A DNA stretch of 64,000 nt, taken from Lactobacillus kimbladii (GTDB lineage Bacteria; Bacillota; Bacilli; Lactobacillales; Lactobacillaceae). The DNA is taken from NCBI RefSeq assembly GCF_014323605.1, contig NZ_SCMB01000002.1, positions 310,001-374,000 on the forward strand. Direction: 5' to 3'. A model generated the notes under the pieces. That model saw nothing but the letters and a program-made list of their open reading frames with translations. It was not told the origin of the DNA and did no database searches. The position numbers and the translations under genes were made by a program. Below, in pieces: positions 1 to 64,000 of this stretch; the first letter of the stretch is position 1, and each line of letters starts with the position of its first letter.

Positions 1-1462
1 GTTTCTGACCACCAGATAGTTTAATTCCCCGTTCACCAATTTCAGTCTCCATTTGATCAGGAAATTCCCGCACAAATTGATCGGCATAAGCCAAAGCCAA
101 TCCGTGCCAAAGTTCATCGTCCGTCATGTCCTTAGTCAAACCATAAACCAAATTTTCCCGAATCGTTCCGGAAAAAATAGCACTGTTCTGAGAAACATAG
201 CCTATTTGGGAGCGCCAATTTGCCAGATCAATATCTTGAATATTTTCATCCCCAATAGTGAATTTGCCACTTTCAGGCTGATAAAAGCGTTCTAGTAAGG
301 CAAAAATCGTAGATTTGCCACCACCACTAGGTCCCACAAAGGCAATGACAGAGTTAGGTTTTGAAACAAATGAAACAGATTGTAAAACGGGTTCATTTTT
401 AACATAACTAAAACTAACGTTTTGTGCTGTCAACGTTTTATTACTCAAATCATAAGTGTGATGGCTTAAATTCTTTTCAGGTTCAATTTGCAAAATTGCT
501 TGTATGCGTTCAGTTGAACCCAAAGCTTTTTGGATTTGTGAAAAGAAGGTAGCAAAATTAGCAACTGGTGCAATCACGTTAAACAGATATAGTAAGAATG
601 CTACAAGAGACCCACTAGTCAAAGAACCCTGACCTACGCGAATAATGCCAAATGCCAGGATGCCAGCAAAAGCCGCCATCATCAAAGTCATGATAATCGG
701 CTGCAAAATAGCTTCAACACGGGCATCTAGTACGCCAATAGTAAAAATCTTCTTGATCCTATGATTACCAGATTTTTGTTCATACTTTTCGCCATTACTG
801 GATTTAATTAAACGTACTTCAGACAATTTTTCGCTGACATCACCGTTAAATTTAGCTGTTTCTGACTGCAATTTGCGCCCAAGTCTCACCATAATGCGAC
901 CAATTGGCAATAAAATTACTACCACAATAGGGATTACGGTAAACATTAAGGTGGCCATTTGCCAATCCATCACAAATAAAATGATTAATGAAAAAAAGAG
1001 TTGTATTGCGCCAGTAATAAAGTTAGGAAATTGAGAAGCCAGCAAATCTTTAATAATTCCCGTATCATTAACCAAGCGAGAAGTGCTTTCACCTGCTTTA
1101 GTAACATCAAAATAACTTACAGGCAGCTTTAAAAGATGACCCCACAGGCGTTCACGCAGACTTTTAACGACACTTTCACCAAAATAGCGCAGAACAAATC
1201 CACCCACTGTTCCTAAAATTAATTGCAGGACAAACACAATGATAATAATAATTAGGCTCGAATAATTAAAATTATCCCACTTGCTCGTATCCACTAATTC
1301 TCTGGTTAATAATGGTAAGACCAAATTTGCTACACTTGTGACCAGACTGAGAAACAGCCCTAGTGCAAATAACGATTTTTTAACATTCAAACTTTTTAGC
1401 AAGTTTAAAAAATCACTGAATTTAACACCTTGTGTTTTATCTTTAAGTGACTTGAATGCCAT
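1..1462 (-). CDS. Multidrug-type ABC exporter, fused permease and ATPase (3' end outside window)
   Basis: This is a half-transporter of the LmrA/BmrA/MsbA type: an N-terminal membrane domain (about residues 20-320) followed by a nucleotide-binding domain. I translated the minus strand from an ATG at 1462, preceded by an AAGGAAAG ribosome binding site. The Walker A motif GPSGGGKS lies near residue 378, and the reading frame leaves the window exactly at the signature LSGGQ (residue about 485), so roughly the last 90-100 residues are missing. It probably pumps lipophilic drugs or lipids out of the cell as a dimer. It lies downstream of the MarR gene at 1549-2223 on the same strand, the usual arrangement for a MarR-controlled exporter. 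Substrate is unknown. Confidence 0.9.
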   Translation of the reverse strand, partial: MAFKSLKDKTQGVKFSDFLNLLKSLNVKKSLFALGLFLSLVTSVANLVLPLLTRELVDTSKWDNFNYSSLIIIIIVFVLQLILGTVGGFVLRYFGESVVKSLRERLWGHLLKLPVSYFDVTKAGESTSRLVNDTGIIKDLLASQFPNFITGAIQLFFSLIILFVMDWQMATLMFTVIPIVVVILLPIGRIMVRLGRKLQSETAKFNGDVSEKLSEVRLIKSSNGEKYEQKSGNHRIKKIFTIGVLDARVEAILQPIIMTLMMAAFAGILAFGIIRVGQGSLTSGSLVAFLLYLFNVIAPVANFATFFSQIQKALGSTERIQAILQIEPEKNLSHHTYDLSNKTLTAQNVSFSYVKNEPVLQSVSFVSKPNSVIAFVGPSGGGKSTIFALLERFYQPESGKFTIGDENIQDIDLANWRSQIGYVSQNSAIFSGTIRENLVYGLTKDMTDDELWHGLALAYADQFVREFPDQMETEIGERGIKLSGGQK

Positions 1463-1498
1463 AAAAGATACCGGCTTTCCTTAGTTAGACTAAATAAA

Positions 1499-1525
1499 AG
1501 AGTTTTTCAATAATTGAAAAGCTCT
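1499..1525. terminator. Hairpin between marR and the ABC exporter
   Basis: The arms AGAGTTTTTCAA and TTGAAAAGCTCT pair around a 3-nt loop with one mismatch. T-rich sequence flanks both sides. It sits between two genes of the same strand, so it may be a partial terminator lowering exporter expression relative to the regulator. Confidence 0.6.
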
Positions 1526-1548
1526 TTATTTTATCTTGCTAATTATAA

Positions 1549-2223
1549 TCATTCATTTTCATTATGCCAGAATTTGCGCCAAAAGTCCCTATCATATTTA
1601 TGCATCTTATCATAATTGTAACAATTTTTGGTAAAATCACCTGGTTCAAAGTCATGATGGCAGTGATGCGCCCTATACATGTGGCGGCACATATCTCGCA
1701 TGTCAGACCTGGAGAAGTCATGGTCTGCGGCATATTTACGCCATTTTTTAATCCTTTCCATGCGGTAGGCAGGATCAACAAAATCGGTGGCTTTTTCCTT
1801 AAAATCTTTATCCCAGCCAGCAGCAATTTTTTGCAGATATTGACCAAATTGCTCCTGCTCTTCCGCAGTCAAACCGGCAAAGAAAGGCTCGGTATCTTGC
1901 TTATCTTTTAATTCAGCCAGCTTGGCAGCCTTTTCTTTCCCAGCTGCTGTTAGATAAACACGTTTAACTCGTTTGTCCTGCTCATCAACTTCACGTGAGA
2001 TATCACCTTTTAGTTCCATTTTTTTCAATAATTCAGCTAAAGACCCAGGTTTCAAAGCCAAAATTTCAGCTAAATAGTTTTGGGTTAAACCGTCTTCAAG
2101 TTTTAAAACAGCCAATACCCTTTTTTGTCCTGATATCGGTTCTTTGTTTTGAAACATATAGTAACGACTAGCCCGCAAAATAAAATGAAGTTGTTCCATT
2201 AATTGATCACTTGCTTGACTCAT
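1549..2223 (-). CDS. MarR-family transcriptional regulator with His/Asp/Tyr-rich C-terminal tail
   Basis: The N-terminal 145 residues are a MarR winged-helix protein; the recognition region LTQNYLAEILALKPGSLAEL lies near residues 46-65 and the wing follows in the DEQDKRVKRVYLT segment. The protein has 224 residues against about 140-150 for a plain MarR. The extra C-terminus (about 165-224) is packed with His, Asp, Tyr, Arg and Cys, including HHCHHD. Such a tail could bind metal, but that is inference. Its own promoter carries TTAGGTA boxes (see 2248-2305), so it probably represses itself and the exporter downstream. Confidence 0.85.
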   Translation of the reverse strand: MSQASDQLMEQLHFILRASRYYMFQNKEPISGQKRVLAVLKLEDGLTQNYLAEILALKPGSLAELLKKMELKGDISREVDEQDKRVKRVYLTAAGKEKAAKLAELKDKQDTEPFFAGLTAEEQEQFGQYLQKIAAGWDKDFKEKATDFVDPAYRMERIKKWRKYAADHDFSRSDMRDMCRHMYRAHHCHHDFEPGDFTKNCYNYDKMHKYDRDFWRKFWHNENE

Positions 2224-2247
2224 AATTAAGTTCCTTTAAATAAAAAG

Positions 2248-2305
2248 TTAGGTACCTAATATAATTTACAATTAAATTATAGTTTGATACCTAACAGTTT
2301 GTCAA
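2248..2305 (-). promoter_or_regulatory. marR promoter with two TTAGGTA operator boxes
   Basis: On the minus strand a consensus -35 TTGACA (2300-2305) is followed after 18 bp by -10 TATAAT (2276-2281). The spacer carries TTAGGTATCAAA (complement of 2283-2294), and just past the start site lies the perfect 12-bp palindrome TTAGGTACCTAA (2248-2259). Two copies of the same half-site at spacer and start positions are typical of an autorepressed MarR promoter. Confidence 0.8.
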
Positions 2306-2333
2306 ACAAAATGTCAAAATAAATTTTATTATT

Positions 2334-2810
2334 TTATCTATAACTGACTAATCTTAACCTGCCGCCGCATTTGCCACAGCCATAACGACGTACATTAACG
2401 CGCCGAACCCGCACAAACTGTTGACCGCATATAGTGCAAACATACAAATATTTTGCTTTTCTTTTGCGTTTAAGACCTATGTCCGGGGCATACCGTGAAC
2501 CACCTACTCTATCAAGCAAAACCTTGAAATCTTGATCTTTGTGGCGATATCCTTTATGAGTTAAGTGCAAATGATAATGCGTCAGTTCGTGCTTAATTAT
2601 GCCAATCAATTCTTGATAATATTGCGGCACTAAAAAATGCGCATTAATTTCAATGTGGTGATCATCTAAATGATACCGACCACCAGTTGTTGTCATGCGC
2701 TTATTAATTTTTACTTGGTGCTTAAACTGTCTGCCAAAATACTTAAGAGAAACTTCTGCCACCAGGTTCTGTAATTCTTCTTCAGTCAGATTATCTGAAA
2801 ACTTTGGCAT
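2334..2810 (-). CDS. SprT-like zinc metalloprotease-family protein
   Basis: The 158-residue protein has the SprT-like signature HELTHYH (His74-His78 with Glu75) and a C-terminal zinc ribbon with cysteine pairs at 125/128 and 145/148. These are the expected parts of the bacterial SprT family, which is related to eukaryotic Spartan. The cellular role in lactobacilli is not established. The start overlaps the end of the upstream glycosyltransferase by 20 bp, so the two are probably translationally coupled, although no functional link to polysaccharide synthesis is obvious. Confidence 0.88.
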   Translation of the reverse strand: MPKFSDNLTEEELQNLVAEVSLKYFGRQFKHQVKINKRMTTTGGRYHLDDHHIEINAHFLVPQYYQELIGIIKHELTHYHLHLTHKGYRHKDQDFKVLLDRVGGSRYAPDIGLKRKRKAKYLYVCTICGQQFVRVRRVNVRRYGCGKCGGRLRLVSYR

Positions 2811-3489
2811 AAAGAGCTGCCTCTTTTTTGGTTTTAATTCTGACTTTAAGAGCTGTAACTAATTTTCTTTTTAATGGTTTAGCACCTTCCATCCACGTAC
2901 CAGTAAATACGTGGATTGTCTTTGATTGTGCTGACGGATTACAAAGAACGCCATCAGGATAAACATGTATCCCTTCCTGCAATTGCTGCTCCTTGTTATT
3001 AGGCTGAGCACCATATTTATTTTTTAAAATATCAGATACAGAAACAGTATTCACTCCCGCTAATTGGTCTTGTTTGTCAAACGTAAAATTACGGTCATCA
3101 TAATAAGAAAGCATGTCTTTAATCAGTGGATGACCTTTTTCCGCTCCAAATACTGCTGTAAAAGGATTATCCTTATTTTCAAAACCAACAAAAGCTCTAT
3201 TATTTAATAAATCATGCAAATCATCTAGCACCAAGACGTCAGTATCCATATAAATGCCGCCCATTTTATAGACTGCTTTAGCCCGGATATAGTCGGAAAC
3301 AAACGCCCATTTTTTAGCTTGATAAGCCTGCTCAACATATTTATTTTCGTGAATGTCAAAATTATGCTCGTTCCATTCGATTATTTGGTAGTCTTGCAGA
3401 TGCTTGGTCCAAGTTTTCATGCAACGCTGAATATTTTTAGGCTTAGGGTTGCCCCCCACCCAGACATAGTGAATTATTTTGGGAATCAT
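2791..3489 (-). CDS. DXD glycosyltransferase of the capsular/TcdA-TcdB sugar-binding family
   Basis: A 232-residue cytoplasmic sugar transferase. It opens with IPKIIHYVWVGG, typical of the Gly_transf_sug family, and has the metal-binding DTD at residues 82-84 within GGIYMDTDVLVL. No membrane segment is seen. It would transfer a sugar from a nucleotide donor onto a lipid-linked or polymeric acceptor. It sits 3 bp after the flippase gene in the wall polysaccharide operon and overlaps sprT at its end. The donor and acceptor cannot be told from sequence. Confidence 0.85.
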   Translation of the reverse strand: MIPKIIHYVWVGGNPKPKNIQRCMKTWTKHLQDYQIIEWNEHNFDIHENKYVEQAYQAKKWAFVSDYIRAKAVYKMGGIYMDTDVLVLDDLHDLLNNRAFVGFENKDNPFTAVFGAEKGHPLIKDMLSYYDDRNFTFDKQDQLAGVNTVSVSDILKNKYGAQPNNKEQQLQEGIHVYPDGVLCNPSAQSKTIHVFTGTWMEGAKPLKRKLVTALKVRIKTKKEAALYAKVFR

Positions 3490-3492
3490 AAG

Positions 3493-4923
3493 TTAACCTC
3501 TAGTAAAAAATTTCTTTAATAGCAAAATTATGTCTTGATTAAAGTCTAGTTTCAACAAGAACATTAAAGCGATATACAAAACAAGCATAATGATTGATTT
3601 GACTAACATGTTAAGAAATGCTGATGAAAACATTTGTGGCAAAAGCATCCCTGCTGCCAAAACAATGATTGCAATTATAAAATATTTAGGAATTTCGCGA
3701 AAAGAATATTTAAAATCATAGCCATCACGAACAATCCATAGTCGTAAAAGCAAAACTATAAACTCAGTTATCAAAATTGCAATCATTGCTCCCGTTGCAC
3801 CATAAAACCGATCCAAAAAGTAGCTTAATACTACTTCTAAAATAGCTCCCACTATAACGGGAATAGCATAATCTCGGTCTCGATGATTGGCAAGGGCAAA
3901 TTGATTGGCAAAAACCCCACCTGTTGGAATCATTATGATGGTCAAAGTGAAGAAGAACATTAACGGCGTCATTGGGATAAATTTATGCCCAAAAAAGAAA
4001 GGCACAAATTCTTTAGTATTCGCCATAATAATAACTGCAAATAATGTCCCCAGCATCACTGTCGCTTCCAGGGATTTTTTTAAAACTATTCGTTGTTCTT
4101 TTTTACCTTCACCCGCCATTTTAGGCATAATCACTAAGGAAATACTGGTTACAATTCCCAAAACCATGTTAGAAATTCTTTGGGAATTGTCATAAAAGGC
4201 AACCTGCGTCGAATTTTGAAAGAGGCCCAAGATAGGTTTATCGAGAGAAGTATAAATTTGGGTGGCAATTTGCGGAATCAAGAGAGTAATGATTGCTTTA
4301 ACAGTCGCACGGTATTGATAAAAGTGTTTGACAGGTCCACCTACATAACGGTGTATATCAAACCAAAAGACAAATGATCCTAGCATAGTTGAAACCGACA
4401 TAATCAACATATACTTCCAAAGATCACCGGGACTTTTTACCCATAATAAAATCAGGATAACAGATACCAGCTTAACCGCAGTATTTTTTAAAACCACTCG
4501 ACCAAAATCAGCCAGTCCCTGAAAGAACCAAGAAATATCTACTTGTGCTGAAATAAGGTAAGGCACCATTAATAACAAATATTGACCGTACTTAATATGA
4601 AAAAAACTGGTTACAGCAATTACTAACGCAATTGTCACAAAACCAGCAATAGCCTGAAAGTACCAAAGCCCCCAAAAAGCTTTGGTTAAATCCTGCTCAT
4701 TACCGAAAGATCTAATCTGCGAAATTGTTCTCATACCAATATATGACACAGACAGTGTACAGAATATCATTAAGAACTGAACAATATTATTCACATTACT
4801 ATAAATACCATATGTTTTAGGACCCAAAATTCTGGAAAGGTAAGGCACGGTTATTAGCGGTACTAATACCAAAAATATTTGGTAAACCGCATTATATAGA
4901 ATGTTTAAAAATGTTCTTTTCAC
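3493..4923 (-). CDS. Polysaccharide flippase (Wzx-like oligosaccharide exporter)
   Basis: A 476-residue, very hydrophobic protein with about 12-14 membrane spans, the right size for the MOP superfamily polysaccharide transporters. The N-terminal region with VPYLSRILGPKTYGIYS is characteristic of the Wzx/RfbX group. It would flip undecaprenyl-linked repeat units or a teichoic precursor across the membrane. Its start overlaps the stop of the upstream glycerophosphotransferase gene by 4 bp, indicating one operon and coupled translation. Confidence 0.88.
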   Translation of the reverse strand: MKRTFLNILYNAVYQIFLVLVPLITVPYLSRILGPKTYGIYSNVNNIVQFLMIFCTLSVSYIGMRTISQIRSFGNEQDLTKAFWGLWYFQAIAGFVTIALVIAVTSFFHIKYGQYLLLMVPYLISAQVDISWFFQGLADFGRVVLKNTAVKLVSVILILLWVKSPGDLWKYMLIMSVSTMLGSFVFWFDIHRYVGGPVKHFYQYRATVKAIITLLIPQIATQIYTSLDKPILGLFQNSTQVAFYDNSQRISNMVLGIVTSISLVIMPKMAGEGKKEQRIVLKKSLEATVMLGTLFAVIIMANTKEFVPFFFGHKFIPMTPLMFFFTLTIIMIPTGGVFANQFALANHRDRDYAIPVIVGAILEVVLSYFLDRFYGATGAMIAILITEFIVLLLRLWIVRDGYDFKYSFREIPKYFIIAIIVLAAGMLLPQMFSSAFLNMLVKSIIMLVLYIALMFLLKLDFNQDIILLLKKFFTRG

Positions 4924-6068
4924 AACTTACCCTCTATTTTTAACAATTTAAATACATTTTCACAGTTTGAATCGGTCTGCACCTCATTAGTTAAATTTAG
5001 CCAGTAGTGCCGCTTTTGACTGAATTGATCAGGCATTACAAGTGCCTTAATAAGCTCCTGCTGCGTTTTCACACACAGTCCAGGAACAATTTCTTCATAA
5101 GGACCCATTAAAAGTCCTCGCTTTTTTTCGTATTGCCGCAAATAATTGGTAATAAATATGATTGGTTTGTCAATGTTTAAATAATCAAAATAAATCGAAG
5201 AATAATCAGTAATTAAAAAGTCTGTATTACCTAAAAGTTCATATAAATCAATATCAAGTTGATACAAATAGTCGTTATTGAGAAAGGCAATATTTGAAAA
5301 GCTGCTCCGCAGGTGTTTAAACAGGTTCATTTCATAGGGATGCAACTTTACTATTAAATACTGATGGTTCTTTTTTAAAGAACTATTCAGCTTCACAGCA
5401 TCAAAATCAGGCAATGCAAAGAAATTACCCTGCTCAACTTGAGTCATAATTTGTCGATCATCCATTTCATAACGAAAAGTTGGCATGTATATTCCAATTT
5501 GAGCACCATCATCTTCAGCTTTGAATAAGTCAGTTAATAGTTTCTTTTTACTAATAGCAGGATTTTTCAAGGCATCAAGACGAGGAAACCCAGTTTTTCG
5601 ATATTTGTTAGTTTCAATCGCGCAGCAGGCACTCATTAGACTTTCATATAAATCACTGCTTGAGCAAACAACGTCAGCATTTTTTTGCCACAAATTAGCA
5701 TTACGCTGATCAGTTTTGCGACTAGTATTATTAGCCATAAATCCCATACGCTTGAGGGGAATACCATGCCAGAACTGAATATTGATTTGTCTAGCATGAA
5801 CTTTAAATGGCTGGTGTGTCGTCAACACAAACTTTGCTGCACCGATTTGTCGCCAAGTTTTTAACGATAAATGTGAAGACGGCCATGGTTCAACGGTAAT
5901 AACTTCATATTCAGGATGATTTTTCTTCAAATATTTGCCAAATAAATAACCATTTGAACCCGATCTACCTGCGCCATTAAGTATAACCACTTTATTATCT
6001 TGCACTGGTGTGAAACGAGCAATTAATTTCATTGCCGCTAAATATAAACGAAACAAAAAACTCTTCAT
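4920..6068 (-). CDS. CDP-glycerol glycerophosphotransferase family protein (TagB/TagF-like)
   Basis: The 382-residue protein has the TagF-family markers: WHGIPLK at 100-106, KLHP at 241-244 and TDYSSIYFDY at 287-296, the last being part of the CDP-glycerol site. A short hydrophobic/basic N-terminus may tether it to the membrane. The family adds glycerol- or ribitol-phosphate units to teichoic acids or decorates exopolysaccharide. It is the first gene of the operon with the flippase and the DXD glycosyltransferase, which suggests a phosphate-containing wall glycan. The RBS GGGAAG lies about 8 bp upstream of the ATG. Confidence 0.85.
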   Translation of the reverse strand: MKSFLFRLYLAAMKLIARFTPVQDNKVVILNGAGRSGSNGYLFGKYLKKNHPEYEVITVEPWPSSHLSLKTWRQIGAAKFVLTTHQPFKVHARQINIQFWHGIPLKRMGFMANNTSRKTDQRNANLWQKNADVVCSSSDLYESLMSACCAIETNKYRKTGFPRLDALKNPAISKKKLLTDLFKAEDDGAQIGIYMPTFRYEMDDRQIMTQVEQGNFFALPDFDAVKLNSSLKKNHQYLIVKLHPYEMNLFKHLRSSFSNIAFLNNDYLYQLDIDLYELLGNTDFLITDYSSIYFDYLNIDKPIIFITNYLRQYEKKRGLLMGPYEEIVPGLCVKTQQELIKALVMPDQFSQKRHYWLNLTNEVQTDSNCENVFKLLKIEGKL

Positions 6069-6108
6069 TATTCAACTTCCCAATCTCTTACCTAGTATAA
6101 GAGTACAG

Positions 6109-6137
6109 AAAAAGCCTGAGAGAACTCAAGCTTTTTT
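6109..6137. terminator. Bidirectional-looking terminator below the decayed gene
   Basis: AAAAAGCCTGAG pairs with CTCAAGCTTTTTT around a 4-nt loop with one mismatch. On the minus strand it follows the stop codon of the remnant at 6169, as expected for that former gene's own terminator, and it precedes the wall polysaccharide operon. Confidence 0.6.
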
Positions 6138-6168
6138 ACTTTATTTTTTAGTTTTTTAATGATTCTAA

Positions 6169-6349
6169 CTATATAGAACTCTCGAAATGCTTATTCTTGT
6201 AATAAAAACCATTTTGCCAATTTAGTATCAGTCTCATAGTTTCTGATTTATCAGGAACGGTTTCTGAAAAATTATTTGGCTCGTTATCAGCAAATGTTGC
6301 CACTGGTCCAACAATTAATAAGTCCAATGTATGGCTAATTTTTATCTAT
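6169..6349 (-). pseudogene. C-terminal remnant of an unidentified protein
   Basis: Minus-strand translation gives about 60 codons without a start, ending ...GFYYKNKHFESSI and a stop at 6169. Upstream the frame is closed by a TAG near 6350. The segment uses normal amino-acid composition and is followed by its own terminator-like hairpin, so it looks like the tail of a deleted gene. I do not recognise the family. The rest of the 476-bp gap from 6069 to 6544 is AT-rich and holds only hairpins. Confidence 0.4.
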
Positions 6350-6463
6350 TATAGTTTTTAAAGAAAAGTTTGATATTATAGCAGGACTTGTTCTATATTT
6401 CAAAATATTTTACAAATGTTATTTTTACTCTTGCGAAACTCTTAAAATTTAGAAAAACAAGAA

Positions 6464-6490
6464 GCCTGTCAGATAATCACTTTGACAGGC
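6464..6490. terminator. Terminator of the reductase-transporter operon
   Basis: Perfect 8-bp arms GCCTGTCA and TGACAGGC with T-rich sequence on both sides. It lies 55 bp beyond the stop of the flavoprotein gene, which runs on the minus strand. Confidence 0.75.
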
Positions 6491-6544
6491 CCTTTTTGTT
6501 ATAAAATTAAGTTTTTTATTGCATAAAACTAAGAAATAAAATTA

Positions 6545-8026
6545 CTATTTAGCAGCATACTGACCTGCTAATCTCCCAAAGGTTTGAGCATGGCTGCAAG
6601 TTAAACCAGGGACTCTGTCTTCGTACGAACCCCAGAAAAATCCTCCGGAACAATTACCGGCAGCATACAAGCCTGGAATTGGTTGATTAGTACTATTAAG
6701 CACTTGCATGTACTTATTGATATGTAATCCATCTAAAGTTGCTAGTAAAATACCGCTAAACCACGCACCATAATATGGTGCACCTTCGATCGGCAGCAAA
6801 CGTGATTTTTCCTTTCCGAAATCCTCATCTACACCTTTATGAGCCAGTTCATTATATCGAGCGACAGTCTTTTCTAATTGATCTTGAGGCAATTGCAGCT
6901 TTGTAGCCAGTTCAGCGATTGTATCTGCTTTTTGCACCAGACCTTCTTGAATCTTTTCTTCATTTTGTTTTTTGCGACCAGCTATCTCTTTATTCCCCGG
7001 CCAGCCAACACGGGAACAGCCTAAAGTATGAAACTCTTTTAAACGATTCATAGTTTCTTCATTCCAGATTAAAACTTCAATATTACCCGGCTGATGCATT
7101 AAAGCATTCATGTCAAACTGATAAGGCGCACTCTCATTGAAAAATCTTTGACCATTTAAGTTGACCTTTAAAAAGGGGAAGGAACCGATATTGTATTGAT
7201 TATTTCTCCAGTCAATGTGATACGTGTCCTTGGTGTTTGTACCTACGGGAACGGCACCTCGATCAAAAATAATTGATGCTGCCTCATCATCCTTAACAGC
7301 TCCTACCTCTAGAGCCGCAATAATACCAGAACCATCATCACGAGGACTTTGGGTAAAGCAACATTTCTTCAAAATTGTAGGATTCCATTTTTGCAATAGT
7401 GCTTTATTGGCCCCATAACCTCCGGTACATAAAATAACGCCCTTTGTTGCACTTATTTCATAAACTTCATTTGTCTTAGTATCTTTTACCTGAACACCAA
7501 CGACTTTTCCATCACTTGCAGTTAGTAAATGTTCAAGTTTAGTATTAAATCTATATTCAACACCTAATTTACGTGCGTAATCAATGAGGTAATTGCCATA
7601 ATCCTTATCATCGGAGTGATCATCTTTGGTTACATGATGTTCAGTTGGAAAAGCCTTATTGATCAAGGTTTCATAATGCGCATCTTTTTCACTGTACAAA
7701 TGTGCCCCATTTGGTTTTAGAACTTTTTCTTCCAGCCAATCCATGGTTTTACCAGAATTTTCTACCCATGTGCGTATTAAGGATTGGTCAACATTATCTT
7801 GGGTAAAAGCAGTTAAAAATTGTACTAAATCTTCTTGATCAATATGAACCCCCGCCTGATCTTGAGCCTTAGAGTTAACTCCTCCAAGCCAGTGACGGAA
7901 TAGGTGCTCGACCGTACTGCTTTTATCAATTACTAAAACTTTTGCTCCTGCTTCAGCTGCTGCCGTTGCAGCAAAACTACCTGAATTAGAGCCACCTACT
8001 ACAATAATATCATATTTATTTTTCAT
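6545..8026 (-). CDS. FAD-dependent fumarate/urocanate reductase-like flavoprotein, soluble
   Basis: A 493-residue protein of the FAD_binding_2 (fumarate reductase/succinate dehydrogenase flavoprotein) family. The dinucleotide fold DIIVVGGSNSGSFAATAAAE begins at residue 5, and the C-terminal FAD region runs GLYAAGNCSGG...HAQTFGRLAG. There is no signal peptide, haem domain or FMN-binding domain, so it works in the cytoplasm and needs another electron donor. Members reduce activated C=C bonds in organic acids. It lies 10 bp downstream of an anion transporter gene, which probably imports its substrate. The RBS AAGGAG precedes the ATG. Substrate unknown; fumarate, urocanate or a plant phenolic acid are all possible. 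Confidence 0.82.
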   Translation of the reverse strand: MKNKYDIIVVGGSNSGSFAATAAAEAGAKVLVIDKSSTVEHLFRHWLGGVNSKAQDQAGVHIDQEDLVQFLTAFTQDNVDQSLIRTWVENSGKTMDWLEEKVLKPNGAHLYSEKDAHYETLINKAFPTEHHVTKDDHSDDKDYGNYLIDYARKLGVEYRFNTKLEHLLTASDGKVVGVQVKDTKTNEVYEISATKGVILCTGGYGANKALLQKWNPTILKKCCFTQSPRDDGSGIIAALEVGAVKDDEAASIIFDRGAVPVGTNTKDTYHIDWRNNQYNIGSFPFLKVNLNGQRFFNESAPYQFDMNALMHQPGNIEVLIWNEETMNRLKEFHTLGCSRVGWPGNKEIAGRKKQNEEKIQEGLVQKADTIAELATKLQLPQDQLEKTVARYNELAHKGVDEDFGKEKSRLLPIEGAPYYGAWFSGILLATLDGLHINKYMQVLNSTNQPIPGLYAAGNCSGGFFWGSYEDRVPGLTCSHAQTFGRLAGQYAAK

Positions 8027-8036
8027 TTTTATCTCC

Positions 8037-9317
8037 TTATAACGGGTACATTAATTGTGTTACTACGCAGCCTAAAATACAAAGTATGACGGCTAGAGGT
8101 AATCCACACTTTAAAAAATCATTTAATTTATAACCACCTGCATCCATTATTAGTGGCAAACTATGCCCACCAATTGGTGTTAAGAAACTAAAAGAACTTG
8201 CGGTAGCAGCAGCCAGAACTGCCCCTCTGGGATCAAGTCCCATTCTTAAACAAGTCAGTGTCCACAAAGGTACCAAGATTGAAACAGCAGCTAAACCACC
8301 AATCAAATTTGCTATAATGATTGCCACTAAGAAAAACAGACCCATCATTAAAAATGGATTACTGATGCTCTTAGCAACGTTTGCCATAGCATTGCCTACC
8401 ATTTTTCCGGCACCAGTAGCTTGTAAAGCATCAGCTAATCCCAGCATACCAGCAATTAATAAAATAATATTCAAGTTTAAAGCATTTAGAGCTTCTTTAT
8501 TACTTAAAACACCAGTTAATACCATCAGTAATGCACCTGCCAGGGCTATAATATATGAATCAACATGGATGTATGATGAAAAGATCATTAAAATTATGGT
8601 AACAGCACTAATTGAAATTCCTAAAATATTCTTACTTTTTGGTAAGACTTCCTCCTTTTTATTTTTTGAATACTCGGGGGAAGATTTTTTAAGATCATCA
8701 TTGCTCTTATTCGGAAGCAATTTTGGGCCAATAAAAGTCATATAAAGAATAACGGCTACCAAAAAAGGTATTCTGGCAATCAAGAAATCGTTGATATTAA
8801 CGGGAGCTTTAGCTCCTAACTTCATCATGACACTTGACCAAGACATATTTAAGGCACCTACGCCTAAAAACCAAGAGCCAGCGGCAGAAACCGCAGTGAC
8901 TTCAAAGGGATATAAAATTTTACTTCTCGATAAACCAATATCGTCACAAATTCCGCAAAGTATCGGCAACATAATTACCAATGCAATTGTACCGTTTGAT
9001 ACTATGGCTAAAAGTGCTGCAATGATACAAGTAAAAAAGGTTAACAATCTTGTATTATCTTTAAATTTTTCGACAAATTTCGCAGCCGTTGTAATAAGCG
9101 TTGTTTTTTGTATTCCCTTCCCTATTACAAACATTGCAGCAAACAAAATTACAGATGTATTGGTAATATTTCCAAATGCTCTTTGAGGTGGTAATACTTG
9201 AAAAATTGCTAATGCAAACATAACTATGGCGCCAATTAATGAAATCGCAATTTTCCCAGAAATGAATGCTATAATAACGGCTAACATTATGAGTAATGTT
9301 ATAGTCATTGGATTCAT
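8037..9317 (-). CDS. Organic anion transporter of the SLC13/DASS-like group
   Basis: A very hydrophobic protein of 426 residues with about 10-11 membrane spans. The repeated re-entrant-type segments (ALVIMLPILCGI and SFLTPIGGHSLPLIM) fit the ion transporter superfamily of di- and tricarboxylate and ArsB/NhaD permeases. I place the start at the ATG at 9317 because AAGGAG lies 5-7 bp upstream; an in-frame extension of 20 residues to 9377 lacks an RBS. It shares an operon with the flavoprotein reductase, which suggests uptake of the acid that enzyme reduces, or substrate/product exchange. Confidence 0.8.
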   Translation of the reverse strand: MNPMTITLLIMLAVIIAFISGKIAISLIGAIVMFALAIFQVLPPQRAFGNITNTSVILFAAMFVIGKGIQKTTLITTAAKFVEKFKDNTRLLTFFTCIIAALLAIVSNGTIALVIMLPILCGICDDIGLSRSKILYPFEVTAVSAAGSWFLGVGALNMSWSSVMMKLGAKAPVNINDFLIARIPFLVAVILYMTFIGPKLLPNKSNDDLKKSSPEYSKNKKEEVLPKSKNILGISISAVTIILMIFSSYIHVDSYIIALAGALLMVLTGVLSNKEALNALNLNIILLIAGMLGLADALQATGAGKMVGNAMANVAKSISNPFLMMGLFFLVAIIIANLIGGLAAVSILVPLWTLTCLRMGLDPRGAVLAAATASSFSFLTPIGGHSLPLIMDAGGYKLNDFLKCGLPLAVILCILGCVVTQLMYPL

Positions 9318-9372
9318 GATATTCTCCTTATCTTCTATGTAATTGAACTGAAAATTTTTATTTTTACTACAT

Positions 9373-9423
9373 CTCAATCACTGCCTTCGTTTTATTAAGA
9401 TTGTTTTCGCTTACAGGATTGAG
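9373..9423. promoter_or_regulatory. Inverted CTCAATC/GATTGAG pair in the LysR-transporter divergent region
   Basis: CTCAATC (9373-9379) and its exact complement GATTGAG (9417-9423) face each other 37 bp apart inside the 175-bp region between the divergent LysR and transporter genes. LysR regulators usually bind such divergent spacers, so this pair is a candidate recognition site. No experiment supports it here. Confidence 0.4.
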
Positions 9424-9492
9424 TTTATCATCGGGAAAATTGTATGATTAATAAGAAAGAGAATAGATGTATAGCAAATTAGAATAAATAAA

Positions 9493-10407
9493 ATGAACTC
9501 CACACAAATCAAATGCTTCCTATCCCTAGGAAAAACCTTAAATTTTACTCAAACAGCCAAAGAATTATACCTAGCACAACCAACAGTATCTAAAAATATT
9601 CATAATTTAGAAAAGGAAATTGGGGTTGCCTTGATATGCCATAATCACAGGCAAATTCAACTTACAAAAGAAGGAAAATACTTTTACCAAATACTGTTAA
9701 AGCTAACAACTGAAATGGAAAGTGCAATCAAAAAAATGCAAGATAACAAAATAACTACACTTCATACCATTTCAATTGGTTATTCGGGATTGCCTTTTGA
9801 AAAACAATTCTTGCCTATTTTTATTCAGCTCATGCAGCAAAAAGACAAGTGGAACATTGAACTCAAAGCAGTAAGTCTAAGTCAGCCCGGAATTTTAGAT
9901 AAAATAGCAAAACATGAAATTGATTTTATGATTTATCAGTCAGACTTTTTCGCACAACACAGTCTTCCCTACTCACCGATGATCGAAGCAGGATTTTCGG
10001 TGATTATCCGCAAAGATAGTCCGCTGAAAAAATACGCTCAGGTGCCAATTTCGGCATTAAATAAAAAGATTTTTCTTTGGGATGGTAAGACTCCCTTATC
10101 TTCTGTAGCAAAATTAAAAAGAGCATTAAAAGAAAAAATTTCTGATAATGCTCTTGAAATTCAAATTATTCATAAAGTTTCACTAGCTACCATGCTGGTT
10201 CAAGCAAAAGATGGCATCGCCATTGTCCCCAGTTTTGCCTATGATTACAATAATCAAGATGTGTTTTACCGCTATCTTGATTGGGATTATACAACTAAAT
10301 ATGGTCTGGGATATGTCAAAGAGAAAGAAAGCGCGCCTTATTTTAAGGACGTGATAATTAATATGCGCAAGGCAATAAATTTGATCAAAGAGAAATGGAA
10401 TAATTAA
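9493..10407 (+). CDS. LysR-family regulator, likely controlling the divergent reductase operon
   Basis: The 304-residue protein starts with the LysR helix-turn-helix (residues about 1-60, including LNFTQTAKELYLAQPTVSKN) followed by a substrate-binding domain of the periplasmic-protein fold, roughly residues 90-295. It is divergent from the transporter/flavoprotein operon, the classic LysR arrangement, so its inducer may be the transported organic acid. No strong RBS is seen before the ATG (ATAAATAAA), so translation may be low. Confidence 0.88.
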   Translation: MNSTQIKCFLSLGKTLNFTQTAKELYLAQPTVSKNIHNLEKEIGVALICHNHRQIQLTKEGKYFYQILLKLTTEMESAIKKMQDNKITTLHTISIGYSGLPFEKQFLPIFIQLMQQKDKWNIELKAVSLSQPGILDKIAKHEIDFMIYQSDFFAQHSLPYSPMIEAGFSVIIRKDSPLKKYAQVPISALNKKIFLWDGKTPLSSVAKLKRALKEKISDNALEIQIIHKVSLATMLVQAKDGIAIVPSFAYDYNNQDVFYRYLDWDYTTKYGLGYVKEKESAPYFKDVIINMRKAINLIKEKWNN

Positions 10408-10465
10408 ACTTAAGTCTGATAGTATTTCTTAATTGCCACAACCATCAAAGTTGTTTTTTATTTTA

Positions 10466-10690
10466 CTAATTGTCTCGGTTTACTTGCAAACAAAATTTTT
10501 TCACTCTCTTATCCAGCATACGATTCAATATCAATAACCAATCAGCTTGACCAATTAAACATAAATTATGTTTGACGATGGTTATAGTTAAATCGCCTTC
10601 TGCAATTGGGTTTTGCAAAAAATCAATTAAATTTTGAATATTATATTCTTGCAAACCACTTGTGAGCTTATCCAAAATTAAAATTTTACT
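10466..10690 (-). pseudogene. C-terminal fragment of a UvrA-like ABC ATPase
   Basis: About 75 codons on the minus strand read KILILDKLTSGLQ...NIQNLIDFLQ...VKHNLCLIGQADWLL. This matches the end of UvrA-like proteins (ILDEPTSGL, then a VEHN switch and the QADW segment). Two key residues are changed: the Walker B region has DK instead of DE, and the switch has VKHN instead of VEHN. There is no Walker A part and no proper start. It is a decayed piece, not a working excinuclease; a full uvrA elsewhere is expected. Confidence 0.7.
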
Positions 10691-10840
10691 TGTTTATTTT
10701 ATAAAAATTTGACTAATTTGGACGTTGCAGTTTACCATCAAAAAAAGTATGTAAAGATTGATTCAACTTAATATAATTAAGACCTATTTTTTAAAAACAG
10801 TCATTGTAGATTTAAGAGTAAGATAGCTTGCAGCTAATAA

Positions 10841-10869
10841 GGTGTCCTAATTTTGGGGTTCACATCACC
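10841..10869 (-). mobile_element. Possible end of a degenerate IS3/IS150-type insertion sequence
   Basis: The minus strand reads TGATGTGAACCCCAAAATTA followed by GGACACC, which resembles the terminal repeats of IS150-group elements (TGACCCCCAAAAGTTGGACA type). No transposase reading frame or second end is visible, so only a scar remains. It lies next to the UvrA-like fragment, which suggests old rearrangement here. Confidence 0.35.
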
Positions 10870-10881
10870 AAGCACTATTTT

Positions 10882-11730
10882 TTAATATATTGCCAGGGGT
10901 TCTTTATGATCAGGTTTCGGATAAGCTTGTTCCAAAATTTGTAAGTCTTCCGAAGTTAACTCAATATCTAAGGCTTTCAGATTAGACAATAAATGCTTTG
11001 AACTACTACTCTTTGGTATCGCTAAAACGTTTGGCTGTTGCATTACCCAAGCCAATAAAATCTGATAAGGACTTGCCTCGTGTTTTTCGGCTACCTGTAG
11101 GACCGCCTCATTTTTCATCATTGTGCTGCCCATTTTTGGCCCACGTCCTAAAGGACTATAAGCAATTAGTGGAATATGATGTTCCCTCTGCCAAGGTAAA
11201 AGACTATATTCAATTCCCCTGGTTTCTAAATTATACAAATCTTCATTAGCAACGCAGCTTTGACCGTTCGGCACCCGCCAGAGTTCCTGCATATCATCGA
11301 TGTCAAAGTTTGATACGCCCCAAGACCGAATTAGTCCCTCATCTTGTAAGGACTGCAGTTCTGAAACAGTCTCTGCCAGAGGTACCATTCCGCGCCAATG
11401 ATAAAGGTACAGATCCAAATAATCAGTTTGCAATCTTTTTAGACTGGCTTCTAAGCTTTGGCGCATTTTATGGCTAGAAGCATTTTGCGGCAAAACCTTG
11501 GAAATTAGGAATATTTGTGATCTTTGATAGGGCTTTAGCGCCTCAGCTACTAATTCTTCCGAACGACCGTTACCATACATTTCGGCTGTATCAATCACCT
11601 TTAAACCTGCATCAAGTCCTGCTCGAATAGCTTTGATTTCCTCTTTTCTAACTTTGGGATTGTCCCCCACTTCCCAAGTTCCAATACCTAAAGCTGGCAA
11701 GACCTGATTATTGATAGTAACCTTTTTCAT
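10882..11730 (-). CDS. Aldo/keto reductase (NADPH-dependent)
   Basis: A 282-residue TIM-barrel oxidoreductase. The catalytic tetrad is visible: Asp47 and Tyr52 in VIDTAEMYGNG, Lys78 in FLISKVLP and His111 in LYLYHWRG. The C-terminal part (AIPKSSS) supplies the NADPH phosphate-binding residues. It reduces aldehydes or ketones to alcohols; the substrate cannot be read. It is monocistronic, with an AGGAGG-type RBS 8 bp from the ATG. Confidence 0.9.
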   Translation of the reverse strand: MKKVTINNQVLPALGIGTWEVGDNPKVRKEEIKAIRAGLDAGLKVIDTAEMYGNGRSEELVAEALKPYQRSQIFLISKVLPQNASSHKMRQSLEASLKRLQTDYLDLYLYHWRGMVPLAETVSELQSLQDEGLIRSWGVSNFDIDDMQELWRVPNGQSCVANEDLYNLETRGIEYSLLPWQREHHIPLIAYSPLGRGPKMGSTMMKNEAVLQVAEKHEASPYQILLAWVMQQPNVLAIPKSSSSKHLLSNLKALDIELTSEDLQILEQAYPKPDHKEPLAIY

Positions 11731-12018
11731 AAGTAGCCTCCTTATGTTTCCATTTTAAACTATTGTGCATATATGATTATTTAAATTTTAGCGTAAAACT
11801 CAATTTTATATAACCTACACTATAAATTTTCAACCCTAATATAATTAATTGTAACACTTGTTCCACTAGTCTCTATTTGTGCAAATCCACCTTTAAGCTG
11901 AAATATCAAAACATTAGCAAAAACTTAGGTAAAATCATATTGTATTATTTTTCACAAGCCTTGCGATTGTATTTTTTAGAGTGGCAATATAGAATCAAAA
12001 ATAAAAAGGTGAATTTCA

Positions 12019-12759
12019 ATGAAAAATAATTTAACAAATTCATTTCACTTATCTGGTAAAAAATGGTTACTAATATTATTAGCGAATATAATTGCATACT
12101 GTTGTTTAATCATGCCTGGTATACAAGTGCCGGACTACTTGGTCTTTGATGAAAATCATCCCTCTTTAGCAGCTGCTTGTTTTCAATTGTTAATTGTAAC
12201 CATTTTTTTAGTAATTCAAATAATCGGTATACAAATTGCTACTGACAAAAGATGGCACCAATTATTTCATGTACCACATGCTAAAGAATGGCTTTGGATT
12301 CTTATCTTTTTTATCTTTGCCTATATCGTATCCGTTTTATCGGGAACTATTTCTCAAAAATTATTTGGCTCTGTTTCGGGTAATGCAGCTGCAGGATTGA
12401 CTATGAAGACGCCTCATGTTTGGTTAATTTTCCTTTATCAACGCTTTAGCAGCGCTATCCAAATACTGGGTGAAGAATTCTTAGCCATCATGCCTTTATT
12501 AGCTGTAACCCAGTTAGCTAATTCTTGCCGTATGCCTCACCCTCTATTATGGGGTAATATTGTTTCGGCTTTAATATTTGCCCTACTGCACTTGTCAACT
12601 TATGACTATAATCTGGGTTATGTCATATTAGGATTGGCATTTACACGTCTAGTTTTAAATTGGGCTTTCATCAAAACCCATAATATTTGGGTCAGCTTTT
12701 TAGTCCATTTCTTGTTTGATACATTAGCTTTCCTAATTTTATTGTTAGCGACAAAGTAG
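12019..12759 (+). CDS. CPBP-family intramembrane protein (Abi/CAAX-protease-like)
   Basis: The 246-residue protein has about 7-8 membrane segments and the CPBP motifs in order: paired glutamates at 152-153 (ILGEEFLAIMP), a histidine at 191 in FALLHLS, and HFLFD at 230-234. Canonical members have an Arg four residues after the second Glu (EExxxR); here that position is not Arg, so proteolytic activity is uncertain. In lactobacilli such proteins often sit near bacteriocin self-immunity genes, but none is seen here. An AAAAAGGTG RBS precedes the ATG. Confidence 0.82.
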   Translation: MKNNLTNSFHLSGKKWLLILLANIIAYCCLIMPGIQVPDYLVFDENHPSLAAACFQLLIVTIFLVIQIIGIQIATDKRWHQLFHVPHAKEWLWILIFFIFAYIVSVLSGTISQKLFGSVSGNAAAGLTMKTPHVWLIFLYQRFSSAIQILGEEFLAIMPLLAVTQLANSCRMPHPLLWGNIVSALIFALLHLSTYDYNLGYVILGLAFTRLVLNWAFIKTHNIWVSFLVHFLFDTLAFLILLLATK

Positions 12760-12780
12760 AAAAGTATTTTGAATAAATTT

Positions 12781-12818
12781 AAAATCATAACTGAAATTTT
12801 TTTGGTTATGATTTTTAT
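12781..12818 (+). terminator. Terminator of the CPBP gene
   Basis: The 11-bp arms AAAATCATAAC and GTTATGATTTT form a long stem, followed by TTATTTT, 22 bp after the CPBP stop codon. Confidence 0.8.
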
Positions 12819-12876
12819 TTTCGCTCTAAATTAGGTCTTCTTAGGAAAAAGAAATGATACTCAGTTAGAGGCTTAG

Positions 12877-13074
12877 ATGCCTACTTTACGGCAAATCAAT
12901 ATTTCTCACAAGTCTACTAAAGAACACAAAATGGTTTTAACTTATAGTAGTGGATTTTTTAACACACTAACAAATTCGATTATGTGTTTTATATTTGGCG
13001 CCTTGTTAGTTAATGTGATAATTGTTACAATTATACACAAGCAGTCAAAGTTGAAAATTCAAAAGTTGAGTTAA
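12877..13074 (+). CDS. Small hypothetical membrane peptide upstream of tetR
   Basis: A 65-residue frame with one clear hydrophobic helix (about residues 34-53) and a basic tail. It ends 14 bp before the TetR start, so the two would be co-transcribed. The nominal ATG has a poor RBS; an internal ATG at codon 19 is an alternative. It could also be the tail of a lost transporter that TetR once controlled. I do not recognise the family. Confidence 0.35.
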   Translation: MPTLRQINISHKSTKEHKMVLTYSSGFFNTLTNSIMCFIFGALLVNVIIVTIIHKQSKLKIQKLS

Positions 13075-13088
13075 GGTGGGTAGTCAAA

Positions 13089-13673
13089 ATGAGCGGTGAT
13101 GTTGAACAAAGAATCTTATTAGCTTTTTCACAATTATTAATTCACAATGGCTATCAAAGAACCACTACTAAAAAAATTGCCCAAGTTGCTCGAGTTAATG
13201 AAAGTACCTTGTTTAGGCATTTTAAAGATAAACACGGCATTTTACAGCAGCTTATATCTGAATATCAAAATGATATTAAACTGATCGGCAAAAACTATCA
13301 ATTAGTTGGCGATTTAGATAAGGATATTATGAACTTTTCTGTTATCTTCCAAAACTTCATAAAACAACATTTAGCACTATTTTTAACAGGTATTCGTGAA
13401 TCTCAAAATTTGCCGGAACTGCAAACAGTGATAAAAAAACTACTTGATTTACTCAGAGAAGTTTTAACTGAAGAGTTTGAGCAAATGCAGAAGAAAGGAG
13501 AAATTGCTAAAGATATAGATAAAAAGGTTGAGATTGACAACTTAGTTTTACTCAATTTAGGTCAAGCTATCATGCAGCATTCTTTTCCTAATTCTGTTTT
13601 TCAAACTCAGTCAAACGCTTTTGTGCAAAATAATATTCGCACCTATGCTCACCATTTAAAGCCTGGAAATTAA
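13089..13673 (+). CDS. TetR-family transcriptional regulator
   Basis: A 194-residue protein with the TetR DNA-binding helices at about residues 20-50 (TTKKIAQVARVNESTLFRHF) and a helical ligand-binding domain after it. TetR proteins usually repress a neighbouring exporter gene. The nearest candidates are the small membrane frame just upstream and the CPBP gene; no intact exporter is adjacent. GGTGGG serves as RBS. A strong terminator follows. Confidence 0.88.
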   Translation: MSGDVEQRILLAFSQLLIHNGYQRTTTKKIAQVARVNESTLFRHFKDKHGILQQLISEYQNDIKLIGKNYQLVGDLDKDIMNFSVIFQNFIKQHLALFLTGIRESQNLPELQTVIKKLLDLLREVLTEEFEQMQKKGEIAKDIDKKVEIDNLVLLNLGQAIMQHSFPNSVFQTQSNAFVQNNIRTYAHHLKPGN

Positions 13674-13680
13674 CAAAACG

Positions 13681-13717
13681 GTCAGTTGAATTTATTGTCC
13701 AACTGACTGTTTTTTTT
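13681..13717. terminator. Terminator of tetR, facing gntR
   Basis: Arms GTCAGTTG and CAACTGAC are perfect, followed by an eight-T run. It lies 8 bp after the TetR stop and also separates it from the convergent GntR gene. Confidence 0.88.
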
Positions 13718-13743
13718 ATAATGAAAAATTTGCAAGTATATGA

Positions 13744-14502
13744 TCACTTTTTGTTATTAAGATAAATATTGCTGTCATTTTTGGAGTCGATAGTATAAAC
13801 CATTTTATCTCCTCTTACCACATAATGTGAAAACTCTAGTGGTTGATCAAATTGATTATAAACGATCTTGTTCACATCAAATAGTGGCACTACATTTGTT
13901 AATGCCAATAATCTAGCTTGCTCACTGCTGGGTAAGATGGTACTAATTTCACGATATGAACTTGCTAAAGTTTCATGATACTTATCTGCTAGGTATTGGT
14001 ATAGTGAAGTGTCTTCATGAATATTTGTGAGCAAATCAGGAAAACGTTCACCTGATAACCACGCCTCATCAATTGCCATCGGCACTTTTCCTGTTTGGGA
14101 TATTCTTTTAATGTAGACTAAATCTGCTTGTTCAGGCAATTGTAAAATCTTAGCAATTTGAGCATTTTGTAATATTTCTCTTCTTAAAATGACCTTTTTA
14201 TTTGTCTTAGATCGCGACTCAGCAAATTCAGAAAATCCTTCAATTTGTTCCAGCCTCCCCGTCAACTTTTTGACATTAACATAGGAGCCTTTACCCTGGA
14301 TAGTAACTACCAGTCCTTCATCAGTCAGTAACTTCAGAGCTTTACGCACTGTTATTCTGCTAACCTGATATTTTTGACATAAATATTGTTCACTTGGCAA
14401 TTTTTCGTCAGTTTTTAAGATGTTTTGCTGAATCTTTTGTTTAATATCTAAGTAAATTTTTTTGTAAAGTGGTACACCAGCAATTGTTTTGACAGAATTC
14501 AT
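13744..14502 (-). CDS. GntR/HutC-family regulator with UTRA domain; candidate regulator of the frl-opp operon
   Basis: A 252-residue regulator: winged helix in residues 10-75 (LPSEQYLCQKYQVSRITVRKAL) and a UTRA effector domain from about 95 to 240. I start at the ATG at 14502, with AAGGAAG 7 bp upstream; a GTG two codons earlier is less likely. UTRA regulators sense phosphorylated sugars or amino sugars. FrlR of Bacillus, which controls fructosamine use, belongs to this family, and the frl-opp operon starts 8 kb away on the same strand. The link is by analogy and proximity only. Confidence 0.85.
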   Translation of the reverse strand: MNSVKTIAGVPLYKKIYLDIKQKIQQNILKTDEKLPSEQYLCQKYQVSRITVRKALKLLTDEGLVVTIQGKGSYVNVKKLTGRLEQIEGFSEFAESRSKTNKKVILRREILQNAQIAKILQLPEQADLVYIKRISQTGKVPMAIDEAWLSGERFPDLLTNIHEDTSLYQYLADKYHETLASSYREISTILPSSEQARLLALTNVVPLFDVNKIVYNQFDQPLEFSHYVVRGDKMVYTIDSKNDSNIYLNNKK

Positions 14503-14726
14503 TATCACACTTCCTTAATCATTCAATATTACTAAATAAAAATAGAAATAACAAACTCAAAGATTAGTATAACAGTCATTTAAGATTAAACCTGTATGAA
14601 AAGTTTGGGCGATTATAGTAATTAAATAACTCTAAAATTATTTTAAATGCTGTAATATTGACTTAGAGCCTAAGCTGTATATTTTTTTACCAGAATTTTT
14701 TATGAATAAGTGGCTCATTCACAACA

Positions 14727-14756
14727 AAAACCGTCAGCTTTTACGCTAACGGTTTT
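14727..14756 (-). terminator. Terminator of the ClbS/DfsB gene
   Basis: AAAACCGTCAGC pairs with GCTAACGGTTTT around a short loop, with one mismatch. It lies just beyond the stop of the minus-strand gene at 14766. Confidence 0.75.
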
Positions 14757-14765
14757 CATGAACCC

Positions 14766-15299
14766 TTATTTCAAGGATCTTTGATATTTTCGTAACTTCT
14801 TTAAAGCCCATTCATAATGACTGCTAGTATTTGCAATGAAGTAAGTACCCAATGCATTATTACCAGTCCAAGGAAAAACATTCTTTTGAAAGAGTTGCTC
14901 TTCCGTATAGGTATCAAGCAAAGCCATAGTTTGTTTATGACTATTCGCCAGCATTTTTTCTGCTTCTGCAAGTGGCGTAGATTGGTGCTTTTGCCAAAAT
15001 TCTTGATTCATTTCACCATAATTACGCCAATTATACCCTTCAGGCAAAAATTCTTTGTTTTCACCGGATTGATTGCTTTTAACCCACTCTAGCAACAATT
15101 TTTGCCATTCATATAAATGGATCAAAACATCGCGTACATTATGATCTCTCTTCCAATGGGCTTCTTTTAGTTTACTCGTATCAAAATTGAAACTGCCAGT
15201 GCGAGCATCCTCTGGCAACTTAGCGATTAAATCAACTATCTTCTGGTATGACGAATTACTTGCATCAACTATTTCTTGCTTGGTTTTAGGACGTGGCAT
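14766..15299 (-). CDS. ClbS/DfsB family four-helix protein (DUF1706)
   Basis: The 177-residue protein is typical of the ClbS/DfsB family: an all-helical DinB-like bundle with the conserved W..D.NVRDVLIHLYEW segment near residues 49-65 and an NTSSHYEWA segment near 155-163. ClbS inactivates colibactin in E. coli, but most members in Firmicutes have no assigned substrate. It lies 62 bp downstream of oppF on the same strand and may be read through from that operon. No function can be claimed. Confidence 0.8.
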   Translation of the reverse strand: MPRPKTKQEIVDASNSSYQKIVDLIAKLPEDARTGSFNFDTSKLKEAHWKRDHNVRDVLIHLYEWQKLLLEWVKSNQSGENKEFLPEGYNWRNYGEMNQEFWQKHQSTPLAEAEKMLANSHKQTMALLDTYTEEQLFQKNVFPWTGNNALGTYFIANTSSHYEWALKKLRKYQRSLK

Positions 15300-15361
15300 C
15301 TATTTTTCCTTTTCTTGATAATATTAAAAATTTATTTATCAATATTTTATCATAAGGAGTT

Positions 15362-16264
15362 TTACTTAGTCCACGACCCATCGTCTATTGCATAGTGACC
15401 ATTGCCTAAATCTGCCATTTCTTTATTTTCATATTGTTGTCTAAATGCATGATAATTTGATAACTTTTTATTTTGTTCTGCTATTGGATTAGTAGTGGGG
15501 ATAGCGGTTAACAAACTTTTTGTATAAGGATGCACAGGATCGTCAAAAATTGCTTCTGTTGGCCCAATCTCGACAATATGTCCCAAATGAATTACTCCTA
15601 TATGACTTGAAATATGTTTGACCATTGCCAAGTCATGGGCAATAAAGAGCATGGCACTGCCACTTTCTCTTTGTATTCTTTGAAGAAGATTAACAACTTG
15701 AGCTTGTACTGAAACATCTAGGGCAGAAATAGCTTCATCTGCAATAATAAGTCTGGGATGCATGATAACTACTCTGGCAATACCAACTCTTTGTCTTTGT
15801 CCACCTGAAAGTTCTTGCGGGTAGCGGTTAACAAATGATGAGTCAAGACCAACTATTTTTAACATTTCAATAACTTTTTGCAGTTTTTCATCCTTAGTTA
15901 ATTTAGGATAATGAATATCAAGACCCAGCTTGACTATGTCACCAACTTTTTTACGAGGATTTAGTGAAGACATAGGATCTTGAAAAATCATCTGCATGTC
16001 TTTACGCAACTTAGCAGTCTGCTTTTTACTTAACTGACCTGCTATTTGTTCACCTTCAAAAATCACCTCACCAGCAGTAGGCCAATAAAGACGAATAATA
16101 GAGCGGCCAATAGTGGTCTTTCCACTTCCTGACTCACCTACCAGACCAAAAGTTTCACCATTAGTAATGTTAAAGGAAACATCATCTACCGCTTTAACTA
16201 TTTTTTTATTTGCAACTGGAAAATATTGCTTTAAATGATGAACTTCAAGAATATTTTTAGTCAT
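15362..16264 (-). CDS. oppF: Oligopeptide ABC importer ATPase OppF
   Basis: A 300-residue ATPase with Walker A GESGSGKT (43-50), signature LSGGQ (152-156), Walker B IIADEA (173-178) and the C-terminal oligopeptide-transporter extension with [14 protein letters not shown]. It pairs with OppD to power peptide uptake through OppBC. It ends the operon frlB-frlD-oppABCDF and follows oppD by 3 bp. In this setting the imported peptide is plausibly glycated. Confidence 0.92.
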
Positions 16265-16267
16265 TGC

Positions 16268-17332
16268 TTATGATGCCCCCTTCATTTTTAAAATTCTCTT
16301 TTGCAAAACTGCTGGAATTGGTACTTTGGGAGCTCTTTTATCTAAGAGCCAAGTTGCAGCATAATGGTGGTCATTAATTTTAAACATTGGCGGTTGTTTT
16401 TTAAAATCAATGTTTAAGGCATACTTATTTCTGGGAGCAAAAGCATCTCCAACAATCGGTTGTGTTAAGTCTGGAATCGTTCCGGCAATAGTCGGTAATT
16501 CGTCAACTTTCTCATTGATATCAGGTACTGATTCAAGCAGACCCCAAGTATATGGGTGACGAGGTTCAAAAAAGATATCTTGGCTCGTTCCAGTCTCAAC
16601 TATTTTTCCAGCATACATGACGTTCACATATGTTGCAATATTGGCAACCACCCCTAAATTATGGGTGATAAAAATAACAGATAGTTTCCTGCTCTTTTGT
16701 ATATCTTTAATCAGGTTCAAAATTTTAGCCTGAATAGTAACATCCAAACCCGTAGTTGGTTCATCACAGATCAGTAAACTGGGATTCCCGGCCAACGCAA
16801 TGGCGATAACAATTCTCTGTCTCATTCCTCCAGAAAGTTGATGTGGATATTGGTTCTGAACAACCTTCATGTTTTGAATGCCAACGGTTTCAATTAAATT
16901 AAGCACCCGTTCGTTGATTTGATCCTTGTTCATCTCAGGATGAGAAGCCTTTACTGCCTCAGCGATTTGCTTATTAATTTTCATGGTTGGATCGAGAGAA
17001 GTCATTGGGTCTTGAAAAACCATTGCTATTTCTTTGCCCTTAATACGATTTTGCATAATCTTAGGACTAATTTTTAATAAATTAACTGTTTGTGGACCAT
17101 TTTCAGTCTGGTAAGTGAAATTGATCTCACCGGATTTAATTATTTGATTGGCTTCTTTTTCGCCCATGATTGGCTTTACACTAGCTGACTTGCCACAACC
17201 GGATTCACCAACTAAAGCAACTGTTTCACCCTTTTTTACCTGATAACTTATTCCTCTAACAGCTTGCACTTCTCCGTGATCGGTATGATAGGCTACTTGT
17301 AAATTTTTTATTTCTAAAACTGTTTCGGTCAT
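16268..17332 (-). CDS. oppD: Oligopeptide ABC importer ATPase OppD
   Basis: A 354-residue ATPase with Walker A GESGCGKS (42-49), signature LSGGM (166-170) and Walker B ICDEP (188-192). The C-terminal OppD/F extension (RHPYTWGLLESVPDI onward) is present. A large insertion between Walker A and the Q-loop (residues 55-95) is normal for OppD. It forms a heterodimer with OppF. The gene lies 8 bp after oppC in the same transcript. Confidence 0.92.
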   Translation of the reverse strand: MTETVLEIKNLQVAYHTDHGEVQAVRGISYQVKKGETVALVGESGCGKSASVKPIMGEKEANQIIKSGEINFTYQTENGPQTVNLLKISPKIMQNRIKGKEIAMVFQDPMTSLDPTMKINKQIAEAVKASHPEMNKDQINERVLNLIETVGIQNMKVVQNQYPHQLSGGMRQRIVIAIALAGNPSLLICDEPTTGLDVTIQAKILNLIKDIQKSRKLSVIFITHNLGVVANIATYVNVMYAGKIVETGTSQDIFFEPRHPYTWGLLESVPDINEKVDELPTIAGTIPDLTQPIVGDAFAPRNKYALNIDFKKQPPMFKINDHHYAATWLLDKRAPKVPIPAVLQKRILKMKGAS

Positions 17333-17340
17333 AATCTTAC

Positions 17341-18249
17341 CTAACTTCCTTCAATAGCATCCCGTAAGCCATCCGCAATAATATTAAAACTCAGCATAAT
17401 TAGTGCTAAAAACAATACGGGAAAAATGACCATGTATGGGTAAACGATAGCCTGGGTATAACCATCATTAATCATTGTTCCTAATGAAGCTAATGGTGCC
17501 GGAACACCTAAACCGATAAAGGCTAAGAATGCTTCCAAAAAAATTGCGTTCGGAATAGATAACATAAATGTGGTAATTATTTGTCCTAATGTATTAGGCA
17601 AAATTTGAGAGAAAATAATTTTAATATCAGATTCTCCCATTGTCTTTGCTGATAAAACATACTCGCTGGTTTTTAGTTCCAACACCTGTGCGCGAACTAT
17701 TCTACTCATATTAATCCAGCCGACAATCATCATCGCAGTAATTATGCTTACTAGACCTGGCTTCATGACCAGAACAAGCAAAGTAACAATAATGATCATA
17801 GGAATAGTACTAAGAATTTCTGTTATTCTTTGCATGAATAAATCAATTTTGCCACCAAAATATCCTGAAATCAGGCCATAACTAGTACCAATAACCAGAT
17901 CAATTGCCATTGCCACCAGAGCAACCCTTAGTGAAACTGAAGTACCAGCAGCAACTCTTACAAAAATATCTCTGCCTAAGTTGTCTGTTCCAAACCAATG
18001 ACCATTAACTCCAGGAGCTAAATTAGACTGGTTAGGATACGGTGTAGTGGGTGAGTATTGACTAAGGTAAGGCGCCAGAATGGCTATTAAAGCAATAATA
18101 ATTAAAACAACTGCGCTAATCACCGCACCTTTATTTCTTAAAAAGCGATGCCAAACCAACTGCCCATATGAATAAGATTTACCAGAATAATGGTCAACTG
18201 TTTCAGATTTATGGGCAAATTCAAAATCATTATTTTCTATATTAGTCAT
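17341..18249 (-). CDS. oppC: Oligopeptide ABC importer permease OppC
   Basis: A 302-residue permease with an N-terminal cytoplasmic stretch, a first span at about residues 38-60, the OppC N-terminal domain (HWFGTDNLGRDIF), and a five-span BPD_transp_1 domain holding the EAA loop (AKTMGESDIKIIFSQILPN) that contacts OppD/F. It works with OppB as the membrane channel. It follows oppB by 2 bp. Confidence 0.92.
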   Translation of the reverse strand: MTNIENNDFEFAHKSETVDHYSGKSYSYGQLVWHRFLRNKGAVISAVVLIIIALIAILAPYLSQYSPTTPYPNQSNLAPGVNGHWFGTDNLGRDIFVRVAAGTSVSLRVALVAMAIDLVIGTSYGLISGYFGGKIDLFMQRITEILSTIPMIIIVTLLVLVMKPGLVSIITAMMIVGWINMSRIVRAQVLELKTSEYVLSAKTMGESDIKIIFSQILPNTLGQIITTFMLSIPNAIFLEAFLAFIGLGVPAPLASLGTMINDGYTQAIVYPYMVIFPVLFLALIMLSFNIIADGLRDAIEGS

Positions 18250-18251
18250 AA

Positions 18252-19184
18252 TTATTTGCCCTCATCTAATCTAATACGCGGATCTATTAACCCGTAAAGA
18301 ATATCAACTATTAACATAATACTAATAAAAAGCACTGCATAAAAGAAAGTTATACCTAAGACTACATTGTAGTCATTAGCTTGTATAGCACTGATATACA
18401 ATGTTCCCAAGCCTGGAATAGCAAAAGCTTTTTCAATTACCATACTCCCGGCAATTAGGTCAATCATCAGTGGTGCTAATACAGTAATAACTGAAATTAA
18501 AGTGTTTCTGATAACATGGTGTCCGATCAACTGGAACTTTTTAATTCCTTTTGAATCCGCTAAACGATAATAATCAGAATTCATAATATCAATCATGTCA
18601 TTTCTAACATATCGTTCAATACTTGCCATAGTAAAAGTACTCAATGCTATTGTGGGCAGAATACTTGAAACAAAAGGCTGACTTGGTTGGTACGTTCCTG
18701 GAAAGACCATTAGTTTATAAGAAAATATAATTGACACGATCAATGCTACTACAAAGTTAGGAAGACTTATTCCCAAAACAGAAATGCCAGTCATTAAGTT
18801 ATCCCAAATTGTGCCTTTTTTGATTGCTGCCAAAATTCCCATCAGAAAGCCTAAAACTGAACCTAGTACAGTAGCCTGTAAACCTATCTGGAGTGAAATG
18901 GTAAAATGCTGCAAAATCATTGTAGTAACCGGCGTATTAACTTGAACGGTATACGAAACACCGAAATCGCCAGATAACATATTTTTCAAGTAATTAAGAA
19001 ACTGCAATGGCACTGGACCGTCTAAACCATATTTATGGTAAAGTGCCGCTATTTGAGCATGTGACATTTTTTCATCATTAAATGGCGAACCAGGCATTGC
19101 CTTTTCCATAATAAAAAGAATCAAAGTAATTAAAAATAATGTAATCACTGCGATTAATATTCTTTTTAAGACATACTTTTTCAA
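18252..19184 (-). CDS. oppB: Oligopeptide ABC importer permease OppB
   Basis: A 310-residue permease. It opens with MKKYVLKRILIAVITLFLIT, the usual OppB first span, then a periplasmic-side segment and a BPD_transp_1 domain with the EAA loop (LADSKGIKKFQLIGHHVIRN). It is separated from oppA by 77 bp holding a hairpin that probably lowers permease transcript relative to the binding protein. Confidence 0.92.
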   Translation of the reverse strand: MKKYVLKRILIAVITLFLITLILFIMEKAMPGSPFNDEKMSHAQIAALYHKYGLDGPVPLQFLNYLKNMLSGDFGVSYTVQVNTPVTTMILQHFTISLQIGLQATVLGSVLGFLMGILAAIKKGTIWDNLMTGISVLGISLPNFVVALIVSIIFSYKLMVFPGTYQPSQPFVSSILPTIALSTFTMASIERYVRNDMIDIMNSDYYRLADSKGIKKFQLIGHHVIRNTLISVITVLAPLMIDLIAGSMVIEKAFAIPGLGTLYISAIQANDYNVVLGITFFYAVLFISIMLIVDILYGLIDPRIRLDEGK

Positions 19185-19217
19185 GTTTTTCCCTCCAATC
19201 TTCCTAAATAAGCAAAC

Positions 19218-19242
19218 AGAGCTGAGATTGTATCCCAGCTCT
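19218..19242 (-). terminator. Intra-operon hairpin between oppA and oppB
   Basis: AGAGCTG and CAGCTCT pair perfectly, with a further GAT/ATC inner stem. No long T-run follows on the minus strand, so it is more likely a partial terminator or RNA-stabilising element that makes oppA more abundant than oppBCDF. Confidence 0.6.
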
Positions 19243-19261
19243 ATTAATACTTTTAACGAAA

Positions 19262-20881
19262 TTATTTAATTGAAGCATATTTGAAGAAGAATGGTACACC
19301 TGCAATATGCATCGGTAAATCTTTAATATTAGATCTTTCCAAAACTGGTGCACCAATCTGATATAGCGGTGGGCAAGAAGCACTGTCAATTAGGATATTG
19401 TTTGCCTTAAGAAGCAATTTGTATCTCTTAGCTTGATCAGTTGTTTGATCAGATTGAGCCATTAACTTATCAAATTCTGAATTTGCCCAGCGGCCGTAAT
19501 TGCTGTCGTTCTTAGATTGATACATACTCAAGATCGCTGTTGGATCAGCATAGTCTGGTCCCCAACGAGTTAAAGTAGCATCATAAGTAGCTTTTGACAT
19601 CTTATCAGTTCTAGTCTTCTTTGCTACTTGCTGCAGTGTCACTTTCATGCCAGGAAGGTGTTTTTCAACTTGAGCCTTGATATACGCAGCTACGTTAGCA
19701 TATGAAGGATCACTGTCATCATAAAGCAAGGTAAATGAACGCAAGTTAGTTGCTTTTTTTGCCTTATTCCAATACTTTTTAGCTTGAGCTGGTGAATACT
19801 CGTAAAGATTAGTAGTTGATTCATCTGCAAAATCTTTGCCTGTTGTCGGATTCTTAACCAAATCTTTCATAACCATAGAATGAGAAGGAATTGAACCATC
19901 TTTTAGGATGTGAGTTGTTATTTCTTTACGGTTAATACTGCAAGAAATTGCCTTACGCAGATCAGCATTATCTAATCCCGGTTTTTTCAGATTAAACATA
20001 ATGTACTGTGTAAAATTACCAACATCATTGACAAAGTTCTTATCTTTTCGATATTTAGAAACAAGCTGACCACTTAAGTGAACATAGTCTGCACTGCCAT
20101 TTTCGAATGCAATAGCTGCCTTTTCTGGGTCTGTAATAATATCAAGCTTAACATTCTTAATTTTGACATTTTTGGCATCCCAATATTTAGGATTTTTAAC
20201 TAACTGGATAGTGTTATCGCCTAATTTCCAATCCTTGATTTGGTATGGACCAGAATAAATTAAATGACTGGAATCTTGTGCAAATTTTTTACCAGTTTTT
20301 TGGAAATATTTCTGATTGACAGGAGCAAAATCACTGAATGCCAGCAACTTGTTCATGTAAGGTACAACATGATCCAATTGCACTACTAGAGTTTTAGGGC
20401 CTGTAGCCTTAACGCCCAATGACTTGACCGGCTTCTTGCCAGCTACAATGTCATTAGCATTTTTAATGCCAGCCGCACCTGGTTGGAAGTTAAAGGCTGA
20501 AGCAATTTTGGGATCAGACAACCGCCGCCAGGCAAAAACAAAATCATTTGCTGTTACAGGATCACCATTTGACCAGTTGGCGTTTTTACGAATAGTAAAA
20601 GTCTTGGTGAGTCCATGATTACTCGTTTTAACTTTAGAGGCCAATGCCAATTGGGGCTTATCGTGGGCATCAATAGTGTACAAGCCTTCGGTTGTGTTAG
20701 CTACAACTGTTGAAGATGTGTTTTGATACGCTAAAATCGGGTCAAGAGAGTCAACCGTTGCATTTTGAACAACAGTAATTTTATCTTGATTTTTTGTACC
20801 AGAACTGGAATTTTTCTGGCATCCTGTTATTAACAAGCCTACACATGCAATTGCAGTTGCAAACAATGCACTTTTTTTCAT
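19262..20881 (-). CDS. oppA: Oligopeptide-binding lipoprotein OppA
   Basis: A 539-residue SBP_bac_5 binding protein. The signal peptide ends in the lipobox LITGC, so Cys20 or 21 is lipidated and anchors it outside the membrane. I start at the ATG at 20881 (MKKSALF); a GTG three codons earlier sits on top of the RBS. It lies 15 bp after frlD, placing a peptide receptor inside the fructosamine operon. It could bind glycated peptides, but ordinary peptides cannot be excluded from sequence. Confidence 0.9.
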   Translation of the reverse strand: MKKSALFATAIACVGLLITGCQKNSSSGTKNQDKITVVQNATVDSLDPILAYQNTSSTVVANTTEGLYTIDAHDKPQLALASKVKTSNHGLTKTFTIRKNANWSNGDPVTANDFVFAWRRLSDPKIASAFNFQPGAAGIKNANDIVAGKKPVKSLGVKATGPKTLVVQLDHVVPYMNKLLAFSDFAPVNQKYFQKTGKKFAQDSSHLIYSGPYQIKDWKLGDNTIQLVKNPKYWDAKNVKIKNVKLDIITDPEKAAIAFENGSADYVHLSGQLVSKYRKDKNFVNDVGNFTQYIMFNLKKPGLDNADLRKAISCSINRKEITTHILKDGSIPSHSMVMKDLVKNPTTGKDFADESTTNLYEYSPAQAKKYWNKAKKATNLRSFTLLYDDSDPSYANVAAYIKAQVEKHLPGMKVTLQQVAKKTRTDKMSKATYDATLTRWGPDYADPTAILSMYQSKNDSNYGRWANSEFDKLMAQSDQTTDQAKRYKLLLKANNILIDSASCPPLYQIGAPVLERSNIKDLPMHIAGVPFFFKYASIK

Positions 20882-20896
20882 AAATATCACTCTTTT

Positions 20897-21712
20897 CTAA
20901 AAGGATTTCTGATGACCAAAACCACCAGATAGTTGGCAAGTAGCTGCAGCATTTTTACTAGCTGCTAAAGCAGCTTCTTGCAGATTGTTTTTATTTAAGT
21001 AAGAAACTAGAAAACCAGCAATAAAGCTGTCACCTGCACCCATAGTGTCAACGACTTTTACTTTTTGTGGTTTTTGATAATAGGATTTCTGTGAAGTTAA
21101 CAAGAATGCAGAATTTGCACCTCTTGTGATGACTATGACTTCCGGTCCCAAAGTTAAATATTTTTTAGCAAATTCTTCCACTTGTTCATCAGACATCTCT
21201 GAACCTGAAAAGAAAGCATAATCTACAAACGGTAAAACACGTTTAAAATAACTTTCATTGCGAGAATCTGAAAAATCAAATGATACTTTGGTAATATGAT
21301 GTAATTCATCAAGATAATTTTCAATTCCCGAATCAATTCCAACATGAACAACATCAAATTTTTTTATTTCCGCAAAATCTGTTGGGGTAAGCCTTAAGGA
21401 TAACAAATGCATTACTGAATTTTTAGGACCAGGAGCAAAAGTTCTATCACCTTCATCTGTGAGAATAACTCGAGGCTGTGCTGTGGGAGCATAGACCTTA
21501 CGACAATTAATAAGTTCTACATTTTCTTCTGTTAAAGATTCTTTAATATGCTGTGCTCGATCGTCATCTCCAAACATTCCCAGATAAGCTGAAACATCAG
21601 CTCCGGCTTTTTTGGCATCAACTGCTACATTGACACAATTTCCGCCTGGAAAAAATATCTTTTGCTTGATGTATGTATCAGCTACATTGTCACCAACTGC
21701 AATTATTTTCAT
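20897..21712 (-). CDS. frlD: FrlD-like PfkB-family kinase (fructoselysine/fructosamine 6-kinase)
   Basis: A 271-residue ribokinase-family enzyme. The substrate region GGNCVNVAVDAKKAG lies near residues 23-37 and the catalytic DTMGAGDSFIAGF near 222-234, with Asp228 as base. The overall pattern (short protein, GDNVADTY start, FDFSD segment) is close to E. coli and Bacillus FrlD, which phosphorylates fructoselysine at O6. It lies 14 bp after the FrlB-type deglycase gene, its natural partner. A general sugar kinase role is less likely given this neighbour. Confidence 0.85.
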   Translation of the reverse strand: MKIIAVGDNVADTYIKQKIFFPGGNCVNVAVDAKKAGADVSAYLGMFGDDDRAQHIKESLTEENVELINCRKVYAPTAQPRVILTDEGDRTFAPGPKNSVMHLLSLRLTPTDFAEIKKFDVVHVGIDSGIENYLDELHHITKVSFDFSDSRNESYFKRVLPFVDYAFFSGSEMSDEQVEEFAKKYLTLGPEVIVITRGANSAFLLTSQKSYYQKPQKVKVVDTMGAGDSFIAGFLVSYLNKNNLQEAALAASKNAAATCQLSGGFGHQKSF

Positions 21713-21726
21713 GATTTACAGCCTTT

Positions 21727-22704
21727 TTAATAATCCAGATGTCCCATATAACGACGGACATCTAGTGAGTGTCCTCTTTCATAAGCAAATCCTTCGGCTA
21801 ATTGACGGAAAGCAACTCCTGAAAGAATCTGAGAATAGTATTCTTTAAAGTCGTCATCTACTTCATGCATATCAAAGTCAGCGTCGTCAATCACGTAAAC
21901 TTTTTGACTATGCTTTTTAGCAAAATCGATTACACGTTGATCCATTTTTCTGGTAACGCCTAATCCTTTGCAAATGATAAATGGCACATCAAAATCTGTT
22001 ACTTCAAAAGGACCGTGGAAATATTCAGCAGAATTGATATATCCACTATGAATCCATTGCATTTCCTGAAGCCAACAAGCTGAAAATGAATATGTTTCTC
22101 CAGTATTAATACCTGATCCTACAGCATAAATTAATTTTTCGCGTTTTAATTCACTGGTCCATTTCTTTGCAGTTTCTCCAAATTGTTTTCTTACCCTGTC
22201 AGCCATAGTTTCTAAGCTATCCAAAGCTTTCAGGCCTTTTTCAAATTTGTTATCACCAGTTATGGACTTCAATAGACTAAATATGAAACCATACAAAACC
22301 CCATTATTTAAATCAGAAGCATCGGTACCTTTGCCCCAACTGTAGTGCAAAGTGAAATTGGAATTCTTTTCTAAGTCAGAACCTGCTGTATAGGTAATAC
22401 CTACTGTTAGAGCACCTTTACTCTTGGCAAAATTAACTGCCTCATTTGTTTCTGGCGTACTACCTGAATGTGAACAAGAAACTACTAAACTATGATTGCC
22501 CAAATCATGAGGATTACGTGTTGTAAATTCCCGTGCTGGTAAAATTGTGGCTGGAATATCACATTCGCGGTTGAAAATATATTCAGCTGGTTGCATAAAA
22601 GCCATCGATCCTCCACAAGCTACAAAATAGACATGATTAATGCCATCAATCTTTTCTGCAGCGGCAAGAGCATTCTTAATTTCTTGTTGATATTCTTTTT
22701 TCAT
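21727..22704 (-). CDS. frlB: FrlB-like SIS-domain fructosamine-6-phosphate deglycase
   Basis: A 325-residue protein with two SIS domains (about 20-165 and 190-310). Marks of the FrlB group are the serine-rich SCSHSGSTPETNEA loop (residues 77-90), EYFHGPFEV in the second domain and the C-terminal RRYMGHLDY. It cleaves fructosyl-amino acid 6-phosphate into glucose 6-phosphate and free amino acid. I start at the ATG at 22704, with GAGAGG 6 bp upstream. It is the first gene of the frlB-frlD-oppABCDF operon. Confidence 0.85.
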   Translation of the reverse strand: MKKEYQQEIKNALAAAEKIDGINHVYFVACGGSMAFMQPAEYIFNRECDIPATILPAREFTTRNPHDLGNHSLVVSCSHSGSTPETNEAVNFAKSKGALTVGITYTAGSDLEKNSNFTLHYSWGKGTDASDLNNGVLYGFIFSLLKSITGDNKFEKGLKALDSLETMADRVRKQFGETAKKWTSELKREKLIYAVGSGINTGETYSFSACWLQEMQWIHSGYINSAEYFHGPFEVTDFDVPFIICKGLGVTRKMDQRVIDFAKKHSQKVYVIDDADFDMHEVDDDFKEYYSQILSGVAFRQLAEGFAYERGHSLDVRRYMGHLDY

Positions 22705-22725
22705 TTTAAACCTCTCAATCATTCT

Positions 22726-22775
22726 TGTTATATGATGTTATATTATAAGATAATAGCTAATTTTTTATATGTCAA
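22726..22775 (-). promoter_or_regulatory. frlB promoter with tandem ATATAACA repeats
   Basis: On the minus strand TTGACA (22770-22775) is followed at 17 bp by TATCTT (22747-22752). Just downstream are two exact copies of ATATAACA with a 10-bp period (complements of 22736-22743 and 22726-22733), ending a few bases before the RBS. One helical turn between copies suggests an operator for a dimeric regulator; a similar GTATAACA occurs at 14567-14574 ahead of the GntR gene. Confidence 0.55.
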
Positions 22776-22880
22776 GCATTTTTCTTAAAATTATCTAATA
22801 AAAATAATTGACTAGTAAAATCAAATAAAAAAGTTTGTGAAATGGTATGAACCAATTGCCTGTGTATCAGAGCAAACAAA

Positions 22881-22913
22881 AAAAGCAATTCACAAACTCG
22901 TGAATTGCTTTTT
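22881..22913. terminator. Terminator of the glutamine-type ABC... upstream boundary of frl operon
   Basis: AAAAGCAATTCAC and GTGAATTGCTTTTT form a perfect 13-bp stem with T-runs on both strands. It ends the minus-strand ABC importer operon (22939-25807) and insulates it from the frl-opp operon. Confidence 0.9.
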
Positions 22914-22938
22914 AATAATTACTAATCAAATTCTTATT

Positions 22939-23592
22939 TTAAGACAAATGCCTGCCTATTGCACTGCCGATAATTGACAATGTAAAGCACACAGCAAAAT
23001 ACAAAACAGCTAAAGCAGCAAACATCGGCAAAATGTAATTTGCATTTTGACCATAAATAACTTGTGCGTGCTGCATCATTTCCGGAACAACTATGATTGT
23101 TGCCAAAGATGTGTCCTTAATTAGAGAAACAAACTGACTAATAATTGTTGGAATCATGTTTTTATAAGCTTGAGGCAAAACAACATGCCATAAAGCCTGA
23201 ACAAACGACATACCAGTTGATCTTGCACCCTCCATCTGACCGATAGAAACAGATTGAATACCTGAACGCACAATTTCAGCAATCATACAGGATTCGAATA
23301 CTGTCATGGCAATAATCGCTGCCGGTATGGTTTCCGGCCTTAAACCAAAGTTTGGTAGCCCAAAATAAGTAAAGAAGATAATCAGCAGCAGGGGAATATT
23401 ACGAATAATATCAATAATGAAACCTACAACAGCTGAAACATACTTAATTTTAGAATATCTAATTATTCCTAAAATCGAGCCAATAATAAAACTTAAAATG
23501 ACCGAAATTACGGAAATGTAAATAGTTACCCAGAGGCCCATTAACAAAAAGCGTACATTAAGCCATGAAAAGGCGTTAACCCAATTTTGCAT
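22939..23592 (-). CDS. Polar amino-acid ABC importer permease (second)
   Basis: A 217-residue His/Glu/Gln/Arg/opine-family permease with five spans and the EAA loop GARSTGMSFVQALWHVVLPQA around residues 122-143. It pairs with the permease encoded 15 bp upstream. Both carry the same SGIQSVSIGQMEGARSTGM-type segment, so they arose by duplication. It is the last gene of a four-gene operon. Confidence 0.9.
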   Translation of the reverse strand: MQNWVNAFSWLNVRFLLMGLWVTIYISVISVILSFIIGSILGIIRYSKIKYVSAVVGFIIDIIRNIPLLLIIFFTYFGLPNFGLRPETIPAAIIAMTVFESCMIAEIVRSGIQSVSIGQMEGARSTGMSFVQALWHVVLPQAYKNMIPTIISQFVSLIKDTSLATIIVVPEMMQHAQVIYGQNANYILPMFAALAVLYFAVCFTLSIIGSAIGRHLS

Positions 23593-23607
23593 TTTCTAGT
23601 ACCTCCT

Positions 23608-24246
23608 TTAACCTAATTTCTTTTCCAGGTGCCGCATATAATAACTAATCGGCAATGTAACGATCAAATATAAAACACCTACAACCAAATAACTGTTAAT
23701 AGTGTCAAAAGTTGCTGAAGCAATTGAATTTGCTTGATACATTAAATCAAATCCTGCCACAAAGGCTAGAACTGAAGAGTTTTTGACCAAGTTAACAAAC
23801 TGGTTGCCTAAAGGTGGTATTACTATCTTGAATGCCTGAGGCAAAATTATATAACGCATTGCCTGCCAGTAGGTCATACCAGTTGATCTTGCACCTTCCA
23901 TTTGACCGCCGGAAACAGATTGAATTCCTGAACGAATTGTCTCGGCAATAAAAGCAGAAGTATATAAGGTTAACCCGATTGTACCAGCAGTAAAACCGTT
24001 TATTTTGACAACGTAAATCGGAATTACCAGGTAGAAAAACATAGTGATTACAAGCAAAGGAATGTTACGCATTATTTCCACATAAGCATGTCCAATTACA
24101 CGCATTACTTTACTTGGAACAACTTCCATAATTGCAAATATTGTTCCAATTATTAAACTGAAAAATAAAGCAATTACACTAGATAGTATTGTCCAGCCCA
24201 AGCCTACAAACAGCTGGCTGCTGAATTTTGAAAAAATATTAATCAT
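23608..24246 (-). CDS. Polar amino-acid ABC importer permease (first)
   Basis: A 212-residue permease of the same family, with five spans and the EAA loop GARSTGMTYWQAMRYIILPQA near residues 117-138. It overlaps the binding-protein gene by 4 bp, so translation is coupled. Together with the next gene it forms a heterodimeric channel. Confidence 0.9.
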   Translation of the reverse strand: MINIFSKFSSQLFVGLGWTILSSVIALFFSLIIGTIFAIMEVVPSKVMRVIGHAYVEIMRNIPLLVITMFFYLVIPIYVVKINGFTAGTIGLTLYTSAFIAETIRSGIQSVSGGQMEGARSTGMTYWQAMRYIILPQAFKIVIPPLGNQFVNLVKNSSVLAFVAGFDLMYQANSIASATFDTINSYLVVGVLYLIVTLPISYYMRHLEKKLG

Positions 24247-25058
24247 CGGCGATACAGCTCCTTATACTTAAATCCTGGAACATCGCCAAACCACTTTTTA
24301 ATTAAGCGATTATATTCACCATTATGCTGCATCTCAAGAACCGCCTTGTCTACAGCTTCAGTAAATGAGGTTTGTCCCTTATTAACCGCAACACCGTATG
24401 GTTCAACAGTAAAAGTGCCGCCACGAACTTCGTAGCCCGGATTTTGAACTGCTAACCCAAACAAAATTCCGTTATCAGTAGTTAATGCATCCCCCTGATG
24501 TGATTTTAAAGCGTTCATTGCCTGAGCATAGTCTTGCAACTCAATCACTTTTGCTCTTGGAGCAACTTTTTTAATGTTGTCGACGGAGTTTGCACCTACA
24601 ACACCGATAACTGTCTTACCATTAAGGTCCTTTGTACTCTTAATTGATGAATTTTTAGGAACTAAAAGTGACTGACCCGCATCAAAGTATGACTTTGAAA
24701 AAGAAATAATCTTTTTGCGCTCTGGCGTAATTGACATTGTTGCAATAACGGCATCCACATTCCCGTTCTTTAAAAGTGGTATTCTGGATTGAGACGTTGT
24801 AGTGACAAATTCAGCTTTTCCTTGAGGTCCTAATATATGTTTTGTAATATGTTTTGCCATATCAACATCAAAACCCTTTTGCTGGCCGTCCTTTACATCA
24901 ATTAAGCCAAAAAGTTTAACATCACCTTTAACGCCCCAAACAATAGTATTTGATTTCTTGGCATTATTTAAAACGGATTGGTCACTAAGACTTTTACCAC
25001 AACCGGTTAGCATTAAAATACATGCTAATAAAGGAAGTAGCCAAAATTTCTTTTTCAT
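24243..25058 (-). CDS. Polar amino-acid binding lipoprotein
   Basis: A 271-residue SBP_bac_3 protein. The signal peptide ends in LTGC with Cys20 as lipid anchor. The core shows the family pattern GFDVDMAKHI, SITPERKKIISFSKSYFDAG and a final NRLIKKWFG. The ligand is probably glutamine, glutamate, aspartate or asparagine. Since it neighbours a fructosamine operon, a fructosyl-amino acid ligand is an open possibility. Confidence 0.9.
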   Translation of the reverse strand: MKKKFWLLPLLACILMLTGCGKSLSDQSVLNNAKKSNTIVWGVKGDVKLFGLIDVKDGQQKGFDVDMAKHITKHILGPQGKAEFVTTTSQSRIPLLKNGNVDAVIATMSITPERKKIISFSKSYFDAGQSLLVPKNSSIKSTKDLNGKTVIGVVGANSVDNIKKVAPRAKVIELQDYAQAMNALKSHQGDALTTDNGILFGLAVQNPGYEVRGGTFTVEPYGVAVNKGQTSFTEAVDKAVLEMQHNGEYNRLIKKWFGDVPGFKYKELYRR

Positions 25059-25069
25059 AATTGGCCTCC

Positions 25070-25807
25070 TTAGTGAGAAATAATTTTACTCAAAAATTGT
25101 TGTGCCCGCTCCGTCTTAGGCTGCTTAAAGAAGCTCTCGCTATCATCATCCTCAACAATTCGACCTTGATCCATAAAGATAACTCTATTTGCTACCTCTT
25201 TAGCAAAGCCCATTTCGTGAGTAACAATTAATGAAGTCATACCACTTTCATTGGTAACCTTCTTCATAACTTGTAAAACATCATCAATCATTTCCGGATC
25301 AAGAGCAGATGTTGGTTCATCATATAAAATAAGTTTTGGTCTCATTGCCAGCGTTCTGGCAATAGCAACACGCTGCTTTTGACCACCGGAAATTTGTGAA
25401 GGCATATTATGTGCCCATTTACGTAGCCCAACCATATCAAGTAAATCTAACGCCTGTTTTTTATTTTCTTCTTCAGGCATGTGGCTTACTATTCTGGGAG
25501 CCAGCATGATATTTTCCAGTACATCTTTATTTTTGTATAAATTAAAGTGCTGGAAAACCATCCCAACATCACTCCGTAAGATGTTGAGGTTGGTCTTTGG
25601 ATCTGAAAGATCGTGACCGTTAACTACTAACTTACCTTTCTGGATTGATTCAAGCCCGTTTACGGTCCGTACTAAAGTACTCTTACCTGAACCAGATGGT
25701 CCAATCAGAACCACCGTTTCGCCTTCATCAATCTCTAAATTAATGTCGTGCAGTGCATGAAAATGGCCATAAAATTTTTGCACGTCATGGAACTCTATCA
25801 TCGACAT
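25070..25807 (-). CDS. glnQ: Polar amino-acid ABC importer ATPase (GlnQ-like)
   Basis: A 245-residue ATPase with Walker A GPSGSGKS, signature ISGGQ and Walker B LILYDEP, typical of GlnQ/HisP. I start at MSMIEFHDVQ (25807), about 8 bp after AAAGGGG; upstream in-frame ATGs at 25813 and beyond overlap that RBS. It is the first gene of the operon with one binding protein and two permeases. Confidence 0.9.
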   Translation of the reverse strand: MSMIEFHDVQKFYGHFHALHDINLEIDEGETVVLIGPSGSGKSTLVRTVNGLESIQKGKLVVNGHDLSDPKTNLNILRSDVGMVFQHFNLYKNKDVLENIMLAPRIVSHMPEEENKKQALDLLDMVGLRKWAHNMPSQISGGQKQRVAIARTLAMRPKLILYDEPTSALDPEMIDDVLQVMKKVTNESGMTSLIVTHEMGFAKEVANRVIFMDQGRIVEDDDSESFFKQPKTERAQQFLSKIISH

Positions 25808-25831
25808 TGTCATCGCCCCTTTCATAATCAA

Positions 25832-26139
25832 TGCATGAAATAATAAGTTGTAGAATCTATTTTACTATAACCGTTAAGAATTTTAAAAGTAATACAGTGT
25901 TTTTAATAAAAATTTATAGAAAGATCTGCTTAATTCACATTGACTTGAAAGTCACATAGTTAGCGTTACGACGGGAAAGTACAGTAATAAAAAGGGCTTT
26001 TGTATGTTCATTAATAATAAATTATTGTCAAAAAATGCCATTTATAATTAAAATTATCTGTGAAAAATATACTCTTATTTGCATTTTTTTCTTCCAAAAA
26101 TAGTTTGACTAGCATACACTCTAATTAAGGAGAAAACTT
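25832..26139. other. Intergenic region between divergent glnQ and msrC-type genes
   Basis: This 308-bp AT-rich spacer must hold both divergent promoters, but no confident -35/-10 pair stands out. The RBS AAGGAG for the downstream gene is at about 26128-26133. I see no RNA gene or reading frame. Confidence 0.5.
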
Positions 26140-26589
26140 ATGGATAAAGAAAAAACTTATAAATTACTTTTAAAACAGGCTGGCAACCTTCTTCAAGGTG
26201 AACACGACTTAATTGCCAACATGAGTAACATCAGTGCACTACTTTTTAATAGTTTAGCTGAAGTAAGTTATGCCGGATTTTATCGTTTTCTGGATCAAGA
26301 GCTCATTTTAGGACCTTTTCAAGGGCCAGTCGCTTGCATGCATATTCAATTAGGAAAAGGGGTCTGCGGTGTCGCTGCAAAGACTCAGCAAATTCAAATT
26401 GTGCCTAATGTTCACGAGTTTAGTGGTCATATTGCCTGTGACGCTAATACCAATTCAGAAATCGTTGTTCCTATTATTCACAATAAGAAGCTTCTTGCCG
26501 TTCTTGACCTTGACAGCAACAGTTTCAATAGATTTGATCAAATTGATGCTGAATATTTAGCAAAAATAGCAGAGCTGCTATTTAATTAA
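26140..26589 (+). CDS. msrC: Free methionine-(R)-sulfoxide reductase (GAF domain)
   Basis: A 149-residue GAF protein that reduces free methionine R-sulfoxide. The three conserved cysteines are at 66 (GPVACMH), 76 (GKGVCG) and 100 (HIACDA), the pattern of the fRMsr family. It protects the methionine pool from oxidation, with thioredoxin as likely reductant. It stands alone with its own terminator. Confidence 0.9.
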   Translation: MDKEKTYKLLLKQAGNLLQGEHDLIANMSNISALLFNSLAEVSYAGFYRFLDQELILGPFQGPVACMHIQLGKGVCGVAAKTQQIQIVPNVHEFSGHIACDANTNSEIVVPIIHNKKLLAVLDLDSNSFNRFDQIDAEYLAKIAELLFN

Positions 26590-26606
26590 ATGTAAGAAAT
26601 AAAATA

Positions 26607-26647
26607 AAAGACCAATAAATCATCTATTGAATGACTTATTGGTCTTT
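26607..26647. terminator. Bidirectional terminator between msrC and the P-type ATPase
   Basis: AAAGACCAATAA pairs with TTATTGGTCTTT, with extra inner pairing TCAT/ATGA. T-rich sequence on the minus strand (TTTTATTTTATTT) makes it serve the ATPase gene as well. Confidence 0.85.
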
Positions 26648-26700
26648 GTAACTTATAAACGACTTTAGATCTCTGGCGAAAATGTATTCCGTTTCACTTT

Positions 26701-29370
26701 TTATTTTTTACCGGAGAGACGCTGAAATTCCTTCACAATTTCTACTATTAAAATCATACAAATTCCAGCTCCCAAAACTATTAACCATTGTGTTGAATTT
26801 AATTCCGTGACGTCAAAGAACTTTGTCATAAATGGTAATTCAACTGCTGCCATGACAATAGCTGAAATCAAGATTGCCCAATTAAACCACTTATTAGCAA
26901 ATGTCCTCTTAGAAAAAATTGATTGGTGAATATACTTAGAATTAAAGGCATGAAACAGTTGAATGAGTCCTAATGTAAGAAAGGCCATTGTCAGAGCATC
27001 AGCATGTTGCAGGTTGGTGTTACCCATGTGAGGGCCAAAATTTAGGCCTAGTTGATAAGTGGTTAAAACAATGACACCTTCTAGTATTCCTTGATAAACA
27101 ATTGAACTGGCAACGCCACCACTGAAGAAGTTTGATTTTTTACCCCGTGGTGTCCGTTTCATAATGCCTTTTTCAACAGGTTCAAGTCCCAGAGCAATAG
27201 CTGGTAAGGTATCTGTCACCAAGTTAATCCACAGCAATTGCACTGGAGCTAAAATATCCCAACCCAGCATGGTCATCATAAATACTGTTAAAACTTCCCC
27301 GACATTACAACTCATGAGGTAAAGAATGGCTTTTTGAATATTGCTAAAGACCTTACGTCCTTGTTTAACAGCTTCAACGATAGTAGCAAAGTTGTCGTCT
27401 GCTAAAACCATATCACTGGCACCTTTTGACACTTCTGTACCAGTGATGCCCATACCAATTCCAATATCAGCTTGCTTTAAACTAGGTGCGTCGTTAACTC
27501 CGTCCCCTGTCATAGCCACAATTTTGCCTTGGGCTTGCCAGGCCTTAACGATACGAACTTTGTGTTCTGGAGAAACCCTGGCATAAACATCAAAATCAGC
27601 TACATGCTTTTCCAGATATTCATCACTAAATTCATCCAGCTGTGCACCGGTAACTACCCGCTCATCTTGGCCAGGCTTCAAAATGCCCAGTCTTTCTGCA
27701 ATTGCCTGAGCAGTGACTTGAAAGTCACCTGTAATCATAACTGTTCTAATACCGGCACTGTGAGCTTCTTTAATAGCCTCTTTTGCTTCAGGACGCTCTG
27801 GGTCTATCATCCCCACCAAGCCAGCAAAAATCAAGTCCTGCTCAACGTTATCAGTTGTAGGATCATCATATAATTGTTCAACTGGTTTATAGGCTAACCC
27901 CAAAACTCGCAAAGCATTTTTAGCCATATTCTGATTTGAAAGCATAATTTCATTTTTTTGCTTCTCAGTAATCTCACTGACTTTACCATCAAGTTCAATC
28001 CGTGTTACCCGTTTGAGCAGTTGATCCGGTGCCCCTTTAACCGCTACAAAATATTGTCCGTTATCTTCATTGACAGTGCTCATTAATTTACGGCCGGAAT
28101 CAAATGGCACTTCCTGTAGCCTCTTATGATTTACAAGTAAATTATGCACATCAATTTTTTGGTCAAGAGCATACTGAATTAAAGCAGTTTCAGTTGGGTC
28201 GCCCAACAATTGATTGTTATCATCAAGTTTTGAATCATTAGCTAAAACCATTGCCATTAAAGCATGATTATCATGATTAATGCTATTTGAAGCTTGATGA
28301 ATCTTATTATCATAATAAACCTGTTCAACTGTCATTTTATTTTGGGTTAAAGTACCGGTTTTATCAGAACAGATGATATCCGTTGCTCCCAACGTTTCCA
28401 CTGCTGGTAACTTACGCACAATCGAATTGTGCTTAGCCATTACCTGAGTACCAAGAGCCAAAATAATAGTCACAATTGCAGGCAACCCTTCCGGAATTGC
28501 AGCAACAGCAAGTGAAACTGCCACCAAGAACATATCGATTGCTAATTTATCCGTAGGTTCTGTTCCCTTTTTAGTGAAAAAGCCTACAACGAATACTACC
28601 GCGCAAATGATTAAAATCATTATAGTCAGAGTCTTACCCAATTGGTTGAGATTACGCTTTAATGGTGTATCCGTTTCATCAGTGTTGTTAAGCATTGTCG
28701 CAATTTTACCGACTTCAGTATTCATACCTGTTTCAGTGACAATGCCTTCACCGCGACCATAAGTAACATTAGTATTAGCAAATGCCATGTTATCCTGGTC
28801 GGCTAATGCTACTTTTTCTTCATTAACAGCATCACTAGTTTTATCAACTGGAACGGACTCACCAGTCAAAGCTGATTCTTCGATTTTGAGACTTTTAGTA
28901 AGAGTCAACCGCAAATCTGCCGGTACGACATCACCTGCTTCAAGCAAGACCACATCCCCAGGTACTAGTTCCGTACTTGGTATTTCTACAATTTGACCAT
29001 CGCGCCGAACATGGGCGTTAGGAGTAGCCATTTTCTTTAACGCATTAATTGCTTCTTCAGAACGTGTTTCTTGAAAAACGCCTAAAACAGCGTTCAAGAT
29101 GACCACAATCATAATAATTGCCGCGTCTGTCCATTCTTGAGCCACAAAGCCGGAAAGCAATGCTGCAACTATTAAAACAATGATCATGAAATCCTTAAAT
29201 TGTGCTAAAAAGCGTTGCCAAATGCTAACTTTCTTTTTGCTAGTCAAACTATTAGAACCATACTGTGCTCGTAATCCATCTATTTGACTCGCTTTTAAAC
29301 CACTGGATACAGACGTTGCAAAGTCCTTTGCAACATCCTCAATTTTTTGATTGTAAAAATTCCGGGGCAT
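26701..29370 (-). CDS. P-type cation ATPase (PMR1/Lmca1-like), likely Mn2+ and/or Ca2+ exporter
   Basis: An 889-residue P2A ATPase: N-terminal cation ATPase domain, TGES actuator motif near 169, PEGLPAIV in the fourth span, phosphorylation site DKTGTLT near 335, GDGVND near 630, and six C-terminal spans. Sequence alone suggests Ca2+, but the transcript leader carries a yybP-ykoY manganese riboswitch, as with the related ATPases of Lactococcus (YoaB) and Streptococcus (MgtA), so Mn2+ export is likely. The RBS GGAGG is 5 bp from the ATG. Confidence 0.88.
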   Translation of the reverse strand: MPRNFYNQKIEDVAKDFATSVSSGLKASQIDGLRAQYGSNSLTSKKKVSIWQRFLAQFKDFMIIVLIVAALLSGFVAQEWTDAAIIMIVVILNAVLGVFQETRSEEAINALKKMATPNAHVRRDGQIVEIPSTELVPGDVVLLEAGDVVPADLRLTLTKSLKIEESALTGESVPVDKTSDAVNEEKVALADQDNMAFANTNVTYGRGEGIVTETGMNTEVGKIATMLNNTDETDTPLKRNLNQLGKTLTIMILIICAVVFVVGFFTKKGTEPTDKLAIDMFLVAVSLAVAAIPEGLPAIVTIILALGTQVMAKHNSIVRKLPAVETLGATDIICSDKTGTLTQNKMTVEQVYYDNKIHQASNSINHDNHALMAMVLANDSKLDDNNQLLGDPTETALIQYALDQKIDVHNLLVNHKRLQEVPFDSGRKLMSTVNEDNGQYFVAVKGAPDQLLKRVTRIELDGKVSEITEKQKNEIMLSNQNMAKNALRVLGLAYKPVEQLYDDPTTDNVEQDLIFAGLVGMIDPERPEAKEAIKEAHSAGIRTVMITGDFQVTAQAIAERLGILKPGQDERVVTGAQLDEFSDEYLEKHVADFDVYARVSPEHKVRIVKAWQAQGKIVAMTGDGVNDAPSLKQADIGIGMGITGTEVSKGASDMVLADDNFATIVEAVKQGRKVFSNIQKAILYLMSCNVGEVLTVFMMTMLGWDILAPVQLLWINLVTDTLPAIALGLEPVEKGIMKRTPRGKKSNFFSGGVASSIVYQGILEGVIVLTTYQLGLNFGPHMGNTNLQHADALTMAFLTLGLIQLFHAFNSKYIHQSIFSKRTFANKWFNWAILISAIVMAAVELPFMTKFFDVTELNSTQWLIVLGAGICMILIVEIVKEFQRLSGKK

Positions 29371-29387
29371 CTTTACCTCCTAATAAC

Positions 29388-29424
29388 AAAAAAGAGACTT
29401 ATATGTACAACACACACAAGTCTC
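29388..29424 (-). terminator. Expression-platform terminator of the manganese riboswitch
   Basis: On the minus strand GAGACTT (29418-29424) pairs with AAGTCTC (29394-29400), followed by six Ts, 18 bp before the ATPase start. The 5' arm is also the 3' strand of the aptamer, so metal binding would prevent terminator formation and switch the gene on. Confidence 0.8.
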
Positions 29425-29505
29425 ACTATTTAAGATAAGTCCAGAAGTATTTCTTCGGGTGTTGGGCTTATCGCAAGTAATTGCTGTTACTCCCTTATGA
29501 TGCTT
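29418..29505 (-). ncRNA. yybP-ykoY manganese riboswitch aptamer
   Basis: The minus strand carries the family signatures in order: AAGGGAGTAA (29487-29496), then an internal arm with CCAACACCCG, then GTGAGACTT near 29418-29426. GGGAGUA and GAGAC-type ends with an intervening CAACA loop are the conserved yybP-ykoY parts that bind Mn2+. The aptamer overlaps a terminator and precedes a cation ATPase gene, as in known cases. Confidence 0.8.
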
Positions 29506-29566
29506 CTTATTATAAATAAATTTATTACTTTTAACAAGAATAAGGCTATTAAATTAATTAAATAAA

Positions 29567-29602
29567 AAAACATGACTTCATATTTCGAGAGGTCATGTTT
29601 TT
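29567..29602 (-). terminator. Terminator of the phosphoketolase gene
   Basis: AAAACATGAC pairs with GTCATGTTTT; T-rich on the minus strand beyond the stop at 29618. Confidence 0.85.
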
Positions 29603-29617
29603 AATAAATACTAATAT

Positions 29618-32020
29618 TTACTTAAGACCGGTCCACTTCCATTCAGTAACTTCAGGCATATCTTTACCATTGTCACGAATGTATTGGTGGTGTTTTGCAA
29701 GTAATCTATCCATTTCCGCTACAAAGCCTGCACACTTTTCAGCGTAACGAGGAACACTTAAAATGGCATCTTTTGCCAAATGGAAACGATCAAGTTTATT
29801 AACTACACGCATGTCAAATGGCGTTGTGATGTCTCCTTCTTCCTCATAGCAGTGAATATGAACATTGCTACGCTTGCGACCAAACCAAATTGATTGCATC
29901 ATTGCCTTATAGCCATGCCATGCAAAAATCACTGGCACATCACTTGGGAATAATTGCTCAAATTCTGCATCAGAAATTGCTTCTGGATTATCCTTAGTAT
30001 TCATCAATTTCATAACGTCAATTACGTTAATATAACGAATCTTGAGATCAGGGAAATTCTTATGCAAAATATCAATTGCCGCAAGGGATTCCATTGTCGG
30101 TTCCGTTTCAGTTGAGGCAAATACAACATCAGGCTTAGCATTTTGGTCAGTTGATGCCCAATCAATGTACGATAAACCGTGGTTGGCAATACGAGTTGCT
30201 TCATCAATTGAGAACCATTGTGGTCTTTCCTGCTTGGAAGTAACCAAAATGTTGATGCACTCACGATCGGTGAAAGCTTTTTGTGAAACTGCCAACAGTG
30301 AATTGGTATCAGCTGGTAAATACTCATGAACTAAATCTGGACGATTCTTTTCATACATGTGAGTCAAGACACCAGGGTCTTGGTGAGTATAACCATTATG
30401 GTCTTGTTGAAAGACAGTTGAAGTCGCAACAAAGTTTAATGACGGATAGTCCTTACGCCAATATTGTTCCTTAGCCTTTCTTAACCATTTCATATGTTGA
30501 GTCAGCATTGAATCTACAACTCGACCAAATGATTCATATGTAGCAAAGAAACCGTGACGACCAGACAAAACATAGCCCTCAAGCCAGCCTTCGTCTTGGT
30601 GCTCAGACAATTGTGAATCAATCAAACGACCACTTGGTGCCAGGTTTTCATCATTAGGTGTATGAACGGAGCTTTCCCATTGCCGTTTTTGCTCATCAAT
30701 AAATTTAAATAAACGGTTTGACTTAGTTTCATCAGGGCCAAAGCCACGGAAGGTATTGGGATTAAGTTCTGCAATTTCGTTTAAATATTTAGCCCATTCC
30801 GTCATGTCTTCAGCTTCAATAGAACCTGGTTGATCAAATTTTAAGGCATATTTACGGTAATCCGGCAAACTAAGACGCTTAGCTTTTTCTCCACCCGCAT
30901 TAGTGATTGGATTCATAGCCATCCTGCTATCACCAGTAACATTATCAGCTGTCACGATTTCAGTTGGAACGCCATTTTCATCGAATAACTCTTCCGGTTT
31001 ATAACTCTTAAGCCAGTCCACCAGCATATCTTTATGTTCCATATCATCTTGAGCAACAGGAATTGGAATCTGGTGAGCTCTAAATGAATTTTCAATTGGG
31101 TTACCATCAAGATCCTTCTTTGGACCAGTCCAGCCCTTTGGCACCCGGAAAATAATCATTGGCCAGTGGGGCAAGGTTTCATCATTATTTTCACGAGCAT
31201 TCTTTTGAATAGCCTTAATCTCTTCAATCACGGTATCCATCAATTTAGCCATTTCTTCATGAACCTGCATGTGGTCTTTATAGCCATCAAATTCACCGCC
31301 ATTGTAAGCAGAAATAATATAAGGATGCCAACCCATGCCTTCAAAATACTTGGTCAATTCCTCATCCGACATTCTGGAAACGATAGTTGGATTTGAAATC
31401 TTGAAACCATTAATTTGCAAGATTGGTAAAACTGCACCGTCCTTGATTGGGTTAATAAATTTATCACTAAACCAGCTGGCTGCAAGTGGTCCTGTTTCTG
31501 CCTCACCATCGCCAATTTCAACTGCTGCAATTACGTCAGGATTGTCTAAAATTGCACCTGTACCATGAGAAAGTGAGTAACCTAATTCTCCACCTTCATG
31601 CATTGAGCCGGGAGTCTCAGGAGCAGCGTGTGAAGCAGAGCCACCTGGGAAACTGAAACGCTTAAAGAGTTTAGCCATTCCTTTTTCGTCTTGTTGAATT
31701 TCAGGATAAAGCTCGCTGTAAGAACCATCAAGGTATGAATTAGATACCATAACCTGACCACCATGACCTGAACCTTCAATATAGAACATGTTCAAACCAT
31801 ATTTTTTGATAACTCTGTTTAAATGAGCATAAATAAAGTTTTGCGGTGAAATAGTGCCCCAGTGACCAATCGGCTTAGGCTTAACTTCACTTGCCTGCAA
31901 TTCATGCTTTAATAACGGATTGCTCATCAAGAAAAGTTGACCTACAGATAGATAATTTGCTGCACGCCAGTGAGCATCAACGCTTTTGAGAAATTCTTTT
32001 GAGTCGTAATCAACTGCCAT
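29618..32020 (-). CDS. xfp: Phosphoketolase (xylulose-5-P/fructose-6-P)
   Basis: An 800-residue thiamine-diphosphate enzyme, full length for the family. Visible blocks include the substrate/TPP region ...[25 protein letters not shown] (its GDGEAETGP binds the cofactor), [18 protein letters not shown] and the acceptor-side [11 protein letters not shown]. It splits xylulose 5-phosphate (and often fructose 6-phosphate) with phosphate into acetyl phosphate and a shorter sugar phosphate. It stands alone under a strong promoter, divergent from a DeoR regulator. It would serve pentose and nucleoside ribose use together with rpiA. Confidence 0.95.
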
Positions 32021-32067
32021 TTTTATTCTCCCTTTTTAATATTTGCTAAAATTCATTTTATAAACAT

Positions 32068-32125
32068 ATTATAGCAAGTTTCCAGCAAAGTTCAACCATT
32101 TTAAAAATTGGTTCGTCCCAATTTT
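32068..32125 (-). promoter_or_regulatory. xfp promoter with upstream inverted repeat
   Basis: On the minus strand -35 TTGAAC (32090-32095) and -10 TATAAT (32068-32073) are 16 bp apart. Just above the -35 lies the perfect inverted repeat AAAATTGG/CCAATTTT (32104-32125), a candidate activator or repressor site. Confidence 0.7.
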
Positions 32126-32163
32126 AAAAAAATAAGTGTTTAGTTATTGCCAAGTAGATAAGT

Positions 32164-32252
32164 AATACTGTTATTATGGCATTTTCTGTTTACAGATCTG
32201 TATATTTATGTTCAAATACTGATAAATACTTATTTTTTAAATTAAATACTGA
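32164..32252. repeat. Four AATACT(G) boxes upstream of the DeoR gene
   Basis: AATACTG occurs at 32164-32170 and 32215-32221, AATACT at 32225-32230, and AATACTG again at 32245-32251. Two of the copies share AAATACTGA. Directly repeated short boxes are usual for DeoR operators, so autoregulation or control of the divergent xfp gene is possible. Confidence 0.5.
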
Positions 32253-32307
32253 AAAAGTGATTAAACAATGTTTGTTCTAGTGCTAAATTAGGCACAGGAG
32301 AGGTAAT

Positions 32308-33072
32308 ATGACACAAGAAGAACGTCTGCAACAAATTAAGCAAATGCTTAATCAAGAAAATCATTTGAGTACTCGCAAGTTAGCAAATTATTTCAACATT
32401 TCTTTTGATACAGCTCGTCGTGACGTAGTGCGTTTAACTGCAACTGGTCAAGCTATCAGAGTTCATGGTGGATTAGTTGCGATAGACCGTAGTGATGTAC
32501 CTAACTTTCTCATGAGAAGTCAAATAGATTCACCAGTAAAAACTAAAATGGCAAAAATGGCTCAGAGATTTATCCATCCTAACCAGTGTGACTTTATCGG
32601 TCCATCAACTACTTTAAAGAAATTGTGTGACTTAATTTGTGGCACTGATTTGCAAATTGTTACTAACTCAATTGATAATTCGTTAGCTCTGATGCAGTCA
32701 AAACTACCTAATGTGAGACTTCTTGGAGGCAAAATTGATAAGGAACATAGATTTAATTACTCTATTACCTCACTTGAGCTTTTGCAAAAAATAAGTTTTA
32801 ACACTGCTTTCGTTGGTACTTCAAATGTTAAAAGCGACGGTATCTATTCAACAAAAATGAGTGATTCAGAATTAATCAAGATTGCAAGTTCAAGAGCAAA
32901 ACATGTGATAGTTGTTGCAGAAAAATACAAATTTGATAGTCAAAATACATCTCCTTATATGTCAATTCCGCTTAACAAGATTGACGTTTTAATCACAGAT
33001 TTGCCTTTACCTGAAAATTTCCAAAAGAATTTTTCGCCAAAGACACAAATCATTTCGGTATTGAGGAAGTGA
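32308..33072 (+). CDS. DeoR-family sugar metabolism regulator
   Basis: A 254-residue regulator: DeoR winged helix at residues 1-60 (LSTRKLANYFNISFDTARRD, then RVHGG), followed by the ISOCOT-fold effector domain that binds a phosphorylated sugar (TNSIDNSLAL, FVGTSNVKSDGIYS). It is divergent from phosphoketolase, so control of that gene is plausible. A short hypothetical gene follows after 4 bp. RBS AGGAGAGG. Confidence 0.88.
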   Translation: MTQEERLQQIKQMLNQENHLSTRKLANYFNISFDTARRDVVRLTATGQAIRVHGGLVAIDRSDVPNFLMRSQIDSPVKTKMAKMAQRFIHPNQCDFIGPSTTLKKLCDLICGTDLQIVTNSIDNSLALMQSKLPNVRLLGGKIDKEHRFNYSITSLELLQKISFNTAFVGTSNVKSDGIYSTKMSDSELIKIASSRAKHVIVVAEKYKFDSQNTSPYMSIPLNKIDVLITDLPLPENFQKNFSPKTQIISVLRK

Positions 33073-33076
33073 GGTT

Positions 33077-33448
33077 ATGCGCAGCTTTTTTGGTAGCTTG
33101 TTTTCAACAAAACGGCAACAGCTAATCGAAGAAGTTTATCAAGACTTAGATCAATTTTATAATAGTTTTTTTAGTAATATATACAATGAATTGAATATCA
33201 AAAAATATAAGCAAATTCGTGATGCCGTTGGTATGGTAATGCGCAAGTTTGACAGTAAAGATCACCCATTAGAATATACTGGCAAATTAGTATTGTATAT
33301 TGAGGCATGTGTCGCACTGCAGCATTTGCATTTAACGACCCTGCAGCAAAAACTTTTGCGTGACTTAAGTAATAAAACCAGAAAAATCAACTTAAACTTT
33401 GTTTATACTGGACGGATTATGGATATGCAACAATTCAAGAATATTTGA
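33077..33448 (+). CDS. Hypothetical helical protein co-transcribed with the DeoR gene
   Basis: A 123-residue, predicted mostly alpha-helical, soluble protein with many Gln, Leu and Lys. The gene starts 4 bp after the DeoR stop, so it belongs to the same transcript. No motif, membrane span or signal is visible. Its size and helical character recall bacteriocin immunity-type bundles, but I cannot support that. Function unknown. Confidence 0.7.
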   Translation: MRSFFGSLFSTKRQQLIEEVYQDLDQFYNSFFSNIYNELNIKKYKQIRDAVGMVMRKFDSKDHPLEYTGKLVLYIEACVALQHLHLTTLQQKLLRDLSNKTRKINLNFVYTGRIMDMQQFKNI

Positions 33449-33475
33449 TTTTCTTTTTTAAATAGAATGTATCCC

Positions 33476-33502
33476 AAAAAAGCAGGCCAAAGCCTGCTTT
33501 TT
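33476..33502. terminator. Terminator between the DeoR transcript and the rih-gntR transcript
   Basis: AAAAAAGCAGGC pairs with GCCTGCTTTTT around a 4-nt loop and serves both converging transcripts. Confidence 0.9.
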
Positions 33503-34227
33503 CATTTATTCAAATTTACAAAAGTATTGAATCTCATATATTGGTAATGAATACGCATAGTTGATACTTCAAATGGCGTACCATCATCTAAAAAGAAAAT
33601 ACCTTCCATTACTCCGACTGGTTCGCTCTCTTTCAAATTAAGCCGTGTTTGATCTTCATCATTTGATGGCTCAACAGTAATATTCAGAAAGGCTTTAGTA
33701 ACCACTTTATTTTGCGAATCTTCTAAGTAATTAAAAAGTGATTTTTTCAAGTGTTCAGGTTTTAACTCAGGAACAATTTTAATTGGTACATACCCAGTTT
33801 CAATTAAAAATGGTTGCTTATCTAAAAAACGAAGTCTTTTAAATTGGTACACAAAGTCATTTTCTTTCAGAAACAAGTCTTGTGCAATTCCTTTAGGAGT
33901 CTTGATTACGCTAAAAGACAGCAACTTAATTCCTTGCTTTTTGCCAGGAACTTTCAAACTATCAGTTAAACCTAAGTTAGACCCCTCATAGCGAAACAAG
34001 GACTGATTTTTTAAATACAAAGGGTTAATAAATGTTCCACTACCCCTTTTTTTAAAGACAATGCCTTGTTGAGAAAGCAGCTCCATCGCTCTTTTCATTG
34101 AGGAACGACTTACTTGATAGTGTTCAGCTAGACTACGCTCGTCTGGAAGGCGCATCCCCTCATATTTGTTATCTAAAATATTCTGTTTAATATCACGCAT
34201 CACAGTACGATAAACGAAATCTGCCAT
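33502..34227 (-). CDS. GntR/HutC regulator next to a nucleoside hydrolase
   Basis: A 241-residue regulator with an N-terminal winged helix (LPDERSLAEHYQVSRSSMKR, about 27-46) and a UTRA domain from about 80 to 235. It lies 8 bp after the nucleoside hydrolase gene and probably regulates that operon in response to a nucleoside-derived metabolite. The ligand is not readable. Confidence 0.87.
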   Translation of the reverse strand: MADFVYRTVMRDIKQNILDNKYEGMRLPDERSLAEHYQVSRSSMKRAMELLSQQGIVFKKRGSGTFINPLYLKNQSLFRYEGSNLGLTDSLKVPGKKQGIKLLSFSVIKTPKGIAQDLFLKENDFVYQFKRLRFLDKQPFLIETGYVPIKIVPELKPEHLKKSLFNYLEDSQNKVVTKAFLNITVEPSNDEDQTRLNLKESEPVGVMEGIFFLDDGTPFEVSTMRIHYQYMRFNTFVNLNK

Positions 34228-34235
34228 TATCTACC

Positions 34236-35159
34236 TCAATTATTTATATTCCTGACGGCGGCAATTAACCATTCTGAAAATTGCACCCGGTCAACTTTCA
34301 CTCCAACTTGAACATTTGCTGGTTTATTAAAGAAGTTATTAAAATCAATTAAAGAAGCACCGTAAGCACTTGGACTTTTGGTATCTACTACGACATATGC
34401 AGGCTTAAAGTTAAACATTTCGGGTTTTACCAGCATACCCGCTGCCAATGCATCGTATACTTCACGACCATTAGTTTCAGTATGATCATGTAAATTGCTC
34501 ATAATATGGTTGAGCATGTCTCCAGTTCTGCCTAAATTCTTAATTTGGGCCAAAACATCTGGAGTCATGTATGCTTGATGTCCTAATTCAAGAGGTGCTA
34601 ATAAAATTTTTACGCCACTTGAAAAAACAATCTGTGCCGCTTCTGGATCACCGGCAACATTATATTCTGCATAAGGTCCCCAATTGCCGCGACCGATTGC
34701 ACCACCCATAATTACCAGTTGCTCAATTTTAGGCAAATCTTCTGGAAATTGCCTAAAGTAAAGTGCAAAATCTGTTGCTGGCCCAATTTGCATTAAAGTT
34801 ACTTTTTCAGCACTACCAGCAACAACTTCATGAATTGCCTCTGCAGCAATACCTGGTTTCAATAAGTTGTGATTAGGCGCAGGAAAGTCAAATCCAGCCA
34901 ATCCATTCTTGCCGTGAACATCTGAGGCATCGATTTGATCCCGCAGTAAAGGTCTGACAGCACCACTGACAACAGGGACATTGGTTTTTAAAAATGTTTC
35001 CAATTTTAAAGTATTGTCCAGAGTATTTTTCAATGGTACATTGCCCCAAGTTGCTGCTATCAATTTAACATCAAATTCAGGAGCAAATAAGGCAGCGGTA
35101 ATTGCTACAACATCATCAATTCCGGGATCAGTACTAATTATCAATGGTTTTTTTAACAT
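34236..35159 (-). CDS. Nucleoside hydrolase (ribonucleoside to base plus ribose)
   Basis: A 307-residue protein of the IU-nucleoside hydrolase family. The Ca2+-binding signature DPGIDDVVAI begins at residue 11 (Asp11, Asp15, Asp16). Later conserved parts include the NVAGDPEAAQIVFSSG segment and the Asp-containing YDALAAG. It frees ribose from nucleosides; whether pyrimidine or purine type is not clear. With rpiA and phosphoketolase nearby, ribose recovery is a consistent theme. It heads a two-gene operon with GntR. Confidence 0.88.
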   Translation of the reverse strand: MLKKPLIISTDPGIDDVVAITAALFAPEFDVKLIAATWGNVPLKNTLDNTLKLETFLKTNVPVVSGAVRPLLRDQIDASDVHGKNGLAGFDFPAPNHNLLKPGIAAEAIHEVVAGSAEKVTLMQIGPATDFALYFRQFPEDLPKIEQLVIMGGAIGRGNWGPYAEYNVAGDPEAAQIVFSSGVKILLAPLELGHQAYMTPDVLAQIKNLGRTGDMLNHIMSNLHDHTETNGREVYDALAAGMLVKPEMFNFKPAYVVVDTKSPSAYGASLIDFNNFFNKPANVQVGVKVDRVQFSEWLIAAVRNINN

Positions 35160-35245
35160 AAGTATCCTCTTTTTAAAAATGGTTATAAAACAATAATACC
35201 AAATTTAGCTGCTCGTTGCTGTAAAAATAAAAAGAGCTGACATTG

Positions 35246-35286
35246 AAATAAGCCCCGACAGTTAGAAAACTATTTGGGACTTATTT
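35246..35286 (-). terminator. Likely terminator of rpiA
   Basis: AAATAAGCCCC and GGGACTTATTT pair with one mismatch, 34 bp beyond the rpiA stop on the minus strand. Confidence 0.6.
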
Positions 35287-35319
35287 AACTCACAGTTATG
35301 TTTCAAGCTAACTTAAAAG

Positions 35320-36012
35320 CTACTTTTTTCGATCTTCGATCTTGCCATTAGAATGTGCAATAAATGCCTCATCGCACATTCCAAGAAAAAGCCCATGTTC
35401 TACTACGCCTACGGTATGATCCAAATAATCAGCTAAACCACGAGGAACAGGAATAGGATCAATATTCAAATCGATAATAAAATTGCCATAATGAGTTACA
35501 AAGCGTTCATTACCTGTCAGGCGCCACCGTGGATTCAAGCCTTCAGCTTGAAAAAGTCTAAAATTTTGTTCACATGAAACAGGTAAAACTTCAACAGGCA
35601 GAGGAAAACCGCTTAAACGCTCAACCACTTTAGATTCGTCTACAATCCAAATTATTTTTCGAGAATTAATTGCAACATTTTTTTCCATGGTCAAAGCGCC
35701 ACCGCCGCCTTTAATACCATCAAAGTTAGCTGCTAGCCTGTCTGCGCCATCGATAGTCAAATCAAGTTGATCTACTGCATTCAAGTCATCAACATGAAAA
35801 CCGTAGCTTTCCATTTGCTTCTTACTTCTGCTTGAAGTTGTTACCACAGCATCAAGGTCAAGACCTTCTTCTTTTTTTCTTCTGCCTAACTCATCAATTA
35901 AAAATGCTACTGTCGAACCAGTGCCTACTCCCAGTTTCATTCCTGATTTGACTAATTCAGCAGCTTTTACAGCAGCTTGCTTTTTTAACTTATCCTGCTC
36001 TTCTTTATCCAT
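35320..36012 (-). CDS. rpiA: Ribose-5-phosphate isomerase A
   Basis: A 230-residue enzyme interconverting ribose 5-phosphate and ribulose 5-phosphate. The family blocks are present: GVGTGSTVAFLIDEL (28-42), DLTIDGADRLAA and KGGGGALTMEKNVA. It belongs to the pentose phosphate pathway and feeds the phosphoketolase route. It appears monocistronic, with hairpins on both sides. Confidence 0.95.
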   Translation of the reverse strand: MDKEEQDKLKKQAAVKAAELVKSGMKLGVGTGSTVAFLIDELGRRKKEEGLDLDAVVTTSSRSKKQMESYGFHVDDLNAVDQLDLTIDGADRLAANFDGIKGGGGALTMEKNVAINSRKIIWIVDESKVVERLSGFPLPVEVLPVSCEQNFRLFQAEGLNPRWRLTGNERFVTHYGNFIIDLNIDPIPVPRGLADYLDHTVGVVEHGLFLGMCDEAFIAHSNGKIEDRKK

Positions 36013-36092
36013 AATTCATGCTTTCTAAAACTATATTATTAATTGTCAATTTAAATTAATTATAGCAAAAGTAAGATAAAAAGAAGATACAA

Positions 36093-36114
36093 AAAAGCAG
36101 TTAAAACTGCTTTT
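36093..36114 (-). terminator. Terminator of dps
   Basis: AAAAGCAGTT and AACTGCTTTT form a tight hairpin, 14 bp beyond the dps stop. Confidence 0.8.
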
Positions 36115-36127
36115 AAACTTGGTTAAA

Positions 36128-36598
36128 TTATTCGGGATCAATTTCAGGAGCCTTGTTAATTTCACCTGACATCATCCAAATTCTCTTTTCTACATCAGTG
36201 TGAAAACCAGTCAACAAATCATTGGTTGAGTAATCTCCTTCTTCATCACTGACTTTAATGCCTTCTTCATAGAGCTGATCAAGATAGTGATAATCATCAA
36301 TAATTTTTGCATATCGCTCATCTATTGTTTCGTTCCAATTACCCTTTTCATCAGGAATCTTAGTTTTAGCTGCTATTTCACTTAAGGTTGAAACTGGAGA
36401 ACCATCGAGTGTAATTAAACGCTCAGAAACCTCATCAAGTTGGTCAGCCAATTCATCCATTACCTTGTCTAAATATGGATGTAATTTTAAAAAACGATTA
36501 CCACGCATATACCAGTGATGTTGGTGAACTACCATATGTAATTGTGTCAAATCAGCGACCAATTGATTTAAAACTTCTTTAGTCTTTGGATATTTCAT
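36128..36598 (-). CDS. dps: Dps-type ferritin-like DNA protection protein
   Basis: A 156-residue Dps family protein. Ferroxidase residues His28 (HHWYMRG), Asp55 and Glu59 (QLDEVSERL) have the expected 27 and 4 residue spacing. It should assemble into a dodecamer that oxidises and stores iron and shields DNA from peroxide. No lysine-rich N-terminal tail is obvious, so direct DNA binding may be weak. Confidence 0.9.
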   Translation of the reverse strand: MKYPKTKEVLNQLVADLTQLHMVVHQHHWYMRGNRFLKLHPYLDKVMDELADQLDEVSERLITLDGSPVSTLSEIAAKTKIPDEKGNWNETIDERYAKIIDDYHYLDQLYEEGIKVSDEEGDYSTNDLLTGFHTDVEKRIWMMSGEINKAPEIDPE

Positions 36599-36710
36599 AT
36601 AAAAGTGCCTCCAAAATCTATTAACATTGTTACACTTTTATTATATCCAGTAAGCGCTATTAATACTAAAATATTGTTTAGCATTTTTACTCCTACTATA
36701 TCTATAATAA

Positions 36711-36737
36711 AAAATCTGCCTTTACCAGGCAGATTTT
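36711..36737 (-). terminator. Terminator of the PTS EIIC gene
   Basis: AAAATCTGCCT and AGGCAGATTTT form a perfect 11-bp stem, 15 bp after the EIIC stop on the minus strand. Confidence 0.85.
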
Positions 36738-36751
36738 AAATAATCTATTTT

Positions 36752-38116
36752 TTATGCAACATCTGGGGTTGCATTGTTCTTCTCTTTCTTTAGAGTAACA
36801 TTGTCATAATGCTTAATAAACGGATACCAGATTATAAATGCAACTATTGCACATATAATTGCGAGGATCCCTCCTTGCCAGCTTGTCGTAGCTAAGTAGC
36901 CACCAATACCAACTGGTGTTGGCCAAGGCTGTTGTACTCTAATGACCGGAACTATCCTTGCCGCAATAGCTAAATAAGCTACCAGTCCGGAAGCCATTGG
37001 AGCACAAATAAACGGCACAAATAAGTCAATATTATACACAATTGGCAACCCGAACAGAATTGGTTCGTTTATATTGAAAATTGCTGGTACAATTTCAACT
37101 TTACCTAATTCTTTCAACTGTGTTGAACGTGCTCTTAATACCAGCCAGATAGCAACACCTAATGTGGCACCTGAACCACCAATTGTAACAAACGCATTTA
37201 AAATTTCACCAGCAAAAACATGGTGAGTACCTTGATTAACATTTGCCTGCATATTGGCTAAAACTATTGGTGAATAAAAGGAGCTAATAATTGTTGCGCC
37301 ATGAATTCCAAACCACCATAAAAAGTGAATTAAAAAGAGTATGATCAGGAATCCCCACCAAGTATCCGCAATATTGCTGATGAAAGAAAACGGGATAAAT
37401 AACACATTGAATAAATCAGTTCCTGCCAAAACTAAGGCCATATTAATTGCCGACATCACTACAGCAACACAAAAACCAGGTATCATGGCACTAAATGAGT
37501 TTGCCACTCCTGATGGGACTGAATCTGGCATTTTTATTTGCCAGTTGTGCTTAATTGTAAAGCGATAAATCTGAACGGTTATCCACGCTACCACTAATCC
37601 AATAAAAATACCTACAGCACCTATACGATAAATACCGGTTAATGGAGCTGCTTGGTATCCGCCAGCAACCATTTTGTCTTTAGTAAATATGGTTATAAAT
37701 TCTACTCTGCCATTTTTCCAAACTAATTCAGCTACGGTAATAAAGAACCCCATTAAGAACATCATCAAGCCATCTATAGGTATCAAGTTTAAATGTTCTT
37801 CATCACGGTAAATTTTTGTATAAGAGTAAGCAAAAGTACCAGAGAAAACTAGTGCGATGATGCCCATAGTAGCATTATACACAGACTGAAACAGATTAGT
37901 AAGACGACCTATTGTTCCCGCGTACCAAGTAGCAAACCCGGGAGCGGGAATTGCTTGCGGCAATACAGTCAAAATTAAGAAAATGGACCCAATTATCGAA
38001 AATGAAATAACGCTATAACCAGCATCCATAATCGACCTTACAAATCTTGTGGCAGCAAATTTACCGGCCACTTCAGCAATTCGATCTTTTATTGGTTTTT
38101 GATTTGGTTCAGCCAT
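36752..38116 (-). CDS. PTS EIIC permease, lactose/cellobiose family
   Basis: A 454-residue permease with about 10 spans and the family motifs LIHFLWWFGIHGATI and FNINEPILFGLPIVYN. It imports a beta-glucoside such as cellobiose while EIIB phosphorylates it. I start at the ATG at 38116, with AAGGAG upstream; the in-frame extension to 38146 has no RBS. No EIIA or EIIB gene is adjacent; the nearest pair of the right family lies at 41641-42361. The divergent 6-phospho-beta-glucosidase would hydrolyse its product. Confidence 0.9.
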   Translation of the reverse strand: MAEPNQKPIKDRIAEVAGKFAATRFVRSIMDAGYSVISFSIIGSIFLILTVLPQAIPAPGFATWYAGTIGRLTNLFQSVYNATMGIIALVFSGTFAYSYTKIYRDEEHLNLIPIDGLMMFLMGFFITVAELVWKNGRVEFITIFTKDKMVAGGYQAAPLTGIYRIGAVGIFIGLVVAWITVQIYRFTIKHNWQIKMPDSVPSGVANSFSAMIPGFCVAVVMSAINMALVLAGTDLFNVLFIPFSFISNIADTWWGFLIILFLIHFLWWFGIHGATIISSFYSPIVLANMQANVNQGTHHVFAGEILNAFVTIGGSGATLGVAIWLVLRARSTQLKELGKVEIVPAIFNINEPILFGLPIVYNIDLFVPFICAPMASGLVAYLAIAARIVPVIRVQQPWPTPVGIGGYLATTSWQGGILAIICAIVAFIIWYPFIKHYDNVTLKKEKNNATPDVA

Positions 38117-38167
38117 AAAATATACTCCTTTCAAATAGTAATACATAATTAACTACTATTAATAAAT

Positions 38168-38195
38168 ATTGTAAGCGTATTCAAATAAAATGCAA
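38168..38195 (-). promoter_or_regulatory. EIIC promoter with overlapping cre site
   Basis: On the minus strand -35 TTGCAT (38190-38195) and -10 TACAAT (38168-38173) are 16 bp apart. The cre-like sequence TGTAAGCGTATTCA (38170-38183) covers the -10, one mismatch from consensus, which implies CcpA repression when glucose is present. Confidence 0.7.
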
Positions 38196-38708
38196 CTATT
38201 TGTCTTTTATTACAGTTTCGATTGCATTTAAATATTTATCTTTTCCAATAATAATGTTATGTATTCTACGTTCACAGAAATAAGCTAACAAAATGCCAGC
38301 TAATAAAATAGCAATCATAAAATAACTTGAGCTTGTACTGGTTATAAAAGGGAAAATTTGCAATTTAAAAGGTAAAAACAGACAAACGATCAGAAAAGTA
38401 TTAGCAACAATTTGTATCCAAAAATAAATTCTTGTAATTGGTACATCACTCTTGTGGTTGTACATTTTTGTTAACTGTTCTATAGCAGCAATGCTGGAGA
38501 AGAGAGTTAGTATACCAGATAAAATTATCCCTAAGAGTTTTTTATATTGAACTAAAATTAACAGCCAAAAAAGGTTAGCAAACAAAAAAATGACAACACA
38601 ATAACGGACCATTAGATAACGGCTAAAATAAAGATATTTGATCTTATCATTATGCTTTTTACGTTCAACTTTATTTTTCTCTGAAGAACTATTCATTTTA
38701 AGCTTCAT
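38196..38708 (-). CDS. Hypothetical four-span membrane protein
   Basis: A 170-residue protein with a basic, Lys-rich cytoplasmic N-terminus (about 30 residues) and four hydrophobic helices. No catalytic motif is seen. Its stop abuts the EIIC promoter, and it runs in the same direction as EIIC, so some co-transcription is possible. I do not recognise the family. Confidence 0.65.
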   Translation of the reverse strand: MKLKMNSSSEKNKVERKKHNDKIKYLYFSRYLMVRYCVVIFLFANLFWLLILVQYKKLLGIILSGILTLFSSIAAIEQLTKMYNHKSDVPITRIYFWIQIVANTFLIVCLFLPFKLQIFPFITSTSSSYFMIAILLAGILLAYFCERRIHNIIIGKDKYLNAIETVIKDK

Positions 38709-38774
38709 TCCTTTACTATATTATATTAACAAGTATAGTCTAAATTAATCAAATAATGATAATAATTGTACGCC

Positions 38775-40293
<1,519 letters not shown>

Positions 40294-40340
40294 CCTCGTA
40301 ACTTTAAAAAATTGGCATTTTTTAAAAAAGTAAATTTAAT

Positions 40341-40370
40341 ACACGGCACTTGTATAAGTGCCGTGTTTTT
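40341..40370 (+). terminator. Terminator of the GH1 gene
   Basis: ACACGGCACTT and AAGTGCCGTGT form a perfect 11-bp stem followed by TTTTT. Confidence 0.92.
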
Positions 40371-40453
40371 CTTATTCAAATATTAAAAACATGCTTAAAA
40401 AGCCGATACACTTTTTCTAAATTCAAGTGATAAAGTTATTTCTAATCTTTAAC

Positions 40454-40502
40454 ACAAAAAAGGCTCTAAGCTCTTTTTTAATTAGCTTAAAGCCTTTTTT
40501 TG
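40454..40502 (-). terminator. Terminator of the aldo/keto reductase gene
   Basis: AAAAAAGGCT...AAGCT pairs with AGCTT...AGCCTTTTTTT with two bulged bases. It abuts the stop of the minus-strand reductase at 40507. Confidence 0.75.
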
Positions 40503-40506
40503 TTTT

Positions 40507-41448
40507 TTAGAAGTTGCTAAATAACTGATCTATTTGCTGATATTCATCTGTTGTCAAATTAACATGCAAAGCAGCTGCATTGCTTTTAACTTGATCAGCG
40601 TTACGAGCACCAGGAATTACAACACTAATTGCTGGATTTGCCATATACCATGCTAATACGGTTTGTGTAACTGTCGCTTGATGATCAGCAGCAATTTTTC
40701 TGATGCCATCAATACCTTTCATTGCATCATCATACTGCTTTTCACTGAAATCTCCCAGTAATTTTCCACCATCACTATTCTTAAACTTTTCCCAGTCTTT
40801 TAAATAATATTTACCGGTCAAAAGTCCTGAGGCTAATGGGAAGAACGGTACAAAGGAAATATTATTTTCCTGTAAGTACTTCAATTCTTCTTTAACTGGA
40901 GCTTGGTGAACTAGGCTAAACTGGTCTTCAACAATATCAACTTTGCCATTTTTATTTGCTTCTTTAATCTGAGCTAAAGAAAAATTGGAAACACCAATTG
41001 CTCTTATTTTACCCGCTTTTCGAATCTCATCTAAAGTTTCGATTGCTTCATCTTTAGGCGTATCCTTGTCCGGAAAATGAATATAAAAAATATCAATATA
41101 ATCTGTTTTCAATCGTAATAATGCTTCATCGACTGCTTTTTTAATAAACTCAGGACTATTATTAATAGCCATATCGTATGACTGGTCTTGAGCTGCCTTA
41201 GTAGCAATTATTACTTTTGAACGATCATAGTCTTGCAGCACATCACCAATAATTTCTTCAGATCTTCCAAGACCATATACATAAGCAGTATCAAAAAAAT
41301 TAATTCCTTGTTTTAAAGCTTCTCTTAAAAGATCATAGCCATCTTGTTCATCTAAATTCTGAAATAAGTTATGTCCACCAACTTTGTTAGTTCCTAAACC
41401 TAACGGAGTAGTATAAACGTCACTTTTACCAATTTTTATTTGTTTCAT
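40507..41448 (-). CDS. Aldo/keto reductase (AKR11/IolS-like)
   Basis: A 313-residue TIM-barrel reductase with tetrad Asp53 and Tyr58 (FFDTAYVYGLGRSE), Lys84 (IATKAA) and His124 (FYIHFPD). The long form with FFPLASGLLTGKY resembles the YghZ/IolS group. It differs clearly from the shorter paralogue at 10882-11730. Substrate unknown. It separates the EIIA/EIIB pair from the EIIC and glycosidase genes. Confidence 0.9.
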   Translation of the reverse strand: MKQIKIGKSDVYTTPLGLGTNKVGGHNLFQNLDEQDGYDLLREALKQGINFFDTAYVYGLGRSEEIIGDVLQDYDRSKVIIATKAAQDQSYDMAINNSPEFIKKAVDEALLRLKTDYIDIFYIHFPDKDTPKDEAIETLDEIRKAGKIRAIGVSNFSLAQIKEANKNGKVDIVEDQFSLVHQAPVKEELKYLQENNISFVPFFPLASGLLTGKYYLKDWEKFKNSDGGKLLGDFSEKQYDDAMKGIDGIRKIAADHQATVTQTVLAWYMANPAISVVIPGARNADQVKSNAAALHVNLTTDEYQQIDQLFSNF

Positions 41449-41472
41449 GTTGATTCTCTCCTAAATAAATGA

Positions 41473-41487
41473 CTTGAGAGGCTCAAG
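41473..41487. repeat. CTTGAG-AGG-CTCAAG palindrome ahead of the reductase
   Basis: A perfect 6-bp inverted repeat lies about 25 bp upstream of the reductase start, just before the RBS. It could be an operator or a leader hairpin. Confidence 0.4.
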
Positions 41488-41640
41488 GCAATAGCTTTGT
41501 AATTTATACATATAAGAAAAAAGCAGGCCATATTTCATTAAAGCTAAATCAATTATGACAATTCAATGTTTTTAGCTATGGAATTTATAAAAAATCACCA
41601 ATATTAAACTGATTGAGATACCACAGTCATTAGTTTTTAA

Positions 41641-42018
41641 TTACTTATTCTCAGTTTCTTTCTTTAACGCCTCTGCTTTAAAAAGTTTTTCATAGAGATC
41701 TACCATTTCTCCAGCCAAATCGCTAAAGGTTATTGCATTCATCAAGTGATCTTGTGAATGAACTACCAGAAGGGTAACCTTCATATGATCTCCTTGAGCT
41801 TCTTTTGTTAACATCCCTGTTTGAGAATTATGTGCTTCGTTCAAAGATTGATCCGATTCTTTCAATTTGGCACGTGCACCTGCAATGTCACCCTTTTTTG
41901 CGAGACGAATAGCTTCAAAAGCAAGGCTTTTAGCGTTACCACCATTGGCAATAAGTCCCATGGCTGCTTCTAAAGTTTCTTGTTCCTTTTGTTCAGGTGT
42001 TTCCTTTTCAGACATCAT
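41641..42018 (-). CDS. PTS EIIA, lactose/cellobiose family
   Basis: A 125-residue helical protein with the family phosphorylation segment VVHSQDHLMNAI (His87, Asp90, His91). It passes phosphate from HPr to the EIIB encoded 7 bp upstream. An acidic, Glu-rich N-terminal extension of about 15 residues precedes the fold. It presumably serves the EIIC at 36752-38116. Confidence 0.9.
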   Translation of the reverse strand: MMSEKETPEQKEQETLEAAMGLIANGGNAKSLAFEAIRLAKKGDIAGARAKLKESDQSLNEAHNSQTGMLTKEAQGDHMKVTLLVVHSQDHLMNAITFSDLAGEMVDLYEKLFKAEALKKETENK

Positions 42019-42025
42019 AATCCCC

Positions 42026-42361
42026 TTATCCGTTAATTAAGTCTTCAGCTTGTTGTAAAACTTTTTTACCATCCATCATGCCATAAGCACGCATATCAAT
42101 AACTCCAAGAGGAATGTCCTTGCCTTCTTTTCCTTGACCTTGGACTTTATTCTTAAAATCGTCTTCCATATAACGAATTTGTGGCCCAAGCAACACACAG
42201 TCGGGATGATCTTGTTCAATGTGTTGTGAAGCTTCTGAAGCTGGGCACGCAAAAATATGTGCATCAATACCCTGATCTTTCGCAGCTTGCTGCATTTTGG
42301 TAACCAATAAAGATGTACTCATTCCGGCACTGCAGTTAAGCATAATAGTTTGTTCTGCCAT
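42026..42361 (-). CDS. PTS EIIB, lactose/cellobiose family
   Basis: A 111-residue protein with the active-site cysteine at residue 10 in LNCSAGMSTSLL. It phosphorylates the sugar passing through EIIC. The gene starts a two-gene transcript with EIIA; its RBS is TAGGAGG, and TATAAT lies about 45 bp upstream. A weak cre-like AAATAGCGCTTACT is at 42431-42444, with three mismatches. Confidence 0.9.
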   Translation of the reverse strand: MAEQTIMLNCSAGMSTSLLVTKMQQAAKDQGIDAHIFACPASEASQHIEQDHPDCVLLGPQIRYMEDDFKNKVQGQGKEGKDIPLGVIDMRAYGMMDGKKVLQQAEDLING

Positions 42362-42522
42362 AATAATACTTTCCTCCTAAAATGTATCCTAATATTGATC
42401 TCTTCTATTATAGCACTTATAGTATTTTTAAAATAGCGCTTACTAATATATCTATTATTTTTTTATATTATATGAAAAAGTTTTAATTATATCTTATGAT
42501 CTTATGCTTTTGATTAAAAGAA

Positions 42523-42563
42523 AATATTCGTGGTTTGATCATACTTTGACTACCACGAATATT
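42523..42563 (-). terminator. Terminator of the small membrane protein gene
   Basis: AATATTCGTGG and CCACGAATATT form a perfect 11-bp stem with a 19-nt loop; TTTTCTTTT follows on the minus strand. Confidence 0.75.
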
Positions 42564-42635
42564 AATATAATATAGTTCAAATGTATCTTTTGAAAATCTA
42601 TAAAAGTAATAATTCCTATGAGCTTTTAAAAACAG

Positions 42636-42863
42636 TTAAAAGCCCCTAAAAGCCATAACAATTCCAGCTATACCAATAATTAACAACGCTAAGCCAATAA
42701 TTAGAGAAGTCCACATTGCCATTGGCATAAAGCCGTTATTAGTACCCTTATGCAAAATTCCACGGATATAAACGACACTATTAACTATTTGATAAGACCC
42801 TAAAGCCATCATAATCACAGCAATAATCATTAAAAATGCTGCACTGGTTAAAAAGTTAGTCAT
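42636..42863 (-). CDS. Small two-span membrane protein with GTNNGF motif (A)
   Basis: A 75-residue protein with two hydrophobic helices (about 8-32 and 50-72) joined by a short polar loop containing GILHKGTNNGF. The next gene upstream encodes a similar protein with ILRQGTNNGF in the same place, so they are paralogues. RBS GAGGGTG is present. I do not recognise the family. They lie just beyond the terminator of the fructosamine-type PTS operon. Confidence 0.7.
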   Translation of the reverse strand: MTNFLTSAAFLMIIAVIMMALGSYQIVNSVVYIRGILHKGTNNGFMPMAMWTSLIIGLALLIIGIAGIVMAFRGF

Positions 42864-42910
42864 TTTAACACCCTCTTTTAAATTAGATCACTATATTATT
42901 AATTAATTTT

Positions 42911-42934
42911 ACCACCTTTTGCAATTAAGGTGGT
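42911..42934. repeat. Perfect hairpin between the twin membrane genes
   Basis: ACCACCTT and AAGGTGGT flank an 8-nt loop. No T-run follows on the minus strand, so it is not a standard terminator; it may be an operator or RNA processing site. Confidence 0.5.
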
Positions 42935-42966
42935 GAAAAATTTATCATCTTTTTTTAACTCTAAAT

Positions 42967-43188
42967 TTAAAACTGCTCAAAAAGACAAATGAAGCCGCCA
43001 ATTAGTAAAACTAAGCCAAAAAGGAATGAAAAGCCATTATTTGTACCCTGGCGTAAAATATTGCTAGTATATTTGTAACCGCTAATTATTTCAAAGACAG
43101 TCAATACAATTAGAACTACGCCTATTATTTTCTGAAATATCATACCATGGAAAAAGCTTCTGATTGCAACCGCCTTCTTCGATATCAA
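42967..43188 (-). CDS. Small two-span membrane protein with GTNNGF motif (B)
   Basis: A 73-residue frame whose start is uncertain. A TTG at 43188 has a good RBS (AAAGGG, 5 bp away); an ATG at 43143 would give a 58-residue protein beginning right at the first span but without a clear RBS. Two helices flank a loop with SNILRQGTNNGF, matching the neighbour at 42636-42863. Function unknown. Confidence 0.6.
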   Translation of the reverse strand: MISKKAVAIRSFFHGMIFQKIIGVVLIVLTVFEIISGYKYTSNILRQGTNNGFSFLFGLVLLIGGFICLFEQF

Positions 43189-43232
43189 AAAAGCCCTTTC
43201 ATTTTTGGCTTTTCCGATATAAAGTCTTTAAA

Positions 43233-43262
43233 TAAAAAAAGTATAGCATTGACCGCTATACT
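43233..43262 (-). terminator. Terminator of the gfr-like PTS operon
   Basis: AGTATAGC and GCTATACT pair perfectly, with a seven-T run on the minus strand, just past the EIIA stop at 43270. Confidence 0.88.
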
Positions 43263-43269
43263 CTCTTAT

Positions 43270-43683
43270 TTAAAATTCTTCGTCATCAGCAGATGGTTCG
43301 ACATCCTGATAACGATAAATCCCAGTTTTACCAGCTTCCGTTATTCCAGAAAGCAGCTCTTCTTTCTCTAACTGACTGCGATTGATGAACAGTTCCAGCA
43401 ACATGGGAATATTAACACCCGTGATAATTTCCATTTCCGGATTGCTCTTTAGTAAGCTGACCAGCGTGTTAAAAGGAGTTCCTCCCTTTAGATCTGTTAA
43501 ACAAAAAACTGTTCCTTTTAGTTGGCTGATTTTTTCACTTATTTCAGACTTTAATTGTTCTAAAGATTCGCCCTCTTTGAAATTCACGGTTTGGCAATTT
43601 TCTTGTTTACCACAAATCATTTCTGCTGACTTTAATAATTCAGGTGCTGAATTACCATGTGTACAAATAATTACTCCAACCAT
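43270..43683 (-). CDS. PTS EIIA, mannose family (GfrA-like)
   Basis: A 137-residue EIIA-Man domain with the phosphorylated His9 in IICTHGNSAP. It is a free-standing subunit, the last gene of the operon EIIB-EIIC-EIID-SIS-SIS-EIIA. It relays phosphate from HPr to EIIB. Since the second mannose-family PTS at 50366-53283 has no EIIA, this one might serve both. Confidence 0.9.
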   Translation of the reverse strand: MVGVIICTHGNSAPELLKSAEMICGKQENCQTVNFKEGESLEQLKSEISEKISQLKGTVFCLTDLKGGTPFNTLVSLLKSNPEMEIITGVNIPMLLELFINRSQLEKEELLSGITEAGKTGIYRYQDVEPSADDEEF

Positions 43684-43698
43684 ATAATCACACTATAA

Positions 43699-44694
43699 TT
43701 AATAATCTAAACAGCGGTAGTAACGGCGAATATCCATCGGATGACGGTTAATATGTTCAATGTGAACGTCAATTCTGTTATTAATCGCATGGAAGACAAA
43801 CGGTGACAAGGTGCCACGATATTTTTCTGAAAAACCCGGCAGGTCATAGTCTTTAGAATCAATAATAGTATAGTTACCACAAATTTCTGGTAAAAATTTA
43901 GCAACACGTTCACTTAATGGCCGTTGACTGTCCTCACCAACATAGACAGTAACTGGAGTATCACGATCAACGATTTCAAACATCCCATGGAAAAATTCTG
44001 CTGCTTCCACTGCGCGCGTTCTAATCCAGTGTTGTTCTTCCCAATAGCACATTGCATATGAATAAGTTGCACCCCATTGATTGCCGGCACCGACAAAATA
44101 GTGAATTTCATCGTCATGGTGTTTCTCGGCAAATTTTTGGGCAAAATCATCCGCATTTTCTTCAATATCAGCAATGTCTTTTGCAAAATGTTGATCCATT
44201 TCTTGATAAAACTCATCATAATCTGGAAATTCACCGTTCAAATACATTAAGCGGTCTCCGACCATAAAGAATTTTAACTGTTCATTTTCAGGATAAGAAA
44301 TACAATACGTTAGCATTGAAGCTAATTTAGCGTGTGGGTCGTCCATAAAACCTAAAATGATTGCACCAACTTGGTTTAAGTTTTTAACTGCATCAACCAT
44401 TTCTTTGGTATTTCCAGTAACTGAGGAAATTACCACCAAGGTCTTGTCGGTAATACGTTTATTACCAGTTACATTATATTCAGCGGCATTTTGATAAAAA
44501 GTTTCTAAAGCACTTTTTTCTTTCATGTGGATATTAGCCTGCATTCCCGAAGCATAGGTTCCACCGATTCCCAGCCAGCAAATATTGGTTATGCCTTTTT
44601 TAAATAGTGGATCAATCACATCGTTAATTTGGCTCCGTAGTTTAAGGGCGCCAGTCATACTATCAATTAATTTTTGCTTGTTAAATTTACGCAT
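43699..44694 (-). CDS. FrlB/GfrF-like SIS-domain fructosamine-6-phosphate deglycase
   Basis: A 331-residue double-SIS protein. FrlB-group marks are the serine loop ISSVTGNTKEMVDAV, AAEFFHGMFEIVD in the second domain and the C-terminal RRYYRCLDY, nearly the same ending as the FrlB-like protein at 21727. It would cleave fructoselysine 6-phosphate or a related Amadori phosphate to glucose 6-phosphate and amino acid. It sits between EIIA and a second, different SIS gene, the same pairing as Salmonella gfrE/gfrF. Confidence 0.82.
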   Translation of the reverse strand: MRKFNKQKLIDSMTGALKLRSQINDVIDPLFKKGITNICWLGIGGTYASGMQANIHMKEKSALETFYQNAAEYNVTGNKRITDKTLVVISSVTGNTKEMVDAVKNLNQVGAIILGFMDDPHAKLASMLTYCISYPENEQLKFFMVGDRLMYLNGEFPDYDEFYQEMDQHFAKDIADIEENADDFAQKFAEKHHDDEIHYFVGAGNQWGATYSYAMCYWEEQHWIRTRAVEAAEFFHGMFEIVDRDTPVTVYVGEDSQRPLSERVAKFLPEICGNYTIIDSKDYDLPGFSEKYRGTLSPFVFHAINNRIDVHIEHINRHPMDIRRYYRCLDY

Positions 44695-44720
44695 TTTTCT
44701 TCCTCTTTTTTAAAATTATT

Positions 44721-45788
44721 CTATATTTTTGAAGCTGTTATCTGATCAAAATCCGGGTACGCAGAATGTTGCAAATCTATCTTCTTCACTTGTGATAACT
44801 TATAGGCTAGCAAGTGAACCGGTACTGTCATAAATAAAGAAGCCAAAAGTTCACTTGTTGTAATACCTAAGCTGAGGTCGTCAGCTGTTGCATTTTCATC
44901 TTTACCTGCATATATTGTGTAGACATTTTTAACATGCTTATTTAAGAACCGCTTTAAAAGTTCCATTCTGTCGTGCAATTTTCCCATAGGGTCTAAACAA
45001 ATGATAAAGTCATCCGGGTTCAACCCCAGATAAGGACCGTGCATGTATTCTTCCAGTTCTTTTCCCCAAGCACTAATACGGACTGCTTCAGTCGTCTTGG
45101 TTTCACCTTCGCGGCTGACACCATAAGCTGCACCGTAACCGATAAAAACTAATCTCTTCGCAGTAGCAAATTTACTAATGTTATTTTCAACCCAACTACT
45201 TGCGCGCTTAATTACTTCAGGCATCTTCTGAACTATATTTTTTATTTCAGCTAAAATTTGTGTAAATTTTACAGACGAAAGTTTGCCTGTTTTTTGTGCA
45301 ATTAACATTGATAATAACATTAAATCTAAAATTTCTACGCTATATCCGGCACTGACATATGGCATTTCTTCAATAGGCATTCCCATATCTAAAACGTGAT
45401 GACAAACTTTTCCAACTGGACTATCAAGTTCACTTGTTAAAGCAAAAACTGTATTACCGGCATCTTGTAATCGCTGAATAATTTTTACTACAGAATAGCT
45501 GTGACCGCCTTGAGATATCGCAATACATAAAGAATTTTGACTAACATGAAGCAAATAATTTTCAGCTATAGAAGGCTCTTCAATTTTTACTGGCATTTTT
45601 AAAATATTGCTCATGAATGGCAATGCACCATATGCAGCATTTGAACTAGAACCTGTTGCATAAATGACAATATTATCAACATTTTTATTTAACTGAGTCA
45701 GTTTATTGCTGAATAAATCAGAATAGTTTTGCAAAACCGCTTCATAGTATTTTGGTTCTAAGTGGACATAATCTTCTATACTTTTCAC
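44721..45788 (-). CDS. GfrE-like SIS-domain deglycase (GlmS C-terminal type)
   Basis: A 355-residue double-SIS protein closer to the GlmS isomerase half: IYATGSSSNAAYGALPF near residue 43, IAISQGGHSYSVV, and ELEEYMHGPYLGL in the second domain. It differs clearly from the neighbouring FrlB-type protein. In Salmonella GfrE cleaves glucoselysine 6-phosphate. The lack of a glutaminase domain excludes a normal GlmS. Substrate is inferred from context. Confidence 0.78.
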   Translation of the reverse strand: MKSIEDYVHLEPKYYEAVLQNYSDLFSNKLTQLNKNVDNIVIYATGSSSNAAYGALPFMSNILKMPVKIEEPSIAENYLLHVSQNSLCIAISQGGHSYSVVKIIQRLQDAGNTVFALTSELDSPVGKVCHHVLDMGMPIEEMPYVSAGYSVEILDLMLLSMLIAQKTGKLSSVKFTQILAEIKNIVQKMPEVIKRASSWVENNISKFATAKRLVFIGYGAAYGVSREGETKTTEAVRISAWGKELEEYMHGPYLGLNPDDFIICLDPMGKLHDRMELLKRFLNKHVKNVYTIYAGKDENATADDLSLGITTSELLASLFMTVPVHLLAYKLSQVKKIDLQHSAYPDFDQITASKI

Positions 45789-45803
45789 AAGAATCTCCTT
45801 TAG

Positions 45804-46628
45804 TTACTGACCCAGCAGTCCTGACCAGGCACCAAATATTCCGATTGCTGCTATCAGCAACAAAATATATTGTGATTTCCAGCCTTTTTTATCAAGCCAG
45901 AAAATAAAGAATGTGAACAATAGAGGTAAAATACCAGGAACAATGCCATCACAAATTTTTTGAACGGTAGTCGCTTCAGCACCACTACCAATTTTCAAAG
46001 GCATTTTCAAAGTTACCATGGTCGCAACCATAGCCCCGACAACAGCAAGTCCTAAAACTGAAGCGCCATAAGTTAGCTTATCCATTAAACCTGTCTTTTG
46101 CACTTTGTCGATAAAGGAGGAACCTATATTGTAGCCAATAAACAAACCGTAGTATCTAGTGATAATGGCCGGAATATTAAAGATTAGCAAGAACAAAATT
46201 GGTCCTAAAATATTACCTTGCATTGCAAGAGAAGTACCAATTCCTGTAGCAATAACCCTTAACGTACCCCAAAAGAATGAATCACCAATGCCACTCAAAG
46301 GTCCCATTAAAGCAACTTTAATGTTATTGATTGAAGCAGCATCAAAATCTGGATCAAGTTCGTTTTGCTCTTCCATTGCGATTGAAATACCTAAAGGAAA
46401 AGTACTTAGCCATGGCGTAACATTATAAAACTCAAGGTGTCGCTTATAAGCGTCCTTTAATTTTTCCTTGTTTTTACCATAGATCTTTCGTAAAGCCGGA
46501 ACCATAGAGTAGGCATAGCCAAGATTCATTTGGCGTTCATAATTCCAAGCCCATTCCATCGTAAAGGACCGCCAGAAAGTTTTCATTAAATCTTTTCTGG
46601 TGAGTAACTTAGAATTCTTCATCTTCAT
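45804..46628 (-). CDS. PTS EIID, mannose family (GfrD-like)
   Basis: A 274-residue EIID subunit with the family start LTRKDLMKTFWRSF, the RQMNLGYAYSMVPAL segment and GPLSGIGDSFFWGTL. It forms the membrane complex with EIIC. It overlaps the EIIC stop by 20 bp and uses GGAGGC inside that gene as RBS. Confidence 0.92.
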   Translation of the reverse strand: MKMKNSKLLTRKDLMKTFWRSFTMEWAWNYERQMNLGYAYSMVPALRKIYGKNKEKLKDAYKRHLEFYNVTPWLSTFPLGISIAMEEQNELDPDFDAASINNIKVALMGPLSGIGDSFFWGTLRVIATGIGTSLAMQGNILGPILFLLIFNIPAIITRYYGLFIGYNIGSSFIDKVQKTGLMDKLTYGASVLGLAVVGAMVATMVTLKMPLKIGSGAEATTVQKICDGIVPGILPLLFTFFIFWLDKKGWKSQYILLLIAAIGIFGAWSGLLGQ

Positions 46629-47439
46629 AATCTATGCCTCCATCATCTGCATCTTTTTCACTTGTGTTATTAGAATTAGCAGCAGTATTTACTAACGGTT
46701 GACCTTTAAAAGCGGAATAGCCAGTTAGAATAAGGGCCAAACATGCGCCGAAAATAGCTACCCCAGTTACTGATACTTTGAGATAGACTGCCAAGGCAAA
46801 ACCAATAATAAAGAAAGTGACATTATTCTTGTTGACCATCATCTTAAGCAGCAGAGCAAAACCATATGCTGGTAGAAGCCCTGTGGCAATTCCCAAGCCA
46901 TTAATAATAAATTGGGGAATCACTGCTAAAATTGCTTTAATTACCGGGCTGCCTAGGACATAGGAAATACCAACTACTAAACCTATTGGCAAGTTAACCG
47001 AGAAAAAGCCGCCCAGTACGTTCATCCGACTTACACCACTGCCATCAGCTTCTTCGGCATATTTATCTGCGCGGTGAACGAAGAACGGTAATATGAAAAT
47101 AAAGCACAAATTTTTGATTACCAAAACAAGGGATGCAATTGGAATTCCCAAGGTTAAAGCAACCGCAGTACTCTTGCCCGCTCCGATGGCGAAAGCAGTT
47201 CCCAAAACACTACCGGAGATTATTTCGGGGGGAATTGCCGCACCAATAGAAAATGAACCAACAAAGGCTAACTCCAAAGTTGCCCCCATAATAATTCCCT
47301 GATGCAGGTTACCCAACACTAAGCCAGTTAGCGTACAGGTTACAAGTGGCCTTGACAGCATGGATGAACCAACAAAGTATTCACCGTTACCCATCATCGC
47401 AATTAAAGCCAAAATAATTGCGGTTAAATATACATTCAT
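46609..47439 (-). CDS. PTS EIIC, mannose family (GfrC-like)
   Basis: A 276-residue EIIC-Sor/Man permease with family blocks GNGEYFVGSSMLSRPLVTC and GAAIPPEIISGSVLGTAFA. It has about eight spans and a long acidic tail (DADDGGIDYEDEEF) that ends inside the EIID start region. It is the sugar-specific channel; the substrate is suggested by the two deglycase genes of the operon. Confidence 0.92.
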   Translation of the reverse strand: MNVYLTAIILALIAMMGNGEYFVGSSMLSRPLVTCTLTGLVLGNLHQGIIMGATLELAFVGSFSIGAAIPPEIISGSVLGTAFAIGAGKSTAVALTLGIPIASLVLVIKNLCFIFILPFFVHRADKYAEEADGSGVSRMNVLGGFFSVNLPIGLVVGISYVLGSPVIKAILAVIPQFIINGLGIATGLLPAYGFALLLKMMVNKNNVTFFIIGFALAVYLKVSVTGVAIFGACLALILTGYSAFKGQPLVNTAANSNNTSEKDADDGGIDYEDEEF

Positions 47440-47452
47440 TATTTACCTCCAA

Positions 47453-47923
47453 TCATTTTTTATGAAATTCTTGTTTCTCATCATTTGGCACTTGCTGAAT
47501 CCAGACATCTACTCCCTTTTGCTGCAACTGAGCTAATTCATTAGCCTCCTCCGCAGTTAAATTAATAGTTTTGGAATAGTTTGTTGTTCCTTCTCTAGGC
47601 TTAGTGCCACCAAGATTAAGGCTCGTTATTTTGTCTCCAGTTCCTTTAATTAATTCAACGGCATCAGCAACCGATTCCACTACGATTAGCATCTTATATT
47701 TATCGGTTACCCCAGAATTAATTGCTTTAATACTGTCTGCTACAGACTTCATTACCAGTTTAGACTTTTCCGGTTTTGCCAATCTGATGGCCGATTTGCG
47801 AAAATCATCATGGGCAACATCATCATTTACTACAAATATCGTATTAACGTCTAAACTATTAAACCAGGAAACAGCTACTTGCCCATGGACCAAGCGATGG
47901 TCAACTCGCACTAGTTTAATCAT
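47453..47923 (-). CDS. PTS EIIB, mannose family (GfrB-like)
   Basis: A 156-residue EIIB subunit with the active-site His13 in VDHRLVHGQVAVSW. I start at the ATG at 47923, 8 bp after GGAGG; an upstream ATG at 47938 overlaps that RBS and the regulator's stop. It transfers phosphate from EIIA to the incoming sugar at EIIC/D. Confidence 0.92.
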   Translation of the reverse strand: MIKLVRVDHRLVHGQVAVSWFNSLDVNTIFVVNDDVAHDDFRKSAIRLAKPEKSKLVMKSVADSIKAINSGVTDKYKMLIVVESVADAVELIKGTGDKITSLNLGGTKPREGTTNYSKTINLTAEEANELAQLQQKGVDVWIQQVPNDEKQEFHKK

Positions 47924-47937
47924 TTTTCTTTCCTCCA

Positions 47938-48627
47938 TTAACTAAAATCTAATGAGTACCTTGTTTTTACAGCATCCTGCAGTCTGTACTCTAGGGCTAC
48001 AATTTTACCTTGTCTAGTTGAAAACAGGTTCGTAATTTTAAACACAGGATCTTTTTCTTGGATATGAAATTGCTTACTAATTTCTTCTGTTGCTTTAATT
48101 AACTGAAAGTCTTGGTAAACATCATCTAGCTTCTGTGTACCGGTATTGACCGCTTCAATAATTGACATTACTTTTAAGCAATTTGAATCAAATCCCGGAA
48201 AGTTATCTAAAAGTAAAAGTAAATGTTCACAGGTAATTTCACCCTTAATTTCCGCTGTAAAAGAAATATCATATAATAACTCCTGTGAGCTCACATTAAA
48301 AACTGCAGCATAATATGAACCAACTAGCCTTAGATAAGTATCCTTAAATTTTATTTTGTCCGATGACTCCAAATATAAGGGCCTAATAATGCCTGTCATT
48401 TCCAAAATATTTTGCTTAGAAATTATTGGAGCAACAAATAAACCACTTCCTTTTTTACGCACAACTTTATTTTCAGCTACTAATTTATTAACAGCTTTTC
48501 TAATTGTGGTTCTACTAACATCATATCTTTTTTGTAATTCAACCTCGTTGGGTAAAGTACTACCTGGTGGATAACCACCATTAACAATTCTTTTATCCAA
48601 ATCGGCATATACTTCTTTAAAAAGCAT
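47938..48627 (-). CDS. GntR/HutC regulator of the gfr-like operon (second)
   Basis: A 229-residue regulator with a winged helix (LPNEVELQKRYDVSRTTIRKA, about 25-45) and a UTRA domain. It lies between another GntR gene (2 bp upstream) and EIIB. Two regulators ahead of one PTS suggests separate sensing of two substrate phosphates, or a heteromeric repressor. This is inference. Confidence 0.87.
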   Translation of the reverse strand: MLFKEVYADLDKRIVNGGYPPGSTLPNEVELQKRYDVSRTTIRKAVNKLVAENKVVRKKGSGLFVAPIISKQNILEMTGIIRPLYLESSDKIKFKDTYLRLVGSYYAAVFNVSSQELLYDISFTAEIKGEITCEHLLLLLDNFPGFDSNCLKVMSIIEAVNTGTQKLDDVYQDFQLIKATEEISKQFHIQEKDPVFKITNLFSTRQGKIVALEYRLQDAVKTRYSLDFS

Positions 48628-48629
48628 AA

Positions 48630-49346
48630 TTATTCCTCTTGATAATCATAAATATTATTAGCATTAAAATGATATTTAAATTTATTTCCTACTAAATATT
48701 GAGTTGTACTCTCAATTGGTAAGTCATCGTCTTGATAATTGAAACTGTTTACTTGATAAAGAGGAGTGCCTTTTTTGACTTTCAACAGACTGCTTATTTT
48801 TTTATCGGCCAAAAAACACGAGATACTTTCTTTACCATAAGTTGGCCTCACATGATACTCCTTCTCCAGAACCTCATAAAGTGATTTATTAGTAAAATCA
48901 ATCTTTTCCATTCTGCTAAAATTTTTTTGACTAAAATACGTTATCTCATATGTTAGGGCAATATCTTTAACAAACCGAACTCGCTCAATTTTAATAACTG
49001 GCCCGTTTGAATTAAAAAAATCATCTAATCTCTTGGGCATTGTTTCGATAGTTGTTGCCAGATGTTTGATGCTAACTGTCTTATTTTTAAATTCAGTAGT
49101 CATTGATTCCATTCCCAGCATATTAATGTCAATTTTATTGTTAGAAATTATTCCTGCTCGTTCTTTTATCAGTATTTGTCCCCCATTTTTGAGCCCATCC
49201 AATGCATGTTTCACTGCATTACGACTAACTTGCAATTTCTCAGAAATTTCGCGTTGTGAGGGTAAATCTTTCACTTTTTTAAAGTGGATTAAAAATTCTA
49301 AATACTCTTGAACTTGAACCGCAGCAGTTCTCTCTTTGAATTCCAT
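48630..49346 (-). CDS. GntR/HutC regulator of the gfr-like operon (first)
   Basis: A 238-residue regulator: winged helix at about 25-70 (LPSQREISEKLQVSRNAVKHA) and a UTRA-type effector domain from about 85. It is clearly diverged from the second regulator. As first gene of the operon it probably represses its own promoter; a pair of inverted TCTGGTATCA boxes lies right upstream. Confidence 0.87.
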   Translation of the reverse strand: MEFKERTAAVQVQEYLEFLIHFKKVKDLPSQREISEKLQVSRNAVKHALDGLKNGGQILIKERAGIISNNKIDINMLGMESMTTEFKNKTVSIKHLATTIETMPKRLDDFFNSNGPVIKIERVRFVKDIALTYEITYFSQKNFSRMEKIDFTNKSLYEVLEKEYHVRPTYGKESISCFLADKKISSLLKVKKGTPLYQVNSFNYQDDDLPIESTTQYLVGNKFKYHFNANNIYDYQEE

Positions 49347-49360
49347 GATATCTTCTTCAT

Positions 49361-49477
49361 TCTGGTATCATTATTTTATTTAATTGCTTCTCTTTTTGCA
49401 AATTATCTTTTGTTTAGTACGTTTATTATGTATAATTTTTATTTTTAAAGTATATCTTTTTAATTTTTGATACCAGA
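49361..49477. promoter_or_regulatory. Inverted TCTGGTATCA boxes, candidate GntR operators
   Basis: TCTGGTATCA at 49361-49370 and its exact complement TGATACCAGA at 49468-49477 face each other about 97 bp apart, one near the RBS and one just past the -10 of the gfr-like promoter. A 10-bp exact match at two regulatory positions suits a looped repressor. Confidence 0.6.
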
Positions 49478-49480
49478 TTT

Positions 49481-49509
49481 ATAGTAATCGCTTCCACAGT
49501 TCTTGTCAA
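49481..49509 (-). promoter_or_regulatory. gfr-like operon promoter with internal cre
   Basis: On the minus strand -35 TTGACA (49504-49509) and -10 TACTAT (49481-49486) are 17 bp apart. The spacer holds TGGAAGCGATTACT (49483-49496), one or two mismatches from the cre consensus, so CcpA would block polymerase here. Confidence 0.7.
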
Positions 49510-49629
49510 TATTTTTTTGTTTTAGTTTCCAATTTTCTCAGAGCATTTTTAAAGTGAAATATACCCTAACTGTTGGTAATTAAAGGCAAAGTAAAGTAAA
49601 ATATTTAAGGATTAAAAGGGAGTGGCACA

Positions 49630-50259
49630 ATGTCGAGACTTGAAAAGCCTGTCGTAATTGGTATTACTGGTGGTTCAGGCAGTGGAAAAACTACCATTGC
49701 ACAAAAAATAGTTGCTCAAATGCAAGAAGATGAGCATGTCCTGATTATGACACAGGATTCTTATTATAAAGATAATACTGGCATCCCTATGGATATACGA
49801 ATGAAGATCAATTATGATCATCCCGATGCCTTTGATGTACCCTTACTAGAAAAGCAGCTGCGCGACCTGTTAGCATACAAAGCTATTGAGATGCCTGTTT
49901 ATGATTTCAAGGAGCATACTCGCAGCAAAAAAACCATTCATAAAGAACCTGCTGATATCATTATTCTCGAAGGAATTTTAGTTTTAGCTAATAAAGAAAT
50001 TCGTGATTTAATGGATATTAAAGTATATGTTGATACGGACGATGATATTCGCTTTATTAGACGTTTAGAGCGTGATTTAAGTGAACGAGGGCGCTCAATT
50101 GACTCTGTCATTGATCAGTATCTGAGCACGGTTAAGCCAATGTATCATCAATTTATAGAACCTACTAAGCGTTATGCCGACATTATTGTTCCGGAAGGTG
50201 GCAAAAATGATGTGGCAATTGATATGTTGACTACTAAGGTTCATTCTATTTTTAAGTAG
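49630..50259 (+). CDS. udk: Uridine kinase
   Basis: A 209-residue P-loop kinase with Walker A GITGGSGSGKTT (about 11-22) and the substrate segments TQDSYYKD, NYDHPDAFD and YDFKEHTRS of uridine/cytidine kinase. It phosphorylates uridine and cytidine in pyrimidine salvage. It stands alone, divergent from the gfr-like operon, with its own terminator. RBS AAAGGGAG. Confidence 0.95.
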   Translation: MSRLEKPVVIGITGGSGSGKTTIAQKIVAQMQEDEHVLIMTQDSYYKDNTGIPMDIRMKINYDHPDAFDVPLLEKQLRDLLAYKAIEMPVYDFKEHTRSKKTIHKEPADIIILEGILVLANKEIRDLMDIKVYVDTDDDIRFIRRLERDLSERGRSIDSVIDQYLSTVKPMYHQFIEPTKRYADIIVPEGGKNDVAIDMLTTKVHSIFK

Positions 50260-50280
50260 AAAAGAAAAATAATCAACAAT

Positions 50281-50314
50281 AAAAAAATCAAGCTTGAATC
50301 AGCTTGATTTTTTT
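50281..50314. terminator. Terminator of udk, facing the BtpA gene
   Basis: AAAAAAATCAAGC and GCTTGATTTTTTT form a perfect 13-bp stem. Confidence 0.9.
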
Positions 50315-50365
50315 ACTATTAGATCAATCTATATTTTATTAATAAGATCAAACACAAATATTTTA

Positions 50366-51181
50366 CTAATTTTTACTTCTGAAGTCTTTTAATTTATCCA
50401 TAAATGATTTTACTCTATTTTCATCTACTGGATTTTCAAATATTCCATCTTTTTTGAAATACGTCGCTACAAAAGCACCGTCAACTTTACTGTAAATTTC
50501 TTCAATTGAATCTAAAGTCAAACCTGTAGTGGCAAACACCACTTGATTAGGCGCCGTATTTTTGATTTCTTTTAACACATTCATATCAATCTTTTGACCA
50601 GCAATAGAACCAGATACGCCAAAAGCATCAACCATATTTTCAAAATTAGCTGTTTTAACAGTCTCTTGGATCGTTCTTCCGCCAAGATCACGACTAGACT
50701 CAGGACGAACATAGTGAATAATTTTAAAATTGTCCATTCGCAAATTTGCTTTATGACGCTGATGAGCACCAACGTCTTGATTTACAATTCCAGAATTACT
50801 GGAAAAACAGCCAGCAAATTGACCTCGTGTATATTGTCCTCCTACAGCAGCATTTAGAGCAATTGATGCACTTGGATCACTTATTACGTTACTACCAAAA
50901 GGCACTTTAATAATAGGTTTCACGACTCCAATAACATATGCCATTGCTGCTAAAACTTCTTGAGAAACCTTATTTTGGTATGGGAAACTAAATTCATTAG
51001 AAAACATTAGTCCATCTATACCACCATTTTGAAGAGCAACTATATCATGCTTGGCACTATCAATTACTTTCTCCATGCCACCTTCAAAATCATACATAGG
51101 GTCTGAAGGCAAGGCCTTTAAATGTACTAAACCAATTGCTACTTTTTCAGTACCGAAAATATCTGTTAACCATGTTGTCAT
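50366..51181 (-). CDS. BtpA/SgcQ family TIM-barrel protein
   Basis: A 271-residue protein with the family start VAIGLVHLKALPSDP and the segments GGIDGLMFSNEFSFPY and VVFATTGLT. The founding BtpA affects photosystem I, but SgcQ of E. coli lies in a PTS operon and is thought to act on the imported sugar derivative. Here it closes a mannose-family PTS operon, so a phosphosugar or nucleoside-derived substrate is likely. The reaction is unknown. Confidence 0.85.
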   Translation of the reverse strand: MTTWLTDIFGTEKVAIGLVHLKALPSDPMYDFEGGMEKVIDSAKHDIVALQNGGIDGLMFSNEFSFPYQNKVSQEVLAAMAYVIGVVKPIIKVPFGSNVISDPSASIALNAAVGGQYTRGQFAGCFSSNSGIVNQDVGAHQRHKANLRMDNFKIIHYVRPESSRDLGGRTIQETVKTANFENMVDAFGVSGSIAGQKIDMNVLKEIKNTAPNQVVFATTGLTLDSIEEIYSKVDGAFVATYFKKDGIFENPVDENRVKSFMDKLKDFRSKN

Positions 51182-51203
51182 TTTATATTATCCCCTTAAA
51201 AAC

Positions 51204-52040
51204 TTATAAAACTCCAATAAATGAGCACAACATTGCTATTACAAAAAGCCCAATCATAATTTTAAAAACGCTAACATTTTTTCTGAGCAATACAAAGCAG
51301 ATTACTACAGCTATCACACTAAGCATTCCTGGTAAAATTGAATTAAGCAGATCTTGAACAACAATCTTTGAACTACCAGCAACTATTTTTAGTGGCGTGG
51401 TTATCTTGACATTGTTTACAGTCATTGCTCCTGCTATAACCAAACCCAAAATAGATAAACTATTTGTCAATTTTTTCATTACTGACTTATCAGTAATTTT
51501 AGTTAAAACTTTTTGTCCTAAATTATAGCCTTGAGTAAACGTAGTAAATCCCAATACTATTAAATAGATCCCATAGATTAGAGCATAAACAATTGGTCCA
51601 GCTAATTTACCTCCTGTTGCCAAATCTACACCAACAGCTAACGCAATAGTTTTTACTAATCCTTGGGTAATGGTATCGCCAATTCCTGCTAATGGACCCA
51701 TTAATCCAATTTTAATAGCATTAATAGCTTCACCAGATACAGCTCCTCCATTAGCGTGATCTTCTTCCATAGAACAAATCATTCCTGGAATAAAAGCACC
51801 CCAATTATTTTCAGTGTTAAAAAAAACTAGATGACGTTTTAAAGCTTCAGCTCGTTCCTCTTTAGTATCATAAAGTCTATTTATCACTGGAACCATTGCA
51901 TGGCAAAAACCCAATGACATCAATCGTTCATAACTCAAACAACACTCTGAAGTTGTTTCCCATAACAGGAAAACTCTCATTAAATCTCGTTTAGTTAATT
52001 TCTTTTTCTTCACTAATTCACTTTTTGTCGAATCACTCAT
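51204..52040 (-). CDS. PTS EIID, mannose family (BtpA operon)
   Basis: A 278-residue EIID with LTKRDLMRVFLLWETTS, LSYERLMSLGFCHAMVP and GPLAGIGDTITQG. I start at the ATG at 52040, about 9 bp after GGGAG and overlapping the EIIC stop by 8 bp; a TTG six codons upstream overlaps the RBS. It forms the channel with EIIC. Confidence 0.9.
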   Translation of the reverse strand: MSDSTKSELVKKKKLTKRDLMRVFLLWETTSECCLSYERLMSLGFCHAMVPVINRLYDTKEERAEALKRHLVFFNTENNWGAFIPGMICSMEEDHANGGAVSGEAINAIKIGLMGPLAGIGDTITQGLVKTIALAVGVDLATGGKLAGPIVYALIYGIYLIVLGFTTFTQGYNLGQKVLTKITDKSVMKKLTNSLSILGLVIAGAMTVNNVKITTPLKIVAGSSKIVVQDLLNSILPGMLSVIAVVICFVLLRKNVSVFKIMIGLFVIAMLCSFIGVL

Positions 52041-52794
52041 CGTCAACGTCTCCCTCAACTAATTTATTTAATCCTAGTGCCCAGAATAATAGTGCACAAG
52101 CTCCTCCAACTAAAGTAACTGCAATTATATTGAATTTTAAGTATGCCACACAAACATAACCAATAATTGCAAAACCAACGAATTTGCCATTATATACTTG
52201 TTTCAGCAGCATTGCTATTCCTAGAGCAGGTAAAACGGTACCAACTGCATTTAAAGCATTCAAAATAAATTTCGGCAAAGAGTTCATTATTCCTTCAAAA
52301 TAAGTTGCGCCAAAATAAACTGAAAGGAAAGCAGGAATACCATACCAAATAATAGATGTTAGAACCGGAAGCAACCAGTTATAAATCCAAATTAGTTTGG
52401 TTTCACCTTTTTCTGCATATTTATCAGCCATATGTACAAAAATTGCATCAAAAGTCATTTTTGCATTACTTGCAATTAAGCCAAGAGTTCCTAAAGAAAC
52501 TGCAATCGTTAAACCTACTTTTGGTGATTGATGAGACACAATAGTGACAGCTGTTCCAATAATTCCGGCATAACATTTATCATAGGAACTAATCCCACCA
52601 ACAGTGACTTGTCCCATGTATAACAATTGAATAGTTGCACCAACTATAATTCCAGACTTTATGTCTCCCAAAAGTAAGCCAGTGATCGTGCCGCTTAAAA
52701 TAGGTGCACCATTTACAAACCAGCCAAGGTACTCTACCCATTGACCACCATTAAACCAAGCCCAAAGGCCAACTAACAAAGCCTTTATAAGCAT
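52033..52794 (-). CDS. PTS EIIC, mannose family (BtpA operon)
   Basis: A 253-residue EIIC with about seven spans and GAPILSGTITGLLLGDIKSGIIVGA-type family sequence near the N-terminus. It diverges strongly from the other EIIC at 46609, so a different substrate is expected. It ends in a short acidic tail like its paralogue. Confidence 0.9.
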   Translation of the reverse strand: MLIKALLVGLWAWFNGGQWVEYLGWFVNGAPILSGTITGLLLGDIKSGIIVGATIQLLYMGQVTVGGISSYDKCYAGIIGTAVTIVSHQSPKVGLTIAVSLGTLGLIASNAKMTFDAIFVHMADKYAEKGETKLIWIYNWLLPVLTSIIWYGIPAFLSVYFGATYFEGIMNSLPKFILNALNAVGTVLPALGIAMLLKQVYNGKFVGFAIIGYVCVAYLKFNIIAVTLVGGACALLFWALGLNKLVEGDVDDE

Positions 52795-52821
52795 ATCTTC
52801 TCCTCCATAATTAAATCTCTT

Positions 52822-53283
52822 TTATAAAAGAACCTGCTTTTCACTAGGTGTAACCTGAAAGTATACTTTGACACCAGAATCACGCATGTTCTCTAACTCC
52901 ACTTTTTCCTCTTCGCTGGCAGAAATATTCTTAAATAATTTTTGCCGTCCTGGGCCGGCACCCATACCGCCAACATTTAATTCACGCAAAGCTACACCCG
53001 AATCAAAAATTTTTTTCGCAATTTTGGGAAGTTTCATTAAAACTAATGTATTTACTTCATCATTATCAAATTCTGAAACAAGATTTTCGATTTGATCTTC
53101 ACCAGTTATTTTTAAATCGGTACCTGCTGGTGAAACCATTTTCATCACGTTTTTTATAAAATCATCTTGTGCTACTCCGTTATCCACCACCCAGATACGC
53201 TTTATTTGTAATGTTTTTGCCCAAGCAGCAACAATTTGACCATGAATTAACCTGTCATCAATACGTATCATTTTTATTGCCAT
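52822..53283 (-). CDS. PTS EIIB, mannose family (BtpA operon)
   Basis: A 153-residue EIIB with active-site His14 in IDDRLIHGQIVAAW. It is the first gene of the operon EIIB-EIIC-EIID-BtpA. No EIIA is encoded here, so phosphate must come from an EIIA elsewhere, perhaps that at 43270. RBS AAGGAG. Confidence 0.92.
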   Translation of the reverse strand: MAIKMIRIDDRLIHGQIVAAWAKTLQIKRIWVVDNGVAQDDFIKNVMKMVSPAGTDLKITGEDQIENLVSEFDNDEVNTLVLMKLPKIAKKIFDSGVALRELNVGGMGAGPGRQKLFKNISASEEEKVELENMRDSGVKVYFQVTPSEKQVLL

Positions 53284-53553
53284 TTTCTATCTCCTTTTCA
53301 TTTTTTCGCGAAATATTTAGATTAATCTTTTAATTTTTGAATAAAAAATCAATTATAAATATAAACTTAATAAAAAGTATTCTTTATAGCCATTTTCTCC
53401 TATATAGTTATCACTAAAATTCTGCAAATTTTGTTTTGTTTATTATTTACAAAAATGTGCCATTGCAGCACATAAAATAATTTAGTCAAGAACTAACATA
53501 AGAGTTTTTTCTTTTTTTATTATCAAAAATTAACGTAAACGCCTACAGATTTA
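53284..53553 (-). other. Long untranslated leader of the BtpA-PTS operon
   Basis: About 260 bp separate the promoter from the EIIB start. Within it are the inverted repeat ATGTGC/GCACAT (53455-53473, 7-nt loop) and the 10-bp palindrome TTTCGCGAAA (53304-53313) just upstream of the RBS. No reading frame or known RNA is seen. These may be operators for an unlinked regulator. Confidence 0.45.
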
Positions 53554-53581
53554 ATATTAGCTTAATTTAATAAAAAGTCAA
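53534..53581 (-). promoter_or_regulatory. BtpA-PTS promoter with downstream cre-like site
   Basis: On the minus strand -35 TTGACT (53576-53581) and -10 TAATAT (53554-53559) are 16 bp apart; the cre-like TGTAGGCGTTTACG (53534-53547) lies at the expected start site with two mismatches. Confidence 0.6.
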
Positions 53582-53621
53582 CAACTTTATTGATTGGTAG
53601 GTTCTTTTATAAAAATAAATA

Positions 53622-53637
53622 GAGGCCTTTCGACCTC
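53622..53637 (-). terminator. Likely terminator of the YkoE gene
   Basis: GAGGCC and GACCTC form a short stem with one mismatch, with T-rich sequence (TATTTATTTTTAT) following on the minus strand. Confidence 0.6.
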
Positions 53638-53685
53638 CTTATTAATTCATATATTTTAAAAATAAACTATTAATTTAGAAAATGA

Positions 53686-54264
53686 CTAATCAACTTTTGG
53701 CTTTAACGCATTATCGAACAAATTTGTGATCAGTTTAACTAAAACACCATCGAAAACTAACGCAGAAATAATGTTAGTAATGAACATCACTATTTGAACC
53801 TGCATACTGAATTTACTCCAACCATATAAAATATATGATGGAATAAAACAGCCAAATGATGCAAAGAATGCACCGGTTAATACGCTTTTCCAGGTAAACG
53901 TTTGGTAACGCTCTTTTTTAGGAAAAAAGCCAATTTCATTAGTCGCACCCTGAATGACACCTGAAAGAATAGTAGTGGCTCCCCACTGCCCACCAATAGC
54001 CATTTCAACAATTGATGCCAGCAGTTCACCTATTGTCCCAGAACCAGGCGTAGGAACAAAATACATTGCCAGTGGTCCCGCCATAAGCCATAAACCAGAA
54101 AACACAGTGTCTGTTACTGGCGCAAAACCTGTGGGTACCAAAAGCATTTTAACTAAATTAAAAGCCCAGTTAAAACCATAGGTATAAATAACACCCATAA
54201 TGATACCAATCAGTGCAATTAAAATAATTGACTTCACATTCCATTTTGAAGACCTTGTAAACAT
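53686..54264 (-). CDS. ykoE: ECF transporter S component, YkoE-like (thiamine precursor uptake)
   Basis: A 192-residue membrane protein with five or six spans and the YkoE-type segments FSGLWLMAGPLAMYFV, GTIGELLASIVEMAIGGQWG and SGVIQGATNEIGFF. It binds thiamine or its pyrimidine precursor and needs the shared ECF ATPases and T protein encoded elsewhere. I start at the ATG at 54264, 7 bp after AGGAG; longer starts run into the leader hairpin. A TPP riboswitch lies directly upstream. Confidence 0.87.
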   Translation of the reverse strand: MFTRSSKWNVKSIILIALIGIIMGVIYTYGFNWAFNLVKMLLVPTGFAPVTDTVFSGLWLMAGPLAMYFVPTPGSGTIGELLASIVEMAIGGQWGATTILSGVIQGATNEIGFFPKKERYQTFTWKSVLTGAFFASFGCFIPSYILYGWSKFSMQVQIVMFITNIISALVFDGVLVKLITNLFDNALKPKVD

Positions 54265-54268
54265 AAAA

Positions 54269-54300
54269 ATACTCCTAACTTTATATGTCATTAGGAGTAT
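54269..54300 (-). terminator. Terminator hairpin of the TPP switch that contains the RBS
   Basis: ATACTCCTAA and TTAGGAGTAT form a perfect 10-bp stem followed by TTTTT just before the ATG. The 3' arm carries the ribosome binding site AGGAG, so the hairpin could stop both transcription and translation. Confidence 0.75.
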
Positions 54301-54318
54301 CTTTAGTAACTAAATTTA

Positions 54319-54392
54319 ACACTTCCCTAACGCAGGTATTGTCCCGTTCAGGTTCAGAGGGTATTTCTCAGCTATTTGGCACCCCTAGTGAC
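54319..54392 (-). ncRNA. TPP riboswitch (THI element)
   Basis: The minus strand shows all core parts of the aptamer: GGGGTGCC, CTGAGA, ACCC, GAACCTGA and the closing TACCTGCG followed by AGGGAAGTG. It senses thiamine diphosphate and should switch off the YkoE gene when the cofactor is plentiful. Confidence 0.95.
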
Positions 54393-54463
54393 TGATATTC
54401 ATTTTTTACTAGTATATCACATTTTAACTAGTTTTTCTGCTCTATTCAAAAGAACAAGTATTT

Positions 54464-55546
54464 TTAAAACTGACTAAAACTTGCTAATTTCTCTTTTGTA
54501 AGATCACGAATAATAGCAAGGGTCAGATCTACAGACGCTTTAAAGTCAGAATAAGCACTAAAGCAATACGGCGAATGCTCATAGCGCACCGGGATGCCAA
54601 TCACAATAGTTGGTGCTCCGTTTTCATAATAAATGGCAGCACCATCCTGGCCACCACCGGTACGAACCGAGCGAGTGTAAGGAATATGATTTTTATCTGC
54701 TAAATCGCAAGCATATTGCTGGAATTTAGGATTAGGTAAAAACGATGTATCCATGTCACGCAGCATTGGACCTCGTTTTAACCCTGTTTGTGATAACCAT
54801 TCTGGAGTAAAAGTATCATCAGCAGGACAAGATTCCAAGACTATAGCTAAATCCGGCTTTACCGCTCTAGCTGTAACATATGCACCCCGCAAACCCACTT
54901 CTTCCTGGCTGGAAAGTGCAGCCACAACGTTAAAATTAGTTTGTTCATCCTTTAAATTGTCTAAGACGTCTGCCATAGCAGCTGCACCAAAACGATCATC
55001 AAAATCTTTGCCAAAGAACAAACCAGATTTTTCATTGTATTCACATTTAACATCCACAAAAATTGGACAGCCAGTATCAATTTGATAATCATTAATAGTT
55101 TCAGCTCGGGAACTGGAACCAACATCAATAGACATGTCAGCCACATCTGGTACATTATTTTTTTCAGCAGCAGTCATAAAGTGTGGGGGTTTAGTAGCAA
55201 CCACTCCGGGCACATACTCACCCACACGATTTTTTATTTTAACGCGTAAAGCAGGAATATTGTATTTGACCCAGCCACCCAATGGAACGAATTTAATCAT
55301 CCCATTAGGACGAACAGCCTGCGTAATAAAACCAACAGAGTCTGAGTGAGCATCTAATTGAATAACCGGCTGATCTTTTTTATTTTCTTTCTTAGCTGCA
55401 TATACATTTAGCATGCCATCAACTTTAACATTAGCAAAATCCCGAACTGTTTCAGTAAACAATTTAACAAATTCCTCTTCAAAGCCCGAGGTAGAATTGG
55501 CATCGGAAAAGTCTTTGAGCATTTTTATTTCTTGTTGTTTATCCAT
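54464..55546 (-). CDS. M42-family metallo-aminopeptidase
   Basis: A 360-residue co-catalytic di-zinc peptidase. Metal and catalytic residues appear as QLDAHSDSVGF (His67), FDDRFGAAAM, SSQEEVGLRGA and RTGGGQDGAAIYY. The family forms large dodecameric shells and trims peptides; lactobacillal members are glutamyl/aspartyl aminopeptidases (PepA) or cellulase M-like. The exact specificity is not readable. It is monocistronic. Confidence 0.9.
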   Translation of the reverse strand: MDKQQEIKMLKDFSDANSTSGFEEEFVKLFTETVRDFANVKVDGMLNVYAAKKENKKDQPVIQLDAHSDSVGFITQAVRPNGMIKFVPLGGWVKYNIPALRVKIKNRVGEYVPGVVATKPPHFMTAAEKNNVPDVADMSIDVGSSSRAETINDYQIDTGCPIFVDVKCEYNEKSGLFFGKDFDDRFGAAAMADVLDNLKDEQTNFNVVAALSSQEEVGLRGAYVTARAVKPDLAIVLESCPADDTFTPEWLSQTGLKRGPMLRDMDTSFLPNPKFQQYACDLADKNHIPYTRSVRTGGGQDGAAIYYENGAPTIVIGIPVRYEHSPYCFSAYSDFKASVDLTLAIIRDLTKEKLASFSQF

Positions 55547-55783
55547 TTTTTACCTTTCACTTAAATATCTTATTCTTTAATTTTACCAAAAACTGGCATT
55601 ACAAGTTTAAAAAATAAGCAAGTTCGTAAATAATCTTACTGCTTTTGGTAATATATATACTTTTTGTACGTAATTTACACTCTAAAAACTTAAAATAGTC
55701 CAAAATAATCTGTTTTTTTGCTCAGAAAATGATATAATCGAAAATATTAGGAATTATAATTGTTTTAAATGAAGGGTAGATAA

Positions 55784-56353
55784 ATGCCAAAAAACGACAA
55801 TATTAATAATATTATTGATCATAAATTGTTTAGCGAAGATGACATTCATCAGATGTGTGTCAAATTGGGAAAGCAACTTACCACCGATTATGCTGGTAAA
55901 AAGCCTTTAATCGTTGGGGCACTTAAAGGTGCCATCTTCTTCTTAACCGATTTAGTAAGAGAAATGGATGTTAAAGCTGAAATTGATTTTCTGGACGTTT
56001 CGAGCTATGGTAACGAAATGGAGTCTTCCGGCAAAGTTAAGCTCGTTTCTGATTTAGCAACCGATGTTAAAGATCGTGATGTTTTAATTGTTGAAGATAT
56101 TGTTGATACTGGATTAACTCTAGATTTTATGAAAGAATTGCTTAAAAAACGTGGCGCCAAAAGCGTTAAATGCTGCGTTTTACTTAACAAAGAGGCAAAT
56201 CGCAAAGTAGACGTTGATATTGAGTACTATGGTTCAAAAGTAGGAAATGAGTTTGTAGTTGGCTACGGACTTGATTTTATGAATTTTTACCGTAATTTAA
56301 AATATATTGGTGTATTAAAACCTGAAATTATTAAATTAGTTAATAATAAATAA
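55784..56353 (+). CDS. hpt: Hypoxanthine phosphoribosyltransferase
   Basis: A 189-residue purine salvage enzyme with the PRPP-binding loop VLIVEDIVDTGLTL and the base-contact region near FVVGYGLDFMNFYRNL. It makes IMP or GMP from base and PRPP. A TATAAT -10 lies about 45 bp upstream of the ATG. This copy has its own terminator and is not fused to tilS or ftsH. Confidence 0.93.
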   Translation: MPKNDNINNIIDHKLFSEDDIHQMCVKLGKQLTTDYAGKKPLIVGALKGAIFFLTDLVREMDVKAEIDFLDVSSYGNEMESSGKVKLVSDLATDVKDRDVLIVEDIVDTGLTLDFMKELLKKRGAKSVKCCVLLNKEANRKVDVDIEYYGSKVGNEFVVGYGLDFMNFYRNLKYIGVLKPEIIKLVNNK

Positions 56354-56385
56354 AAAGGAGTTGTCTAACTGACAACTCCTTTTTA
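56352..56385. terminator. Terminator of hpt, shared with the convergent gene
   Basis: AAAAAGGAGTTGTC and GACAACTCCTTTTT form a perfect 14-bp stem. Confidence 0.93.
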
Positions 56386-56390
56386 ACTGT

Positions 56391-57737
56391 CTACTCTGCT
56401 TTAGGTGCTTCTTTTTCTTGGTCGACAGCTTTAACAATAAACCAGCGCATAAATCCCTGCTCTATATCGTCAAGTTTGAATTCAAATCCTTCTAACTCAA
56501 CTTTTTCACCTTTTTTCAAATCTGGATAGTGTTCCATCATGTAGCCACCAATAGTAATAATGTCACTATCTTGGAAGCTTTTTAAATCCTTTTTAAAGTA
56601 ACGGGCAAAATCATATAAAGTGGTTTTGCCGGATACATGAATATTTCCTTGCTCGTCTTTAATTATATAATCATCAGAAACATCATCAATTTCATCTTTG
56701 ACAGTACCAAATAATTCTTCGTAAATATCCTTATCTGTAACTATTCCGCTAGTACCACCATATTCATCCACAACAAGGACAATTGGGGTATGCTTTTTAA
56801 TCATTAATTGAAGAATATCTTGAATTGGCATCGATTCAGGTACAGTAATCATCGTTCTAATAATACGCGTAACTGGTACATTATCATCAATCTGACTCTG
56901 CTGAATAACATCAAAAGCATAGATATAGCCAACAACATCATCTTTATTGTTATCGCGCACAACTGGAATTCGGCTTGAACCTTCATCTAAATACATTTTA
57001 AGAGCTTGCTTAATTGTTTCAGTTGAATTAATAACTACTAGCCGTGTTCTATCAGTCATAATGTCTTTAGCTATTTTGTCATTCAATTCAAAAGCACGTT
57101 TCATATAGGTCAGATCGTTTTTATCAAGTGAACCCCCATGAACAGCTTTACGTGATAATTTGATGATTTCCGATTGAGAATAAACCTGATTTTCCTCATC
57201 AGCCGGCTCAAAGCCTAACATTTTCAACAAACCATTTGAACTAGCATTAAGTAACCAAACGAAAGGGTAAACCAAAGTATGAAATAACTGTAAAGGTGTC
57301 ACAATTTTTAGCAAAATCTTTACGGGCATGTCAATTGCAATATTTTTGGGCACAATTTCTGTAACCACAACTTCTAAATAAGTTAAAAGAATAACGCCTA
57401 ATATTGCGCTAATAGAGCGAATGACAGAATGGTTAAGATCAACTAAATTAAACATTCTGTCAAATATTGCAGCTAAAGTATCAGCTGAAAACCAACCCAA
57501 AACTACACCAACTAAAGTAGTCCCGACCTGCGTCGTGGAGAGGTACTCATTTAAATTATGAGTCATATGCAGAGCACGCTTAACTTTGCGATAGTTGCCA
57601 ATTTTATTGGACAGCATATCTTCAAGCTGGCTTGACCTAGATTGAACCAATGCAAATTCTGCAGCCACAAAGAAAGATGCAAAAACAAAAATAACTAAAG
57701 TTGCTATTAAATTAGTAACTATTTGGGCCGTACTCAA
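56391..57737 (-). CDS. CNNM/CorC-type membrane protein with CBS pair (HlyC family)
   Basis: A 448-residue protein with three parts: a DUF21/CNNM membrane domain (about 1-200), a pair of CBS domains (about 215-340, with IVLVVDEYGGTSGIVT) and a C-terminal CorC_HlyC domain. The family exports or senses Mg2+/Co2+; the older name hemolysin is misleading. The start is a TTG with AAAGGTG about 9 bp upstream. Confidence 0.9.
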   Translation of the reverse strand: MSTAQIVTNLIATLVIFVFASFFVAAEFALVQSRSSQLEDMLSNKIGNYRKVKRALHMTHNLNEYLSTTQVGTTLVGVVLGWFSADTLAAIFDRMFNLVDLNHSVIRSISAILGVILLTYLEVVVTEIVPKNIAIDMPVKILLKIVTPLQLFHTLVYPFVWLLNASSNGLLKMLGFEPADEENQVYSQSEIIKLSRKAVHGGSLDKNDLTYMKRAFELNDKIAKDIMTDRTRLVVINSTETIKQALKMYLDEGSSRIPVVRDNNKDDVVGYIYAFDVIQQSQIDDNVPVTRIIRTMITVPESMPIQDILQLMIKKHTPIVLVVDEYGGTSGIVTDKDIYEELFGTVKDEIDDVSDDYIIKDEQGNIHVSGKTTLYDFARYFKKDLKSFQDSDIITIGGYMMEHYPDLKKGEKVELEGFEFKLDDIEQGFMRWFIVKAVDQEKEAPKAE

Positions 57738-57831
57738 AATTTATATCACCTTTATTAGTTTATTGTTTAATTAAACTTCCTTATTTAGCATTTTATCATT
57801 AATAGCGCTTTATTTTAACTAAATTACTTAT

Positions 57832-58488
57832 CTATTTAACTAATTTATAAATTTTCTTGAATGGTAAACGATCAGGATAAAATTTGGGATCGTTAACTTC
57901 TGCTGCATTATCCTGATACCCTAATCCAATTGCCATTCCTACCAGTTCATCTTCTGGGATTTTACAATACTTACGTACCAACTCAGGATAGGATACCATT
58001 GAGTGCGCAGGCATAATTGATAATCCTTCATTAATCGCAAGCAACATAATACTTTGAGAAAAAATCCCTAAATCGTAAACTGACCACGCTGGAGAAGTTC
58101 TAGGGATCGTAAGGAACGCGATATCTTGGGCGTTGAACATATTATTATTCGATTCTGAAAACAATGCCATCTTGTTATTAAAAAAATACGGTTGAGATGC
58201 CCCAACAGCAGCCATATTTTGACTAGGATATGAATCCCAATTAAGTGACAACATTTTGACAAAATCCTCGTGAGGCTCAACATTATTATTGATTTGAGTT
58301 TTCACTTCTTTTTTTAGACCAGCGAGCGCATTACCGGTTAGCATATAAACTTTCCACGGCTGTGAGTTAAGTAATGATGGTGATAACTGTGCTCTTTGAA
58401 TAATCTTAGCAAGTAAATTTTCGTTAACTTTTCTACTAGTAAACTTGCGAGTTACTCGTTCATGGTTATAAACTTTATTAAATTCCAT
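57832..58488 (-). CDS. Nitroreductase-family FMN enzyme
   Basis: A 218-residue flavoprotein with the N-terminal FMN-binding pattern (TRKFTSRKVNENLL, RAQLSPSLLNSQPWKVY) and the GLGYQD segment near the C-terminus. It reduces nitro or quinone compounds with NAD(P)H. No co-transcribed partner gives its substrate. Confidence 0.9.
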   Translation of the reverse strand: MEFNKVYNHERVTRKFTSRKVNENLLAKIIQRAQLSPSLLNSQPWKVYMLTGNALAGLKKEVKTQINNNVEPHEDFVKMLSLNWDSYPSQNMAAVGASQPYFFNNKMALFSESNNNMFNAQDIAFLTIPRTSPAWSVYDLGIFSQSIMLLAINEGLSIMPAHSMVSYPELVRKYCKIPEDELVGMAIGLGYQDNAAEVNDPKFYPDRLPFKKIYKLVK

Positions 58489-58884
58489 TCCGATTCAAAT
58501 CCTTACATACAAAGAGAGCATAATAAGACGTCCTACTTTTTTAAAACAAATTTCTCTAGAATTCCAAATACAGGTAGAAATAATCAAAAATACTCTATTT
58601 TTTAAATACGCACTTGTTTATACTTCTACTAAAGTTATAAATTGAAATATTACTATCCAATAGAATCAGTCATATACACATTAATAATATTAATAAATTC
58701 TAAGCAATATTGCAAAGGTATTTGGCAAAAATAACAAAAAAACATTAATTTATTCGTTACTTTGTGTATAAATTACAAGTTTGCTTTTTTTGCTTTTACT
58801 GTTAAATCAAGATTAATAAATTATATACGGAGACTATTAAAATAGATTTTTATGATTTGTTAAGTTTTAAACAAATACAAAATT
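58489..58884. other. AT-rich gap upstream of the nitroreductase
   Basis: This stretch of about 400 bp between nitroreductase and smpB holds no supported reading frame and no tmRNA-like ends, although ssrA often follows smpB. It must contain the nitroreductase promoter, but none stands out from the AT-rich background. Confidence 0.5.
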
Positions 58885-58919
58885 AAAAAACAGTTTAACT
58901 ATAAAACAAATTAAACCGT
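58885..58919 (-). terminator. Terminator of the rnr-smpB transcript
   Basis: ACGGTTTAA and TTAAACTGT pair with one mismatch, followed by six Ts on the minus strand, right after the smpB stop. Confidence 0.75.
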
Positions 58920-58923
58920 CCAT

Positions 58924-59382
58924 TTATATTTTATATTGTCTGCGTATTTCTCGTTCTTGATCCCGTTTCTTAATTGCCTCACGCTTGTCATATTTTTTCT
59001 TTCCTTGACCTACACCAATAAGAACTTTAGCAAAACCATGTTTAAGATAAACTTTCAAAGGTATAATTGCAATCCCGCGTGCAGACTGGTCCTTAACAAG
59101 CCGTGCCAGTTCCTTTTTATGTAAAAGCAACCTCCTTGAACGAAGTGGTTCATGGTTATACCGGTTGCCTTGCTTATATTCACTGATGTGGACATTTTCT
59201 AAAAAAGCAGAACCATTAATAATTTGTACATAACCATCACGTAAATTAATACGTCGTGCTCTCACTGATTTAATCTCGGTACCTGTTAAAGCAATACCTG
59301 CTTCATATGTTTCTTTAATAAAGTAATCATGATGTGCTTTTTTATTTTGAGCAATTAAATTTTCATTTTTTTCTTTTTTCAA
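58924..59382 (-). CDS. smpB: SsrA-binding protein SmpB
   Basis: A 152-residue tmRNA-binding protein with the family blocks [19 protein letters not shown], and the basic C-terminal tail [18 protein letters not shown]. It loads tmRNA on stalled ribosomes. The start is a TTG, 9 bp after the rnr stop, with only a weak RBS, so it may rely on coupling to rnr translation. Confidence 0.96.
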
Positions 59383-59391
59383 TTTTCTAAC

Positions 59392-61716
59392 CTAATGTTT
59401 ATATCTACTTAAATGTGGATGATTACCATTTTTTTGAAAATTGTTACGATAGTGACCCTTATGTGCGTGATCGTTGCGAAATCCCCGATTACCATGTCTT
59501 TCGTTTTTAGCACCGCGATTGTTATGAGACTTCTTAGGAGCATTAGGATCATAGATTTCAAAATCAAGCTGATGTTGTTCAACGCTGGCATTCGTAAGGG
59601 TTACTTTAAGGGGCATCCCAACATGATATTGTTTATGAGTACCGCGTCCGGTCAGAGTCATGCTTTTTTCATTATAACTGTAGAAATCATCCGTCAAATT
59701 TGAAATATGAATTAAGCCTTCAACTGTATTGGGCAACTGGATAAACATTCCAAAACTAGTCACAGAAGAAACAACAGCATCAAAGTGTTCTCCAACTTTA
59801 TCTGCCATATATTCTGTCATCTTTAAGTCGTTTACTTCTCTTTCAGTATCAACAGATACACGTTCCTGCGTTGAAGTCTGATCTGCAACTTCAGGTAAAT
59901 AGCTGGCAAAATGATCCTGTACTTTTTGGTTAATACCCTTTTCACTATATGCGTGAATCATTCTATGCACCATTAAATCAGAATACCGTCTAATTGGTGA
60001 AGTAAAATGAGTGTAGTATTTAGCGGCAAGACCAAAGTGCCCTAGTGGCTCTTCTGAATAATGTGCCTGTTTTAAGCTACGAAGCATCATCATTTGAACT
60101 ACTGCTTCTTCAGGTGTATCAGTTGTTTTGGCCACGACTTTTTGCAAATCAATCGGCTTAACGTGATTGGGATCAGCAGTAATATGCAATCCAAAAGCAC
60201 TGCAAAATTCAAAGAATCCTTTGATACGCTCACCATCTGGAGTTTCATGTACACGATACAGAAATGGAACATGCTTGCGATAAAAGTCTTCAGCTACAGT
60301 TTCATTTGCCATTAACATGAATGATTCAATCATTTTTTCGGCTATTCCACGATCGTGTAGCACGATATCTGTGGGTTTACCTTGATCATCAACAATAATT
60401 TTTGCTTCAGGTTCCTCAAAATCTATTGCACCACGCTGATGTCTTTGCTGGTATAACACATTATGCAGTTCGGCCATATCTTGCAACATGGGTGCCAGTT
60501 TAACGTATTTTTCCTCTAGTTCTTCATGATTATCTTGATCTAAGGCCTTGTTGACATTGTTATAAGTCATTCTGCCGTGTGATCGCATAACAGAGGGATG
60601 AATACGATAATTAACTCTTTTTCCTTCTGGAGAAATTTCCATTTCGCAAGACAAAACAAGACGATCTTGCCCCTCATTTAAAGAGCAGATGCCATTAGAT
60701 AATCTAAACGGCAACATTGGAATAACACGGTCAACAAGATATGTACTATTACCCCTGGTAAAAGCTTCTTTGTCCAAAGGAGAATTTTCCGTCACATAAT
60801 GCGCTACATCAGCAATATGAACCCCTAAATGATAGTTACCGTTAGGAAGTTTCCATAAAACCACGGCATCATCGAAGTCTTTAGAATCATCCCCATCAAT
60901 GGTAACTGCGGGCTGGTCCCTAATGTCCTCTCTATCCGCTATTTCTGCCTCAGTCACGTGATCAGGAATGGCATTAGACTGCTCAAGAGCATCTTCAGAC
61001 CATTCTGTACGAACATCATGCTCAGAAACAATGGCCATAATATCGACGCCTGGTAAATTTTTGTTACCAATAATATTGGTAACAACACCAGTCATCGAAT
61101 CTGGATTATCTTTGTCAGGATAGTTAGCAAGCGATACTTTGACAATATCTTGTTTTTGTGGACGCAAACTGTCCTGACTAATATAAACGCGATAGTTTGC
61201 CAGCTTTTTATTTGAGCTGAGAACATAACCAATAAAATGACTAGTTTTTATTTGAGCATCAGTCATTGAATGAAATTCACCGACAAGTGTTTTCGTGCCA
61301 CGTTCGAGAATTTCTTCTATTTGTCCTTCAGGCCCTTTACCATTCCATGGATTACCACCAGCAGTGATTTTGACCTTAACACGATCACCGTCCACGGCAT
61401 ATGCTGTATAATCACGAGCAATAAAAATATCATCAGAATCTTCGTCCTCGAGTTTGACGAAACCAAAGCCTTTGCTATTTGCCTTAAAAATGCCTTCCAC
61501 TTCGGTATTTTCCTCAGCTAATTGATATCGGCCATTGCCATCGGTAATTATTTTCTTTTCCTGTTCCAAATAGGATAATGCTTTGACCATATCTGAAAAA
61601 CTGCCAAGTCTGTCTCGGCGCAACATACGGTCAATTTGTTCAACTTGATATTGTTTTTTAGGATTGTGACGAAAAATCTCTAAAACATTGGCTAAGATAT
61701 TCTCGTTTTGTGCCAT
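59392..61716 (-). CDS. rnr: Ribonuclease R
   Basis: A 774-residue 3'-5' exoribonuclease: N-terminal helix-turn-helix (about 1-65), cold-shock domains, RNB catalytic domain with TIDGDDSKDFDDAV near 275, S1 domain (about 640-720) and a basic His/Asn-rich tail. It degrades structured RNA and tmRNA-tagged transcripts. It precedes smpB, its usual partner. Confidence 0.95.
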   Translation of the reverse strand: MAQNENILANVLEIFRHNPKKQYQVEQIDRMLRRDRLGSFSDMVKALSYLEQEKKIITDGNGRYQLAEENTEVEGIFKANSKGFGFVKLEDEDSDDIFIARDYTAYAVDGDRVKVKITAGGNPWNGKGPEGQIEEILERGTKTLVGEFHSMTDAQIKTSHFIGYVLSSNKKLANYRVYISQDSLRPQKQDIVKVSLANYPDKDNPDSMTGVVTNIIGNKNLPGVDIMAIVSEHDVRTEWSEDALEQSNAIPDHVTEAEIADREDIRDQPAVTIDGDDSKDFDDAVVLWKLPNGNYHLGVHIADVAHYVTENSPLDKEAFTRGNSTYLVDRVIPMLPFRLSNGICSLNEGQDRLVLSCEMEISPEGKRVNYRIHPSVMRSHGRMTYNNVNKALDQDNHEELEEKYVKLAPMLQDMAELHNVLYQQRHQRGAIDFEEPEAKIIVDDQGKPTDIVLHDRGIAEKMIESFMLMANETVAEDFYRKHVPFLYRVHETPDGERIKGFFEFCSAFGLHITADPNHVKPIDLQKVVAKTTDTPEEAVVQMMMLRSLKQAHYSEEPLGHFGLAAKYYTHFTSPIRRYSDLMVHRMIHAYSEKGINQKVQDHFASYLPEVADQTSTQERVSVDTEREVNDLKMTEYMADKVGEHFDAVVSSVTSFGMFIQLPNTVEGLIHISNLTDDFYSYNEKSMTLTGRGTHKQYHVGMPLKVTLTNASVEQHQLDFEIYDPNAPKKSHNNRGAKNERHGNRGFRNDHAHKGHYRNNFQKNGNHPHLSRYKH

Positions 61717-61755
61717 GCACTTAACTCCATTTCGTTAGTAAAAAGATAAAAAAAG

Positions 61756-61780
61756 TCCTCCCATCACTTGATCGGGAGGA
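61756..61780 (-). terminator. Hairpin between secG and rnr
   Basis: TCCTCCC and GGGAGGA pair perfectly; a T-run (61748-61754) follows on the minus strand. It should end or attenuate the secG transcript before rnr. Confidence 0.8.
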
Positions 61781-61788
61781 ACCATTAG

Positions 61789-62022
61789 TTATTTTGAAGA
61801 CAAATAAGCTAATACAATAGCAAAAGCGAAAAAGAGCACCAGTAAAACGGATGTTACTTTTTCCATAAATGCTTCAAAACCACGTTTCTTCGTTTGACCA
61901 CTAAAAACTGCACCGCCAGAGAGTGCATTCAATGCATCTTGCTGCTTTTGCGGCTGCATCATTGTCGCAATAACGATTAAGATTGAAACAATAATTAGTA
62001 GCGTCATAAATAAATTGTACAA
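61789..62022 (-). CDS. secG: Protein translocase subunit SecG
   Basis: A 77-residue, two-span protein of the SecYEG channel, with the conserved middle ALSGGAVFSG. The frame begins with TTG at 62022, 7 bp after GGAGG; an ATG five codons later lacks an RBS. The gene order secG-rnr-smpB is common in lactobacilli. Confidence 0.93.
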   Translation of the reverse strand: MYNLFMTLLIIVSILIVIATMMQPQKQQDALNALSGGAVFSGQTKKRGFEAFMEKVTSVLLVLFFAFAIVLAYLSSK

Positions 62023-62090
62023 TGCGCTGCCTCCAATATACAGATACGTTACTGGTAAATTTTAGCACAAAATAGATTTAATTTCGAGTA

Positions 62091-64000
62091 TTATTTTTCG
62101 AGTTCAGGTGCATCGGTTTTAAATTTATTTTGCGTTGTTTTTTGGTGATTTTTATACCATAAAGAAGTTTTATTCTTTGCATACAAATTCTTTAATGCTT
62201 TTTGTTCATTATAATCATAATCTTGCGGTTTAACCTTTTTAAACCATTTTGGATGATAAAAACGTAAAAGGTTACCTGCTATAACACGATCAGACAATGA
62301 AAGCTGTGTTGTTACCTTGTTTGAAATTGCTACTAACTCAGTTTTTAATTTTTTGTCTGGCTGAATTATTTCCTCACCAGTTCTAGTATCATAATATGTA
62401 CTGCCTACTTTTGCATATAGCGGTGTTATAAAGTCACCATTACGCTGGGCAACAATTTGTGGTGCCCTTTTACTTAATAAATCATGACCAAATTGTATAG
62501 TGCTCCTGTTCCTAATTCCAAGCAAATTTAACAATGTTGGCAACACGTCAATTTCTCCACCATAAGTTTTTTTTATGCCGCCTTTTAACCCCTTCATATG
62601 AAACATTAAGGGAACACGTTGAAATTTCAGGTTATCAAAATTAGTAAATTCATCCTGATCCAGAAGCTCTGCACTTGCCTTATGGTGGTTGCCAGAAATA
62701 CCATAATGATCACCATAAAAAACGAGTAATGTATTTTTATCTAAACCAGTTTTTTTCATCCACCGCATTAATTGCCCTACGGCTTGATCTAAATAATGAG
62801 CCGTTTGGACATAGCCATCGACCGTTTCATCACCAGTGTCAGTTTTGTCAATTGATTGATTTTTCTTATCCAAATCATAGGGATAATGATTAGTTACAGT
62901 AATTAATTTAAGATAAAAAGGTTGCGGCAAGCGCTCAATATACTTAATTGATTGCGAGAAGAAAATTTTGTCTTTTAAGCCATAACCTATGTAATACTTA
63001 GGTTTATTTTGATAATAAGAAAGCGGCATAAAGTACTCATAGCCAAATTGCTTGTAGGCATTATTACGATTCCAAAAAGACCCGGCTCCACCATGCATAA
63101 CGGCAGTAGTATATCCACCCTGCTGTTTTAATATTGCAGGAGCGCTTTCAAACGTATTTGAAGTGCCATAACTAGACATTGCTGAACCTGATTGTAAACC
63201 AAAAATAGAATTTTCCAGCATCATTTCGGCATCCGAAGTTTTGCCTTGACCTACTTGATTATAAAAATTGGCAAAACTAAGAGTGTTTTTAGAATGATAA
63301 AGCTTATTTAGATTAGGAGTGACTTCCTTGCCCTGCCATTTATACCCTATTAGAAACTGCTGAAAGCTCTCAAGATGTATAACCAACACATTTTTGCCTT
63401 TTGCAACACCTGTATATGTGCTATTCGGTTTAACGTAGTTAACCTTTAAGTACTTTTTAACAGATTGCAAGTCAGATACGTTAGCCTTTGCCATTTGTTC
63501 GCTTGTTTGAGCTGTTTTAAAAGCATCATATACCGCATATTCATTCATACCCAAATATTTTACAATATAACTGTTGTCAAAAGTTCTAGTTAACAGACCT
63601 GAGCGGTCTTTTTGAGCCATCAACAAATTAACGCCAATGAGAAGAACTGCAGTACCTTCAAGCAAAAGATTAAATCTTAACTTTAATGGACGTAAATCAT
63701 ATTTAACGACTTTAGCAACCATTAAAAGAATGACAAGAACAATGTCAATAAAGGCTAAAAAATCCGTAACTCGAGTTATTCCTACAATACTTTTGCCTAA
63801 ATTATCAGCAGTTGAGCCGGAAGTTTTAATTATAGACAAAGATAAAAAATTTGAAAACTCGCGATAATAAAGTATATTGGCAAATAACCACAAGCTGAGC
63901 ACAAAATCAATTGCAATCATAATCCAATAGGACTTTCTGCCCTTAAAGAAAAGACCAATTCCCAGCAAAAGTAGTCCTGAAGGCAAAGGATTTAAAAATA
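62091..64000 (-). CDS. Lipoteichoic acid synthase-type sulfatase-fold protein (5' end outside window)
   Basis: About 636 codons of an LtaS-family protein. The visible part has the last N-terminal membrane spans (including IIDIVLVILLMVAKVV) and then the extracellular catalytic domain: VIHLESFQQFLIG for the metal-binding Glu, GQGKTSDAEMM for the Thr nucleophile, and VFYGDHYG for the Asp-His pair. It transfers glycerol-phosphate from phosphatidylglycerol. The frame stays open to the window edge; the true start lies beyond. It could also be an LTA primase paralogue. Confidence 0.92.
   Translation of the reverse strand, partial: FLNPLPSGLLLLGIGLFFKGRKSYWIMIAIDFVLSLWLFANILYYREFSNFLSLSIIKTSGSTADNLGKSIVGITRVTDFLAFIDIVLVILLMVAKVVKYDLRPLKLRFNLLLEGTAVLLIGVNLLMAQKDRSGLLTRTFDNSYIVKYLGMNEYAVYDAFKTAQTSEQMAKANVSDLQSVKKYLKVNYVKPNSTYTGVAKGKNVLVIHLESFQQFLIGYKWQGKEVTPNLNKLYHSKNTLSFANFYNQVGQGKTSDAEMMLENSIFGLQSGSAMSSYGTSNTFESAPAILKQQGGYTTAVMHGGAGSFWNRNNAYKQFGYEYFMPLSYYQNKPKYYIGYGLKDKIFFSQSIKYIERLPQPFYLKLITVTNHYPYDLDKKNQSIDKTDTGDETVDGYVQTAHYLDQAVGQLMRWMKKTGLDKNTLLVFYGDHYGISGNHHKASAELLDQDEFTNFDNLKFQRVPLMFHMKGLKGGIKKTYGGEIDVLPTLLNLLGIRNRSTIQFGHDLLSKRAPQIVAQRNGDFITPLYAKVGSTYYDTRTGEEIIQPDKKLKTELVAISNKVTTQLSLSDRVIAGNLLRFYHPKWFKKVKPQDYDYNEQKALKNLYAKNKTSLWYKNHQKTTQNKFKTDAPELEK

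What the first reader, a model, noticed from the sequence alone, without database searches (positions are those of the whole stretch)
15362..22704. Fructosamine deglycase and kinase fused into an oligopeptide importer operon
FrlB- and FrlD-type genes are followed at 14-15 bp by oppA and the whole oppBCDF set, all on one strand with no terminator between frlB and oppA. Known frl systems use sugar-type or amino-acid-type importers (established for E. coli and Bacillus). A full Opp system suggests uptake of glycated peptides, which peptidases and then FrlD/FrlB would process. Specific substrate is inference.
Basis: partly seen in the sequence, partly recalled or inferred. Interest (0 to 1): 0.75.

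Follow-up and report, generated by a model that had tools for sequence, protein, structure and literature searches.

The report
Peptide-type importer in fructosamine operon
In bee-gut lactobacilli and some other bacteria, the genes that break down sugar-modified (glycated) amino acids share an operon with their own peptide-type importer, which suggests that these bacteria take up glycated peptides or fructosyl amino acids through it.

Summary
In detail: frlB, frlD and oppABCDF lie head to tail on the minus strand (22704-15362; gaps 14, 15, 77, 2, 8, 3 bp), behind a conserved promoter and repeat. It is no chance neighbourhood. Of the 80 best FrlB loci from 84,980 genomes, 13 carry FrlD plus Opp, 49 FrlD plus a sugar ABC, 15 a mannose PTS without FrlD, 3 none of these: Opp fills the importer slot. 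The OppA is a distinct subfamily: 15 frl-linked OppAs (Lactobacillaceae, Sporolactobacillus, Clostridia, Actinomycetota) form one group against 44 others, support 100/98. Starting from OppA instead of FrlB, 8 of 140 genomes had this type and all 8 are frlB-frlD-oppABCDF loci. The genome has another complete Opp. This is very probably a dedicated Opp-type fructosamine importer, a new variant beside the known permease, PTS and sugar-ABC importers. Glycated peptide (favoured) or free fructosyl amino acid as substrate is not settled: the operon has no peptidase, and the fold also serves opine binders such as MoaA.

The parts
22880..22913 (-). terminator-like hairpin that ends the upstream amino-acid ABC operon
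   Evidence: 15 pairs followed by T run; a hairpin with T run stands at the same place in all 5 Lactobacillus loci aligned
22724..22775 (-). promoter TTGACA-17-TATCTT and direct repeat ATATAACA-TC-ATATAACA, probable operator
   Evidence: 10 of 12 promoter matches; -35, -10 and repeat invariant in 5 Lactobacillus loci; repeat element 20 of 21 identical in Weissella bombi and G137; exact site unique in the genome
21727..22704 (-). frlB, fructosamine-6-phosphate deglycase (SIS family)
20897..21712 (-). frlD, fructosamine 6-kinase (PfkB family)
19262..20881 (-). oppA, substrate-binding lipoprotein of the frl-linked subfamily
19215..19245 (-). hairpin between oppA and oppB, possible attenuator or mRNA end stabiliser
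   Evidence: folding z -3.88 here, -4.30, -2.93 and -2.91 in three other Lactobacillus loci, not significant in Weissella (-1.46) and L067 (-0.24)
18252..19184 (-). oppB, permease (Opp3B best)
17341..18249 (-). oppC, permease (Opp3C best)
16268..17332 (-). oppD, ATPase
15362..16264 (-). oppF, ATPase
14766..15299 (-). DUF1706 gene, found only in part of the relatives; probably not essential to the system
   Evidence: Pfam; present in L062-L066, not found in G098, Weissella or the other frl-opp loci
13744..14508 (-). GntR/UTRA regulator, probable FrlR-type regulator of the operon
   Evidence: Pfam; relatives of it near most frl-opp loci; that it binds the repeat was not shown

Best explanation
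frlB-frlD-oppABCDF is one regulated transcription unit in which the Opp proteins are the dedicated importer of the fructosamine substrate. OppA captures a short fructosylated peptide outside the cell, OppBCDF bring it in with ATP, FrlD phosphorylates the sugar at C6, and FrlB splits the product into glucose 6-phosphate and the free amine (a peptide, or an amino acid if general peptidases act first). A GntR/UTRA regulator probably controls the promoter before frlB. Shown by computation: gene content, spacing, conserved promoter element, linkage across phyla, a specialised OppA subfamily, and alternation with the other importer types. Inferred: both enzyme steps (from characterised relatives), regulation, co-transcription and the substrate. 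I put 0.88 on a dedicated fructosamine importer of either kind; the stated confidence is for the whole account with glycated peptides as main substrate.
Confidence: 0.52

Rival explanations
1. The Opp-type system is the dedicated importer, but of free fructosyl amino acids, which FrlD and FrlB process directly; no peptide is involved.
For: It stands in the slot where other loci have FrlONM-like sugar ABC genes, and FrlONM import fructosevaline (abstract of PMC12632257). No peptidase in the operon. The fold includes binders of agropinic and mannopinic acid, sugar-derived amino acid conjugates. Two honey papers report N-fructosyl Pro, Ile, Phe and others (passages). Frl-specific residues such as R439 (12 of 15, against 0 of 44) and M295 (13 of 15, against 0 of 44) hint at a changed ligand.
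Against: Closest folds and sequences are peptide binders (28-34% identity, against 18-20% for the opine binders); simpler importers for free fructosamines exist.
Confidence: 0.35
2. An ordinary peptide Opp that happens to lie behind frlBD, or is co-regulated for nitrogen supply, with no part in fructosamine uptake.
For: All Opp parts look like oligopeptide transporters; the Asp of the peptide site is kept.
Against: Conservation of the link over two phyla, one OppA subfamily, absence of another of the three importer types in the 13 Opp loci, and a second complete Opp in the genome.
Confidence: 0.07
3. The amino-acid ABC transporter upstream (25831-22939) is the real fructosamine importer and Opp serves something else.
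For: It lies next to frlB in the window, L062-L066 and G098; some more distant FrlB-FrlD genes do sit with amino-acid ABC genes (L050, L052).
Against: A terminator-like site and the conserved promoter separate it from frlB. It was not found beside frlB in Weissella, L067, L108, L116, L135, L138 or L225-L230; in L079 amino-acid ABC genes belong to a second frl cluster. Its binding protein matches the one of L052 at 29% only.
Confidence: 0.04

Closest known systems
Bacillus subtilis frlBONMD-frlP operon with repressor FrlR
   Same: FrlB deglycase (3eua is the closest solved relative; that it is the B. subtilis protein is recalled), FrlD kinase, ABC importer, GntR-type regulator
   Different: importer FrlONM-FrlP is a sugar-type ABC system (PMC12632257); here a full Opp set with an SBP_bac_5 protein
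Escherichia coli frlABDR
   Same: kinase FrlD plus deglycase FrlB
   Different: uptake by the permease FrlA (passages of PMC12735817); substrate epsilon-fructoselysine
gfrABCDEF of Salmonella and Enterococcus faecium (mannose-family PTS)
   Same: SIS-type deglycase of glycated lysine
   Different: the PTS phosphorylates during uptake, no FrlD; a set of this look lies in this window at 43270-47938
Opp/DppE peptide importers of Gram-positive bacteria (OppA, DppE, PrgZ)
   Different: frl-linked OppAs are a separate subfamily with own residues and are tied to frlBD
Agrobacterium MoaA, AgaA and AccA (opine binders)
   Same: same SBP fold with sugar-derived ligands such as mannopinic and agropinic acid

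Membership tests
Frl fructosamine pathway (FrlD kinase + FrlB deglycase) | SIS-family FrlB related to characterised or solved deglycases | tested here: met
   E 3.4e-84 to 3eua; the Glu of EMQW and the His of YFHGP, catalytic by recall, are kept in the alignments to 3eua and 9otj
Frl fructosamine pathway (FrlD kinase + FrlB deglycase) | PfkB-family FrlD next to frlB | tested here: met
   Pfam PfkB, best NCBIfam model fructoselysine 6-kinase but under its cut-off (169 of 247 bits); 14 bp from frlB
Frl fructosamine pathway (FrlD kinase + FrlB deglycase) | growth on fructosamines that depends on frlB and frlD | not testable with these tools
   needs cultures
FrlR-type (GntR/UTRA) control | linked GntR/UTRA regulator that binds the frl promoter | tested here: inconclusive
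   gene and conserved repeat found; binding not testable; no close copy of the Weissella palindrome near the window's gntR
Opp/Dpp ABC importer | SBP_bac_5 lipoprotein, two permeases, two ATPases in one set | tested here: met
   Cys of the lipobox (LITGC, motif recalled) seen
Opp/Dpp ABC importer | import of peptides | not testable with these tools
   fold closest to peptide binders does not show the ligand
gfr mannose-PTS fructosamine systems | PTS subunits with the deglycase, no separate kinase | tested here: not met
   no PTS hit within 8 kb and FrlD present in all 13 Opp loci
FrlONM sugar-type ABC fructosamine systems | SBP_bac_1 binding protein and sugar permeases beside frlB | tested here: not met
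   no such hit within 8 kb in the 13 Opp loci; in the window the genes between frlB and oppF are only frlD and opp genes

The most novel reading that the evidence does not exclude
A specialised Opp whose OppA recognises the fructosyl-amine end of N-terminally glycated peptides, followed by FrlD and FrlB acting on the intact glycated peptide and so unblocking it for aminopeptidases: a bacterial salvage route for glycated peptides whose OppA arose once and is now found in Bacillota and Actinomycetota.
Probability: 0.3. Interest if true: 0.75.

Novelty: new variant of a known kind. Interest (0 to 1): 0.62.

Why it matters
Amadori compounds occur in heated food and honey, and part of them is bound in peptides; how bacteria take up the peptide-bound part is, as far as the papers searched here show, open. 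A dedicated importer in cultured bee-gut lactobacilli makes this testable with one deletion and one binding assay. It adds an importer type to a pathway known with a permease, a PTS and a sugar ABC system, and gives a marker (frl-type OppA) for finding users of glycated peptides or fructosyl amino acids in gut genomes.

Tried and rejected
Chance neighbourhood: rejected by conservation. Only Opp of the genome: rejected, a second complete set at C32. Operon reaching up into the amino-acid ABC genes: unlikely, terminator-like site and conserved promoter lie between. Peptidase in the operon: none; the widest uncovered stretch between frlB and oppF genes in the relatives is 315 bp (in L079, where opp is divergent, a longer gap separates a second frl cluster). 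Ten flanking genes or sugar-ABC genes were typed by Pfam: an HtrA-like protease (Trypsin_2, PDZ) lies just upstream of frlB in L116 only; flanks of the other loci were not all typed. Regulon beyond the operon: the exact repeat is unique in the genome; 8 further sites have 2 mismatches, against 3 hits for the reversed control pattern, and were not pursued. The window's repeat is not rarer than chance by itself at 3 mismatches (1 found, 0.69 expected); its weight comes from conservation. A palindrome CTTGTTATAACAAG before the divergent GntR gene in Weissella and G137 has no close copy near the window's gntR. Pocket geometry: no model coordinates reach the script box, so residue statements rest on an alignment to E. 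coli OppA and recalled contacts; the recalled contacts to the peptide carboxyl end (K307, H371, R413) are not kept in the window's OppA, but most other OppAs of the set lack them too. FrlB tree: Opp-linked FrlBs need 2 changes, 1 forced by starred branches, so one origin is allowed but not shown (L087, L120, L129, L130 and L139 of the 80 loci left out). OppA tree: 84 candidate ORFs, 23 copies or fragments dropped, 61 used; L231 and L232 were found later and are not in it. Rarity: a profile search of 398 genomes of the phylum at E <= 1e-150 found only the own genome (at most 3 candidates per genome were scored). Literature: ten searches of the open-access library, several with capped lists (28: 20 of 51; 31: 15 of 163; 65: 12 of 50; 66: 15 of 26; 86: 20 of 61), listed no paper whose title or abstract start ties fructosamine genes to Opp. 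Four papers that hold frlB together with such words were checked by passages (PMC10644037, PMC6560171, PMC5270733, PMC8856183): none links them. An earlier report, above all in a subscription journal, is not excluded.
Full report
What is there. On the minus strand seven genes lie head to tail: frlB (22704-21727), frlD (21712-20897), oppA (20881-19262), oppB (19184-18252), oppC (18249-17341), oppD (17332-16268) and oppF (16264-15362), with gaps of 14, 15, 77, 2, 8 and 3 bp. A DUF1706 gene and a GntR/UTRA regulator follow on the same strand. FrlB is an SIS protein whose best solved relative is 3eua, a putative fructose-aminoacid-6-phosphate deglycase (E 3.4e-84). FrlD is a PfkB kinase whose best NCBIfam model is fructoselysine 6-kinase (169 bits, under the cut-off of 247). 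The Opp proteins match Opp3B and Opp3C permeases, oligopeptide ATPases and SBP_bac_5. The genome is a bee-gut type Lactobacillus: FrlB is 96-99% identical in L. kullabergensis, L. huangpiensis, L. laiwuensis and strain W8174 and 81% in L. apis (that these are bee symbionts is recalled).

Transcription unit. A terminator-like site (22913-22880) ends the upstream amino-acid ABC operon; then comes a promoter-like TTGACA-17-TATCTT. In five Lactobacillus loci the -35, the -10 and the following repeat ATATAACA-TC-ATATAACA are invariant while the flanks drift. In Weissella bombi and G137, another genus, 20 of 21 bases of the repeat element stand before frlB. Between frlB, frlD and oppA only one weak stem was found. 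A hairpin between oppA and oppB folds better than shuffles in four Lactobacillus loci (z -3.88, -4.30, -2.93, -2.91), not significantly in Weissella (-1.46) or L067 (-0.24). It may give more binding protein than permease (inference).

Conservation. Of 397 Lactobacillaceae genomes 38 have a FrlB homologue at E <= 1e-30. Of 20 stretches fetched around 20 of the 54 listed matches, the three with FrlB of 58-76% identity (G098, G137, G267) carry frlB-frlD-opp; the other 17 (FrlB at most 48%) show no Opp gene. One scan of 84,980 genomes with a FrlB alignment gave 285 relatives, the best 80 of which were kept. A uniform classification within 8 kb gave 13 loci with FrlD and Opp, 49 with FrlD and a sugar-type ABC, 15 with a mannose PTS and no FrlD above the set score (L141 has two weak kinase hits farther off), 1 with FrlD and none of these importers (L104) and 2 at contig ends or without either (L087, L139). 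No locus had two of these three types; amino-acid ABC genes were not scored and lie near some loci (L062-L066, L079, L109). The sugar type was checked by Pfam in L113 and L069. So Opp takes the place of the importer, and the kinase is present with either ABC type and missing with the PTS, as expected if the PTS does the phosphorylation. The 13 Opp loci are six Lactobacillus, Weissella bombi, Sporolactobacillus nakayamae (Opp divergent from frlBD), three other Bacillota (L107, cut by the contig end, L108, L116) and two Actinomycetota MAGs (L135, L138).

A test that does not start from FrlB. A search with the Olsenella OppA in 140 genomes of its family found 8 OppAs at E <= 1e-90, the 7 others at 55-66% identity. 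Two are the known loci; the six new ones were fetched and all six read frlB-frlD-oppA-B-C-D-F-gntR: 8 of 8. The same test around Caproiciproducens (200 genomes) gave the known OppA and two of 36% identity with Opp genes but no frl genes. In all, 22 genomes with the linkage were seen, the window included; the widest uncovered stretch between neighbouring operon genes is 315 bp. In G137 oppB gives a tblastn hit but no intact ORF matched it. A strict profile search of 398 genomes of the phylum found only the own genome, so the system is rare.

A specialised OppA. In 301 Lactobacillaceae genomes 239 have an OppA-family match at E <= 1e-60; the four frl-linked ones are 64-100% identical to the window's, the others listed at most 42%. 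In nine frl-opp genomes the frl OppAs score 415-1185 bits with the Caproiciproducens OppA, two OppAs of G401 408 and 365, and the other paralogues at most 270. In a tree of 61 rows (23 copies or fragments of 84 candidates dropped) the 15 frl OppAs are one side of a branch with 100/98 support; the two OppAs of G401, alone on a 4.3-kb contig, are sister to them. The own genome has another complete Opp with three OppAs at C32.

Mechanism. The best-supported account is a dedicated Opp-type fructosamine importer that feeds FrlD (phosphorylation at C6) and FrlB (cleavage to glucose 6-phosphate and amine), under a GntR/UTRA regulator. I put 0.88 on a dedicated importer of either substrate. Kinship with peptide binders favours short glycated peptides. 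Against this stand the lack of a peptidase gene, the preference of the B. subtilis enzymes for alpha-glycated amino acids (introduction of PMC12632257), opine binders of the same fold, and free N-fructosyl amino acids in honey (passages of PMC12114437 and PMC11395089). N-terminally glycated peptides would suit both an alpha-type FrlB and a peptide-type OppA; this is the novel case.

Known or new. Importers described for this pathway are FrlA and the mannose PTS (passages of PMC12735817) and sugar-type FrlONM (PMC12632257); for Intestinimonas the passages seen name an ABC transporter without its type (PMC4697335). Ten searches of the open-access library listed no paper that ties frl genes to Opp, and four candidates read by passages do not. 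Subscription papers are not excluded. I call it a new variant of a known kind.

Limits. All evidence is comparative. Residue roles are recalled. Labels of the FrlB tree were set by hand; the counts given here are those, where L106, L127, L131 and L132, 'other' in the tree, count as sugar type.

Noticed in passing
window 43270-49346: A second fructosamine-type set: mannose-family PTS genes, two SIS proteins (43699-44694, best solved relatives 8glr and 2a3n; 44721-45788, GlmS isomerase-like) and two GntR-type genes, looking like the gfr systems.
   Followed up: partly
L065:11832-15360: L. apis has two oppA genes in tandem in the frl-opp operon, 84% and 74% identical to the window's; both fall in the frl OppA group.
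   Followed up: partly
L034 about 13105-14000: In G137 no intact oppB ORF was matched although tblastn sees oppB there; assembly error or decay not told apart.
   Followed up: no
own genome G000:C34:58714-59879: An SBP_bac_5 gene appears in two pieces in adjacent ORFs.
   Followed up: no
L068:9786-9801 and L034:9240-9260: A palindrome CTTGTTATAACAAG stands before the divergent GntR gene in Weissella bombi and G137; its half ATAACAAG is shared with the repeat before frlB.
   Followed up: partly
L079:12218-17350: Sporolactobacillus nakayamae has a second FrlB-FrlD-GntR cluster with amino-acid type ABC genes right beside its frl-opp genes.
   Followed up: no
window 14766-15299: A DUF1706 gene lies between oppF and gntR in L062-L066 and the window only; role in the system unknown.
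   Followed up: no
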